DNA from: Pagrus major | Taxonomy: Eukaryota > Chordata > Actinopteri > Spariformes > Sparidae | Reading direction: 5' to 3' | NCBI RefSeq assembly: GCF_040436345.1 | Contig: NC_133218.1 | Coordinates: forward strand, 21,617,570 to 21,681,569 | DNA: 64,000 nucleotides | Shown: in pieces, positions 1 to 64,000 of the stretch | Numbering within the stretch: position 1 is the first letter of the stretch | Layout: each line of letters opens with the position of its first letter | Made by a program: the position numbers and the translations under genes | The notes under the pieces: model-generated | The model's input: the letters and a program-made list of their open reading frames with translations, nothing else | What the model was told of the DNA's origin: nothing | Databases searched by the model: none

Positions 1-1140
1 CTTTAGCATGTCAGGATGCTAACATTTACTAATTAGTACAAAACACAAAATACAGGCTGCAGGAAATGTCACAGGTTTTGCAGATATTTGATCAGAAACC
101 AAATTATTGGACAAATTGAAACTGTGACCTGACGGTGGTGCTGATGGTATAAATGTTGAGTTATGATCATCTGGACCGAAGGGGCAGACCGACCAATATT
201 GTCAACCCTAAAGCCAAACGTGCTCTCTAGCAGGGCTAAAAGCAGCATAAATACTCAGTGTGGCTGACATTGTTGCAGTGAACAAACAAGACAAAAAAAC
301 AAAATCTCATCCACACTGGAACAGATGTGGTTTCCCATCATTTGGCGAAGGTGGGGACACAACCAAAGAGTCACTCTCTTGCAGAAACGGAGATATTTTA
401 TTTCACTATCAGCGAATCAGTGCTAATGTCTGTATAGGCCATATATCAAAAAGACATGTCAGTGGGATGGACATTTAGTTTTTTTTATTATTGTTCTCAG
501 AGATTTTCTGTCTTGCCTGGATCTCACAAGAACGTTCTGCCTACGAGTGAGTCATCTGATTGGGGAATAGTTCATTGTGCAAACATCTTCCCCTCTTCTC
601 CTGTTAAAGCTCCGGCTGAATCAAGCCAGATTTTAAAAGACTTGAACCTCATGAAAACTCATGATCTTGTGTGCTTCTTCCAGCTGTTGAAGCTGTTTCC
701 TGCCTTTTATCTTGGGACTGAAAGCATGAATAAATTATTATCTTCACATAAATGTTCTCCTTCATGATCTGGATCAAAGTATGTATTCTGTCCTTGAGCG
801 GCTCGATCGTTTGTCTTCATTCATGTCAAAGATATTTCAAGATGATTTAAGCATTCATTAAGCACCACACAGCAGCTTTGAAAAATAAAGAGAACAGAAA
901 AAGATGTTTCAATGAAAGGACTGGTGAAATTCTGCCAAGCTGCTGGAGGAGATCTGGCAGGCGAGCTCTGTTTCTTCAATTAAATCTCTCTTATAGACAC
1001 ACTTTCTCACAATGAAGAATAAGGTGACTTATTATTTTAAAGTATCTTATTAATTTCATTATGTCATTGCTTCATGAATTGCGCTGATGTTTATAATGTA
1101 TTTCTCCAGTTTTACGTCTTTGTGAAGCACTTTGTAACTT
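1..1140. other. Intergenic, no gene seen
   Basis: AT-rich sequence with only short open frames that lack splice signals, domain-like composition or similarity to anything I recognise. No RNA gene or clear repeat was identified. Confidence 0.5.
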
Positions 1141-1145
1141 GCAGT

Positions 1146-1800
1146 GATGGAAAGTAACTAAATACATTTACTCAAGTACTGTATGTAAATTCTACTTTTT
1201 ACCCTATTACATTATTACATCAATTTTAAATTATTCATTTGGTAACTTAAGTTACTAGTTAATTTGCAGATTACATACTGCATTAGAGCCAAATTAGCTA
1301 ATTTTAATTAAATTAATTTGGTTTATCAACAATCAGATAAAAAAATATAGTTACTTCAACCATATCGGCTGCTAATAATTTTATATTTTTCAGTAAGATT
1401 TTGAAAGCAGGACTCTTACTTGTAACAGAGTATTCCTACACTGTGGGATTACTAATTTTACTTGAGCAAAAGATCCGAGTACTACTTCCACCACAGGCTC
1501 TTGTTCACTTATTCTTAATGGACACTCAGTGGATTACTCACTTTGGAGTGAGCAGTAAACTGAGATTTCAGACAGTTACTAATCATGGAATGTAACTAAA
1601 TACATTTACTCAAGTACTGCACTTAAGCACAATTATGAGAGGTTTGTACTTTACTTTGAGGATCTCCATTTTCTGCTACTTTATACTTTGACTCCACCAC
1701 ATTTTGTACTTTTTACTCACAATATTTAGTCACTAAAAGTAATATTTTAACACAATATCTTTAGTAAGTAATACATTTGAGTATTTCTTAAGACACTGGT
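1146..1800 (+). repeat. Dispersed repeat, 'taactaaatacatttactca' family
   Basis: Two direct copies of a motif containing taactaaatacatttactca lie at about 1155 and 1593, surrounded by runs of 'tactttt' and 'acttgag'. A diverged relative on the same strand is at about 22890-23340: both share 'actagtta' followed by 'gcat(t/c)agagcc'. I recognise this wording as a common teleost interspersed sequence, probably a non-autonomous DNA element, but no terminal repeats could be fixed here. Confidence 0.5.
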
Positions 1801-2824
1801 GACTTGCTTTTGAAAAGTGCTATTTAAATAAGGTTATTATTATTATTATTACGTATTTTTCCATTGTCAAAAACTCCCAAGAAAACACAAAAAACAACAA
1901 TATGTAAGTTTATTTCTCTGAACCGTATAAACTTCACCAGCGACCCTCTGCCCATTTGTTCCTATGGGACATAAATCTCCTGCCAACGTTTTAAAAAAAA
2001 CCTCTACTTTTATTACTTTAAAATGGGTCATTTTCTTTTTTTTTAGTGAATGTTAATTAGTGAATGACTATTTCACAGATTTCGTACTCGAGCAGGTATT
2101 TACAACAGCTGGATGTTGTAAATTAAAGACATGTTGTGGCGACAGCTTCATCTAACATGTCTGCACTTTTCTGTCCAGGATAGATTCAAATTGAGGACAA
2201 CGTTTTTGTCAACAAAAGTGGTAAAGTGTCCATCAGTTCATTAAAATATCAAAATGTACACACACCACATGATAACAATACTGACAGAAGGATTAATCCA
2301 AGTGACAAGAACTTCTTTTGAGAACTGAGCGAGCCAATTGGCTGTCCGCAATCACCTGATCGTAAAGTGATCACCTGCTCCTCATTCAGCGCAATCATCC
2401 ATTCAGTACATGAATACCTGCCCACCAACACCAGTCTTCTGATGTGCAAGATAGTGGCACAGTGTTTGTTCTTTCCATGCTCATGTTTTTGGATTTGTTT
2501 GCCTCTGCCTGCCATCATGTTGCTGATCTCTGCCTTGAATCAAGTGAAGCTCATTTTATCCCTACATGCTCTGTTGTTGAGTCTTGCCTTTGAGTTCACA
2601 CATCACCTACCAGAAACATTGCAATACAAAAACAGAGAAGAGGCTTGAACAAGCTGCTACTGTGTCACTGAGTAGAGCGGTGGCTATGGAGGGAAAAGTG
2701 GGACTTGTTGAACAGATCAGTTTTCAGCTCACAGAGTTTAAAATGGTACAAGACGTGTTAAGATGACTTTTACTGAACTATAGATTTGTTCTGCAGGCCT
2801 GGACATGAAATGTGATTTAATGCA
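1801..2824. other. Intergenic, no gene seen
   Basis: Short overlapping frames occur on both strands around 2250-2760, with no splice pattern or recognisable product. Nothing further is supported. Confidence 0.45.
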
Positions 2825-2853
2825 TTAATGTACTCAATGCTTGAGTACATTAA
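2825..2853. repeat. 13-bp perfect inverted repeat, 3-nt loop
   Basis: TTAATGTACTCAA at 2825-2837 is followed, after a 3-base loop, by its exact reverse complement at 2841-2853. It lies about 60 bp upstream of the candidate exon at 2917. It could be a miniature-element relic or a hairpin; nothing shows a function. Confidence 0.75.
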
Positions 2854-2916
2854 GGAAGGAGATTTTTCAGTTTTGCCTCCTCTAAGCCAAATATCCTCTT
2901 CCTCCTCCTCCTCCAG

Positions 2917-3006
2917 GCCTTAGCACCGGGGTCTCCAGAGGTCTCCAAACAACGGTCCGGGAGGAAAATGGATGACCTCGTTGAACGCATACCATCCGTC
3001 TTCCAG
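2917..3006 (+). CDS. Candidate orphan exon (30 codons), gene unknown
   Basis: A 90-base segment lies between a strong acceptor (a long CT-rich tract ending in CTCCAG) and a donor (TTCCAG|GTCAGC). It is open in frame 1 for exactly 30 codons; the other two frames contain stops. The peptide begins ALAPGSPEVSKQ and continues with a charged RKMDDLVERI-type stretch, ending VFQ. A phase 0-0, multiple-of-three length fits an internal coding exon. I do not recognise the protein family, and no partner exon was found in the flanking 9 kb. It may belong to a gene extending outside the window, or be a chance open segment. Confidence 0.33.
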
Positions 3007-3495
3007 GTCAGCCACACATGTTTCTAATCTGGCCCTTAATTCTGCATGTCCTCATGCTTTACTGGGCAGGAGCCGGCCAGAAAACATGAAGGAGGTGCTG
3101 TAACCTTTACATGTGCTCTCCATAATGTGTCAGCAGAAAAACACATGTGCTCTCCCTCTGCTTGTATCAGGGTTAACGTACTGTATCTTTACAGGCGTGT
3201 AAGTGGAAATAGGTTTGCACTTTGGCTGTGTTTGGAAATGATGATCGGTCGGTCTGACATTGGGCATGTGTTCACTGTGTCCTACTTTCCTCTGTGACTG
3301 AGAATCCTGAAGTTGATCATTAGAGATGTGTTGCAGCGTTTTTTAAAGGTTTTTGTTTATAGCTTTTTCCATCTCAAAACACTACCATACCTCAAAGAGC
3401 TTAAGCACTAAGGAAAGGCATACAATTGAGATTTCATGATCATCTAATTGTGGTTTATTATCTTTTATTAGCATCAGATGAACAGATGAATCATT

Positions 3496-4602
3496 TAAAG
3501 GTGCAATTTGTAAGAATTTTAGTTAAAAACATTCAGAACCTGATGAAGGTTTTGTACCGAAACATTGTCATTAAAATTCATTCTTGATTGCAAGTGAGGT
3601 GAACAGTGTGTGGGAGTTTTTGTCATGATTTTGTAGGCCCTTGTTGTGCAAAAGTTTTACTCAGTTAAAACTGTTGAAAAAATTAAAAATATCAACAGGA
3701 AATGAAGGAATAACAGTCCTGACGTTGAGTCAGAGACGTTGATGTTTGTGCTGCAGAGAAATCTATTGAAGTCAGCATGCTAACCAGCTAGCCCCTAGCC
3801 ATTTTGTACCTCAAGAAACAGTCCAATAGAAAACAACACCAACACTCCCCCGATGCTCTGAGCTCTCAGTCCAGGCGGAGTCAGAAAACACGACCGCTAG
3901 CTGCACGGTTAGCTGAGCTCACGAGCTAATGGCAGCTACAATTAGCAGCAGTTAGCAGCCATGTTTGGAGTTGTTTAAATTTGACATGTGGTCAATTCTA
4001 ACATATAATACCTTTTTTATATTTAAGTAAAATGTATTTAACTTAAAACGGCTATAATCAATATTTTGATTAACAATGTATAAATGACAACGTGAAACCG
4101 AGAATTATGACCTGAATCTGCAGCTCCAATTGGCTTTGCAAAGCTTTATAGTGAGTTTCAGCTCATTGTTTGTCTGTCCAACTGCAACTTTACTGTTTCG
4201 GTTCAATCTCACTGCTAACATAGCTTAGTTTTTGACTGCTGCCCTCTAAAAACCTGCTGTATACTACCCGCTCAGCTCTAAACAGCAGATAAAGTAGGTG
4301 ATAAGCTGGTGAACACAGTGGAGTATTTTGCAGCTAAAGGGCCAGATATTTCCCTCGTGAGCTGGTGGAGACCGAAACAGAGCTAAGAGTGAGAGTGAAT
4401 ATTGGACTCACAGTCAACAAATAGTGAGAAACATGAATGAGTCTAAATGAATAATGTTGCCCTGTTACTGCTGAATTTGTAATATAGTCGCTAAGAAGTT
4501 TGACATATCATGCTAAATGGTGATGATGTGTCAGTGTTGTGTTCACAACTTATGTCCAATGCCCCCAAGTGGCCGGAAAACATCTGTTACTGCAGTTTTA
4601 AG
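3496..4602 (+). repeat. Non-autonomous DNA element, GCTAGC/GCTAAC-rich family (copy A)
   Basis: It begins TTTAAAGGTGCAATTTGTAA and ends near TGCAGTTTTAAG. The interior around 3770-3970 shares 'gcatgctaaccagctagc', 'acactccccc' and 'agcagcagttagc' with the copy at about 35640-35937 on the same strand. A third relative with the same terminus lies at 25253-25900. The ends resemble TTAA-flanked miniature elements. The right boundary is approximate. Confidence 0.6.
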
Positions 4603-7600
4603 AATATTTACTTTTGGTTTACTTTTCCTGTACTGATGTTTACTGGAATAGGGACATAGCTGAAGGATGGTGATGATATATGTGTCTTAGTTTATAATGT
4701 CCTTATTTTTGTATTTGGATTGGAACTACATCATACTTTGCACATTACATGCGACTGCTTGATGTTTTGGTGCCTGGCAGAGAGTTAAAGTGATGTATTA
4801 TGTCTGCGGTCACAGTCTTGCTATCCAACTTTGTACCCAGCTGCCCTGCAGAAGCTGTTCTAACGCACTTACTTTCATCCTTAGCTGTAATGCACTAACC
4901 AGTTAAAAGGCAGCAGATCCAAGTGAATATAAATAGATTATCATTGCTTTTGTAGAAGGCTCGCGCAGACATCTCTGATTAATTTAATCCCTTCCAGCCT
5001 TCAGGTGAACATGTTGAGGCACAACCATTGTTCCACCATAACGTCAATTAAATACAGTGTTTGACCTGAAACATTTTAATCATCACATGTCACAGAACAG
5101 TCTGTCAACCTTAGTCTGTTTGTGTTGTGACTTCCTCTGTGGTTTATCTACTCATACTTTAACAAGCACCTTTCTCCCAGACACAAAGTGCCCCATCTTT
5201 AATCTGCAGTAACATTTTTCCACAGACACAACCGATTTTATTTTACTGGCTTTGGACTGTGAGTAATGCAGCCTGACTATGTTCTACAACTTAAGTGTTA
5301 CTTTGATCTGTTAGCAGATGATAAGTATGACACAACAAGAACATGCACAATTGATGAATCCATTAGTAACTTGACAGAACATTGCAACTACTTTGATAAT
5401 GGAGTAAGTTATTTAGGAAGCAATACTTGTTTCCTTATGCAACTTTTAATATAAGAGAGAAGTTTATATATATATATATTTTCTTTATGTATTTTTATAC
5501 GTTATTACGGCGTTATTTTCTATCACACTACCTTGCTCGGCTTACCCACCCTACTCTGCCTCTGATTGGCTACATCCTGCCCATTAAGTAATGCACATGT
5601 GCAACTCTCATCAAAGATTGAACAGAGGCGAGATGTCTTACACCGTAGCTAAAATGGAGCGAGTGTGTAGAGGATGCTGCAGCAATGCACCATATGAGAA
5701 AAATGTGTTGAACCTACCCTTTAACCTGTAGCGCCCTGGAGCATGCTAAAAGCCATACAGTATCTCGGTGTCAAAGATTCTTATCACAGAGACACAGACT
5801 GAGCTTCATGAAATGTTTTCTCCAGAGCAGACCAGGACATTGAGGAGACAGAGGTTAGGCAAAGAGCACTGGGGTTGGGGGGTAGTTGTTGGTCCCTTTA
5901 ATGACTCTAACAGTGAAAGTATGCAGAGCAACTTCTGCTACTGTCATTAGGGGCCCAGCATCACACAGAGGGAGAAAGCCCACTCCACTTCCTTTAGGTG
6001 AGTTCAGAGGGGAAAAAGATTCAGCTTCGAGGAAATGACCAAGACATTTAGAAGTCAACGCGTTTGACTTTTGTGAAAGAGCAAGTATTTTACCTCTGAT
6101 GAAAATAGACAACTTCTACAAACAGAAGAGGTTTTCACATTAAAAACCTCGAGTACTACATCCACTGAATACAGCAAACTGTCAGCGTCAGGTTTAAATC
6201 TCGGCGCTCCAGTTTTGATGTGAAACACTGCTGTAGAGGAGTGTCTAAAGGACTAAAATTAAACAGATGAATTTTAATAGTTGGAAAAAACAAACCAATG
6301 AAACATCTTTCCGTCTGTTACATAAAGTGTTAGGTGAAGTAAGTATTTATGTTAATGACAGATGTTTGAGTGAATACCAGCCTGATGACAGACAACCTTC
6401 ACCCTCTGGATGACATAGTGCAGCTTGTTTAAAGCCCCAAAAAAGGAAACTAATAATCTCTTTCATGAAAGTAGTCCGTCTTATTTAATTCCACAGACTT
6501 CGTCCAACCTGTCTGGAATCCAGTTCGTTAGAAAGTCGTCTGCTCCTGTTGCGCGGCAACCAAACTTTGTGTGTTTGTGTGTCCATTCTCTCACTTTCCT
6601 GTCCACACATCATCACCCTCCACCTCTCTCCTCCTTGTTTACAGAGACAGAAAGTCATTTGAGGACCCTAGAAGATGTGCCATAAAGTCTTCAGGCTTGT
6701 AAATGTTAGAAAAACACACCGCTGCAGGTCGGCTACTGTCCACTCGGGCTGAGAGTGCTGAGACATGAAAAGAAGCTCACATCTGGAGCCTGTGCAGTGT
6801 AGGCCAGTGGATAAATGTTGGAAAATGATATGTTTGAGGCTGGCGTAACTAGATTTGTTTGAATTGAGATATCAACACCAAACTCAATTGGCCGTGCTGA
6901 GAAAAACATTTGTACCCATATGCCTTCATAATATGAATACAGCAGTGTTTTTCCACCATCTTCTTCTCCTGTACTGAACAAATTACTGAATTGAAGATGC
7001 ATGTGTCTTCACCAGCAGTGATTTCCCTGGAGCATTGCTTTGATCCTTCATTAACTGCCTCCTGATTTCACCGCACTGACTCTTATTTCCTCCCACCAAA
7101 CTGAACTACCTCATGCTGAGGAAACGCAGTAATTGGTGGAAGGTAAACATGAGGTGCTTGTTGAACAGAATTGTTTTTCCTCCGAGCAGAACTGTTTTCA
7201 GACCTTCCACGCACTACCAGCACAATGTACTTTATTGATCCCGCAGTTGGCATAACTTTGCTGCCAGTGACACCTGTCATTAGTCCCTTCACCTGGCCTG
7301 GGACCTGAACGCAGTCTGGAAAGACTGAAGTGAGGGAGCAGGTTATGTTCTTCCTCCTGCTGGGTTTCCTTTGCCTTGTAATTGGGATGATGAGGTCAGC
7401 TAATGAATGTTGTTTGGAAAAACAGCAGATACCGACCGACGACCTCACAGGATCTTTAACAGACATGACTGACACAAGTGTATTTTTTTTTTTTTTAAAT
7501 CTGCTGCTCCACATCCTCCAGACCCAGTAGACAAAATAATGTAAACACACAGGGGCAAAACACCAAAAACATTCTGGATAATTTTGGATTTTATTTAAAT

Positions 7601-8397
7601 TAATTATAAATTATTATTAGTTTTAGTAAGAAGGAAGGATATTTTGACCCCATGCTTTGTGTTGGTCACATTTTTAAGGTAACCATAGCTGCAAATGTCT
7701 GCTGTTGGTTGAAAACTGTACCTGAGCATCAGCATTTTGTTCATATTGGAGAAAAACGAGAGGTTGTCTAATTGTTTTCAAATGCTTCCTGCCACAGCAC
7801 ATCTACAGTGACACTCCTCTCCACAAGTACTATACAAAATAATGTAGAAAACCTGTGGTGCATGTTGTATTGTCTCAAATAAGAGCCATTCTGCTTTCAA
7901 CCAATTAAATTAAAAATGGCTAAACGGAAAATCAAGCATGCACTGTGCAGCTACGAAAAAACAATCAGACTGACACATGCTGAAAATTGTCTTTCAACCT
8001 AGAATTATAAAACTTTGCAGCAGTGTTTGCAATGGTTTCTTTGAACATCAGATTCATTCATTTTATTTATTAAGGCGAACTTTACTAAGATAGTGGATAC
8101 TAACTGACTTTATGCTCCCACATCATGTTACTCTCTTGGACTCAACATTAGGTTATCTGTCCCTCTGCTACTGAAACACCACTGTGAAAACCCACAGCCA
8201 CACTGCTAGTACGTACTGTACATATTCATATAGTGCGGCTCTGCGAGGTTTTGAGGGTTTGTGATGTTGGCAGCGCAAATCAGTGTCAAATTTCTCCTCT
8301 GTGACTGCAGACATTAAAAATGGCTTCAAATGAAACCACCAGACGAATGTTGCTGGTCTGTTAATATTACATAACAGTGTTTAAACATACAGCACAT
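4603..8397. other. Intergenic, no gene seen
   Basis: No supported gene. It contains a (TA)n run at 5465-5479 and a poly-T tract at about 7480. The 155-codon frame on the minus strand at 7083-7550 has no recognisable domain or splice context and was rejected. Confidence 0.45.
7227..7243 (-). repeat. Possible retroposon 3' tail
   Basis: The plus strand reads tactttattgatccc, so the minus strand carries 'gggatcaataaagta'. This string is frequent at the 3' ends of fish LINE/SINE copies. Only the short tail is visible, so the call is weak. Confidence 0.3.
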
Positions 8398-8762
8398 CAG
8401 TGGTTTTCAAACTTTCTGTGTCCAAGGCACCACCAAAGGGCCAGCCAAAATCTCAAGGAACACCTGTGTGCAAATGAGCCTCCAGTATATAACACGTTAT
8501 CTAATCACTCTGTACTTGCTTATTTTTATCTGCTAATGCAGACAAAATTTGACAAACATACCCTGAAGGTTTTTAAAGGATTTTAGGGTATAGAATTAGT
8601 GTCCGTATTGGGAAATGAATGTGCACAACATACTGATGCAGTAAATTTGTTACTTGTTGCATAGTTCTATATTGTAACATTAACATATGGTTGTAACAAC
8701 AACCCCAGCAATCCAACAGCACACCTGGACTTGCATCAGGGCACACCATTTGTGAACTACTG
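8398..8762 (+). repeat. hAT-like miniature element
   Basis: It starts CAGTGGTTTTCAAACTTTCT and ends TGTGAACTACTG, whose reverse complement CAGTAGTTCACA matches the start imperfectly. CAG-GGTTCTCAAA-type termini are characteristic of hAT non-autonomous elements. No transposase-like frame is present, and no clean 8-bp target duplication could be read. Confidence 0.5.
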
Positions 8763-9132
8763 GAGTCGATGCCTGGAAGATAAAATGAACAGGAGCAGAA
8801 TGTTAATCGGCAAATGTATGGCTTTATTTAATAAGACTTTATATTCTGAATGCAAAATCATTCAAAGTCGAGACTGAGAGAAGAGGAGAAGACAAACGTC
8901 CAGTTTGACTCATTCAGCATTGATCTTCAACATGGGGCAGCTTCAATTTATTAACACCAGGATTTTTCACTCAGACCCCCTGACTGTCCTCCTTTCGCAT
9001 GCAACACTATATAATAACCATTGGGTGTCATGGTTGTACAATGAAGGTGATGAATTATAAGGATAATAGTGTAATCAAAAGACACTGTGGCAGCTGCTGA
9101 GAGAGGAGGGAGGGCTGCTGGAGGCAGGGAGG

Positions 9133-9139
9133 TATAAAA
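9133..9139 (+). promoter_or_regulatory. TATA box of cilp
   Basis: GGTATAAAAG lies about 160 bp upstream of a good splice donor (AAGAAG|GTAAGA at 9296/9297). That donor would close a non-coding first exon leading to the cilp start exon. With normal TATA spacing, transcription would start near 9160-9165. A strong TATA box suits a tissue-restricted matrix gene. Confidence 0.6.
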
Positions 9140-9162
9140 GAGACAGTGAAGGAGTATGTGGA

Positions 9163-9296
9163 AGCAGAGTGAAGAACAGAGGAGGAGGAGAGAAATGTGA
9201 GGGAGTAATATAAGGAAAGAAAATTAAAGGGAAAGAGAAAAAAAGAGGACAATCCTACACAAAACCCTGAAACAGGATAGTTCATTCATCAAGAAG
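9163..9296 (+). other. Probable non-coding first exon of cilp, with start-stop uORF
   Basis: A very purine-rich leader runs from the predicted start near 9163 to the donor at 9296. The second leader segment starts at 10024, after the CGCCAG acceptor. The only ATG in this inferred exon, at 9195, is followed directly by TGA (ATGTGA, 9195-9200). The next ATG in the spliced message would be the cilp start at 10118. The TSS is inferred, not observed. Confidence 0.5.
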
Positions 9297-10117
9297 GTAA
9301 GACAGAAAGAGAATATTAAATATCTGCTAACCAGGTACTTTAATTATGTAGGCAGATGAATAGCACAATCTAAATGCAACTCATTATGCAACTGATTAAA
9401 CATGTAATCAGGAAAAAGTATCTGATTTAGTGGTTTGACTTTAAATAAGTTACAGCCAGTTTAAATTTCAGAGACTGTTATTCTAATATTGTTATTTGTA
9501 ATTTTAATGATTATCTAATTATCTAATTCATTAGTCTTTACTTGCATGTCTGTTTAAAGCTTTTATTGTAATTACTGCAGTCTCATCTATGGCATGTAAC
9601 ACATCCTAAAGAACTCTTGCACTAATTATTTTATCGATATCTTTTATGTTCCTTAAACTTGAAAGCAAATTAGTCCGTTATATACAATTTTACCTTTCTC
9701 TCTTGCACTTAAATGCAAACCTTGTGTGTGTGGGGGGGGGGGTGTTTGGATTGTGTAGCCAGCCTTTTGTCAGTGGATGCAGAAATGTTTGAGTACTCCA
9801 GTGACAAATGGTGATGACTAACACAGATGTGTAATCTGAGTGGGGGGCTCTTTCCACTCACATTTTTTCACCCTAAAAGTGGAAGGAATTTATCCTTAAA
9901 GAAACAATCTTGTTCTAGATATGAACTATTGTTTTATTCATTTTGTGTAAACTTGAATATTAAAACTCAATTTTAGTATATTTTCATACATCTAACTGTC
10001 TGATTGGCTCATCTCCCCGCCAGGGAGGCTCTGCTGCTTGGACTCTGGTTCCTGGTGTGAAACGCACGTTAGGAGAGGTGAAAGTTCGAGGGTCGGACAT
10101 TACGGCAGTGTGTGAGA

Positions 10118-13100
10118 ATGTCGGTGTGGCCACTTCTTTTCACCCTGGGAATCACCACAGCCACTGTTGCAGGAGTTGCAGCTCAAGGTGGGTCAAACAC
10201 AAATATCCTGCTTGTTATTGACACATATGTACTGAAAAACACAGCACCCTACCTGCAAATGTACATGCATTTTAAGTAACAGTCAGATGGGAACACTTAC
10301 CAATGTATACACAATATGGACACACGGTAAAAAAATGAGAGAGGCACACCTTTCCACCATTACCTCTTTACAAAGGAAAATTAAAAGTGTATAATGTGTG
10401 GCCTGCAACTGAAATTTTTTTTCCTATTTGTGGATTTATACACAAACTAAACTCGATTGGTTGTTGGCAGTCATGTTTTCTGGATCAGTATATTCCCATA
10501 CAGTAATTTTCCGTGACTGTTTTCTCAATCAGTGTCAAGACCGGACAGTTGTCTAACGCAGTAAGTCGGTGTTAGACAGCTTCAGCTGAATTACTGCTTG
10601 CAGATGTTACAGAAACACACAACTGCATTCAAATGTAGTTATATGAGTGCAGTAAAAACATATTTTCCTTCTAAAACTATTTGGTTACTTATAATGATAA
10701 TTTATATATTTAATTGTTTGATTTCATGTTCGAGATGAATACAACTCACTAACTTTGGAGCAGTGACAATTGAAGTACATTGTCAGATATTAATGTAGTG
10801 CATGGTATAATAATTGTCAGATACAGCCTTGAAATATATCTTGATGTTTGGATTTTTCTCTTGTAGGATCATGGAGAAGAGACAACAGAGAGTCAAGCCC
10901 CTCTGTGTACAACTCTGATGGTAAGTCATTTATTCTCTGATGGTTTGAGTCAAATTCCTAATGTGATAACTACAGTATATTGAACACAGCTAGTATGAGC
11001 TTGTATTCAGGCAATGTTTGTTGTTGTACTTTGTGTCCAGACAACTTTGAGTGGACCACATGGTTTAATGTTGATCACCCCGGAGGCCGTGGAGACTACG
11101 AGCAGCTGGACGCTATCCGCTTCTACTACCGTGCCCGGGTGTGTGAGAATCCCCGAGCAATCGAAGCCAGAACCACTGAATGGGTCTCAGCTCGTGAAAC
11201 TGGGGAGAAGGTCCATGCGGACCCCACTGTGGGCTTCTGGTGCTTGAATGAGGAGCAGGGTCCTGATCGCAACTGCTCCAACTACGCAGTCCGCTTCCTC
11301 TGTCCCAAAGGTTCAATCTTGTAACATCTTTATTATTCATTAAGTCGAAGCCATAAACTCTTCTGACTTTGTTGGTGACTCGCATACAAATAAGAGAGGA
11401 CCTCTTTGATGATCAGTCTTTTCTGGTGATTATTTGACTGTCACTTGCGCTTTTTTTCCCCAACAGATTCCAGTGTGAACAGCCAGGGCACCTGGGGTCC
11501 GTGGTCAGACTGGAGCCAATGCCCCGCCCTCTGTGGTCAGGTGGGGGTCCAAGTGCGCTCCAGAACATGCAAATCTCACTCTCTACCTTGCAGTGGGCCT
11601 AAATTGGAAGGGAAAGCATGCAATGGACCAGAGTGCCCGAAAATAGGTGAGCTACATCTGGCAGACAGATTATTCTCCTGCAATTCAGATTTGGGAGACC
11701 CAGTGTTCACAAAATGGCTAACCTTGTTCAATCCCACCCTTAAGATTGCTCCCTGCAGTGTGTGTTGGGGAGGGTGAATGCTGAGTGTGACGCATGCATG
11801 TGTGAAGAACACATCCTGCTGGGTTCTGTTCGTGGTGCTGGTGGTCTCACCGCTGAAGGGGCTACCATCCTTCGTTCTGACAAACTGCTTACCCTCACTG
11901 ACCACAACGGACATTTCCGCATCCCCGGTATCTGCCCTGATGGCAACACCACCCTGACAGTGAGCCTGCAGGGTCACGCCACCCTCAACGTTGTTGTTCC
12001 CCACAGTTCTGAACGCACTTCTGTCCTCAGTGTCCAGCTGAAAAGAGCAGGTGCAGTGAATGTCTGTGGTGTTGCAGTTCTTGTTAACTTTTGTAACCAA
12101 AAAAGTTCATTTTGAGCTTTGTTAAGCATCTAAGGAAACTAATAGGTAAGGTGTGTTTTATCTCTTATTTTCAGAGAAGCTTCACGTGTTGAGCAGCCCT
12201 GAGAGTAAGGTCAGGAGGGAGGGACAAACTGCCGCCTTCTGCTGCAAAGTGTCAGGAACACCACAACCAGACAAGTATCAATGGTAGGACTCGTAATAGT
12301 GGAACTACAGCCTACAAATGTTGATGAGTCACATAGATGCATCTAATGATTAAATAGCATGGAATATTCACCAACTTTGCTTCTCTTTTCTTCTGTGTGA
12401 ACCAACAGGTTTCATAACGACAGTCTCCTGGAAAAGTCTGACAGCACCTTGGTCCTGAAAGATCTGCGACCTGAGCATAGTGGAGAGTACCACTGCAGAG
12501 CAAGTGGTCCATCTGGGGCTATTAAAACCAAACCAGCTACACTGAAAGTCTTAGGTGTGTTCTCAGTAAATAGATAAACATATTAAATAAATGAACAGAC
12601 TTTGTGAGCATTTAGTAGAGTAATGTATGGTAATGTCATTAGGGTACATTGATATATTTGAGTCCTAGTGATTTGGACTTGAGTCGACTGAAGTCACTGT
12701 TTTGATGACCCAGACAGGAAATAAATGACTTGACTTGTGACATGATGACTCTAATGACTTGTCTTGGGACTTGGGAACTTGCCTCAACTAACCTTAACCT
12801 TGACTGAATGACCTGAGTCATGTCTGTGGGGTACATATTGTGTTATACTTCAGAAAGATGGCAGTATGACCAAACTCAATCAACATTTTTTATCTCATGT
12901 CTTACACAGGTAGAAATGAACATTCGTGTAATCCAAAGCCTGAATCCCACCTCATCCGTCTACCACACGATTGCTACCAAAACAGCACCGACTCCTTTTA
13001 CTACAATGTTGGAAAGTGCCCCTCAAGTACATGTACTGGAAAGCTGGACAATGGCATCAGGTGCAAAGACAAAGTGACTTACTGCTGTGGTGTGCAAAAG

Positions 13101-15269
13101 ATGGAGGAGAGGCAGCTAACATGCCAGGGCTACCAGCTGCCCACCATGGTGGTGACTGAGTGTGGCTGTCAGAAATGTGTCGATACCAAGACCATTGTGT
13201 ATGGTAGGGCCATTGCTGCAGACAATGGGGAACCAATGAGGTTTGGCCATATCTTCATGAATGGAGTCAGAATCAGCCGCACAGGCTACAAAGGTACATT
13301 CTCTGTCCAGGTTCCTCCAGACACAGAGAGGCTAGTCCTGACTTTTGTGGACAACATGCAGAAATTTGTCAACACCACAAAGGTACTTCCATTCAACACG
13401 AAAGGAGGGTCTGTTTACCATGAGATCAAACTTCTAAGAAAGAAAGCTCCCGTGACCATCAGCTCTACTGAACTCAACACTCTGGAGCTTGGAGAGGTGG
13501 AGGGTCAAGAGGCAATGGTTCAAATCCAGATTCCACCCAATTCCTTCTATACAGAGAGAGGAGAAGTCTTCATGGGTAATGTAAATGCTAGCGTAACGTT
13601 CCTCGACCCTAGAGATGTATCCACAGCTGCTGCAGCTCAAAGCGATCTCAACTTTGTAGGAGATGAGGGAGATACCCTGCCGCTGAGAACCTACGGGATG
13701 TTCTCGGTTGACTTTAGGGGTGAAGAAAACAATGAGCCCCTGAACGCAGGTGAAGTGAAGGTGTTCCTGGACTCTGCCCAGGTGAAGATGTCTGAGCACC
13801 TTAATACCATGAAGCTTTGGTCGCTGAACCCTGATACTGGCTTGTGGGAGGAAGAAGGAAGTCTGCTGGTGGAGAAGAAAAGAAGAGGAAAAAGGGAGGA
13901 GAGAACCTTTCTGATTGGAAACATGGAGATCAGAGAAAGACGTCTATTTAACTTGGACGTCCCAGAGAACCGCAGATGTTACGTGAAAGTGAGGGCCTTC
14001 CGCAGTGAACGCTTCATGCCCAGTGAGCAGGTGGAGGGAGTTGTTGTGAGTCTTATAAACATGGAGCCCACAGCTGGCTACTCCTCTAACCCACGTGCCT
14101 GGGGCCGTTTTGATAGTGTCGTCACCGGCCCCAATGGTGCCTGTCTTCCTGCCTTCTGCGATGAACAAAAAGCTGATGCCTACTCTGCATATGTCATGGC
14201 CAACCTTGGAGGAGAAGAGCTGGAGGCTGTCCCTTCTTCTCCCAAACTCAACCCCAACCTCATTGGAGTGCCTCAGCCTTACCTGAACAAGCTGAACTAC
14301 AGGCGGACTGACCACGAGGACCCCAGAGTGAAGAAGACTGCATTCAGCATCAATGTGGCAAAACCAAGTGCCAACACAGCAGAGGAAGGCAATGGACCCG
14401 TGTACACATTTGAGAACTTGAAAGAATGTGAGGAGGCCCCGTTTAGTGCGTCACACTTCCGCTTTTCAAGAGTAGAAGGAGACCGCTACGATTACAACAC
14501 AGTGCCGTTCAATGAAGATGACCCAATGAGCTGGACGGAGGACTACCTGAGCTGGTGGCCCAAGCCCATGGAATACCGGGCCTGCTACATTAAAGTCAAA
14601 GTCAACAGCCCACATGAGCTCAATGTGCGGTCCCGCAACATGGGTGGCACCCACCCGAAGACAGTAGGCCAGCTGTATGGTCTCAGAGACACTCGGAGCA
14701 TCCGTGACATGGACCAGGCAGCTGTTTCAGCTGTGTGCCTCGAATTCAAGTGCAGTGGGATGCTGTATGATCAAGAACGCGTAGATCGTACCCTTGTGAA
14801 AGTGATTCCACAAGGAAGCTGCAAGAGAGATCAAGTCAACACAATGCTTCAGGAGTATCTCGTCAACCACCTACCTCTAGCAGTCAACAATGACACCAAT
14901 GAGTTCACCATGCTTGCACCTCTTGACCCTCTTGGCCATAACTACGGTATTTATACAGTGACAGACCAAGATCCCCGCACAGCCAAAGAGATTGCACTCG
15001 GACGATGCTTTGATGGCACTTCTGACGGTACATCTCGTGTCATGAAGAGCAACGAGGGCATTGCACTGACGTTCACCTGTGGAGATCGTGAGGTGACACG
15101 CCAGAGTGTCTTCCAGGCCCTGCAGAACCCTCAAGGTCAGACACTAACAAGTGTGGTGAGAGGGGAAGGGAGACAGAACCGACGACGCCAGAGGGCCAAT
15201 GCGCCGCGCAGCAGTCGTAGACGTAGCACCAGGAATCCTACAGGAAGACGTGCTGTCGCCATAAGTTAA
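10118..15269 (+). CDS. cilp: Cartilage intermediate layer protein (CILP), 8 coding exons
   Basis: Secreted cartilage matrix glycoprotein; in mammals CILP-1 binds TGF-beta1 and antagonises IGF-1. Coding exons: 10118-10187, 10867-10920, 11041-11310, 11467-11646, 11745-12050, 12175-12283, 12409-12554, 12910-15269. All phases agree and give 1164 aa (human CILP about 1184). In order: signal peptide (MSVWPLLFTLGITTATVAG); WxxW domain, residues about 42-131; thrombospondin type-1 repeat (GTWGPWSDWSQC), about 132-191; a CDACMC segment and carboxypeptidase-regulatory-like fold, about 192-293; one Ig domain with its cysteines, about 294-378; then the large single-exon remainder. A furin-type site RRGKR at about 703-707 matches the position where mammalian CILP is cleaved. 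The C-terminus is arginine-rich. CILP2 is the alternative, but the sequence and 15q-type neighbours favour cilp. Confidence 0.92.
10188..10866 (+). other. cilp intron, nothing recognised
   Basis: AT-rich intron between the signal-peptide exon and the short second coding exon. No repeat or conserved element was identified. Confidence 0.5.
12655..12830 (+). repeat. Degenerate GACTTG/ATGACTTG tandem repeat
   Basis: In the last cilp intron, variants of 'gacttg', 'tgacttgac' and 'gggacttgg' recur about ten times over 180 bp with irregular spacing. It looks like a decayed minisatellite; similar 'gacttgactc' arrays are common in fish genomes. Confidence 0.65.
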
Positions 15270-15577
15270 ACAACACTGAATGTCACAGCTCCACATGGAA
15301 CCAAAGTCAACACTTGCAATGTAGATGGGAGTGGATAGAATTAACCTTATGTTTTGATACAAATGTTTTACATTGACTTTTTTCAAATTATTTGAATATG
15401 TAACTAAACAATGCTAGGCCAATTTCTTGCAGGTTCTTCCCGAGGTATTTTCAAGGATTTTCTGTCTTACTTTACATTTTCGTACTGTGGTATATATTTA
15501 CTTGAAACTGTAAATAGAGTATTTATTACACATGCCTTAAAAATAAGTAATCAGTGATCTGGGTGCTGTGTTGTCAA

Positions 15578-15583
15578 ATTAAA
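15578..15583 (+). terminator. Likely polyadenylation signal of cilp
   Basis: ATTAAA lies about 310 bp after the cilp stop and is followed by a T/GT-rich stretch ('tctctatcactgatgttgt'). It faces the eif3j signal about 60 bp away on the other strand. Confidence 0.45.
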
Positions 15584-15643
15584 GTCTCTATCACTGATGT
15601 TGTAAACAGGAACAGAAACACAACATGTACTTTTGACCAGTGA

Positions 15644-15649
15644 TTTATT
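15644..15649 (-). terminator. Likely polyadenylation signal of eif3j
   Basis: TTTATT on the plus strand reads AATAAA on the minus strand. It would end an eif3j 3' UTR of about 1.06 kb. No other candidate was chosen because this one lies just before the convergent cilp 3' end. Confidence 0.4.
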
Positions 15650-16711
15650 AAATTAGATGCTTATAAAACACTGCAGATGCTGTATCTTCCACATTGTATG
15701 TATCCAATTGTCCATGTAAAATTGAAACTGGTCAATTGCTAGAAAAGAAAAGGAGAAACAGCCCCTTTCAACTAACTGTAGCCAATATGAAGACATGGTG
15801 GGGTGAAGCCCATAAGCCCCCGCTCCTCATCACACTTGATACAAGCCTGCAGAAGCAATGATTAGGAGACCAGTCGTAGCAAGTCAGTCCACTTGCCTGA
15901 TCCATACTTTTTCAGCATTAGTAGAAATCAAATTAGTAAATTACATGTTTTGTCATGCACAAAAAATACCTATAAGCACTCTTTGCTCCATATTTTCAAG
16001 GATATTCCAGAGATGTATCAAGAGAATGGCTGTGAGGTTTTAAAGTCACAATTATTATACTTGTCTATCCCTTTTACCTTAACAGTGAATGTCATGTGCT
16101 CTCTGTAAAATTACAACTACTACTTACATGTTGCGTCAGTCTTAAATCACCCACAATGCAACCTTTCTAGAGATAAAGATGAATAATGTACTGAATAATT
16201 GTTCTGAATTTGGCAACCAACTTATAGATACTATATACTTTCCTGTAAGAGAACCATCCACAGGTCAGCGATACCTATAATATATACATGACATTCTGGT
16301 TATAGAATTTGCATAGAACCTTTTGTTTCTATGTCACTACTCTTATAACTGCAATACTGTATCTGCCATTTTGACAGGAGCAACATTTAATAAAAAATGA
16401 GCCCGCAAAACTCAGATGACAGCAGTTACAATGTTTTCTCCATTGAAGCTGGGTCAACCAACAGATACTACATGATTATTTGTGTGTGAGTCGAGGCTGA
16501 ATGAGACAGAGAAAAGGCAATTCCATATGTATGAACATAAAGAGATGGTGAAACCGGATGCTCCCTGGTATAGTCCCTCTGGTCATTGAAGCAAAATGAA
16601 GGGGGCAACACATAGTTCAGATTTTCCAGGATGGCACTGGACAGCATGAGAAGGTACAGCTTCATTTCTGAGGGTTGAGAGGAGGAAAGGGCAGTTGCAA
16701 TGGAGCCAGTG
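15650..16711 (-). other. Probable eif3j 3' UTR
   Basis: AT-rich sequence between the eif3j stop codon and the candidate AATAAA. No coding or repeat structure was recognised. Confidence 0.45.
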
Positions 16712-19700
16712 TCACATGAAGTCCTCATAGTCTTGGGCGTAGCCACCATCAAACGCTGCATAGTCAAGGTCATCTCTCATCTGTGCTTTCAAACCGCCTC
16801 CAGGTACAACCCCTTTCTTCTTCTTCTTTCCTTTGTTTTGCTGTAAGTGCAAACAAAGATACTTTTAAAAAAAAGGTACCCTATATACGTCTATACATTT
16901 ACAGCAACTGGTTTGATTTCTACGTCAGAGCATACATTGGGTGACAGGGCTAGGTAAACAGCACCCCCTTCTGAATACTAAAAACAGATCAGAACAAGCA
17001 TGTGGTCACTTACTTTTTCTTGTTTCTGTTTTTCACTAAGTAGGACTGAAAGGGAATTACTGACTTTCTTCAAGTCCTCTACTTCCACTGTAAAAGAAGA
17101 AGAAATATAGTTGTTGGTCAAGCTCTGATAGAAATTTAAGGAACTGATACAGTGATTAAGTGTAAACCAATGTTGATCATTTAAGAAGATTGTAAAAGAT
17201 ACTGGGCTTACATGAAATACAGAGTTCCCGAAACAATGAATCCAAGAAACTTGAATAATGCACAGATTTTTCGAACTGGGAAAACTTTTCTTTCAGCAAT
17301 TTTTCAAACTCTGCGAAGTCTTCTTTGGAAGATGGACACATGGCATCAATCCCAGTGACACTGTTTGAAGTGCTGCTGACACCTGAAGAAATATAGAAAA
17401 AAAAATAAGTCATGTTTCTTCGAGGAAGAAACAAGGTCACAGACGCAAAGCCCTACTTTTATATTTGACCTCCAGTGTGTCACTAGTGTTCATACCAATG
17501 ATCCAACTCAAGGGTGTAAAGCTGGGATGAATTTTGAGGGTGCTAACATGACATGACATGACATGACAGCAATAACAAAAAAATGCAATAAAGAAAAGCT
17601 AAACCGGATTTGTTGCAATTTAGAAACAGTGTTACATAGTTGGTCCACCAGAGAGCACTAGCAAGCTGATTTTTCAATTGTAAAATGTCCAATTAAATAT
17701 GTATCTCAGTCACTATTCTTCAAACAAATATAAAGGGATCCATATCACAATTGTTTATGTTTAAAACAATTACTATACGTTGATATATCATTGGCAGATA
17801 TTTTTGAAATCCTGAGAATATGTATATATTAAAAATCCTGTATCCATCCGTCTATACACAATGTAATGTATATACAGTTTATAGCCATCACTCAGAACAT
17901 GTTGAAGTTGGTATGGTTTTACAACAACTGGAACAATTTATTCAAATGAAAATGCCACAAAATTGAGCATTTTTCTCAAAGTATACAGCGATTACAAAAA
18001 CTATTCACAGAGTAAAATACATTTTGTTAAACATCAGAAACAGTTCATTTTCAAATCATTGCTTTGTTCAAGCATATTTAACCGTGACTGGACACAACCT
18101 ACATTTTAGTGATTAGTCTTGAAACCACTCAGAAGAGACAGTGTGAGAAAATAGTGGCGAGGGTTCAGGAATGCTGACTGGTTAAGATGGCTACAAAGAG
18201 AATTTACTAGGTAAAACAAATGGCCTGTAATCACGAACAAAAGCATATATTGTTTTGTGGAGGTTTTCTGAAGGTTCAAACACACAGCGTCAGAGTCTGA
18301 ACTCATGACACGTCTAAACACAAGCATATGAACAGACTAGCATTTCTGTTTATCATGAGTTGCTGTAAGTGGCACCTACAGTATTAACAACAGGTGTGTT
18401 ATGGTGGAAAGTAGAAGAAACCAAGGGAGCAATCAAGCAAAGACTTTAGCAATCCAAGCGCTAAAAAATTAACTTAAATATATTGGATATAAGTTGCATA
18501 CCCCATATAAAAAAGGTATGCAGTAGTTGTACAGTTTCATTTACACAAAAAGGGAAGTGGTGTATATTTTGGAAAACTAGGTTTTTGCTGGACAAAAAGG
18601 AACATGGAGCTTTCACATTTGATATTTCTTATCTGAAGTGTAATTCTGACTTACCAAAAGCATCTTTCGCTAGCTCCAAGTCTGCATCTTCCTGTAATTT
18701 CTTCACTCTTAACTTCTCTGCTTGTTGTTCTTCTGGCGTAAGCTCCTCTTGCTGTGATAACAGATGCCACAGAGTTAAACATTATTGAAGAAGGCACAGA
18801 GGACAGCCGTTGTGTACATTATATAGAAACTATTTAAGTCATAAGGGGGGAAAAAAGAAACACTCACTTTTTCCTCCACCACTTTCTTCTGCTCCTGCTG
18901 TTTTTTCTTTAGCCGGTTTTCTTTCTCTTTGATCTTCTCCATTAACTTTTTCTTATCAGAAACCTTTCCCTCTGAAAATTTAAATAATGGAATAAATAAA
19001 AAATGCAGATAAAGCAGGCAACTTTGCCACTGATTAACATACAATACAATGGGTTAACATATTTACTGTTTCATTAGAACGTACCCGATTTTGTCATCTC
19101 TCTTTTTTTCTCCTCATCTTCATCCTCATCATCCCAATTGTCCTGAGAATTTAAAAAGATGGGATAGTTGCCATTTTATTATAGAGGCTACACAGGCAAA
19201 CTGTAAAAAAAACACTTATTGAGAGTGAGACATGTCAATTAATGTTCACAAACATAACACACTAACTGTATGTAACTCACAAAAACAGACTTTCACAAAT
19301 AAGATGCACTGCAAAAAATTACCCATACACATCCATGACTTTACAAACACAAACATGTATCTAATATATCAACACACACTGTCCAAATTAGAGCACTACG
19401 ATGAAAAATCTGCCCTAATTCTAATGATGAGGTGTCCAGACGGGTTGACAGCCTCAATAAATGCAACTAAACAACAGGAACAGTCAATATCAAAAGTATG
19501 CATGGCTAGTCCATCCACATCTTGATACTAAAGATGGGTAAATATTTCAATATAATTTCTATTCTATATCTAATCTATTAATTTCACTTATGCTATTAAC
19601 ATAAAATCTGATTATAATGATGTGATTTTATTGTTTTAGACATGTTTAATGTCCATTGAATAAATCTTAGTAATCTGTCTTTTAAAACCAACAAAATGTG

Positions 19701-21781
19701 ATATTAACTTTTTGTTTGTTTTGTTTGAATTCAATGAATTTTGTCTGGTGTAATATTTAAAAAGGGGGACAATGCTGAGACAGATCTGATTATAGTGTGT
19801 GATTGTATACCATCAAAATTGTGATATCTCTATTGATCTATCTCGAAATACACACTACTCAATTAATTCTGGATATTGGGATGTGTGTGCATATGTGCAT
19901 GTATATACAATAAAAGTCAAATGAAATGTGTCACATTATTTGTGGGGACCAAAAATATTCACAAAACACAAAATAAAAATACAGATATGTCACAGAACAG
20001 ATAATCAAGTGAAACACCAATATATCCCAATACTAATTTTGAGTAGTGTACATATTGTTACTGTAAATATATACGATGTAATATTGAGATAATGAACCAC
20101 ACCAGTCTGACTTGACACAGCTATAAGAAGGCACTGCTAGTGCTGGGAACTGGTCCAAACACCAAGTTCAAACGTGCAATCCAAGGTCTGCCAAGTAGTC
20201 TGTGGTGTATGCACTCCAATATAATCCACATTAAACATCCACATTGTTAAAAATTTAAATCCCATCATTTACCTAAATTTATTAACCTGAATTAATAATC
20301 TCAGCCTGCTAAATTCAAGCTTCACAAACTGTAAAATAAATGATGAAACTTTACACACACACATTTCTTGATGAGCTTTGACAGGCAAGCTACTTTATAA
20401 CTCAATCCCATCCACTTTATTATATTATAAATGTATTCATTTTGAACAGTAGTTTGGTGCATTAGCACATGCTTTGTCACTGACATTTCCCCCTCTTGCT
20501 GAATAAGACCATGGTTTGTACCACAGAGGACCTGAAATCATCAGTTTCTTTAGTCCGGCCACCATATGTGACAGAAAACGGAACAATTGGAAAGGCCTTT
20601 TACCAGCATTTTCGCTGGGTCAATTATCTGAGGTTTCTGGACAGCAACCATGTCAACATTCAGTCAATAACCACCTGTATGTCAGTATCAACTGAGCATC
20701 AGTTTCCTACTGCACGCCTGTTGTGAAATCGGAAAGTTCTCGGCCTTGTTCTTGGCTGAGTCGAGTCATCAGTCCAGATGATGATTTCATCCGATTGTGG
20801 CTAAAGTTGGTTAGCAAGCTAGCGATGCCTCATGTTGAACGTAACCCAATCTATGAGAATCCGGGACAGGACACAAATGCTAATCTCCGACAATCATTTA
20901 AATGCAGCCAACTTCGGCCACTGATGGGATAACAGTCTACATCAACCACACATGAGCCCGGTACTCCAAACCACTAAAGTTAACGACGCAATCGTCGAGG
21001 TTACCTAACATTAAAGCGTATTTTTCAGACGCAATCTGCCATGGGAGCTAGCGAGTTTGCTAGCTAGCTTAAGTGGCCCGGTTAGACGTTAGCTTCGAGG
21101 TACGTTATCCAAGTGTAGCCCGGCTGTCTGGGAATTAACATCGCCAACTGTCAGCTTACACATTAAAAAAACAAGCCACAACAGCGTCCAGACATTGTTT
21201 ATTTCGCTGACAAGTTAACATTCACACGGACACCGGTGCGTTACGACAGCTGAAAGCCGAGCAGAGTTAGTAGCCCAACGTTAGCTGGCTAAATTAGAGT
21301 AAGTGGTGGAGCCACATGAGTTAGCCGCCAGCTAGCTAGCACAAAGCTAACACAGGCTCCGAGGGCAGGATTGACAGGCAGCCTGTAACCGCGTTGAAGC
21401 ATGGCACCGCGGCGGGGGCGACGCGGCTTCGACCCGACGTTAGCTGGACACGAACAGCTTGTTTCAACGCCGACACGACAGACGACGGCTGACTTTGGAC
21501 CCCGAACGAGCGCCGGTCGCGTTAATTTACCTTAACATCTTCCTCTTCGTCTTCGCCTTCCCATTTGTCGATGGCTGCCGCCTTTTTAATCGGCTCCTCC
21601 GGCTCGAAGGTTTCAGCGTCTGTAAAAACGACAACATGAAATGTGTTAGGCCAGTCCACATCTAACGACTGAGTTTGCAAATAACGGAGTGTTAGGCTCG
21701 TATAAAAACAAAGACTGTGTCAAGCGAAGGATGTGCAGATAGCTATCCTTCCCAACTTAGTTTCTCACCCCAGTCCGCCAT
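16712..21781 (-). CDS. eif3j: Eukaryotic translation initiation factor 3 subunit J, 8 exons
   Basis: A loosely attached eIF3 subunit that binds near the 40S decoding centre and helps pre-initiation complex assembly and recycling; cytosolic. Exons in coding order: 21781-21769, 21619-21531, 19142-19085, 18971-18868, 18751-18655, 17382-17212, 17087-17014, 16840-16712. Phases match throughout and total 244 aa, close to the vertebrate length of about 258. It starts MADWG, then an acidic segment (WEGEDEEEDVK, DNWDDEDEDEE, residues about 22-50), a lysine/glutamate-rich coiled-coil stretch (about 55-115), the conserved GIDAM-PSS-DF-EF core, a poly-lysine run, and the hallmark tail GGYAQDYEDFM. The first exon has only 13 coding bases. 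Fish often carry two paralogues (a and b); I cannot tell which this is. Confidence 0.95.
17546..17568. repeat. (ACATG)n microsatellite
   Basis: Four perfect ACATG units plus a partial one, in an eif3j intron. Confidence 0.85.
19143..21530 (-). other. eif3j intron 2
   Basis: A 2.4-kb intron. The part next to exon 2 (about 20950-21530) is CpG-richer and continuous with the promoter region. An 11-bp inverted pair (ACACTACTCAA near 19853, TTGAGTAGTGT near 20040) may mark a decayed miniature element. No gene was seen. Confidence 0.5.
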
Positions 21782-21863
21782 GTTGGCTGTGTTGGTTGTG
21801 TTTGACAGGCTCCCAGTGAAGTCAGTGCTGCAGCCCGTTGGCCACGTCTAGAAACAGCTCCCA

Positions 21864-21880
21864 CCTTCCGGACGTCACTG
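21864..21880 (-). promoter_or_regulatory. ETS plus CRE-like motif upstream of eif3j
   Basis: On the minus strand the sequence reads CAGTGACGTCCGGAAGG, a CRE-like TGACGTC overlapping an ETS core CCGGAAG, about 85 bp upstream of the ATG. Together with the absence of a TATA box and local CpG enrichment, it fits a housekeeping promoter. Confidence 0.5.
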
Positions 21881-22131
21881 TCAGCTTATCTACTGAGGCA
21901 ACATGACACTGGTGTGGCAGCCAGGGTCTTTTTTTTTTATTTAATTAAATAGTAAACATAAGGAGGATAATGTGGCGGGGGTTAAACGTGACACCCCACA
22001 GGGCAGAACAAGCCTCATTTACTGCTCACTTAATGGTGTTTTTCATTCAGGATGTTCGCTTTTAGGCCTGTGAGAAAGTCCTAAAATGTCTGAAATTTAC
22101 AAATTCTGATAATACAAATATTTAAAGGTCC

Positions 22132-22849
22132 ACTGTGTAACAAACTCTCTTTGTTTTCGTGAACCTAATTTTAAAAAATGGCCTTAAAGTGGTATACTTG
22201 CAGGTGTATTTTTGGACCTCACTGCTTCCCATAGATCGAGTGTCACCTGTGTGACCTAACAACACCACATGAAGGCCAAAAAGGGAAAGATGTCTTCTGA
22301 GAGGTAATTATAACACGTCGTGCTATTTACTGAATGAGAAACGGCTGCTATACAAGTAGCATCGTGTACATACGTATACATTGTCTAACATTAGGCTAAC
22401 TTATTGCGGTCATTATGATGCGAACCGCCTGCTCTCTCTGGCCGACCAACCACTGCTGGGTGAGCGCGTCGCTAACTGTGCCTCCGACACCCAGTGTACA
22501 TCTTTGGTATTACAGCAAATGCAACATTCATCAGTGGGCCAGAGGCTCAATCATCATTGTGTTACCTCATTCGGCGATGGATACTGACTTAACAGATATT
22601 TATGTACATGAAAATCTTTGAGATTATTACTTTAAAGGACAACGCAATTTCATACTGTTGTACTTTGTTTATATGTGGCGGACCCTGCCACCTTTCTAGC
22701 TTTCTGGGAACCTTATTTTCCTCTGAGAACAGCTTGTTTATTCAGTCACAGGAAAAAAAAATATATATATTCCTGAGTTTGTATTATAACATCATTGTAA
22801 ATTTCTAAGTTTAAATTTCTTCTCCAAAAACTACAGAGTGCCCCTTTAA
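22132..22849 (-). repeat. TTAA-flanked inverted-repeat element (GGGGCACT family, long copy)
   Basis: The left end TTAAAGGTCCACTGTGTA and the reverse complement of the right end, TTAAAGGGGCACTCTGTA, match at 15 of 18 positions, and both include TTAA. The right third, read on the minus strand, matches the 255-bp element at 38297-38551, including 'ggacaacgcaatttcata' versus 'ggacaacacaatttcata'. The TTAA ends suggest piggyBac-type target preference. No transposase is present. Confidence 0.55.
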
Positions 22850-22889
22850 ATCTACCACTGAACCTAATACTGTCTCTTTACTTGATATT

Positions 22890-23340
22890 TTCACTTGCCT
22901 GTTGTAGTTTGTAGATTAGGCTGGATAACTGTAGTCACTAGTTACTTTGGCAAATTGCATGCTGCATCAGAGCCAAAGCAGTGCATTGTTAAATACATCT
23001 GTTTTATTATTAATTGGGAAAAAAAAAAAATGATGATCATAAAAATGCTGAATATCAGATCTGATAATCAACCAGGCCAATAATTGACCGACCCATATTA
23101 AACAGAATATACATATTTGTAAATATATGAACAACTTACTTTACTACTTGGATTTTTGATCCAAGCCAATATTGCCCAAAAAATTAAATTACTTTACTAA
23201 AAAATTACTTTTGATACTTAAGTACATTTAATAAAATATACTTGAAGACGTTTACTATTCGTATGGGTGACTTTCATTTTTACCAATATTTGAATACAAT
23301 ATCTTTACTTTTACTCACATGTTTTTTTTCTTTACAACAC
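22890..23340 (+). repeat. Second copy of the 'tactttactc...agtac' dispersed repeat
   Basis: It shares 'gtcactagttactttg', 'gcatcagagcc', 'ttacttttactcac' and 'cttaagtacattta' wording with 1146-1800, in the same orientation. It is more diverged, and the boundaries are approximate. Confidence 0.45.
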
Positions 23341-24677
23341 AGCGGTAATCACTTTTAAAAACCAAATTCAGACATAAAACCTACCTCTACAGGACCACAT
23401 ACTGTATATACTACTTACCTTTTTACTTACCTGCAGTGCTTGAATAAGAAAAAAATGATTTGTCCAAAAATCAGTCTGAATTTTAGTTAAAAATTGTCTA
23501 AATGATTAGATGGCAAATAAAAAATTACATAGTAAGTCAAAATGTCTACTAATAATCATAATATATGTTGACTGATAAAATGTTTATTGTAATATTAAAC
23601 TATCACATAATTGTTCAAAAGTCAAAATAAATATTTATAGTCTGTTAATAACATGGATCAAAGTAGTTCATTATATTTTTTCTCTTCTATTTGGGAGCTG
23701 TATGTCTTCATAGGCTATTATGTATAAGTCATTTTATATATTACACACTTTAATTTCATTTGTGAGGTATTAATAATGAGGATTTTTTTTTTTACAATTC
23801 CAAATAAATGTAAGTAAATTTAAATATACATAGTTTCTCAACAACTTGGATGAAAGTACTCCATTATATTTTTCTGTTCTTCTAAGTAATCCTCTATAAC
23901 GATTATACATTGTACGAAGTTTAAATGCAGATGTGATGTATTAATAATAACTTTGATAAGATAATTTTAAACAATTCCACTGTGCTAAATTAAAAAATAA
24001 ATACATAAGCAGTCAATCAGAGGCAGATTGGTTCACTTTAATAATTTAAACTGTATTTATCACACCAGAGTGTGCACAACAATACAAAACTCACAGCAAA
24101 TGTAGTTGAAGTTGAGCATTATGTAACTATTATCTAACCAAGACATACAGTATAAATGTAGCAAACATTACAGCTCTCACTCTGACAAAAATATGATATC
24201 ATCTCACAAAAATAAATAACTTTGTAGGTTTGCAACACTTTTAATTTACTCGTAATAACTGTATAATAACTATATTTTTAAAAAAAGAAGCTTTTAAGTG
24301 TTTGGGTTGATTTGCTGGGTATGGCGTCACATCCCTGAGGAGGATATATTGGGACAGCGGGGGTTCATACAGGTTTATCAAAAAAATAAACAAATAATCT
24401 AAGTGTAATGAAAATAATTCTGTTGGTGTTCGTTAGAGTGGTGGATATATGTTGATTTTCTGAATTAAACTTTATATTTGGTTCTTCCAGTGCTAAACGT
24501 TGAAATGTCAAAGTGATCGTTGCACAAAATAAATTACAATCTCATTAAATACAGTTTATAGAAATCCTGAAGTGCTGCTTATTTCAAAGAGGTATGATAT
24601 TGCACAGATAAATCAGAGATTATCTTGATTATGTGGGCGCAGGGAGGTGTCTCCTGCTCCAGCAGGGGTGAGTGGGG
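23341..24677. other. Intergenic between eif3j and strc
   Basis: AT-rich DNA. The proximal part next to 24677 should contain the strc 3' UTR, but no polyadenylation signal could be chosen with confidence. Confidence 0.45.
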
Positions 24678-24787
24678 TCATGTGCCGGGGCAGATCAGGT
24701 CAGGGGAGGGCAGGACGATCAGCAACATCAGCAGTCCCAGTAAGAGACACAGAGGACTGTGGCTCAGTGCCATCCCCAGTGACTTCC
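24678..24787 (-). other. strc: Terminal strc exon encoding a GPI-signal-like tail
   Basis: The acceptor TTCCTGTAG joins in phase to the donor at 26654 (CAGAG|GTGAAC). It adds 36 residues beginning GKSLGMALS, then a leucine-rich hydrophobic stretch (LLLGLLMLLIVLP), then a short polar end and TGA. A hydrophobic C-terminus right at the end of a secreted protein is typical of GPI-anchor signals. If the previous exon were read through instead, the protein would end in a lysine-rich, non-hydrophobic tail. Confidence 0.75.
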
Positions 24788-27700
24788 CTACAGGAACACA
24801 GTGAAACCAATTCAAATGAAGAGAGTCATATGATCTCTGAAATAAAAACCCTGTAAAACAATGTATTTCATTGCACTTTCTGGAGTTGTTTAGTAGTGTT
24901 ATTCCAGTGGTGTTTCAGAGCCATAAATAAAAATACATCTCTCAAGTGAACCGTGTCTGTTTCTTTTTAGAAATACTGTACATATAAGACGTTCAAAATC
25001 ACTCTCAGGGTAAGTATTCAAAGGAAACATTAGGCTTTTACAAAGGCAATGTTTCCACAAATCAAACAGATATATGTAATTGTGAATTAATAAACCTGAA
25101 TATAAATGTCCCAATTGTGTGACATAGTGTGTCCCAATTCCAAACTACAGACTACTTAAGCCAGGGTTTTTGTTTATAACATGCATTCACACTCTTACAC
25201 AAAAATGAGAGCCCCTCTACTTAGATTAATCTACACAGGGGATTAAAAGGTGTAATTTGTAGAATATGGCCAGAATTCGAAGGCAGATCCAAAAACACAG
25301 GGGGCAGCATATCACCAAAATAACCCACAACTGCTGCTCTTTGACAGCTATCCCTGGCTGTAGCTAGCTACTGTTAGCTAATTAGCTCATGGCTAAGTTA
25401 GCTGTGGGGCCAGCGGCTCTGGAGTTTGTCTGGACCGGGGCCTCAGATAAAAGGGGGTCACACGGGTCTAGCTCAACTGGATTTGGCAGCCTGATGTGTG
25501 TGTGAACACAGCCTCCAAGACCGACTGAGGTCAGTCTGACAACAGGGGATACAGTATGGAGGTGATTTACAGCTCTGACCAAAACTATGACTTCAGGGAT
25601 GACAAGACATGGCAGGCAGGTACTGGAGAGGCTTGTGAAAACGGTGTGAAGAGTCATATTAGTTTAGAGAGAAACTTGAACTACTGAATACTGGGGCAGC
25701 TGACTATCGTCTCTTGCCAGCACAGTGTGGTATAATGAGACAGGATGGGCCTATGGCTAGCAGGTTAGCATGCTAATTTCACACAGTTATACACATAGAT
25801 GTCTTTGACATAACGTCTTCACACTCTGGTGATAATGTTTGTTCATTTTTTTAATGTTTTAGACTAAAATTCTGACCATTTCTTACAAATTACTCATTTC
25901 AGTGCGCTCATAGATGATCATCAGATCATGTCTATGATTTCTTAATTAGCTTGATTTTTGAGTATGCTGCAGATGCACGGAGGACAAGGAGCTACTTACA
26001 GCTGGGGAAAATTAAAACAAATTGCAGATGATTGTGGGACAGCTCCAGGATGATCTCAGACAAGAGAACAATAAAAAAAATGAATTACATCTTTGGAAAT
26101 ACATTTAGCACATTTTCTTTTTGCAATAATTTTCTAAAGTCGGAATCTAAGCATATACACTATATTATGAATATTAGTATTTAACATACTGAAATGTATA
26201 GTATTAGTATGGAATTGGGACACAACTTCACCAGATAACCCCCATGTAACCCTGAGTTAACAAGAAAAATTAAAGCCGCTACAAGAAAATTTCATTTTTC
26301 TTGATTCTGGCGGCCCCTGTGGACAAAAGTGGTATGAGCAACAATGCCTCTCAGGTAATCTTTTATTACAATTTCTCATTTTCAATCGCAGCTGTTTGTA
26401 GGATGGATAGCAATGAGATAAGTTATCTATTTGTGGCTATGTAAGATTAATAACTATGTGTAATATGACGATGTTGAAACTTTGCCTTAGTTGCTCTGTA
26501 ACAGTATTTTAATTTAGAAAGCCAAAAATATAAAGAAATTCCCCAGTAATGTTATGATTTCGTGCTGAAGCCAAACCGATGACAGGAATTAAGAATACAG
26601 AAATGGTCTATCTTTTCGCTGATGTTTGAGTTTAGAAGACTTCAGGGGTTCACCTCTGAAGTCTACAAGCCTGTCCTCCCAGGGTGTCAGCACCATCGCC
26701 AGCGCTCTCTTCTGTAGATCGTTCATAGCAGCGATCTGCGCCTTAGTCACTGCTGCAGCCTGCTCATAGGAGAACACGCTAATCTGTCTCTGGTCAAACA
26801 CCACCTGGAGGGAGTGACACAACACACAGATACGGGGACAGATAAGACAAGATACAGAGTTATCGAGAGGAATAAAAACACTGAAATCAGACTCATATGA
26901 GCTTATGAAAATGTGAATTAAAAATAGTCTTACAGCAAATTTATCAGGTGGTATCATTGAGATAGCCTCAGGTGTGATTCCTTCAATTTGTGCTTTAACC
27001 AAGGCTGACATGGCAATGTCTGGGAGACCAGCTTGAGGGAGTGAGCACACACAACATTTGACTCAACGAGTGGCATCATGAAATTAAATACAGCTGTCGA
27101 CAGTGCAATTAGCTACAAAATTTAAATAAAGTATTAGTGATTATAGACGTGAAAATCTTGAAAACTGGTGAGGGAATGCACAATACCTGCCAGAACTCCG
27201 ATCTCAATGAAAACATCAGTTCCCCATGAACTTATGGGCCCAAAAGCAAGACTGTGGGTCAGAAGTCCAACGAGAGCCAGCAGCTGCTCCTCTGAGCAGG
27301 ACAGCCTCAGCTGACCCAGCCAGAGCACCGCCTTACTGCAGCCACCAGGGAGAGACACAGCACCAAGGGTGGAGGAGGGGAAATTACAAGTGTCAAACAT
27401 CAGGGAGCAACTAGACAACATTAAGAAGTGTTTTCATCTGCTCACCTGAACTCTACGGCATTGAACAAACGAATCTCCGTGGTTTTAGCTCCACACACGA
27501 CGTATCCCATCGCCTCCAGCATGCTGGAGTCGAACTGGCTCGCAGTCAGCTCGGTGGAGTTTAATATGGTGGTGAACAGGGCGGCCAGCTGGGATGAAAA
27601 CAAGAGTTATGATCCAGATATAAACTCATCCAATGCACACAACAACCCTGCAGTGAGTACCACTTTAATGAAGGTTATATGGTTTAGTGAAGAGTCGATT

Positions 27701-30700
27701 CACCTTTATGGTCTTTCTGGAAGCTCTGGTTTGTTGTGCTGTTGAACTGTGTATTAGTCTATTTTAGTCTATCTGACTTGTTTTGTGTCTGTGTACAACT
27801 ACTCCACGTGCCTTTAATTGGCCCCCGGGGACATTTCTTTTAAACTGAATTGAATTGAATTGAATATGTTGCATATCTTTTGCTGTGGTTGTTTAAGGTC
27901 GAGTTAAATTTAACTACTTGCTACAAAGCAGTTACCTGTCTGTTGCTCCAGGCACCGACAGTGCCCAAAGCAGCAACGCTCCTCCGCTCAGTCAGTCGGA
28001 GTCTGCTCAGCTCCTCTAGTGACAGCTCTGTGGCTATTCCACCCAGCTGAGAGATCAACGACTGGGAGAAGGACGAGACGGGACCATATATCTTCACGCA
28101 CACAGGTTATTCCAGAGGGACCCAGTAAAGACAGAGCAGACACACAGTGTTAAGACCTGGACTGAGGGGGGCAAACTAGCCTGTGCAGCCTTGAAATAAA
28201 CACATGGGGTTGTTAAATGCTCTGAAATCTCACCTGTTTGACTCTGTTGAGCACCTGGCTCCGTTGGTAGGAAGCGAGGAACGGGTCACGACCCATCAGC
28301 TCGAGACAGTTGGTGAAGGCAGATGAAGACATGCTTGTCAGACTGCTGGAGGTCCAGGCAGAGGGAGCTGTTGTGTGTAGAATCTCACAGGTGGGAGTCA
28401 TAGGAGTCGCTGGCAAGGACATAAACACAAATGTCTTAACATACAACTTTTTATTTATTATTATTATGTTGGTTTGTCTTGGCCTTTCATTTATTTATTT
28501 GATAGGACAGCTTTAACAGTGACGGGAAAAGGAATGAGAGAGAGGTGTGAAGCATGTAACATCAATAGCTTCTACTAGTTCACATTTTATTTGAACAAAA
28601 AAATGTTCTGAAACAATCACGTTGACACGATTCTGTACGTTAAAGGAATACTTTGACAATGGACACGGAGCATCCTGCAAAACCACAACTTGTTTTTACC
28701 CTTAGTTTTTGCACGGATAAAACAAAAAAGTTATAATATGTTGATTAGTGAGCTTTAAGGGTGCTGTAGGTGGATTTTATCTCCTTTTTGGGGAGAGCCA
28801 GGCGATGCTGGTCTTTGTGCTGAGCTAAGCTAACTGAATCTTGGCTGTACTCGCCAACCTCAAACCTCAAAAACAGGGAGGATTTCGAAACCACAGCAGG
28901 GCTCTGGGGGTCCTCTGGAAATATTTGGGTTTCAGAGGCCATGTGCCCTTCATTCTGGTGACTTTTAAAGAAGTACACAGCATTTCTATGTTAAATAAGT
29001 TTAGTTCTACTTTTAATTCTCAGGAAAGAATACAAAATAATTCGCCCCTCTGGCATAAACTGATATTTATCAGTTTTTATTCATTATTTATTTTTTGCCA
29101 CTGCCCCTGAGAGCCCGTGCTCACCACTGCCTTGTGTTTGTTAGCCTCTCGCTGGTGATGGATGTCGGTGTGACCACTGTGATCGACAGAAAAACTTATA
29201 GCAGATTTTAACAAATCTTAACAAGAGGGCAATGAAAAATGGGAGTCTCCCAGGAAAATCAGGGGGGTTGGCAAGTGTGCTCTTGGCTGTAGACTTGCAA
29301 CACAACAGATATGCATACTTCCCAAAATATCAATCCATTACTGTAATAACATACATAAAGGATCTCCTATGTGACATGTTGCATATTCCCCTGAATGTTA
29401 AACTATTCCTTTACAGAGAGCCAGTGGGGATGATGCAGAGATATTAGGGACAAAGTGATGCTCACGTGATGTGGGATATATTTTGAGGAAGCCCAGGAAA
29501 AACTGAAGAACAAACTGCTGCTTTTCAAAAATTCTCCTCCTTTCGTTCTCGTCCGAGCAGTGGATCCCCACATCCCCACGTTCCCACTGTCGCTGGCTCA
29601 TAAACAGCTTCTCTATACGGCCCACAGTCATCAACGCCTGTGGGAGTACAAACAATACACACATACAATATGCTCATATAGAGACACCAACACACACACA
29701 CATGGTTTTAGGGAAAACAAGATCTTCACCACCTGATCCTGACACCTACTGGAGATGTGACACCTGAGGGATTTATTTACAGCCTTTGTTGGCCTAACCT
29801 GTCGAGGGATCAGGTAACAATCCCAACACCTCACTGTGGATTTCTAGAATCTGTTACAGCTCTAAATTTAACTTGTTTAATCTGAGAAGCGATTAAGATA
29901 CAACACCGAATAGATAAAGCACAGCAGTAAACTGACTGACCGGTGAAATCTCCTGCAGTCTGTCTTTAGGCAGGAAGAGGAGGAAGCGGTCCACCTGGCT
30001 GAGTGTTGTCTGGTTCCAGTTCTGGACCGGGCTGTGAGGAAACACAAGAACACTTCATCATCTTTCCACATGTTCCTGCTGTGTGAATACCTGGTATGCA
30101 AAGAGCTTTTGTCTAATGAAACCTCTCTAAAAATGTTGTTTATAATTTTCATGTTTTCCCATGTACGGATCTCACTATAGGTTGAGGAAATCCCACAACC
30201 ACACTTTTAAAACCCTGCTGGATAAACTCTAAAATGTGAAACGTATCATTCGGAGGCGGATTTTCTCCAAGAGAAAATGTTACATTTGTTGAATTGCTCA
30301 GTTCTCATTATAACAAACATCATGTACATGCCAAATTCACAATGAACCCACCCCCCTTTAAATCCCTTTCTTTGGGTAAATTATGGTTGAACTACAAATT
30401 AAAACGCAAAGTATAAATAAATAAATGTATTTAATAGATTAAATTAATACATTCAGAAATAAATGTACTTCTACATGTATTTTTGCATTTATTTCTACAT
30501 TTCTACATGTTTATTTATGTATTTATTATTTATTTATTTATTTTACATTAACTCATTTTTCATTTTTTGTCCTTCATACGTAAGAACTGTTGATACCTAT
30601 TCCTTTAAAATAAAGATTTTCTTTTTATTTCTTATATATTATTTCATTATTGTTATTATGTGTGTTTATTATTATTTTGATTTTATGCCTTTAACTTACA

Positions 30701-33700
30701 CTTTCTTGTTCCTGATATTGGTGTTTGTAACTATGAACTATGAATCAGACTCATATCAAGGATGTGTAATGGCATGGTCCTGTTGATGTAGCATCAAAAT
30801 AATGGATTTTATCGGCCACAGCAGTTAAACCCTTCATCTTGAGGTAATAACGTTACCCGAAGACAGCAGGTTCTTCCAGGATACGAGCTACAATGTCCAT
30901 CTTCGTGCTGCTGTAGCAGAGCCCCTGCAGGAAATCCACGTTGTCGATGAAGAAGCGGCGGTCCAGCTGAATGAAAACCTCATCCACCACAAACGGCGCC
31001 ATAATGCCCAGTGAGCGAAACTCCTCCTCCGTGAACACCCCTGTGTACATACCCTGCAGAGAAAGGATCCACAAAACCAACATGACAACTCTGCCTTCTT
31101 TGCCTTAAGATAGGTAACACAGTGCCGCTCTAACTGACCATCCTCTGCACCATTTTGTCCACCAGCAGCTCCTGTTTTGTTCTGGACAGTATGAGAAACT
31201 GGTCCAGAACAATCATCTTCCTCAGAGTGTCCATCATATCTGTGGGAAACTTCTTAATGGTGCTCACCCTGCAGGCGACCACACAGGAACAAAAACATGA
31301 TGAGCGATGTGTTTCACTATATAAAATACATCTTTAAGTCACTTTTCATAAAATGCTGTTTTCAGCAGTGACAAATAAATCTTCTCTACTCATGATGAAA
31401 TGACAACTTCCCTCATAGTGGAGTAATGACCAACTTCTGACTTACGGCATGGACAGGGCAATCTCAGCTCCGAGATCTTTGAGCAGGTCAGAGAAGAACT
31501 CAAACTGATACAGCTCCTCGATCACACACTTTTTCTGTCCGGAAGAACAAAGACACATGACAAAAGCCGTACAGACATATATCACATGCATCATAGACAG
31601 CAGAATGGCTTTGATCAAAACGGTTTACAAGTGAGGTGTGAAGAGGAGAAGGCTGCTGTCTGAGGAAGGCCACGATTCCTCTCACTGAGGAAGGCGATGA
31701 ATCAACTCGAAGACGTTCCTGTAACACTCTGCAGCTCACACCCTGACCCACAGTTCCCAGACTCCTGATTACAGGAAGAGAAGAGCGTCAATACATGCAC
31801 ATAGAAAGAAGTAAAACTATTACAAATGTATCGCAGACATGTACTGTACTTACAGAAAATCTTGGGTGATTAAGTTTGGTTTAGCATCAAGAACCTCTCT
31901 GAGAATCGCTTTAGCCTGGAGAAGAATAATGTGAAAACGTTGTGTTATGTCTTTGTTGTAACATGGTGGTTTACGCCGGACCTTCTGTGATCAGAGACGA
32001 GGGCAATCTGATACGAGGATATTTTTTTGTCCATTCACAGTGTCGGCGATGATGACGTCCTTGCTTTTGCTTCTCCGCTCAATAATTTAGCAGTTAATCA
32101 AGACACTGTCATACAAACCTTCTCATGACAAACAGAGGAAGCATATTTAATCAGCGGAAGTGCAAAGAGATCATGACACGAAGTAAAAGTCACAGCTCTC
32201 GGGGTTGATGGCATATTTAAAATTCCATTTTATTTTAGTCTCTGCTAATCTGTATATTTACACTTTTCCCCTTTTTCTTTGCTTACATTACTAACTTTTC
32301 ATAATTGTGACCATTAAAGCAAAATTATGTAGAAACTGGGATTTTGTGCGATTTGTCGCCCCCCACAGTTTCTGAGTGAAACACCACTGTCGTAAATACA
32401 GATCCCAGGTCTGTAACAGTTTGTCAGACGTATGTAGTTGCTGACAACAAACAAAACTCATTACGTCATAACAATGTGATGTGTTGAAAACTTGTATGTT
32501 GAAGTAAACATGTATGTAACGCCGTGATCCTACCCTCTCACTGAAGTTACATAGTGCAGAAACAAGTGATAGAGACAGAGACACCATTCACCCTATTACA
32601 AGACACTGTACCATCAAAATGATAGTAAAAAAAACTTACATAATGTTGCTTTAATGCTACTTAACTTGCAGGAAGCGTGTTGTTATTGAGCTGGTTACAC
32701 ATTTTTAGAGCTAATGAGCAACAGGCTGCTGCAGGGATGACATATTTTTGTAGGTTAATCCTGAAGTTAGCATCAGCCTGGTCCCCTCGACAAAGAGCCA
32801 TGAATTTTCTTGAATTGGATTTTGGATTATTGCCAAAAATAATCTCTGTGGCAAATACAAGTTGGTGATACTTACACGTTTTGTTCAGCAAGATAATCTT
32901 CACAGATGAACACCACTTTTGGCTATAAGCAAAGGCTATAAAAGTCCCTGCCACTAAGCGTCTTACTAAAGACGGACTAGTGAGTGGATGAGTCTCCATG
33001 TTCGCTGTGATGACGTTTAATTTCCTGTCTGATTTAGCCACTCAACACTTTTTAAGACACGTAGGTCCTTTATAATTGAATTGTAGGACATTTATGGATG
33101 TATTTTATGTCATAGAATGAAATTTGTGAATCTCTTTGGTCTGTGGTAACCACAGACGTTATTTCAGGCTTTCAACCAAAAACCCATTTAAAAAAAAACA
33201 TTGACTTTGACCAGAAGAACTGATATCCGGGTTTTAAGACTCATTACTACAGCAGTCTTCGGAGTTTGAATACCGTGGGCTCCAGGATGGAGGAAGGTCT
33301 GTGTGACGCTATACCTGCTGAGTGTTCCAGGGTTTTGTAAACGCTGCAGTGATGTTCACAAGCAGACGAGTCCTGGGCTTGACGCTGAGTAGAGGTGTGC
33401 AGTGGAGCAAAGGCTCCACTTCATCCAACCAGCCAACCACTTCTGGGAAACCCTGGTCAGAACAGAGGGAAGATAACACAAGGAAAAGTCTAACAGCTGT
33501 CAACTACAGATGAAAAAACTCACATAACTGATCGGAAAATGTCAAAAACATTATTCTTTTAACTCTAAACTAAAATTCTGCATTGTATTGTACTTTTTTC
33601 TTGACTTTAACAAAGCAAAAGTGAATGCTAGAGCTTCAATGATTGGCTGATTAATCGATTAGCTGATTGAGAGAAAATTAACTGACAATTATTTTGATAA

Positions 33701-36700
33701 TGGATTAATCTTTTCCGTCTTTTTTCAAGCAAAAATGTCCAACTTTTGCTGCTTTCCTTTGTCATTTATGATCGCAAATGAAGAGTCTTTGGGTTTTGGA
33801 CTGTCTGTTGGACAAAAGAAGCAATCTGATGCCGTCATTTTGGGCTCTGGGAAATGTTTTACATGATATAGACTAAATGATTAGTTGATTAATTTAAATA
33901 TATATTTATAAATGACAAAATTAAATCAATAGGATCTGTGGACACAGGCACCAATTGTCCATTTGTTTGGGGACACAAGCACAAGTTTAAAATGGAAAAT
34001 TTGTATCCATGTGCACAAATCCTGAAGATTACATTTTGATTAATCAATTAGTCTGCTGTCAGTGTGTGTGTTGTACCCATAATTTGGTGGAGAGAGCGTT
34101 GGCTTGTGGCGAGCAGAGGCTAGGCATGTGTTGGGCCATGGTGGGCAGGGATGACAGCAGCCTGTCAGAGGTCAACATCAACAAGGTCTCTGTCTTCATT
34201 CCCGTTATGAGATGGCCGAGCTCCTGCAGCTGGCCTGGAGCGGTCAGCTGGGCGGAGGGGAAGAAGGTGTGAGTGTACACAGAGCATCTCCATACTGAAT
34301 TCACAGTGAGATGAGTTTATAAAATGACTCACGGTGTTAATTGAGGACATCTTCTCGACAATTACGGCGGCCTGAAAAACACAGAGCAAATGAACAACAA
34401 CAAATGACCTTATAAAGTGGTGATTTTGACTGATATGTCATGTATTCTTTATCTACTTGCTCCAGCGCTTTTATACCAGGTGAGATATTCAAATCCAAGA
34501 ATCTGTCTTACTTCTTTGGGCTTCAAAAACACTTGTCCACACAACATTTTTGCCATGATGGACCTGAAAAACAACTATAGGTCTGAAGAAATGAACTCTC
34601 TCAAGACTCTGAATGACGCAGTATAAAAGCGAGACGACAGCTGTGAGGCTGAGGTGAAAGTACAAGGCTGCAGATAGCTCAGGGTGAAGAAAGACCTCAT
34701 GAGCCATCTCACCTCAGGGATCAGTGTGCTGAGGAACGACTGCCTGTCAGCTGTTCCTCAGGCCTACAAGCACCATCTGCCGGGAAACCCAACCATGTCC
34801 AACAAATAGGTGCTTATGCAGTGAAAGGGACTGACTAAACACCCCTCACTCATTTATTTTGCTCACTCACTTGTAAAAAAAAAAAAAAACTGTGCATGTT
34901 AAATAACAGTATAAATCAAGCTGTAGATGATTTCTACTACGTCTTCCACTGAAAATGACAGGTGGAGTTCGCTCCTCTACCTGTGCAGGGCTGAATGAAA
35001 CCGAGCTGAGTGCAGGGAGGGTGGCGAGCAGCTGCGACGGCGTCAGATCCTGCAGGAAAGGCACACCCAGCGCGGGCAGGAGGGGGGCTAACTCTGCCAG
35101 TCGACCAGGACTGAGCGAGGAGGGGATCTTTAATTCTGTGTTGTTCAGTAACAAACTGGAAATCTTGACAAAAGGTTCAGAACAAGCACAGAGACGGCAT
35201 AAATATATTGTAAATGCTCCTTCAATGTGATTGTTAAATGAAAGCACACGATGAAGAAACCACATGTTTCTGCTCCTACCAGACTGCTGGGCAGACTCAG
35301 TCCCTCATGTACGCAGGCCATGACGATGTCCCTGATGACGCTGAAGACCTCAGTGTCTTTGTACACAAGCAGGTCCTCTGGGTCTGCCAGGCACGAGATA
35401 TTACCCAGCCTGAAAAATTAAAAACACTGTTGTAACAACTTGCAAAAAAAATTGATTTTGTAAAAAAAAGTCCACAAAAGCAAAATACAAAGCCATTCTA
35501 CTGGTACAGTACATTTCACAGTAATATGTTACCTTTTCAGTAGATGTTGCTGATGGATCTCTAGATTCAACATTTATGTAAGAATTTAAGTTTGAAAACT
35601 ACAGAAATTAACTAAAAATGATCAACAGAATGTGAAGATGTTACATGTTACATGTCTAAGACGACTACTGTGTTGCAGAGATATCTAACGAAGTTAGCAT
35701 GCTAACCAGCTAGCACTGGGACTCAAAACCCCTTTCTTCTGGTGGTCTAAAGCTCCTGTGCTAACGGTGGGAGCACCGACACTCCCCCAGCATTCCAACT
35801 AGCTGCACAGCTAACTGAGCTAAAAGCTAGCGGCACTCATTGATGTATAGAATACAGTTAGCAGCAGTTAGCGGTTACTCTGCTTTGTTTGGAGTCTAAA
35901 TTCAACCAGTGACCATTCTTACATATTGCACCTTTAAAAATTAGATATTATTGTGGACTGTTATTCCTGTTAATTACATGCCGCTGTAAGTTAAAGAATA
36001 GATCAATATAGTGTAGTATAGTGTATATTGCATAGCACAATATCTCACACATTCAAGTAACTTTATGGCAAATGTGCAAATGAAGCAACAAACAAACGAC
36101 TGTTGTTCATACGACATTGTTGCTTTACACTACCAAGGGCCAGAATGTATCTCATATCTGACCTAATGTCTAATGAACCGTTAACATGGACAGGAAGGTC
36201 AGGAGGGGCCTCCACAGTCATTCCTAACCTGGTAAAATCCTGAGCCGTCAGGTTTCTGTAGGTGCCGATCACGCTGTGAGCGATGAATTCCTGCTTGAGG
36301 GAGGTGAGGGTGTTTCTCTGCAACACATCCAGCCCGTCCAACAGCTGTGGATAACCATAATAACAGAATACGGCAATAATAACATTTCTGTGAGTTTTAT
36401 CAAATGAATGTGGCAACAACAAGCTCACAGATATTCGCCAGTATTCACAAGATATGAGAGAAGAAACAATTTATCTGTCTTCACCCCCTCCAGGATCATG
36501 AACTCATGCAAAGGAATAGAAATGCTTATTTGCCCTCCTGTGAGGTTAATATTCAACATTTACTGATGCAAGCCGGGCAGAGGGAAAGCTTTAAAGGGAT
36601 AGTTTGACATTTTGGTGAATATGCTTATTCACTTTCTTGTAGAGTTAAAAAAAAATTGATACCACTCTTATGTCTGTACGTTAGAGATGAAGCTACTCCC

Positions 36701-39700
36701 AGACAGCTGGTTTGCTTAGCTTAGCTTAGCTTAGCTTAGCGCAAAGACTGGAAACAGGGGGAAACAACTAGCCTTGTTCTAAACAAAGGTAAGAAAACAA
36801 AACAAAAAAGAAAACCTCTAAAGCTCATACATCAATACAATCTTGTTTATCTACTTCTTACAAAAACAAAAGCGTTAAAACAGCTGTTTTTTTAAACTCA
36901 TGGTTGAGCGCTGAAAGGTCAGTGACCCCTTCATCTTCAAGTCATCCTTAATTCATGTGCTCCTATCTTTTCTTATTGAACATTAGCTACACACATACGA
37001 CACACATTGGTGCTGACGGAGAAAGAAGAGGCTGTCTGTCCTTTCAGTTGACCAGTATGTGACGAGTAGCTCCGCTGTGGCTAATCGAACTGACAGAGTC
37101 CTGGCTTCTCGGGTTTCGCGGCCAGGTGTCAGAGCTCAGAGGGCTGTTACCTGAGCAGGTGAGAGGTGCTGGAAGTTGTGGAAGGGCAGGTAGGCGATCA
37201 GGTTTCCAGTGTCCCTGACGAGTGATTGATGACCTCTGATGATGTTGGAGGGGGGCAGAACTTTGCTGAACCACGAGCCAAATGCCCGCCGCTGGTCCAG
37301 AGTCATGAGCCACAAGTTTGTGTTAATGGTTTCCCTCCTACAAAAAAATTAAATAAATATTAAATATTACAATTTTGTTTAAATTTGTGTGACATACTGG
37401 AACTGCTGCTTTGTAACAGGAGAATTGGGGAAATCTAAACCAGGTACAAATAATACAGGAACTCTTTGACATTTTGGAAAATGCATGTATGATTTGCGAT
37501 ATTGTTGAGCATTAGAAGAGAAGATTGATGCTCTGACACAACTGTCAGGCAGCAATAAGCTTAGCTTAGCATTAAGACTGCAAACAGGGGGAACAGCTTG
37601 CCTGACTCCATCTAAAGGGAGAGAAATCTTCCTTACAATGCCTCTTAAGTTCACAAATCAACACGTTATATCTCTTTTGTATAACCCTTACAAAACCTAA
37701 ATGTGAAGATGACAGTATGTGGTTTTACCAGGGCTTGGTTTTTTTTTCCCGGCTGCAAGGGCTTTTTTTCTGGGGAGTTTTCCTTACTCAGATCAACGTC
37801 TAAAGAGAGAGGATGTCCTTCACTGTACAGACTGTAAAGCCCACTGAGGCAATGTGATTTGTGATTTTGGGCTATATAAATAAATGTGACCTGACTTGAC
37901 TTTATACATGTGGAAATGTCTGTACTATTTTCCATGTACACACTGTCTGCAGAAGAAAAACACTTGACAGAGCTTAAAATACAGACTGTCTTGTGATTAC
38001 GTTCTACATTTACTCACTCATTCTCATTGAATCAACAGCAAATACCTTCACACACGCACATTAGAAGCCCTTTCTAGATTGAAATCTAGTCAGTGAACCA
38101 GTTTCCTTTACTTTCCATGTATAATGCAGATTCTGGCACTTCAAGGTGCAATGACACATCACTTCTCACAGAAGCCTGACACCTGGACTGTGTTCAGATG
38201 GAAACATGATGTGTGTAGAAAAGAGAGATTGCATGATTGTGCACAACAAGGGAAACTTTTAGTCTGAGGTTTAATAGCACCTCTAAACATGTATTCTTAA
38301 AGGGGCACTATGTAGTTTTGGAGAATCAGAATTTTAACATTTAAAATATCAATGAGTCAATAATACAAACTCAGAAATATGTATCTTTTCCATAACTGAA
38401 TAAACAAGCTGTAGTAAAACAGTATGAAATTGTGTTGTCCTTTAAAGTCACTTTGTTCCTTCAGTTCATTTAGTTATAAAAGAATCAGTCAATGAACATC
38501 TTTCTCTTCTGATGAAAACTTCTTCTCCAAAACTACAAAGTGCACCTTTAACGGCACATGTGGATCAGTAACGTACAGAATCTTGGAGAGGAAAACAAAC
38601 TAAAAAGGGCGACATTTAGAAATCAAATACACAATCCTAATCATTCACACACAAGTGCACCAGAGAATTACTTCTGTTCGATTAAGTGACAGGATAATCA
38701 TTAGTAAATGTGTCGTGCTCATTAGTAATGAGTATTGAGTCAATAGAAATGACTGTTACTTACACATTTATGTTGTTCTGCAGCGAGGGCAAAGCTTGAA
38801 TGTCACCTGGTGTGGCTGCAGCCAGCAGAGGAGCCAGCTCCGGGAAGAGACTGCCATCTTTTACCAGGTGGGTCTGGAACAGCACCGACACCATGGTGGA
38901 CAGGTACCGATTGGGCAGCTGGACAGCAGAAGCAGATAGCAGTTCTGTGCGATCTTGCGTATTGTATGATGGACAAAGAATGCCACGAAGAAAGAAGAAA
39001 AAAAAGATAAATGTTTCTGATGGATATTCACCTGCAGCGTATCCTTGTGCCTGCTGTAATACTGAAGGATGAGTCTGACGGTGGTGATGTGAGCTGGACT
39101 GAGCACTGACGCCAGGCTGCTCAGCGGTATATTGAAGTACTCCTGGAAAAAACAAAGACATTAAAAACAAATAATTCAAGGCTACAGTCGTGCTTTCAGC
39201 TGAATACCAATGTCTGCACGCTAACTTGCTTATGCCGAGCAGGTAGTTATATTATCTACCTTGTTCGTCACTGTACATTCACTTGTTAGCAGCGTGCAAA
39301 ATTAACTTTATTGTTCACCACCAAATGGCTGGTGAATGTTTTACAAGCCAGTCATTTTTTTGCTGGTGAGTGAAGCAGACGTACGAGCCTCTTGCATATT
39401 TCAGCACAAGATATGGCTGAGGTGATGGGAATGCCATTTGTTTTCATGTTGTCCAGTACTTACAGTTCATACAGAGGGGGACATGAACATGTGTACCACA
39501 TTTCATGACAATGCATCTAATAGCTGTTTGGAAATTATACTCAAATGTGAACCTCAGGGTGGCACCAGAGGAAAAGTTGGGGTGTCACCAAAATGAGGAG
39601 GAAACATCGTCTGGGGAGCGTGAATGTCTGACCCAAATTTTGAGCCAATGAATCTGGTAGATGCTAATATTTTAGAGGTAAAGTGAAATGTTTAACAGAC

Positions 39701-42700
39701 TGGTGGTGCCAGAACCGTGACCATGAATGTCTGTGCAACATTAACCAAAAGCCTTGAATCAGCCGATAAACTTATGTTGCCATCCCGTTTCATTAACTTA
39801 TTGAGATCTTAAACGTAACATTTACGCACTGAAATGTCTAAAAAGGCTAGACCTCTGTTACATATTTTATTGAGGAGTGTACATTATATTAAATGTTTCC
39901 AACAATGAACCCAAAAATCTGTTCCCCTTTCCGGGGAAATATTAAATACTATGCCTAATACTATGAGAGTGAAGAAGGAAGTTGGTGAACGTGACAAAGC
40001 ATAACATCCAATTTTAAAACATCACCTTGTCTGTGAACCAGATTTCTGTCTGACTCCTATCACATTTCAGATTTTCATAGGCAATGGTGGTTTTAACAAT
40101 GAAGACAACAACTCCCATGATCCCACTGTACCTCACAGCTTCTTTTCTGTTTTCATTGTTTTAACTGAGAGACCCCTAGTGGCAGAAGTTACATGCTGTG
40201 CGTTTAGGTTGTGGTGTTAGTCACCTTGATGACGAAGAATTCATCGCTGGTCACATCTCTTGCTGTCTGCATCAAGCTGGTTAAGACTCTCTACAGGAGA
40301 AACACACACACATACACACACAGGGTTGTTAACAGACGGATTATGTAATCTGGTCGTCTCTTTTGACACATTATTGTAATTGTCAAATCAAGTGTAAGCC
40401 AGTGGAGATTACACAGAGAGGAAGACATCCATTACGTTGATATCGATGACAGGAGTGTAACTGTACACCAGCTGTAGGCCGGCTGTACACTGGAGGTCAA
40501 CGGCTATACAGTGACAGTCATGGTAACTGATATGGATGAATAATTAGATAAACTATAAAGTCAGTGAATGAACAGAAACTGATTGAGCCTGTATGAATAA
40601 AAGATGAGGGAGAATCTCTATTCACACGACGCTCTGATTAACCTTCAGAATTAATTTACAACAATGTGATAAAATATACTCAACCAAATAAAAAACATAA
40701 AATGGCTCCGTACAGCTAGTCTGGCATGATCCAGAAGCCCTGAGACTGCAAAGTGATTTTAAAATGAGGTCATTTACACCCTCGATGTGCAGTCACACCG
40801 CTCGTGCAGCCACACTACCTACCCCAAAGCACTGCAGCAGGACCTTCTTTTTGTCAAAGTTGGTTTCCCTCTCGAGATACTGAACGACAGACGTTAACAC
40901 ACTCAGCCTGATGTTCTCAGTGACGTGCAGCGAGGTGTTCTGGACCTCCTCCAGGGCCAACAGGATCACCACAGCGGTGCTGACTGTCTGCTCCAACACT
41001 GTGGTCACAGGTGGAGTCAGCAGATTCTCCACCCTGGACCTCAGACTCTCCACCCAGCAGCGCACCATCATCTGCAGGGCCATGTTCTGACTGGCCCCAG
41101 GCTGGCAGGCTGGGGTGAGGTCAGCTGAGCAGGACCAGTTGAAACGCTTCACCAGGTTTCTGGCCAGGCACACATCTGGATCTGCAGTGGTGCTGTTGTT
41201 GTTGATGGTGGTGGTGTAGTTGGTGTAGGTGGTACACATGCTGCCCACCCACATACTAGACGGCTCCCGGGACAACAAAAAGAGAAGACCGGCGTTAGGG
41301 CAGACAGAGGAGACAAAATTGGTCTGGTCGTTCTCCCAGCAGAGGGTCAGGAGGGCTGCGTCTGGGACAGAGATGCTCCAGCTGGAGTACTGGCACTGCT
41401 CTGCGGGGTCGAACCCAGTCAAGTCTCCTCCTTCTCCCCCATCTCCACCAGGAGATACCCCTGGATCTGAATAGTTGGCACAGTGCTGTATTAACCAGGT
41501 GTTGTCCTGATTGGCCAACAGGTTCTGGAGGACGGTATCATTGGCGCAGACTTTGGAGGTAAAGTTAAGTGGGTCGATCTCAGCGCAGAGAGCCAGTTCA
41601 GTCATGTCCACGATGATGCGACGGGTCCACTCAGAGTACTTACACACCTAGAGAGCACATGATTGGGAATACAACAGCAGAATATAAAATAACAGTTTAA
41701 CTTGTTTTATGTAACAGTTCACTATCGTCCTTCCAGTGATTAATAGCGCTGCCTTAAGGATTTTGTTGCATATTTTATAACTGAACAATTATCTTACTGT
41801 GTGCGTTTGCTTATATACGGTTTTGAATTCTAACATATTAGTGTTATTAAAAATATATATATTACATTTTTTTATCAAGTTTCACGTCAGGACATAATAT
41901 TTTGTAAAATTATAACAATAAGGCATTTGTTCAACCAAATAATAATATTAATAATAATAATAATAATTGTGTAATTCTGTGATATTTTCTGAGATGGTTA
42001 TTGTATTGTGAAAATCGAACTATGATACTCGGAAAATAGTGTTCAAGACTCGTATCCTGGGATATTCAGTATGTGCGGCATTGTCCATGTGTTCATCTGG
42101 TTTCCTTGTAGGTTGTGTGACCACACTCAGGTAGCTGCTCATGTGTCACGTGAAATGCATTTTGCCTCTTACTTCCCTTCTTCTGATTGGTCGTTGCTGT
42201 TAGTCCGACAACATGTTCATGTCTCTAGAAAGTAGGTAAGTGCTGGTGATGGTCCTTTGACTGAATGTTCAGTTTTGTCTATGAAATGGGACTTAAAATA
42301 ACATTTAACGTCTACATTTACTCTTAGTTTTATTTTTGGTGCACTTATTGAGCCACTATTTCTTTATTTATTTTTTATTTTGGCTTCCATAAACAAGTTA
42401 ATTAGACTTTGGATGCGCAGATCCATGTCATCCAGGTAAAATACCCACCTGTGGTAACACGGCTGTTGCCTCTATTTCTTTAATGTCTGTGCAGACTGAT
42501 GTCAGCCATTCGTTCTGAGGGTCTTGCAACAGCTTTTCAAACACAGACGCTTTGCAGCAGACATTCTTCTGAAACGCGAGCTGATCGTACTGCCAGCAGA
42601 GGCCGACCACTGAACTGTCCACCTGCCGTTCTCCCCACGTCTGGTAGTCACACCAGTCTGTGATGCTGAAGGGCTGCGTCGGCTCAGGGGGCCGGAGGCT

Positions 42701-45700
42701 GAGAGAGGTGTTGCAGTGATTTTCAAGCCAGGCATTTGCCTGGTTACGCAGCAGAGTAGTCAGAAAGGTTTTGTTAGAGCAAACCTCTTGAGTGAAACCA
42801 CTGTTATCGAGGTGGATGCACTGAGACAAAACGTCGGTGGTAATCTGCGTCACGTCGTGCCACTCTGAGTAACGACAAGACTCTAACATATGTGAGCCCA
42901 TGTCAGGGAGCGGTGGTGGAGGGGGAAAGACTGTGCAGTTAGGCATGAACTGCATATTTTCAGGGTTGGAGAATAAAAGCATGAAGAATCTGGTGTGCTC
43001 ACAGATGAGTTTGATCAGTCTGGGACTGTCCAGACTCATGCAGAACTCCAGTAAGGCGGGGTCTACCAGGACTGATGACTGGTCCAGCCACTGCTCATAG
43101 ACGCAGAACTGACTCACCATGTAGCCAGGGTCTACCGAGGAGTTCCCACAGTATCCATACAGCCAGCTGTTCATCTGATCAGACAGCAGCCTCCTCATCA
43201 ATACAGCATTGTTACACACCTGCTTCACAAACTCCTCACGCTCATTATCGCTGCACAGCGACACGAGGACAGCGTCCACCGCCTCGTTTTCTAACCAGGT
43301 GTTGTAGTTGCAGGCGAGCTGTTTGAGGTTGGAGGCCTCTCTGGCTGCTCGATGAGGGCGGCTCTCAGAGGAAGGGGTGAAGGAAGGATGTGTGAGCCCG
43401 ACACTGCAGTCAGATGACCTGCTGAGGAGTGGAGACACCAGTGCTTGAATAACATAACACATGTTGCTCCACACCTGCTCTATCTGGTTAGGGCTGAGGG
43501 ACTTAAGTGCCTCGCAAAGGGTGTGCACAGCCGGAGAGTGCCCAGCTCCTGAACCCATGTCAGCACACAGTGTGTCATTGAACCTGGCCAGGTTGTTGCG
43601 ATCACACTTTAGCATGATGTCGTGGTCGTTATCGGCGTCCTCTGAGACGCTGCGTTGGAAAGGGAAGGTGGGAGTCTGGCACTCTGGCCCTGGATATGTG
43701 CAATGAGACTGTTCAGGAGACAGGAAGATTTCCAGCAGGATGTCAATGATGGAGGCACCAAAGGACCAGCTCACATTGTGGTTCACCCCCCTAAACAAAA
43801 CGGACATTTGATCATTATTACAGATTCTTCTATAACATTTACAAACATGCATACAGACGGAGAAGATGGTATTAAAGGATCTTGAGTTTACGGCCGTCGC
43901 CATCTCGGTTTTTGGGGGCCAGAAGTGACTATATTTGGATGAGAGGATAGCTTGATTGGTCCTGAGTAAGAACCCGAGGAAAGACCATGATAGCAACTTG
44001 TCGATCACAAGGTAGCCACACCCTAAAGCATACCCCTCTTTGTTGTCTGTTTTGCTCTAAATGGGACCATAATTTACTAAATTAGCATCACGGTCTGAAA
44101 CTAATGATTGAGACCATAAACTCATTAGGAAACTGTTTATTGAGGTAATAAATCTAGTGAGAAGTAGGGTTATTTTCTCATAAGCTTACATACTATGAGA
44201 CTTGAAGTGCAACCACACTCATAAAAACATTGCTCTATAGCGCCACTGGTGGTCAGAGAGTCCACAGAGCAGCTTTAATATGTAAAGAAAAAAAGGGGGG
44301 TTATGTGAATTTAACCAATGACTCACCACATAATGAGCTGCTTGAGATCTCCTGCAGAACAAGTGGTAAAAAAATGTAATTAGCATAAAAATATGTAATA
44401 AACTGTGTATTATACAGGACAGTTTAAAAAAATGTTAAAGAGTAATGTTTACCTTGCTCACAGACATCTATTCCATCTAAAGACGGTATTCTGATTCCAA
44501 ACTGTAAAGCTATTTTGATGTAGTCCATCGGTACTTGGAGAAACGATGCCATGAACTTTGAGACATACGTCACAGCCGAGTCCACGAGGCCGCTGATGAC
44601 ATTCATCAAACTCCCCGAGAGAGGGAGACTGGACAGCATATTTATAAACGTCTCCTGGAAACCATTAAATGCTGCTGACGTTGAGTCTCCCATCCTGAGG
44701 TAGGCCCTGAGGAAGCTGTTTGAGTCTCCGTTCAGAGGAGTGCACGTCTGGGATCTCAGGGACGACACAAACGTCAGCAGCGGCTGTACAACCTCCAGAG
44801 ACACGGTCTTTGTCAGTTCTGCCTCCAGCCCACAGTCCTGTCTCCCAGACAGAATACAGACGACAGTTCTGGGGAGGTCATCTATGAATCCTTCTCTCAG
44901 CAGCGGTTGAAAGACAGCGTACACGTTACTCATGGCATTGTAATATGCCTCTAAGTCGAAACCCTCTGCTGGAGTTGAGGTGCTGAAGCTGCGTTTGTCT
45001 TCATTTCCACCGGACAAAGAGTGGATTTGATTTATAACTTTGTGGATGTCTTCCTCTAACTGTGCAGCCTCGTCAGGAGTCTGGTCAGTCTGTCTTTGGA
45101 TAAAATTAGGTTGTGAAGACACTCGCTTGACTTCGTATGTGATCCCTGCAGACATGAAGAAAACACAAAAATATGGATTTCTGTTGGCCCACAGTGACAC
45201 TTCAAGGTTTATCTACTCTTCGCTGTTGTGAAAATTCTAGTCACAACTTATACAACATATCAAGGATTGACCTGAAAAACATGTATGACAAAGAAATCAA
45301 TTTTTCTTTCTGTTCACAAGATTAATAAGTAAACAATTAGAGCCTGATCGATATATTGATTGGCCGATATTATTGGCTGTTACTGGCCTATCACAGATAT
45401 ATCGGTATTGGCGTATATGTTATGGAGGACTGATACTGCCAAAATCAAAAATAAAGTAAGTAGTACAAATGTCATTAAATTAAGAAAAAATAATACTAAA
45501 AATAAATTCAGGCATTCCTTAATGTGTAAAATGTGACATAAATTGATATTTCTGTTTTATCTTGCTTCTGTATTAATTTCCCTATTTACTTACTTTCTCA
45601 TTTGTTTAACCACTTTGTTTTATTCATTTTTTAATGTATTTATTTAGTTACGTTTTTACTTATGTATTATCTTGTGAAATGCAAAAAGAAAAGTATATAG

Positions 45701-46742
45701 AAATGAATGCGCAAATCAATCAATAAGTAAATAAAATGGAAAATTAAATAGAAGAGTAAATAAATAAAGGAATTAATGCAGAGGTAAATAAAAGCAAATT
45801 AAAACAGAAATATAATTGTATGTCTCATTTCATAAATGAGTTAGTTAATGTTTACCTTTCTTTAATTCCCCCATTATTTTAATTTGTTGAACATTGAACA
45901 TTTATTTATTCATTTATAAAAAAAAATATGAATATATTTATTTGCAATCCTATTTATGGATTATCTATGCAAATAGAAAAAAATACAAAGATAAATACAG
46001 ACATAAATACGTGAATAAAAAAAACTTACAAATGGATAAATGAAAAAATAAAGTAGAAAATTAAATGGGAAATAAATGAATAGGGGGATTAATAAAAGTT
46101 AAATAAATACAAAAGCAAATTAAAGAAGAAATAATAATTTATGTCAAAATGTAGAGATTATAATGCAGAAAAAAATACTTTGGGTTCATTTATATTGAAT
46201 TAATTCCCAGCAAGTTTATTGTTTCAGTGCACTGAGGTCATTTTAGGTGATAAAGTTTGCTGTCAAACTGTAAACTTTCCGTTACATACTGTAGTCTGTC
46301 ACCAGTCTCTGATAACCACTTTTAAAGGATCATTGCAAAAAAGAAGTGTGCATCAGCAATTTATCAACATCAGAATTTGAAATATCAATCAGGCTCTAGC
46401 ATCAACACATCTCCTCTTCTTGTTATAATAAAATAAATAAATACATTTAACTGACAAATATTAAATTAGCTGTTATACTTTTTTACTTAGGCGCTTAAAC
46501 GTCTTTAACTTTTTAACACGTTAATGAAGCTTTACTAAAAGTTTATACTGAAGAATTTAGCTAATTCAGCTTTGCATATCAAATATCTATCACATGATGT
46601 TGCCACATTACTGACATTATGTTGTAAAGGTCACGCATGCTTGGTGGTTTTTAATCAAGACTAGCCTCAAAGCTTTCTCAAATCTTGTTGTGCACTTACC
46701 AAACAGGATGCACATCATGCAGGCAGCTGGTGTGGACCACAT
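24678..46742 (-). CDS. strc: Stereocilin, 29 coding exons
   Basis: Extracellular hair-bundle protein; in mammals it forms the horizontal top connectors between stereocilia and attaches them to the tectorial membrane. Exons in coding order: 46742-46700, 45145-44453, 44351-44327, 43790-42449, 41647-40823, 40290-40225, 39142-39032, 38918-38764, 37337-37151, 36344-36229, 35409-35280, 35163-34981, 34371-34333, 34247-34077, 33452-33315, 31915-31854, 31764-31629, 31534-31446, 31268-31139, 31053-30857, 30031-29941, 29637-29466, 28409-28234, 28091-27936, 27588-27446, 27335-27187, 27031-26934, 26804-26654, 24787-24678. Every junction is phase-consistent, giving 2027 aa without a stop (mammalian forms about 1775-1809). 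Visible: a short signal peptide (MWSTPAACMMCILFG), six four-cysteine modules (residues about 414-839), leucine-rich helical repeats of the mesothelin/otoancorin/stereocilin type, and a GPI-signal-like tail. The otoancorin-like family is the alternative; exon number and 15q-type neighbours favour stereocilin. Confidence 0.84.
25253..25900 (-). repeat. TTAA-type inverted-repeat element in the last strc intron
   Basis: The left end reads TTAAAAGGTGTAATTTGTAG and continues to 'ggccagaatt'. The right end (25869-25900) is its diverged reverse complement ('aattctgaccatttcttaca'). The interior has 'gctagctactgttagctaat'. It belongs to the same GCTAGC-rich family as 3496-4602 and 35640-35937. Confidence 0.6.
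27815..27865 (+). repeat. Retroposon-like tail with (TGAAT)n
   Basis: 'ggcccccggggacatttc' leads into four TGAAT units (27846-27865). A G/C block followed by A-rich sequence and a short tandem tail resembles the 3' ends of fish LINE/SINE copies. It sits in a strc intron. Confidence 0.4.
28640..29413 (-). repeat. TTAA-flanked element, 'ggaatagtttga' family, complete ends
   Basis: The left end TTAAAGGAATACTTTGACA and right end TAAACTATTCCTTTA are inverted copies, about 770 bp apart. The interior carries 'gctgagctaagctaactgaa' on the plus strand, a relative of the (TTAGC)n-bearing copies at 36591 and 37461. It fills most of a strc intron. Confidence 0.6.
30032..30856 (-). other. strc intron with AAATAAAT-rich segment
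   Basis: Bases 30412-30550 alternate between 'aaataaatg' and 'catttattt' blocks and so are partly self-complementary. They resemble the interior of the element at 45337-46398. No coding content was seen. Confidence 0.45.
32312..32656. repeat. 345-bp TTAA-flanked miniature element
   Basis: The left terminus CATTAAAGCAAAATTATGTA matches the reverse complement of the right terminus, CATTAAAGCAACATTATGTA, at 19 of 20 positions. Each end contains TTAA. It has no coding capacity and lies in the 1.4-kb strc intron between exons 15 and 16. The rest of that intron (32660-33280) also looks repeat-derived, but no termini were found. Confidence 0.65.
33627..33900 (+). repeat. 'ttaatcgatta' teleost interspersed repeat, copy 1
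   Basis: It includes 'gctgattaatcgattagctg', 'attattttgataatggatta' and 'ctttgggttttggactgt'. I recognise this order of phrases as a very common fish repeat. Related copies on the opposite strand are at 52660-52880 and 56222-56430. Confidence 0.55.
34372..34980 (-). other. strc intron, nothing recognised
   Basis: It contains a poly-A run on the plus strand at about 34876-34889. No exon with matching phase was found between the flanking exons, which join in frame directly. Confidence 0.5.
35640..35937 (+). repeat. GCTAGC/GCTAAC-rich element, copy B
   Basis: The interior matches copy A (3720-4010) in order: 'gcatgctaaccagctagc', 'acactccccc', 'agctgcac', 'agcagcagttagc', 'tgtttggagt'. It ends 'cttacatattgcaccttta', the inverse of the family start AAAGGTGCAATxTGTAAG. 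The left end was not located. Confidence 0.6.
36591..36840 (+). repeat. 'gggatagtttgacattttgg' element with (TTAGC)5
   Basis: It starts TTAAAGGGATAGTTTGACA and contains five perfect TTAGC units (36716-36740), then 'gcaaagactggaaacagg'. A diverged same-strand copy follows at 37461. No right inverted end was seen. Confidence 0.6.
37461..37700 (+). repeat. Diverged second copy of the (TTAGC)n element
   Basis: It shares 'ctttgacattttgg', 'gagaagattgatgctct', 'gcttagcttagcattaagac' and 'aaacagggggaa' with 36591-36840. It lies about 0.87 kb downstream in the next strc intron. The left terminus is degraded. Confidence 0.5.
37734..37900 (+). repeat. Retroposon-like 3' segment
   Basis: 'ctggggagttttccttactc' is followed by 'tgtacagactgtaaagccca', 'ttgggctatataaataaatg' and 'tgacctgacttgac'. 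I recognise this succession as a frequent fish retroposon 3' end. No coding part remains. Confidence 0.45.
38297..38551 (+). repeat. 255-bp miniature element with 29-bp terminal inverted repeats
   Basis: The left arm 38297-38325 and right arm 38523-38551 match inverted at 27 of 29 positions. Arms begin TTAAAGGGGCACTATGTAG and TTAAAGGTGCACTTTGTAG when both are read inward. TTAA stands at both extreme ends. It has no coding capacity and lies in a strc intron. It is related to 22132-22849. Confidence 0.75.
39480..39770 (+). repeat. Teleost interspersed repeat remnant
   Basis: Phrases such as 'cctcagggtggcaccagagg', 'aaaagttggggtgtcaccaa' and 'gtgaatgtctgacccaaatt' resemble a repeat I have met widely in percomorph sequence. 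Its class is uncertain. The rest of this strc intron (39143-40224) has no recognised feature. Confidence 0.4.
41234..43312 (-). repeat. strc: Six tandem four-cysteine modules within strc exons 4 and 5
   Basis: Modules lie at 43312-43148, 43105-42935, 42877-42713, 42652-42491, 41644-41480 and 41395-41234. The shared pattern is C-x-Y-x2-W, a second Cys 18-21 residues on, a third exactly 13 after that and a fourth exactly 22 after that. It usually carries V-C-x-N before the third gap and N-x-W-L before the last Cys. Proline- or glycine-rich linkers separate some modules, and the exon 4/5 boundary falls between modules 4 and 5. The even cysteine number suggests two disulfides per module, which is inference. 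Confidence 0.85.
41648..42448 (-). other. strc intron with (TAA)n microsatellite
   Basis: An AT-rich intron between the two module exons. Bases 41941-41967 are an AAT/TAA trinucleotide run. Nothing else was recognised. Confidence 0.6.
44327..44351 (-). other. strc: 25-nt strc microexon
   Basis: It lies between acceptor TTCTGCAG and donor TG|GTGAGT. It completes a glycine codon, adds DLKQLIM and opens a tryptophan codon. Without it, exon 2 (ending phase 1) cannot join exon 4 (needing phase 2) in frame, so the phase arithmetic supports it. Confidence 0.8.
45337..46398 (-). repeat. 1.06-kb inverted-repeat element in strc intron 1
   Basis: The left end TTAGAGCCTGATCGATAT and the reverse complement of the right end, TAGAGCCTGATTGATAT, are nearly identical. 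The left end continues with 'cgatatattgattggccgat' wording known from fish repeats. The interior (about 45480-46150) is an AAATAAAT-rich, partly self-complementary stretch without open frames. Confidence 0.6.
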
Positions 46743-47399
46743 TGTCACTGTCCTCAGTCTAAAAACGAGCAGGTAACCGATCCAGACAAAGATAATAACA
46801 CAATAAATCCACTTAGTTTTATCCTGTGGATGCAGAGGGGATGTTCATCTGAGGCAGGAGGAGCAGACTGACAACAGACTTCATATTTTTGAACTACTCA
46901 GTCTTTGCAGAGGGGAAACAAAACATTCAACAAGCTCACCCATCAAACTTCATGTGTGCTCTGCAGTTGGAGGTGATGCTCCCTGTTACATGGCGCTGCA
47001 GCCTCCTCACCTCCACTTGTGTCCACCTGCAACTCTACACCTGCCCTCAAAGCAGCGTAATTAAGGACACCGGTAAAGGAAAAAAGTAGGTGCGAAATGA
47101 GGGCTGTGAAACGCAGAAGGGATTTCGGCAACAAGCCCGGCCGTCTGTGCTGAATTATTAACGGAGTGTGTTGATTAAGTGAAACCTGAGTCCTGTCAGA
47201 GGAGCCAGGAGACACCAGACTGACTGCTGGAGGATTTACATGACATCTGCTGCAAGGACGACTTCTGACTCACATAATGCAGCTGATGTATCGAGATGGA
47301 CAAAGAGCAAGGCTTTAAGCCCTAACCTTTAGAAATAATAATTATAGGTCTTCTGTAAACGTGACCAAATCTGATAATTGGTTAATTGTCCCTCTCCCA
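46743..47399. other. Region upstream of strc
   Basis: It should contain the strc 5' UTR and promoter, but no TATA box or other convincing site was seen. No further gene was found. Confidence 0.4.
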
Positions 47400-47703
47400 T
47401 TTTCATCTCAGTTAGGTGCTTTTTATAGCCAGCCACAAGCTTCTGGCCGTCCTCTGGCTGAAGTTTTAACTGCTCCTCTTGACAGAATCGGTGAAGTTAC
47501 TAGACTTGGACTTGTTTCTTCAGCATAGTCCACATGTTCTCGATGTTGTTCAAGTCAGGACTTTGGGAAGACCATTCAAAGACCTCAATTCTAGCCTGAT
47601 TTAGCCATTTCTTTACCACTTTTGATGTGTGTTTGGGATCATTGTCCTGTTGGAACACGAACACGAATGTGTTTTGTGACAAAGTAGTTTGTGTTCCTCT
47701 CAT
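47400..47703 (-). mobile_element. Tc1-like transposon fragment (transposase C-terminal end)
   Basis: The minus strand encodes [17 protein letters not shown], then [11 protein letters not shown], the last part of a Tc1/mariner DDE transposase including the final catalytic Glu region. Upstream transposase sequence and the terminal inverted repeats are missing, so it is a dead 5'-truncated copy. Confidence 0.85.
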
Positions 47704-47769
47704 CCCATCACAGAAACATGAGAGCTGTAGAGCTCAAGACTGCCATGATATACATGTTTTTGTTGGGTC

Positions 47770-47942
47770 TGGTGTCTCCCATCTTCCTCTTGACAATACC
47801 CCAGAGATTCCCTATGGGGTTCAGGTCAGGCTGGCCAATCAAGCGCAGTAATACCATGGTTAGCAAACCCGTTACTGGTCCTGCTGGAAAAGGAAACCAG
47901 CATCTCTATGCAGTATGGGGTATTGTCAAGAGGAAGAAATGT
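47770..47942 (-). mobile_element. Second Tc1-like fragment with fold-back ends
   Basis: The minus strand contains NHGITALDWPA and the remains of a '...ENLWGIVKRK' motif, from a different Tc1-like lineage than the neighbouring fragment. ATCTTCCTCTTGACAATACC at 47781-47800 is inverted at 47917-47937 (21-bp match), enclosing about 114 bp. Frame breaks make it a pseudogene. Confidence 0.65.
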
Positions 47943-48643
47943 TGACCACGACTCTATGAAGACTGTTGCCATATTGTAATACAATACTGTAAATATATCA
48001 CATTACTATGACATCGATACAATCATTGTATCAGAACAGGATACAATTCACATTCGTCTATCCAGTGATCTCAAATTGGGCTAAACTCATAAACCAGCTT
48101 CCCAGAGTCCTGCTGTAAACTTATAGCTCATACTGCAGCACTGTTATAGCTCAGACCCAAGTTTCACTCTCATTTTCTTTCTCCTCTCACTCCTCCTCTC
48201 TGTTCATGCTGGTCCGTTTTTACCACAAGTAGAGGCCACCTGAGGTCTCTTTTATGCTGACAGGTGATGCAAGTGTTTTGCCAATTGAGTTTGACCAACT
48301 GGTAGGTAGGGTGTGGCATTTACAAGGCCAGTGTTTTCCAGGTGAACAAAGCTAAATAATGTCATTTGTGCTTAAGAGTTTAAACAGTTCGGCAGTCTGG
48401 AGTTTTGTTTTGATACACGAGCGTCTGGTTTTCAGAACTGTGTGCATAGTTCCAGTTTCTCTGTGTGTATGCAACGGAGAAAAACTGTAAAAAATGTAAA
48501 TCACAAAAACAAAACAATTAGATCTTTTAAAGGCATATGGCCTCAATTTTGTAGCCTTGGTTTTAATATTATTACAACCTTTAAAGTGAGTCTGTTTCGG
48601 TTATTTTTGCCAAAGATGGGGAAATATTTTCACTGCTGTCCTA

Positions 48644-48781
48644 AAAAAGGTCCAATTTGTAAGAGAGTTGATTTGAGTCTCAGTTCATCTCGTCAAATAC
48701 TGACGCTTTGGGATTGTAGGTCAGGTCGGCCAAGTTGAAATGAGACTCAAAAATAAACTCTCTTACAAATTTGACCTTTAA
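48644..48781. repeat. Palindromic miniature element, arms about 38 bp
   Basis: The left arm contains AATTTGTAAGAGAGTT and GAGTCTCA. The right arm contains TGAGACTC and AACTCTCTTACAAATT, so almost the whole 138 bp can fold into one hairpin. The outer bases are AAAGGTCC... and ...GACCTTTAA. Confidence 0.75.
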
Positions 48782-51700
48782 CTCATGAATCTCAGTGTAA
48801 TGTAACTGTAAAATTACATGGTACTTGTCCTCTTTTCTCCCTGTACCTGTCCCACATCTCCGACATCATCCAACAGTAAAGAGAAATAAAAACAAAGGGC
48901 ATGCAGGAGGTTTTTAACTTTAAAACTTTGTTTCAGAAATTCAATGTAACTGTATATACACTTTACAATAGCATGTAGCCTGACGGCTAACAAAGATGTC
49001 TTAAAACATTTTAAATACATCTTCAGCACAAATAGCAATTCTTGCAAGTAAAATGGCTTAACGGATATTGAAAAAAAAAATCATTAACACGATTGCTCTT
49101 TTCTGCAGAAAAAGTGCCATGATTAAAATTTAATTCAGGACTTTCCCACAAAGCAAGCTGTATTCTCTACATGCTAAGTTTAACAGTTCAGTAACATTGC
49201 GCTAAACTAAACATACAGATATTTGTAAGAAAAAAAAAACACTCCATCTGAAGTAAAGTTAAATCTTCATTAATACATTTAAAAAGTAGATATGACATGC
49301 CTTTTGAAATCAAAAATACAAAAGATTTTCCTTACTTTAAGGATTTTTTAAACATGAAGCTGCATGTATTGTACAACACTCAGTGTACAATAAACTGGTA
49401 ATGCACATAAAAATGAGCTGGATGAAAAGTATCAAATGCCTCCCACCGATCCTTCAGAAACGAGCCACGACTGATCATTATACATAATCACACAGCCCTC
49501 TGAGGAGACGAGCACACCTGGGCTACATCACACTCTAAAAGGTGAGGCTTGCATACTAATAGCTGGCAGTCAGGATGGTGAGAGGTCATGGGGAGGGGGG
49601 TAGGGAGGGAGCTACCATGGTGGGACCTCAAGACATGTTTCCTCTTCCATGCACATTGTTCTTGCCTCCTCCTCGACATGTGAACGGCAGACAGCGAGCT
49701 GCCGTCCCTCCTCATCGATTTGATCGAGAACACAACAAGGAATTCGGAAAGACACTTAAGACGTCGCCCCATGTACAATTTTACATTCATAGTCTGGACA
49801 TGTGTACTCATAACATTATGTCTGAGTAAACACCATTGTGCCCTGTAACAATTTTACTTGGATACAAACTAATTCATATTTCTGGAGAGCTCCCAACTTC
49901 TGGTGAACAAAGGCAAAGACAGGCAGACGCTGAACAGGACCTGCGTTAAAGTGAGCAGCGGGGATTGTTTGGGCTGGGAACAGCAGGAATCACCTGGCAA
50001 ATTTATTCATGAGGGGGGAGTACAACTCAAAGGAATCACAGTACACGACACATACGGCACACTGAAAGTAAGAAGGGAGGGGCGGGTGTCTCCAGGTTTC
50101 AGTATCTGCAGAGCTTTGAGGTCTGATTGTCTTTTTCCATCAGCATTTTGGTGGGGGCAAGAGTGGGGAGGGGAGTGGGAGTGGACTTGTGGGGAGAGGA
50201 ATCATATGGCACTGTACAGGCAACCCAGACAAATCCAAACACATTTGCTTTAACATCTTCAACATAAAATGCACTTCTGATTTAAAACCGAACTGAAATG
50301 AGTTCAACGACGCATGCCAAATTATCACGGAGATTCAAGTCAACTCTTGGGGAGTTTGGGTTTGGGACAGAAGACAGCAGTGTATGGCTGATTTTGAGCT
50401 TTCTGTCTTGTAAATGATGCCGACACAACATCTATATTTCTGCCAACTATTTGTCTCAAATCAAGTTGAAACAACAGAGGAGTAAAATGTTTGGCTTGAG
50501 TGTCCGGGCAGATACACATTCATATAGTTACCATTCTTTAACACAATGCTTTAAACATATAAAAGACAAAAAAAAAAAGTAAAAAGTAAAACGTATGAAA
50601 CAGGAAGAGGAGCAGTCAGTGGAGCTGTGACTGTTAAAACAGTATGTTGCTGGTGCCAGATATGGCTGGTACAGGGTCTGGCCATAAATTTCTACCACGG
50701 GCAGACTTCATGACACACTGGCAGAGATGTGCTACATTAGTCATAATGCTACCGACATAGCCATCAACTTACACAACTAAAAGAAACAGAGCTCTGATTT
50801 AGCCAGAATACTTGATTAGGAGTAAAAGACAATACTGATTAGAGACAAATGACAAATCAAATACCATTATTAAAGAAAGGCTAACGTTGACACGTGTCAC
50901 TTTGAAAATGAATGCCCTCAAACCTTTACAATATGTCAGATTTACAAGTAAGAAGATTCTTAATCCTAACATTTAATTAAGGAGCCACGTTGTGTCCACA
51001 GTGAAGCCAACACACCGATTTAAACCTTTATTTGTTAGAACAAACTATACTTAAAGTCCTGGATTAATTCCATTTCATGACTACGCGGTGGACTGTCATC
51101 ATTAATATGCACCCATGTTCTCATAATAGGAAAAAGGCTTACAATAAAACTTACATGACCCCTTTTAAAATATCATATCTTACAAACAGAAGTAAAACAT
51201 TTTGAAACGCTATATTTTTTTTCCTTTTTTTTTTTAAAACAATGAAACACCAGTTTTACCAGAAAAAAACTGCAACCAACAATAGAAACTTGACTAGGCT
51301 ACGGAGGAATGCATATGATTTCAAAGGCTACAGATTGTAGGTTTGCCAAACACCAAATCAGTGAGTGTGTGTGTGTGTGTGTGTGTGGCTAGGAGTAAAC
51401 ATACACACATGCACAGATTGATTTACAGGCCAGTCATTCCTGCTGAAAATGGTCTGTAGCCACAGAGTGTCGTTATTCATCAGTGTCAACAGCGTGAGCA
51501 CCAGGGGGATGGTTTGGGTTCAGGGACTCGGTCGGGGATGGAGTTCCTCTTTACCAGGTGGCGTTTTCATATCCACTAAACCAGCACCAAGACTTCAGAA
51601 TTTAGTGCGGAGACGATATCCGGCTCCACAGCGGGAGAGTCACTCAAAAAGAGGAGTTTACCTGGGCTTGTTCATAGTGTGTGTGATTTCATCTTTATAT

Positions 51701-51930
51701 AGTAGATTTTTAGAAAATTTCGCCCAGATCTTTAAAAACGTTTTTCTTTTGAAGTTTTTCTTTTTTAAAAAGCAACGGTGGATTAAAAAACAAAAAGAAA
51801 GAGGGAAAAAAAGGCTAAAACTTTAACAGTAATGGCAATGTTGTAGTTTGTAATCCAAAGAGGGGCTTTTTACACGCTTGTTGTTTTCAGTCTTTTCCCG
51901 TCGTCCCGTTCTGAGAGACTGCGGTCCAGT
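48782..51930 (-). other. Downstream region / probable long 3' UTR of ctdspl2
   Basis: No gene was seen. Candidate minus-strand ATTAAA signals exist (for example about 49127), but none is decisive. A 9-bp perfect inverted repeat, TATTGTACA/TGTACAATA, with an 8-base loop lies at 49367-49392, and a (GT)11 microsatellite at 51365-51387. Open frames here, such as 51449-51826, look random. Confidence 0.45.
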
Positions 51931-54900
51931 TCAATCGGGGGGCAACAGGTCGTGAAGTCGGAACCTCTCCCGAACGTGCGGCCGCACATCCTCGTTCTGA
52001 TGAGTTCAGCGGGCAGGAGAAACCAGGACAGGAGGAGAATAAAAGGATAAATTAGATTTACTGAAGAAAGTTAAATATCATGCTTACAACATGCGTGGCT
52101 GTTGTAAAAGATCCTACAATAGCAGGTAAAGACATCTTACCATCTCAACCAACTTCTCCAGGAAGGGCACCAGCTTCAGCAGCTCGTTGTCATTCTTGTC
52201 CATGAACCAGCTCTCTATGGGAATCCCATTGGACAACTGTTGGGATAAAAAAACATTAGTTACCACATATTGTATTTTTAACTAAACTCAAATGTGCCGT
52301 AATGAAAGAAGTGAAATCAAAACTCCTCAGAATTATTAATAAACCAGGGTTTCCCACAGCGTGAGACAGTGTAGCTGCTTGAAATAACACGAGTGTCAGA
52401 AGAAATTATTATCACCTTAATGAAATCTGGTAGAAAAGTAGATGAGCTATGGCAGACAGTGACTGTTGCATATCTAATGAGTGAAGGGGTTGTTTAAAGA
52501 CTCGTCTGGTAAACAAACTGATGACAGATGAGATGTGTCAGCATCTGCCTGATTCAGCTCAGCAGGTTACAATGATTTATCAATCATATCCTATGATTAA
52601 TCAGGAGCCACACGCTGCAGTCAGGAAAGATGAAATCTTGGACTATTTTACATTGAGATTACAGCTGTGACCAACAATTATTTTCAAAATTAATCAGTTA
52701 GTCAATTACTGACGTCTTTAAATTGCTTCTTTTGTCCAACCTACAGGCTAAAACCCAAAGACTCTTCATTTAAAATCAGAAATGACATCAAAAAAGACGA
52801 AAATCCTCACATTTAAGAGGGTGAAACCACCAAAATATCGAAATAGTTGGTAACTTATTTCCTTTCTATCAGTTAACTGCCTACTTGTTTTAGCTCCATT
52901 TGAGAGACATTACAGCCAAAAGGTTCAGTCAGTCACAATCAAGTTGTGATGTGTGAAAACATCGTGTTATTTAAGTTATTTAAAATAAAAAAGACACTTT
53001 TGCTCTGAAACTGAAACAAGTTTTCCTTTGTTGATGAAACTGACGCTTGTTGATAACCAGCTGCAGAAAACATAACACTGCTGGTTTAGCGTTTGGTTTT
53101 CACCTGATATGCAAAGGCTTGTGGTGAATTGTCGATGATGATGGTCTTTGACAGATCTCTGCCCAAGATGTTGAGGTCTTTGATGTAGTTTCCCTGGACA
53201 CAGACACAATGCTCACGAAACAACCTGTGTCTAAAGTTACAGCAGGGAATGAGAGGAAAGAGGGACGAGAGAGAGAGAAAAATCAATCAGTGACAAGGTC
53301 AGAGCAATCAATAATTCAGAAAAAACACAACACTGACACCTCAACAGCAGCACACGTCAACACTAATGCTAGATACAGCTTCTGAGTTTGTTGTGTAATT
53401 GTAACAGGAAACACACCGTACCTCACTAGCTGCTTTTTAGGATCCAAGATGTTGAGCAGTTTGTCTGCATACACCTTTTTAGAGGCTGTGAATAGGATGA
53501 TCTGGGAAAGAGAGACAATAAGGTTAACTTTCAAATCTGATGCCATGAAGATGAATTATCGGAGTAGGCGGGTTTATATTTACCTCGTAGATTTGAGACA
53601 TACGTTCCAGAAACTCTCTGAAGAACGGCCTCAGGCGCACATACACCTGCACACGACAACACACCACTGGTAAGTAAATATTCACCACGCAGACATCTTG
53701 ATCACACATCATAAGTTATTTTGTCCACTGAACTGAACATTTCTTCAACTGTTTGACACCTTTCCTGTACAAATAGGACAATATCGCCCTCTAGTGGCGT
53801 CATGGAGCAAACAAGGGAAAACGTTCCTCTCAGTCAGAACTTACCTGGTAAATGACATCTTGAAAGAGGACAGGGAAGGTAAGTGCTGCATCCTCCAGCT
53901 CATTTAAACTGCAGTGAACCAAAGTTTCATCCTAATGACCCAAACAGAGAAAATGGTAAGAAACTGTGTGATATCTTTCAAAACTTTTAATAAGAGAGTT
54001 TAAATAATCATTAAAAAATAAGGAAGGGAAAAAACAATGTGTTGTTAAATGTTCAGACTGACCAGGTCTAGGACCAGAGAGAACTCAGGCGTGCTGCGTG
54101 TCTTCAGCGGCAGCGCCGGCTTACGTGTGAGCTGCTCTTCTGTCAGTGGAGGGACGTGCTTGATGAAGAAATACCTACAAATCAAAAACACCACACGTAC
54201 TTTAAGTCAAGTTAAACACCAATATTCTACGCAAAGTGGAAAACTGACAAATTGGTTGTGTAGAGGCCGTCTTAAGTCTTCGGTACCTTTATCTGAACTC
54301 TCTTGCCATTATAACCACGTATGAGATACGTAGATGGTGCATTGAGTGCGGCTTGGCAATATCAACAATAATCGTAAAACAACTGTGTTGCTCTGCTGTC
54401 CGCTTGTTTATTCACGCTACAGAAAGTTTCGCAATAAATCTCTACTTCATGTTCGTCTAAGGGTAGGCTATGGAAGCCGCACAGGATCACAAATATCCAA
54501 GAAAGAAATCACAACAATTATTCAACTTTACTTCTCAAGATCATAAATGGTGCTTTTAGGATATGCAGCCACACGAGACAACAGCAAGGAGGATTTATCA
54601 GCTATTATATAAGAGCGTCCATTGTTGTAGGTTCAGATGTCAGATCGGTGGTCTGGATATCATCGGCCTTAACTTAAGTTTTGACCTTATTGAATCAAAT
54701 GTCTCATCGTGCTAAAAACAATGCCCTCATTTTGCAAAAGCTTTCCACATCATCAACAGTCTGGTTCTGCTGTCTCTTCAGTGGCGTCTGGCTATAAGAC
54801 TAAGCCTTTTATGACTGTCGTGTTTTACTCACGGGTCAAACACTTCCCAGTCTTCCTCATAGGACGCCTCTGGTGGTACTGTGGTGGGGGGAGCGTCAAC

Positions 54901-57148
54901 GTACGTCATCTCTGGACTGGAGCCTGGAGCTTGAACCACAACAAGAACAAGATGAGAAACAGAAGTAGCACTATAAGCAGAGCCAGCAATTGTCACTTAC
55001 TTCATGATTACCTACACATGAAGTAAGACTCGTAATGTTTCAGAACCACGTGCTCTCAGCTGCGTTATCTACCTGTGAGGGGCGGCAGGTCAGGATCGGC
55101 CGCGAGGCCTCCTTCCACTACGGCGGGCGACACCTCGGGGATGTGCGGAGGTCGCAGAGGTGGCAGCTGTGATACACTAGAGTAGAAGTTAGTGGGGGCA
55201 CACACTTCCTGTGTGGATGTGGCTGTGCTGGTGGGCGTCTCTACAGGCTGCTCCATCTCCAGCTGCTTGACTATCTCCTCAGCCTCCAATGCCTGGTCTG
55301 GAGAGTCTGAACCAGAAGAGGCTGAAAAACAAATGCAAAGAGGGGTCATCAGAGTTCAGCATCATCCTGTAACAACTGACACAAAAGACATCACTGCCAC
55401 GGTGAAACAAAGCGCACAGCATACAGTGGAACAACAGATTATTATGAAGTGAAACACGCTGCTGGGGCTTTTTTAATGCAGATTTCACTAATATACGCTG
55501 TATTTTAACAGCACAGACACACTGTAGGCTTGAACCTGGTCTCTGTTTACGGTGCTACTCATGAATCATGGGTACTAGCTTCTTCCAGGTGTGCTTACCA
55601 TTTTTAGCTGGTGAGAAGAAGTTGAAAACAGGGGAGAAGATGGTCCCGAGAAGGGTGGTTCTGGGCGGGCTGGTGGGCACATCGACAGCCGTCGTCTCCT
55701 CCAGGCTGCCATTGGGCTTCTCCTTACTCCTGTCATGATTGGTTGCCTCTGCAGCGGTGAAGGAACACGTTTAGTTGCCAGAGAAATAAATAATTAAGAC
55801 CAACTTTTTTTCTTGTTTCATTGAGTACCACTCACGTCCATTAAGTGAGCCTCTCCTGCCAACCCTGCTGATAGTCTTGCGAGGGGTGTTGGTGTTTGGG
55901 GTGGTGGAGGTGATCAGGTTGTTGTCCACATCACAGTGGAGGCGTGTCTTCTTGGCTGGGCTCTCCTGCGGCACCTTAAGGAGACAAGACATCAGGCAAA
56001 CAATTGTTAAACAATAAAAAACAGTCAACCTAAACAAAAAAAAGCCTCTAAAGTCTGTGTGATTTGGGGCTCTCTCAGATGAAGGAAGACATATCCACCA
56101 GCAGAAGATTTAAAACTTAAGTGACAAAGACAGGCCGTGTCAAAAAGCTGAAAAGGACAACACATTTAGGACTAAATTCACACATAACTTTTATCTACAG
56201 ATGAACCAACTGGAACATGGTAGGGCTACAACTAATGATTACTTTCAATGTTGAGTATTTTCTCAATTATTTTGTCAGTTGTTCGCTCTATAAATTACAA
56301 AAAATGGCGCTCAGTGTTTCCCAAAGACCAAGATGTCGTAGTCAAAGGTTTTGTTTTGACCATAAACCAAAAATATTTGGTTTACTTCCATAGAGGAGTA
56401 AAGACACACGAAAATATTTGAATTAAAGACGATGTAATCAGAATTTTACTCAGTTTGTTAAGGACTTAAACTAAAGCTACAGATCGACATGGGGAAAGAA
56501 ACTCGAGGTTTAAGCTCCAAGTGTTAAACCGGGACTTAAAGAGTAAGACGAAATGACTACGTTATCTAAAAACATCAAACAGCTTGTGTCTTTGTAGAGG
56601 AAAACCTTCTCTGAGCAGAGTTGACTTTTCCACTTGTTACTACGTCCTGTCCCAGCACACCAGCTCTGTGAGCCAGTAGCTAAAATTAGAGCCGAGTCCG
56701 ACTTCTCAGACAAGCTGCTGCATTCCAGCAGACATTTCTTGGGAAACATGACACTCTGCACCAAGAAACACTGTATTTAACTCAGCAACCTGGAGAGCAC
56801 AGGGCTAAAAACCGTTTTAAAAACAGAGAGGTGCAAACAAGTCGAGGTGAGACTGTTAAACCAAAACACACCGAGAGGAAGAAGCTCAGCTACAATACAT
56901 CAGTGCTCCCAGAAGGGGCACCGCACTCTCAAATGAATTAAAAAGCAGGGTCATCTGATGTGATCACAGGAGTCGGTTACCTTGACAGCATTTCCTCTGA
57001 TGAACTTCTTGATGGTCGAGAACAAGCCCCGCCCGCCGCTAGTAGGAGTGTCCTCTTCTACTTCTGAATGCCTCCGCTTGGTACGGGATGGGCGGCTCGC
57101 CAGGCTCGGGTTCGGCTGCTGAGACGCTTTACGCATTCTCAGCCTCAT
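51931..57148 (-). CDS. ctdspl2: CTD small phosphatase-like protein 2, 12 coding exons
   Basis: HAD-superfamily, FCP1/SCP-type Ser/Thr phosphatase related to the enzymes that act on the RNA polymerase II C-terminal domain. Coding exons in order: 57148-56981 (exon begins at 57171), 55974-55836, 55748-55599, 55321-55073, 54923-54833, 54174-54063, 53931-53845, 53646-53584, 53501-53422, 53230-53104, 52236-52141, 51996-51931. All phases match; 475 aa (human 466). The N-terminus ([11 protein letters not shown], basic KRR patch) is low complexity and nuclear-looking. The catalytic DxDxT (D302, D304, T306 in LVLDLDETLVHC) opens the C-terminal FCP1 domain, which continues through [23 protein letters not shown] and [12 protein letters not shown]. 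The protein ends RLHDLLPPD. The start is the ATG after the intron-1 acceptor; the upstream exon is non-coding. Confidence 0.95.
52660..52880 (-). repeat. 'ttaatcgatta' teleost repeat, copy 2
   Basis: Reverse-strand relative of 33627-33900: 'cttcttttgtccaacct', 'aaacccaaagactcttcatt' and 'aaaattaatcagttagtc' are inverse matches. It lies in a ctdspl2 intron. Confidence 0.5.
56222..56430 (-). repeat. 'ttaatcgatta' teleost repeat, copy 3
   Basis: 'aggctacaactaatgattac'-like opening, 'ctcaattattttgtcagttg' and 'cccaaagaccaagatg' follow the same family order on the minus strand. More decayed than the other two copies. Confidence 0.4.
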
Positions 57149-57171
57149 TGTTTGAGCAGTCACATGTAAGG

Positions 57172-60100
57172 CTGTTTCACACAAATCAGACGTGGGGAGA
57201 GATGACAGAAACAGAGAGAAAGAAAGAGTCAGTATGACTGCACAGTCGAGGAAACACAAAGCAAATATTTAACTGTTGAGGCGGACGAACAGGTTGTTGT
57301 TACAGTCTCCACTGGTCTCACTTGTACAATGGATACGTCTGTGGGTTGTATCTATCTGTAGTCGGGTAATACTGGTGCATTTTCTGCCAACATCTGGATG
57401 CATTCAAGATCCCATTTCACTTACATCACAGTGGATCCCGGCAGCCACAGCTGGCTTTACTTCTAGTCGTACAGTAAAGGAAAAAAAACATTGCCCAGGA
57501 TGTTACTATACACACTCACTCTCAAGTACTCCCTGTTATTAGCTGTGTGCACATGAGATCAGTGTTTCAGTCAAGACAACAAAGTACAGTAACTGGAAAA
57601 AAAAAACCTGGACGCTGACAAAGATTTTCAAATGTGACCGATCTGAACTCTGAAGGAAATAATTCCCTATTCTCTAAAAATGAGGGATTTCATTGTTTGC
57701 CATCGTGAACGCACAAACTCTTCACAGTGAACATGGATTGTCAGTCGAGCGTGCCAGCCCCCTTTGCGCTTACGTAATGGCAGCTGGCTGAAAATGTGTC
57801 CGGACATATCCACAACCTGTCAGGATCCCTGAACGCACAATAGCTCCCTCTCAAAACACACCGTACATCTCTTCCACTACATCTGCTGTACATTCACACA
57901 GGGGGTGTATCCATGAACGCACCAGAGGTGTACGTGCTGTTGCTCAATCGTGCTCACACGAAAAACCCAACAGGCGCCTGAAGAGCGTCAGACTACATGG
58001 TAACATTAAAGTAAGAGGCGGGCGGGAGAAAGTGGGACAAGCCTCAAAGTTGTGACGGCTTGGAGTATCAAATAAACCAGCAGATCTAAGGCGGCCAATT
58101 TGCATGAATTTCAACGTGCTAGTTCGAGGAGGATTCGCTTCCTGACGTTATCATCATGTCGAACATAGAGGCTGCTTTTAAAAAGTGTCAGCGACACTCC
58201 AACACCTGCTAGGAAAGAGTTTACAAAACGATAATCCAGTTTCTAAATAGTCACAATTTCTGGGATGGTTTTAGAAAACGCAAAGATTTCACGTGCACTC
58301 CTGAGATTTAAAGATTAAGTCGACGAACTATCAGTGAATGCTCGTGTAGCATCACACAGGACAACATACGATGAAAACACTTAGCCTACAGTGTGGATGT
58401 AGTCATCACAGTGCTGACAGTGTGCTTCATAAATGGATTAATCATGCCTGTGTGAAGTAACGCTGACGAGATTATATTAGTTTTACAGCTCAGGGTTGCA
58501 CCGATCACTAAGTCAGTGCTGCTGATGTTCCCCTTGTTACCGCTGGTTGTCTCTGCTGATGCAATGTCTGTGTATATTTGGTAAACATCCTCATGATGTA
58601 TAACAATCCCCCCTCTTTGTACCTGATGCCCCAAGAGCTCAAGACGTCACCAGAAATGTACCCTGAAATCTCATGTGGAAACATCCTCCACCATGAGATC
58701 CACTGTCATTAACTTAACTCATCATATATTTTTAGAGGCGTTGCGCCAATAAACACTTCTTTATTATTACAATTTTTTTCCCCTAGAGCTACTTTCAGTC
58801 TTAACTTTCTTCCCACGCCTGCTCATATGCAATGCATGTGTTACTACAACACATCAGGGTTTTTTTTCCCTGTTGCTGCTAAACACAAATCAAAATGAAG
58901 TGTCTGTTATATTTAGCCACTGTGTGATCAAACTTCGCCGCGGCTCGCATGGCAACAACACCACAGCTCCTAAACATCCTCCTTTCCAGGCAATCGCCCA
59001 CTAACCAAGGATCCTGCACACAGCTAGGTACGAGCCACTGAGCGGGAAATAAGAACATGCATGCCACTGAGACTGTATGAGCGAGCTAGCAGACGCTAGC
59101 CGCGGAAACAGTGAGGAAGCCAGCGAGGCCCCTCGGCAGCCTGTCCGCTCTAAAATTTACTCCCAGGCTAACGTTAGCCGACTGGCACCAGAAGTGGCTG
59201 AAGCATGTATTATATATATACAAAATTAAGTTAAAAAATAAATTAAGTTAGAGGACACAACTAGTCCGGTTGTCTCACTCATGGCCAAATCAGCGTTTGC
59301 AGAAGTTGCACTACATAATCACGACAACCAAGCTTCCCTGCTAAACGAGCAGCTAGCCAGATGAAGCTAATGCTAGCATTACGAACTACAGGAGGTCGTG
59401 TGCTAGGCGCTAGGGGTTATGGATGTGTGCAACATTGCTTTGTTCGAGTAAAGTTATTTTAACACTGTCATACTGTACAAATAGTGAACGTTAGATTGTT
59501 AATACAAGTCAGTATTTATGTTAGTCTGTAAACGTTCACGTTAGCTTTTCAACACGACAAGCCCGAGCAGGCTAACTTACCGCTAGCAAACCAGTGCGGC
59601 ATCGTAAGTTGAGCAAAATAACAATACAATGATGAACTTAGGTGCGGAACATTATTTAGCTACATGCCGTGAAGATTGCTGAGTGGTGTGACTCGACTGT
59701 CTCCTCAAACTGTTCAACGTTGCATTGTTAATGTTTGCGTTGTTTGTGAGTGAAACTCGTCAGACATCGTTAATCACAACAGCTATCTATCGATACATGG
59801 TAACGGCATCCAAATGATCTGTTGATCCAGTCAACGATATCTTAATCTAACAATGTAGATAGCGGGATTTCATTCATCGGCTGTGGTTCGGTTATATAAA
59901 CTAATCTGGCGCCGTACCTATTGTGTAGTAATTAAATGGTAAATCTGAGTTGGCTAGCTAATGTAAGCCTAGCAAAGTTCTGTTGTGGAATGCCAATTGG
60001 GAAGACATTAGCCTCAGTGCAAGCTAGCACATAGCGGCTAGCTACCTGACGGCAGTTAGCTGGGCGCTCATTATTTAAACAAGATACAAACAATTGCACT

Positions 60101-60433
60101 TTGAATGTTTAATACGCGAGTAGGAATTTGTTGAATGGTCTGAGTACAAAGAGGAGAATGAAGCGAAAATTAGCTAAGGCGTCGAGTCAACCGGGAATTA
60201 GTCATGTCCACGGTAGGCCGTGTTTTAGCTCCCCCTCAGCTATTTAACTTAGCATAGCACAGCTAGCTTAGCGTTAACCCTACCTAGCCTTCTTGGAAAA
60301 AACTGCTTCGGGCTAACAGATGTGCACAGGCAAGGAAGGGAAATATTTATCCTGTCGTTAGCCAACATTACATAAACCGCAAGCCGAACTGTAACAATAC
60401 ACGGAACACGGCTGGTTAACGTTATCGACTTAC
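57172..60433 (-). other. ctdspl2 intron 1
   Basis: A 3.3-kb intron separating the non-coding first exon from the start-codon exon. The distal half (59.1-60.4 kb) has many 'gctagc' and 'cgttagc' strings, but no termini or exons were recognised. Confidence 0.5.
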
Positions 60434-60540
60434 TTTACGGTGATCCGCAGTATCTGGAGATAACGACTCAACGCCGATCGACCATCACAACGAGAGGCGG
60501 CGGGTGTTTTTCTTGATCTGGTCCGACTTTTTCCTTCTGT
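60434..60540 (-). other. ctdspl2: Non-coding first exon of ctdspl2
   Basis: The minus strand has a strong donor GTAAA|GTAAGTCG at 60434/60433, preceded by GC-rich leader. It pairs with the acceptor at 57171 (AAACAG|CCTTAC). The upstream end is estimated, not read. Confidence 0.5.
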
Positions 60541-60597
60541 GTACATCTACTCAAGGTCCGTCTCCGAAATGACACATCGTTGTGTTACCAGGCGCCA

Positions 60598-60606
60598 TTT
60601 CCCGCC
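60598..60606. promoter_or_regulatory. E2F-like site at the ctdspl2 promoter
   Basis: TTTCCCGCC (GGCGGGAAA on the minus strand) overlaps a GCCATTT YY1-like core, just upstream of the inferred ctdspl2 start. No TATA box is nearby and the area is CpG-rich. Confidence 0.45.
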
Positions 60607-60799
60607 TCTGCTCAGTCTCTCCGAGGCAGATACCCGTATGGGACACAGACACACCCCCTTACCTCTCAACAACAGCAGCCAGTCTGCAGCGAGCAGCCCG
60701 CCCGCCTCTGCGCGTCCTCCTCTTACAAACACACTGTTTAAAATGTCAACAATCCGCTGGACGTTTAGGATTTTCTTGCAAGTGCACTTCCACAACTGA

Positions 60800-61796
60800 G
60801 AGAAATGACATGAAGCATCACCTTTAATAAAATTAAATTACATTCACTGTGCCTTTCCCCCCCTCCCCCATGGGAAATCCTGCACAAACACAACTGGTTT
60901 CATGTTCATGGATTTCCCTAAAGGTGAGGATTTAAGTTTCCCTCAGTACAAACGGTAACAGTTCAACTACATTATGTACAAGAGACCTCATTAATGGAAG
61001 CATGTGTACAGTAAGGTCAGCTCCGTGTGCTCGGTTGATCTCCGCACACCCTGGAGGATACTAAAGTCGCTCTAAGTATTGCTTAAGCATCAGTATTTTG
61101 CTCAGTTTTTGATTAATAAAAAGGTTCAAATGCATGCAAGGGCATCGCTGAAGAAAGAAAACAGAGCGAGGAGCACTTCCGAGTGTCTGTCACCAAGAAA
61201 AGAAATTGATTTAATAGGCCGTAAGCAGAGTCCTTGGCATTTGTAACACATTCCCACTCCTGTAAGTGAAAGAAAAAGAAAAATCCCCTCCGTGTCCGAG
61301 TCCAAAAGTGATGTTAGGAAGGCAGAACGCTGAATTAGTCTCTCTGATGAACATCTCAGGTGAAGAGTTTGTTTGTGTCGAGCGACCTGAAAAGGAAAGT
61401 AGCAAAAAAAACCAAACACATTTGGACCTTGAAGTTCAGGTACGAGTCGACAGGGCTCTTTTCAGACGGCTCCTTTATGAACTGAGGCAGTTATCAAATA
61501 ACACAAGTCAACAGTCAGTATACATGATGTCATCTCTACTGTCATGACTGAGAACCACGAGCAGATCAACAGCAGCTCAGGACAACGCCGGGACTGTTTT
61601 TCTCTTCGTATTATGTTATTCAGAATTAATTCATTAGTTGCAAAGTCCTGTTCTTCAAAATAGTCCGTGACGATGAGGATGCACCCTATAAACTCTTAAA
61701 CATGTCGATGCTCAAACTATTTTGTCAAGAAGGACCGTGGTCGTAGAGAAAAGGTCTGAATGTTTTTAAATGAGCTACGGCTGAACGACTCCCCGC
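60800..61796 (-). other. golm2 3' UTR / gap before ctdspl2
   Basis: About 1.2 kb separates the golm2 stop from the ctdspl2 promoter; the genes are in tandem. A minus-strand ATTAAA (plus-strand tttaat near 60823) could be the golm2 poly(A) signal. No other gene was seen. Confidence 0.4.

Positions 61797-64000
<2,204 letters not shown>

What the first reader, a model, noticed from the sequence alone, without database searches (positions are those of the whole stretch)
41234..43312. Six stereocilin modules with invariant cysteine spacing
Exons 4 and 5 of strc encode six consecutive modules of about 55 residues. In every one, the second-to-third cysteine interval is 13 and the third-to-fourth is 22 residues, after a C-x-Y-x2-W start. 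Only the first interval varies (18-21). This regularity points to a small disulfide-bonded fold repeated as a rod-like array in a protein that links hair-bundle structures. A partial seventh unit (two cysteines 13 apart) may precede it near residues 316-329. The predicted fish protein is about 200 residues longer than mammalian stereocilin, so module number may vary between lineages.
Basis: partly seen in the sequence, partly recalled or inferred. Interest (0 to 1): 0.72.

Follow-up and report, generated by a model that had tools for sequence, protein, structure and literature searches.

The report
Six-module array in a stereocilin paralog
A fish relative of the hearing protein stereocilin carries six tandem copies of a small four-cysteine unit with strict spacing, while a second, more mammal-like stereocilin gene in the same fish has three irregular ones, so the repeat is real but the gene was probably mislabelled.

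Summary
The unit has no significant match in Pfam or, by sequence, in the PDB. Two corrections. (1) The gene belongs to the stereocilin family (PF21058) but is probably not the one-to-one orthologue of mammalian STRC: 4.2 Mb away on the same chromosome lies a second stereocilin gene that human STRC (recalled sequence) matches with 812 against 260 bits; it groups with human at 93% bootstrap, though alternatives are not rejected by AU. (2) That gene has three irregular units with human-like spacing; one keeps CxYxxW. So module number and regularity differ between paralogues within one fish. The 'partial seventh unit' has no profile support. Cys-free linkers, on the whole rich in Pro and Gly, favour beads on a string over one continuous solenoid. 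Outcome: an uncatalogued repeat unit, amplified in a probably old stereocilin paralogue.

The parts
43148..43312 (-). module 1 (C-x-Y-x2-W ... 19/13/22)
   Evidence: leave-one-out E 5.9e-19
42935..43105 (-). module 2 (21/13/22), the most divergent
   Evidence: leave-one-out E 2.3e-11
42713..42877 (-). module 3 (19/13/22)
   Evidence: leave-one-out E 8e-19
42491..42652 (-). module 4 (18/13/22; an extra Cys directly after C3)
   Evidence: leave-one-out E 1e-18
41480..41644 (-). module 5 (19/13/22)
   Evidence: leave-one-out E 2.1e-20
41234..41395 (-). module 6 (18/13/22)
   Evidence: leave-one-out E 4e-17
42449..43790 (-). exon carrying modules 1-4 (ag|GGGGGTG ... CAG|gtgggt)
40823..41647 (-). 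exon carrying modules 5-6, then 101 residues, then the first 36 positions of PF21058
41648..42448 (-). intron in the linker between modules 4 and 5
44453..45145 (-). upstream coding exon of the same gene (no signal-peptide exon was identified)
   Evidence: open frame through splicing
44327..44351 (-). 25-base exon; splicing gives CEQGDLKQLIMWGVNHNVSW, like human (recalled) [20 protein letters not shown]
34333..34371 (-). 13-codon exon AAVIVEKMSSINT; aligns with the 13 residues that exon 12 would encode in recalled human STRC
   Evidence: loss of exon 12 removes 13 amino acids in PMC5711943
26652..40290 (-). remaining downstream exons of the stereocilin-family gene (several exon ends approximate)
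   Evidence: PF21058 169 bits; blastp to recalled human STRC E 2.5e-100

Best explanation
The window gene is a paralogue of stereocilin in a fish, probably an old one, and its N-terminal half carries six tandem copies of one homologous four-cysteine unit. SHOWN: the units share descent; related units occur three times, irregularly, in a second, more mammal-like stereocilin gene of the same genome; the array lies about 100 residues before the PF21058 stereocilin domain. INFERRED: the four cysteines form two disulfides that staple a small, probably helical bead. I favour C1-C2 and C3-C4, because those two intervals vary between units (17-21, and 20-22 with one outlier of 31) while C2-C3 is 13 in 10 of the 12 units compared (11 in the other two). 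Cys-free linkers of 14-28 residues, on the whole rich in Pro and Gly, join the beads into an extended spacer, which holds the C-terminal mesothelin-type part of a hair-cell surface adhesion or link protein at a distance. The six canonical units arose by duplication of a unit like the third one of mammal-type stereocilin.
For: Module homology: leave-one-out E 2e-11 to 2e-20 (search space of one sequence). PF21058 in the own genome: 15 matches at E up to 1 (14 over the cut-off), all in two places on C4. The second locus: the module profile scores 26.4 bits against a best of 7.6 in 1000 shuffles. Its third unit keeps all seven columns that are invariant in the six modules (C1 Y3 W6 C20 C33 L42 C55) and scores 48-63 against every window module. 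Paralogy: by tblastn at the same cut-off (E 0.1) recalled human STRC sums 812 bits to the second locus (residues 81-1749; 15 pieces, one of them out of place) and 260 bits to the window gene (6 pieces, residues 989-1733); at E 0.01, 782 and 260. C-terminal identity is 41.8% against 32.7% over 490 columns; bootstrap 93% of 200 replicates. The recall has length 1775 and matches 6 of 6 published residues. Linkers: the five linkers plus 21 residues after module 6 hold 27 Pro/Gly of 117 residues against 15 of 330 in modules, p 5e-8, and no Cys. The intron between modules 4 and 5 lies in a linker. Hair-cell context, from passages: PMC10299642 mentions two zebrafish 'stereocilin-like' genes, now retired identifiers, among transcripts enriched in its hair-cell profiling; PMC11524865 names strc among orthologues uniquely expressed in zebrafish hair cells. 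Which zebrafish gene corresponds to this one is unknown.
Against: No structure could be predicted. Hydrophobic-moment tests were not significant (p 0.20-0.51), and a crude Chou-Fasman average gave strand 1.05 against helix 1.02, so the helical bead is not shown. The AU test does not reject the other two placements of the paralogue (p 0.118 and 0.071; bp-RELL and c-ELW exclude only the third), so a fast-evolving fish duplicate is possible. The spliced window model does match human STRC upstream too, weakly (human 273-382, 27%, E 5.5e-06). The module profile alone barely finds the recalled human units (4.1 bits; 6 of 1000 shuffles do as well). Human unit 3 scores higher with window module 4 (38) than with the third unit of the second gene (28), and a unit tree is poorly resolved (support 26-85). 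Two of the six inter-module stretches have only one Pro/Gly each. Module 4 has a fifth cysteine.
Confidence: 0.6

Rival explanations
1. The array is part of one continuous ARM/HEAT-type superhelix running through the whole protein, as was predicted for stereocilin in 2009; the cysteines merely reinforce solenoid layers, as two disulfides do in mesothelin.
For: Sathyanarayana et al. (PMC2628672; parts 1 and 2 of the text and passages) obtained 15 ARM-repeat hits of 18 for stereocilin submitted in three pieces. Mesothelin is an ARM/HEAT solenoid with disulfides C302/C326 and C442/C468, 24 and 26 residues apart (PMC10035497, passages), similar to C3-C4 here.
Against: The aligned mesothelin-superfamily region of human stereocilin is given as 1194-1666, far from the array. 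Linkers of 14-28 residues, on the whole rich in Pro and Gly, separate the units, which suits separate beads better. The module profile finds no mesothelin chain in the PDB at E up to 10.
Confidence: 0.25
2. The window gene is the fish one-to-one strc, and the 25.88 Mb gene is the divergent duplicate.
For: The AU test does not exclude it (p 0.118).
Against: By tblastn, human STRC (recalled) residues 81-974 match the 25.88 Mb gene in five pieces in order and the window gene in none; only the spliced window model gives a weak upstream match (human 273-382, E 5.5e-06, and part of the main match from 668 on). Units 1 and 2 of human score best with units 1 and 2 of the 25.88 Mb gene (68 and 58).
Confidence: 0.1
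3. Fish-specific duplication: both fish genes are co-orthologues of STRC, and the window copy evolved faster and expanded its array.
For: Both lie on the same chromosome 4.2 Mb apart, as a local duplication would; this topology is not rejected by AU (p 0.071).
Against: The best tree groups human with the 25.88 Mb gene (bootstrap 93), bp-RELL and c-ELW exclude this topology, and the identity of the fish pair (30.4%) is lower than that of either with human (41.8%, 32.7%).
Confidence: 0.25

Closest known systems
Stereocilin (STRC; Pfam PF21058)
   Same: PF21058 about 100 residues after the array; downstream homology to recalled human STRC (blastp E 2.5e-100); a 13-codon exon where human exon 12 encodes 13 residues
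   Different: six regular 13/22 units against three irregular ones in human (recalled) and in the second fish gene; by tblastn human residues 81-974 match the second gene but not the window gene
Mesothelin (MSLN) fold
   Same: superfamily relation of the C-terminal part of stereocilin, by published alignment; disulfides closing stretches of 24 and 26 residues
   Different: the module profile finds no mesothelin chain by sequence; the array is outside the published shared region
Otoancorin (OTOA; recalled, unverified sequence)
   Same: C-terminal similarity to the window gene (blastp E 4e-19)
   Different: no module hit, no CxYxxW, no 13/20-22 triple

Membership tests
Stereocilin family (PF21058) | PF21058 match above the curated cut-off | tested here: met
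   48.4 and 169.1 bits against 26.6; again
Stereocilin family (PF21058) | sequence homology along stereocilin | tested here: met
   blastp to recalled human STRC E 2.5e-100, 28% over 1079 columns (human 668-1733); N-terminal part weak (human 273-382, E 5.5e-06)
One-to-one orthologue of mammalian STRC | closer to human STRC than any other gene of the genome | tested here: not met
   the 25.88 Mb gene is closer (812 against 260 bits; 41.8% against 32.7% identity, bootstrap 93, AU alternatives not rejected). Human sequence recalled
Mesothelin superfamily | mesothelin-type C-terminal region | tested here: inconclusive
   a joined 330-residue C-terminal piece matches no Pfam family at E up to 1 and no mesothelin chain among its PDB hits at E up to 10, but the model matches recalled otoancorin at E 4e-19
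Mesothelin superfamily | GPI-anchor signal and N-terminal signal peptide | not tested
   the first and last exons were not identified
ARM/HEAT solenoid (for the array) | stacked helical hairpins with a continuous core | not testable with these tools
   structure prediction switched off; secondary-structure proxies inconclusive
Known Pfam repeat or domain (for the module) | match to a curated model | tested here: not met
   6 modules scanned: 5 match nothing at E up to 1, module 1 matches EABR at E 0.15, under its cut-off

The most novel reading that the evidence does not exclude
The unit is an uncatalogued, disulfide-stapled extracellular repeat domain that characterises the stereocilin N-terminus. 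Vertebrates had two stereocilins before the fish-tetrapod split, and the lineage that mammals lost doubled and regularised the array into a six-bead spacer, so that bead number tunes the reach of hair-bundle or otolith-membrane links.
Probability: 0.3. Interest if true: 0.6.

Novelty: new variant of a known kind. Interest (0 to 1): 0.42.

Why it matters
STRC is a common deafness gene (PMC10668944, part 2 read). In both fish genes the stretches scanned before PF21058 have no significant Pfam domain (human not tested). The regular paralogue reveals a repeat unit that is hard to see in the degenerate human sequence. That gives a frame for domain borders in the N-terminal half and for reading cysteine variants there. 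It also warns that 'strc' in a fish can mean either of two stereocilin genes.

Tried and rejected
Secondary structure by hydrophobic moment and Chou-Fasman averages (scales recalled): inconclusive. A mapping of human units to modules 3, 4 and 5, suggested by C3-C4 segments, was dropped after whole-unit scores showed no consistent pairing. Sequons after C4: my pattern counted 2 of 6, so not pursued. Partial seventh unit: rejected on profile score. Relatives in the prokaryote and viral collections: none confirmed (with one exon as query; alignment queries 23 and 24 were rejected as too variable). Own-genome search with modules 1-4: three matches, of five candidates scored: itself, L011 (E 0.32) and L012 (E 2.6). 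That search is not sensitive: it missed the exon of modules 5-6, which one search found at 3e-17, and the second gene. L011 shows C-x-Y-x2-W with 19/13 spacing but no fourth cysteine at 20-22; I treat it as chance. Gene order: 10 of the 49 ORFs of 70 codons or more beside the second gene were scanned; 4 gave E2F or S8-peptidase fragments, which does not settle synteny with STRC. Literature: 10 searches; none of the titles and abstract starts listed describes these modules (one search listed 20 of 842, 15 of 35, 12 of 20). Subscription papers are mostly not held, nor are PMC3375590 (Verpy 2011) and PMC6926040 (Avan 2019).
Full report
WHAT IS THERE. The gene runs on the minus strand. Two exons, 43790-42449 and 41647-40823, encode six units. 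Cysteine intervals are 19/13/22, 21/13/22, 19/13/22, 18/13/22, 19/13/22 and 18/13/22. Seven columns are invariant: C1, Y3, W6, C20, C33, L42, C55. C-x-Y-x2-W occurs six times in all six frames of the window, each time in a module; the 13/22 triple occurs nine times, three of them outside the modules. Shuffling the 720-residue two-exon protein 20,000 times gives at most three triples and never the full motif. Each unit is found by a profile of the other five with E between 2e-11 and 2e-20 (search space of one sequence). Identity outside shared cysteines is only 18-39%, so the duplications are not recent. The intron lies in the linker between units 4 and 5. The six stretches after the modules (five linkers plus 21 residues after module 6) total 117 residues, have no cysteine and are on the whole rich in Pro and Gly (27 of 117 against 15 of 330, p 5e-8); two of the six have only one such residue.

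WHAT GENE IT IS. Pfam's stereocilin model PF21058 starts 101 residues after the last module (48.4 bits) and continues downstream (169.1 bits). My model, without the signal exon and the C-terminal tail and with some approximate exon ends, has 1966 residues. It matches human stereocilin with E 2.5e-100 over human 668-1733, and weakly over human 273-382 (E 5.5e-06). The human sequence is recalled from memory. As checks, its length is 1775, as printed in PMC2628672 (parts 1 and 2 and passages read), and 6 of 6 published residue positions agree: R344, C590, E1275, G1366, F1495 and P1520 (PMC10668944, part 2 and passages; checked). Loss of human exon 12 removes 13 residues (PMC5711943, passages); these align with a 13-codon exon in the window (34371-34333).

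A SECOND STEREOCILIN GENE. The own-genome search with PF21058 gave 15 matches (16 candidates scored), all on contig C4 in two places: the window gene and a gene at 25.88 Mb. I fetched that region. By tblastn at one cut-off (E 0.1), recalled human STRC matches the second gene from residue 81 to 1749 with 812 bits in 15 pieces, one of them out of place, and the window gene from residue 989 to 1733 with 260 bits in 6 pieces; at E 0.01 the sums are 782 and 260. Over 490 gap-free C-terminal columns, identity to human is 41.8% for the second gene and 32.7% for the window gene; the two fish genes share 30.4%. A four-taxon tree with recalled otoancorin puts human with the second gene (bootstrap 93), but the AU test does not reject the alternatives (p 0.118 and 0.071). 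I conclude that the second gene is most likely the real strc and the window gene a paralogue, perhaps older than the fish-tetrapod split.

UNITS IN THE SECOND GENE AND IN HUMAN. The module profile finds the second gene at 26.4 bits (best of 1000 shuffles 7.6). Its units read 20/13/31 (after removing an intron between C3 and C4), 17/13/21 and 19/11/20. Human (recalled) reads 21/13/20, 17/13/20 and, for the last two intervals of the third unit, 11/20. The 13/20 triple occurs three times in recalled human STRC, one of them out of register with the units; at least two are reached in 2 of 5000 shuffles. Human units 1 and 2 score best with units 1 and 2 of the second gene (68 and 58). The third pair shares the 11/20 spacing but scores only 28, below human unit 3 against window module 4 (38). 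Unit 3 of the second gene keeps all seven invariant columns and scores 48-63 against all six window modules, as expected if a unit of that type was amplified. The module profile alone is weak on human (4.1 bits; 6 of 1000 shuffles equal it), and a unit tree has support of only 26-85.

HOW IT PROBABLY WORKS. In mammals stereocilin is associated with horizontal top connectors and tectorial-membrane attachment crowns (PMC12399869 and PMC12784207, passages). In zebrafish, strc is named among orthologues uniquely expressed in hair cells (PMC11524865, passages), and two stereocilin-like genes, identifiers now retired, are mentioned among transcripts enriched in hair-cell profiling (PMC10299642, passages). 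The published superfamily alignment covers human stereocilin 1194-1666, so the array is a separate N-terminal region. I infer small stapled beads on flexible linkers acting as a spacer. Pairing C1-C2 and C3-C4 is a guess from which intervals vary. Mesothelin's disulfides close stretches of 24 and 26 residues (PMC10035497, passages), which makes such hairpin closure plausible. None of this is shown: structure prediction was off, and two simple tests for helix were inconclusive. A continuous ARM-type solenoid (PMC2628672) remains the main rival.

The name strc is probably wrong by one paralogue. The idea that module number varies is right, but the contrast seen here is between two genes of one fish. 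The seventh unit is unsupported. Spacing in other fish could not be tested.

Noticed in passing
10962-15266 (+): Cartilage intermediate layer protein (CILP) gene: Mucin2_WxxW, TSP_1, carboxypeptidase-regulatory-like and CILP domains in four open frames.
   Followed up: no
about 43810-44056 (-): The intron upstream of the array exon holds an interspersed repeat: 78 of the 80 scored matches of query P0001 in the genome fall on this end of the query (residues 1-117).
   Followed up: partly
47503-47733 (-): Fragment of a DDE-type transposase (PF13358, E 4.8e-09) upstream of the gene.
   Followed up: no
L011 from 1507 (G000:C21:9813261-9813404): An open frame with C-x-Y-x2-W and 19/13 cysteine spacing but no fourth cysteine at 20-22; E 0.32. 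Likely chance, perhaps a lone degenerate unit.
   Followed up: partly
42491-42652 (-), module 4: An extra cysteine directly after C3 makes the cysteine count of the six modules odd (25), which leaves room for an inter-chain bond.
   Followed up: no
L021 8297-9355 (second stereocilin gene): The deafness variant Cys590Arg of human STRC (PMC10668944) lies after the array and, in recalled human sequence, aligns with a cysteine of the second fish gene (SQLCVDP).
   Followed up: partly
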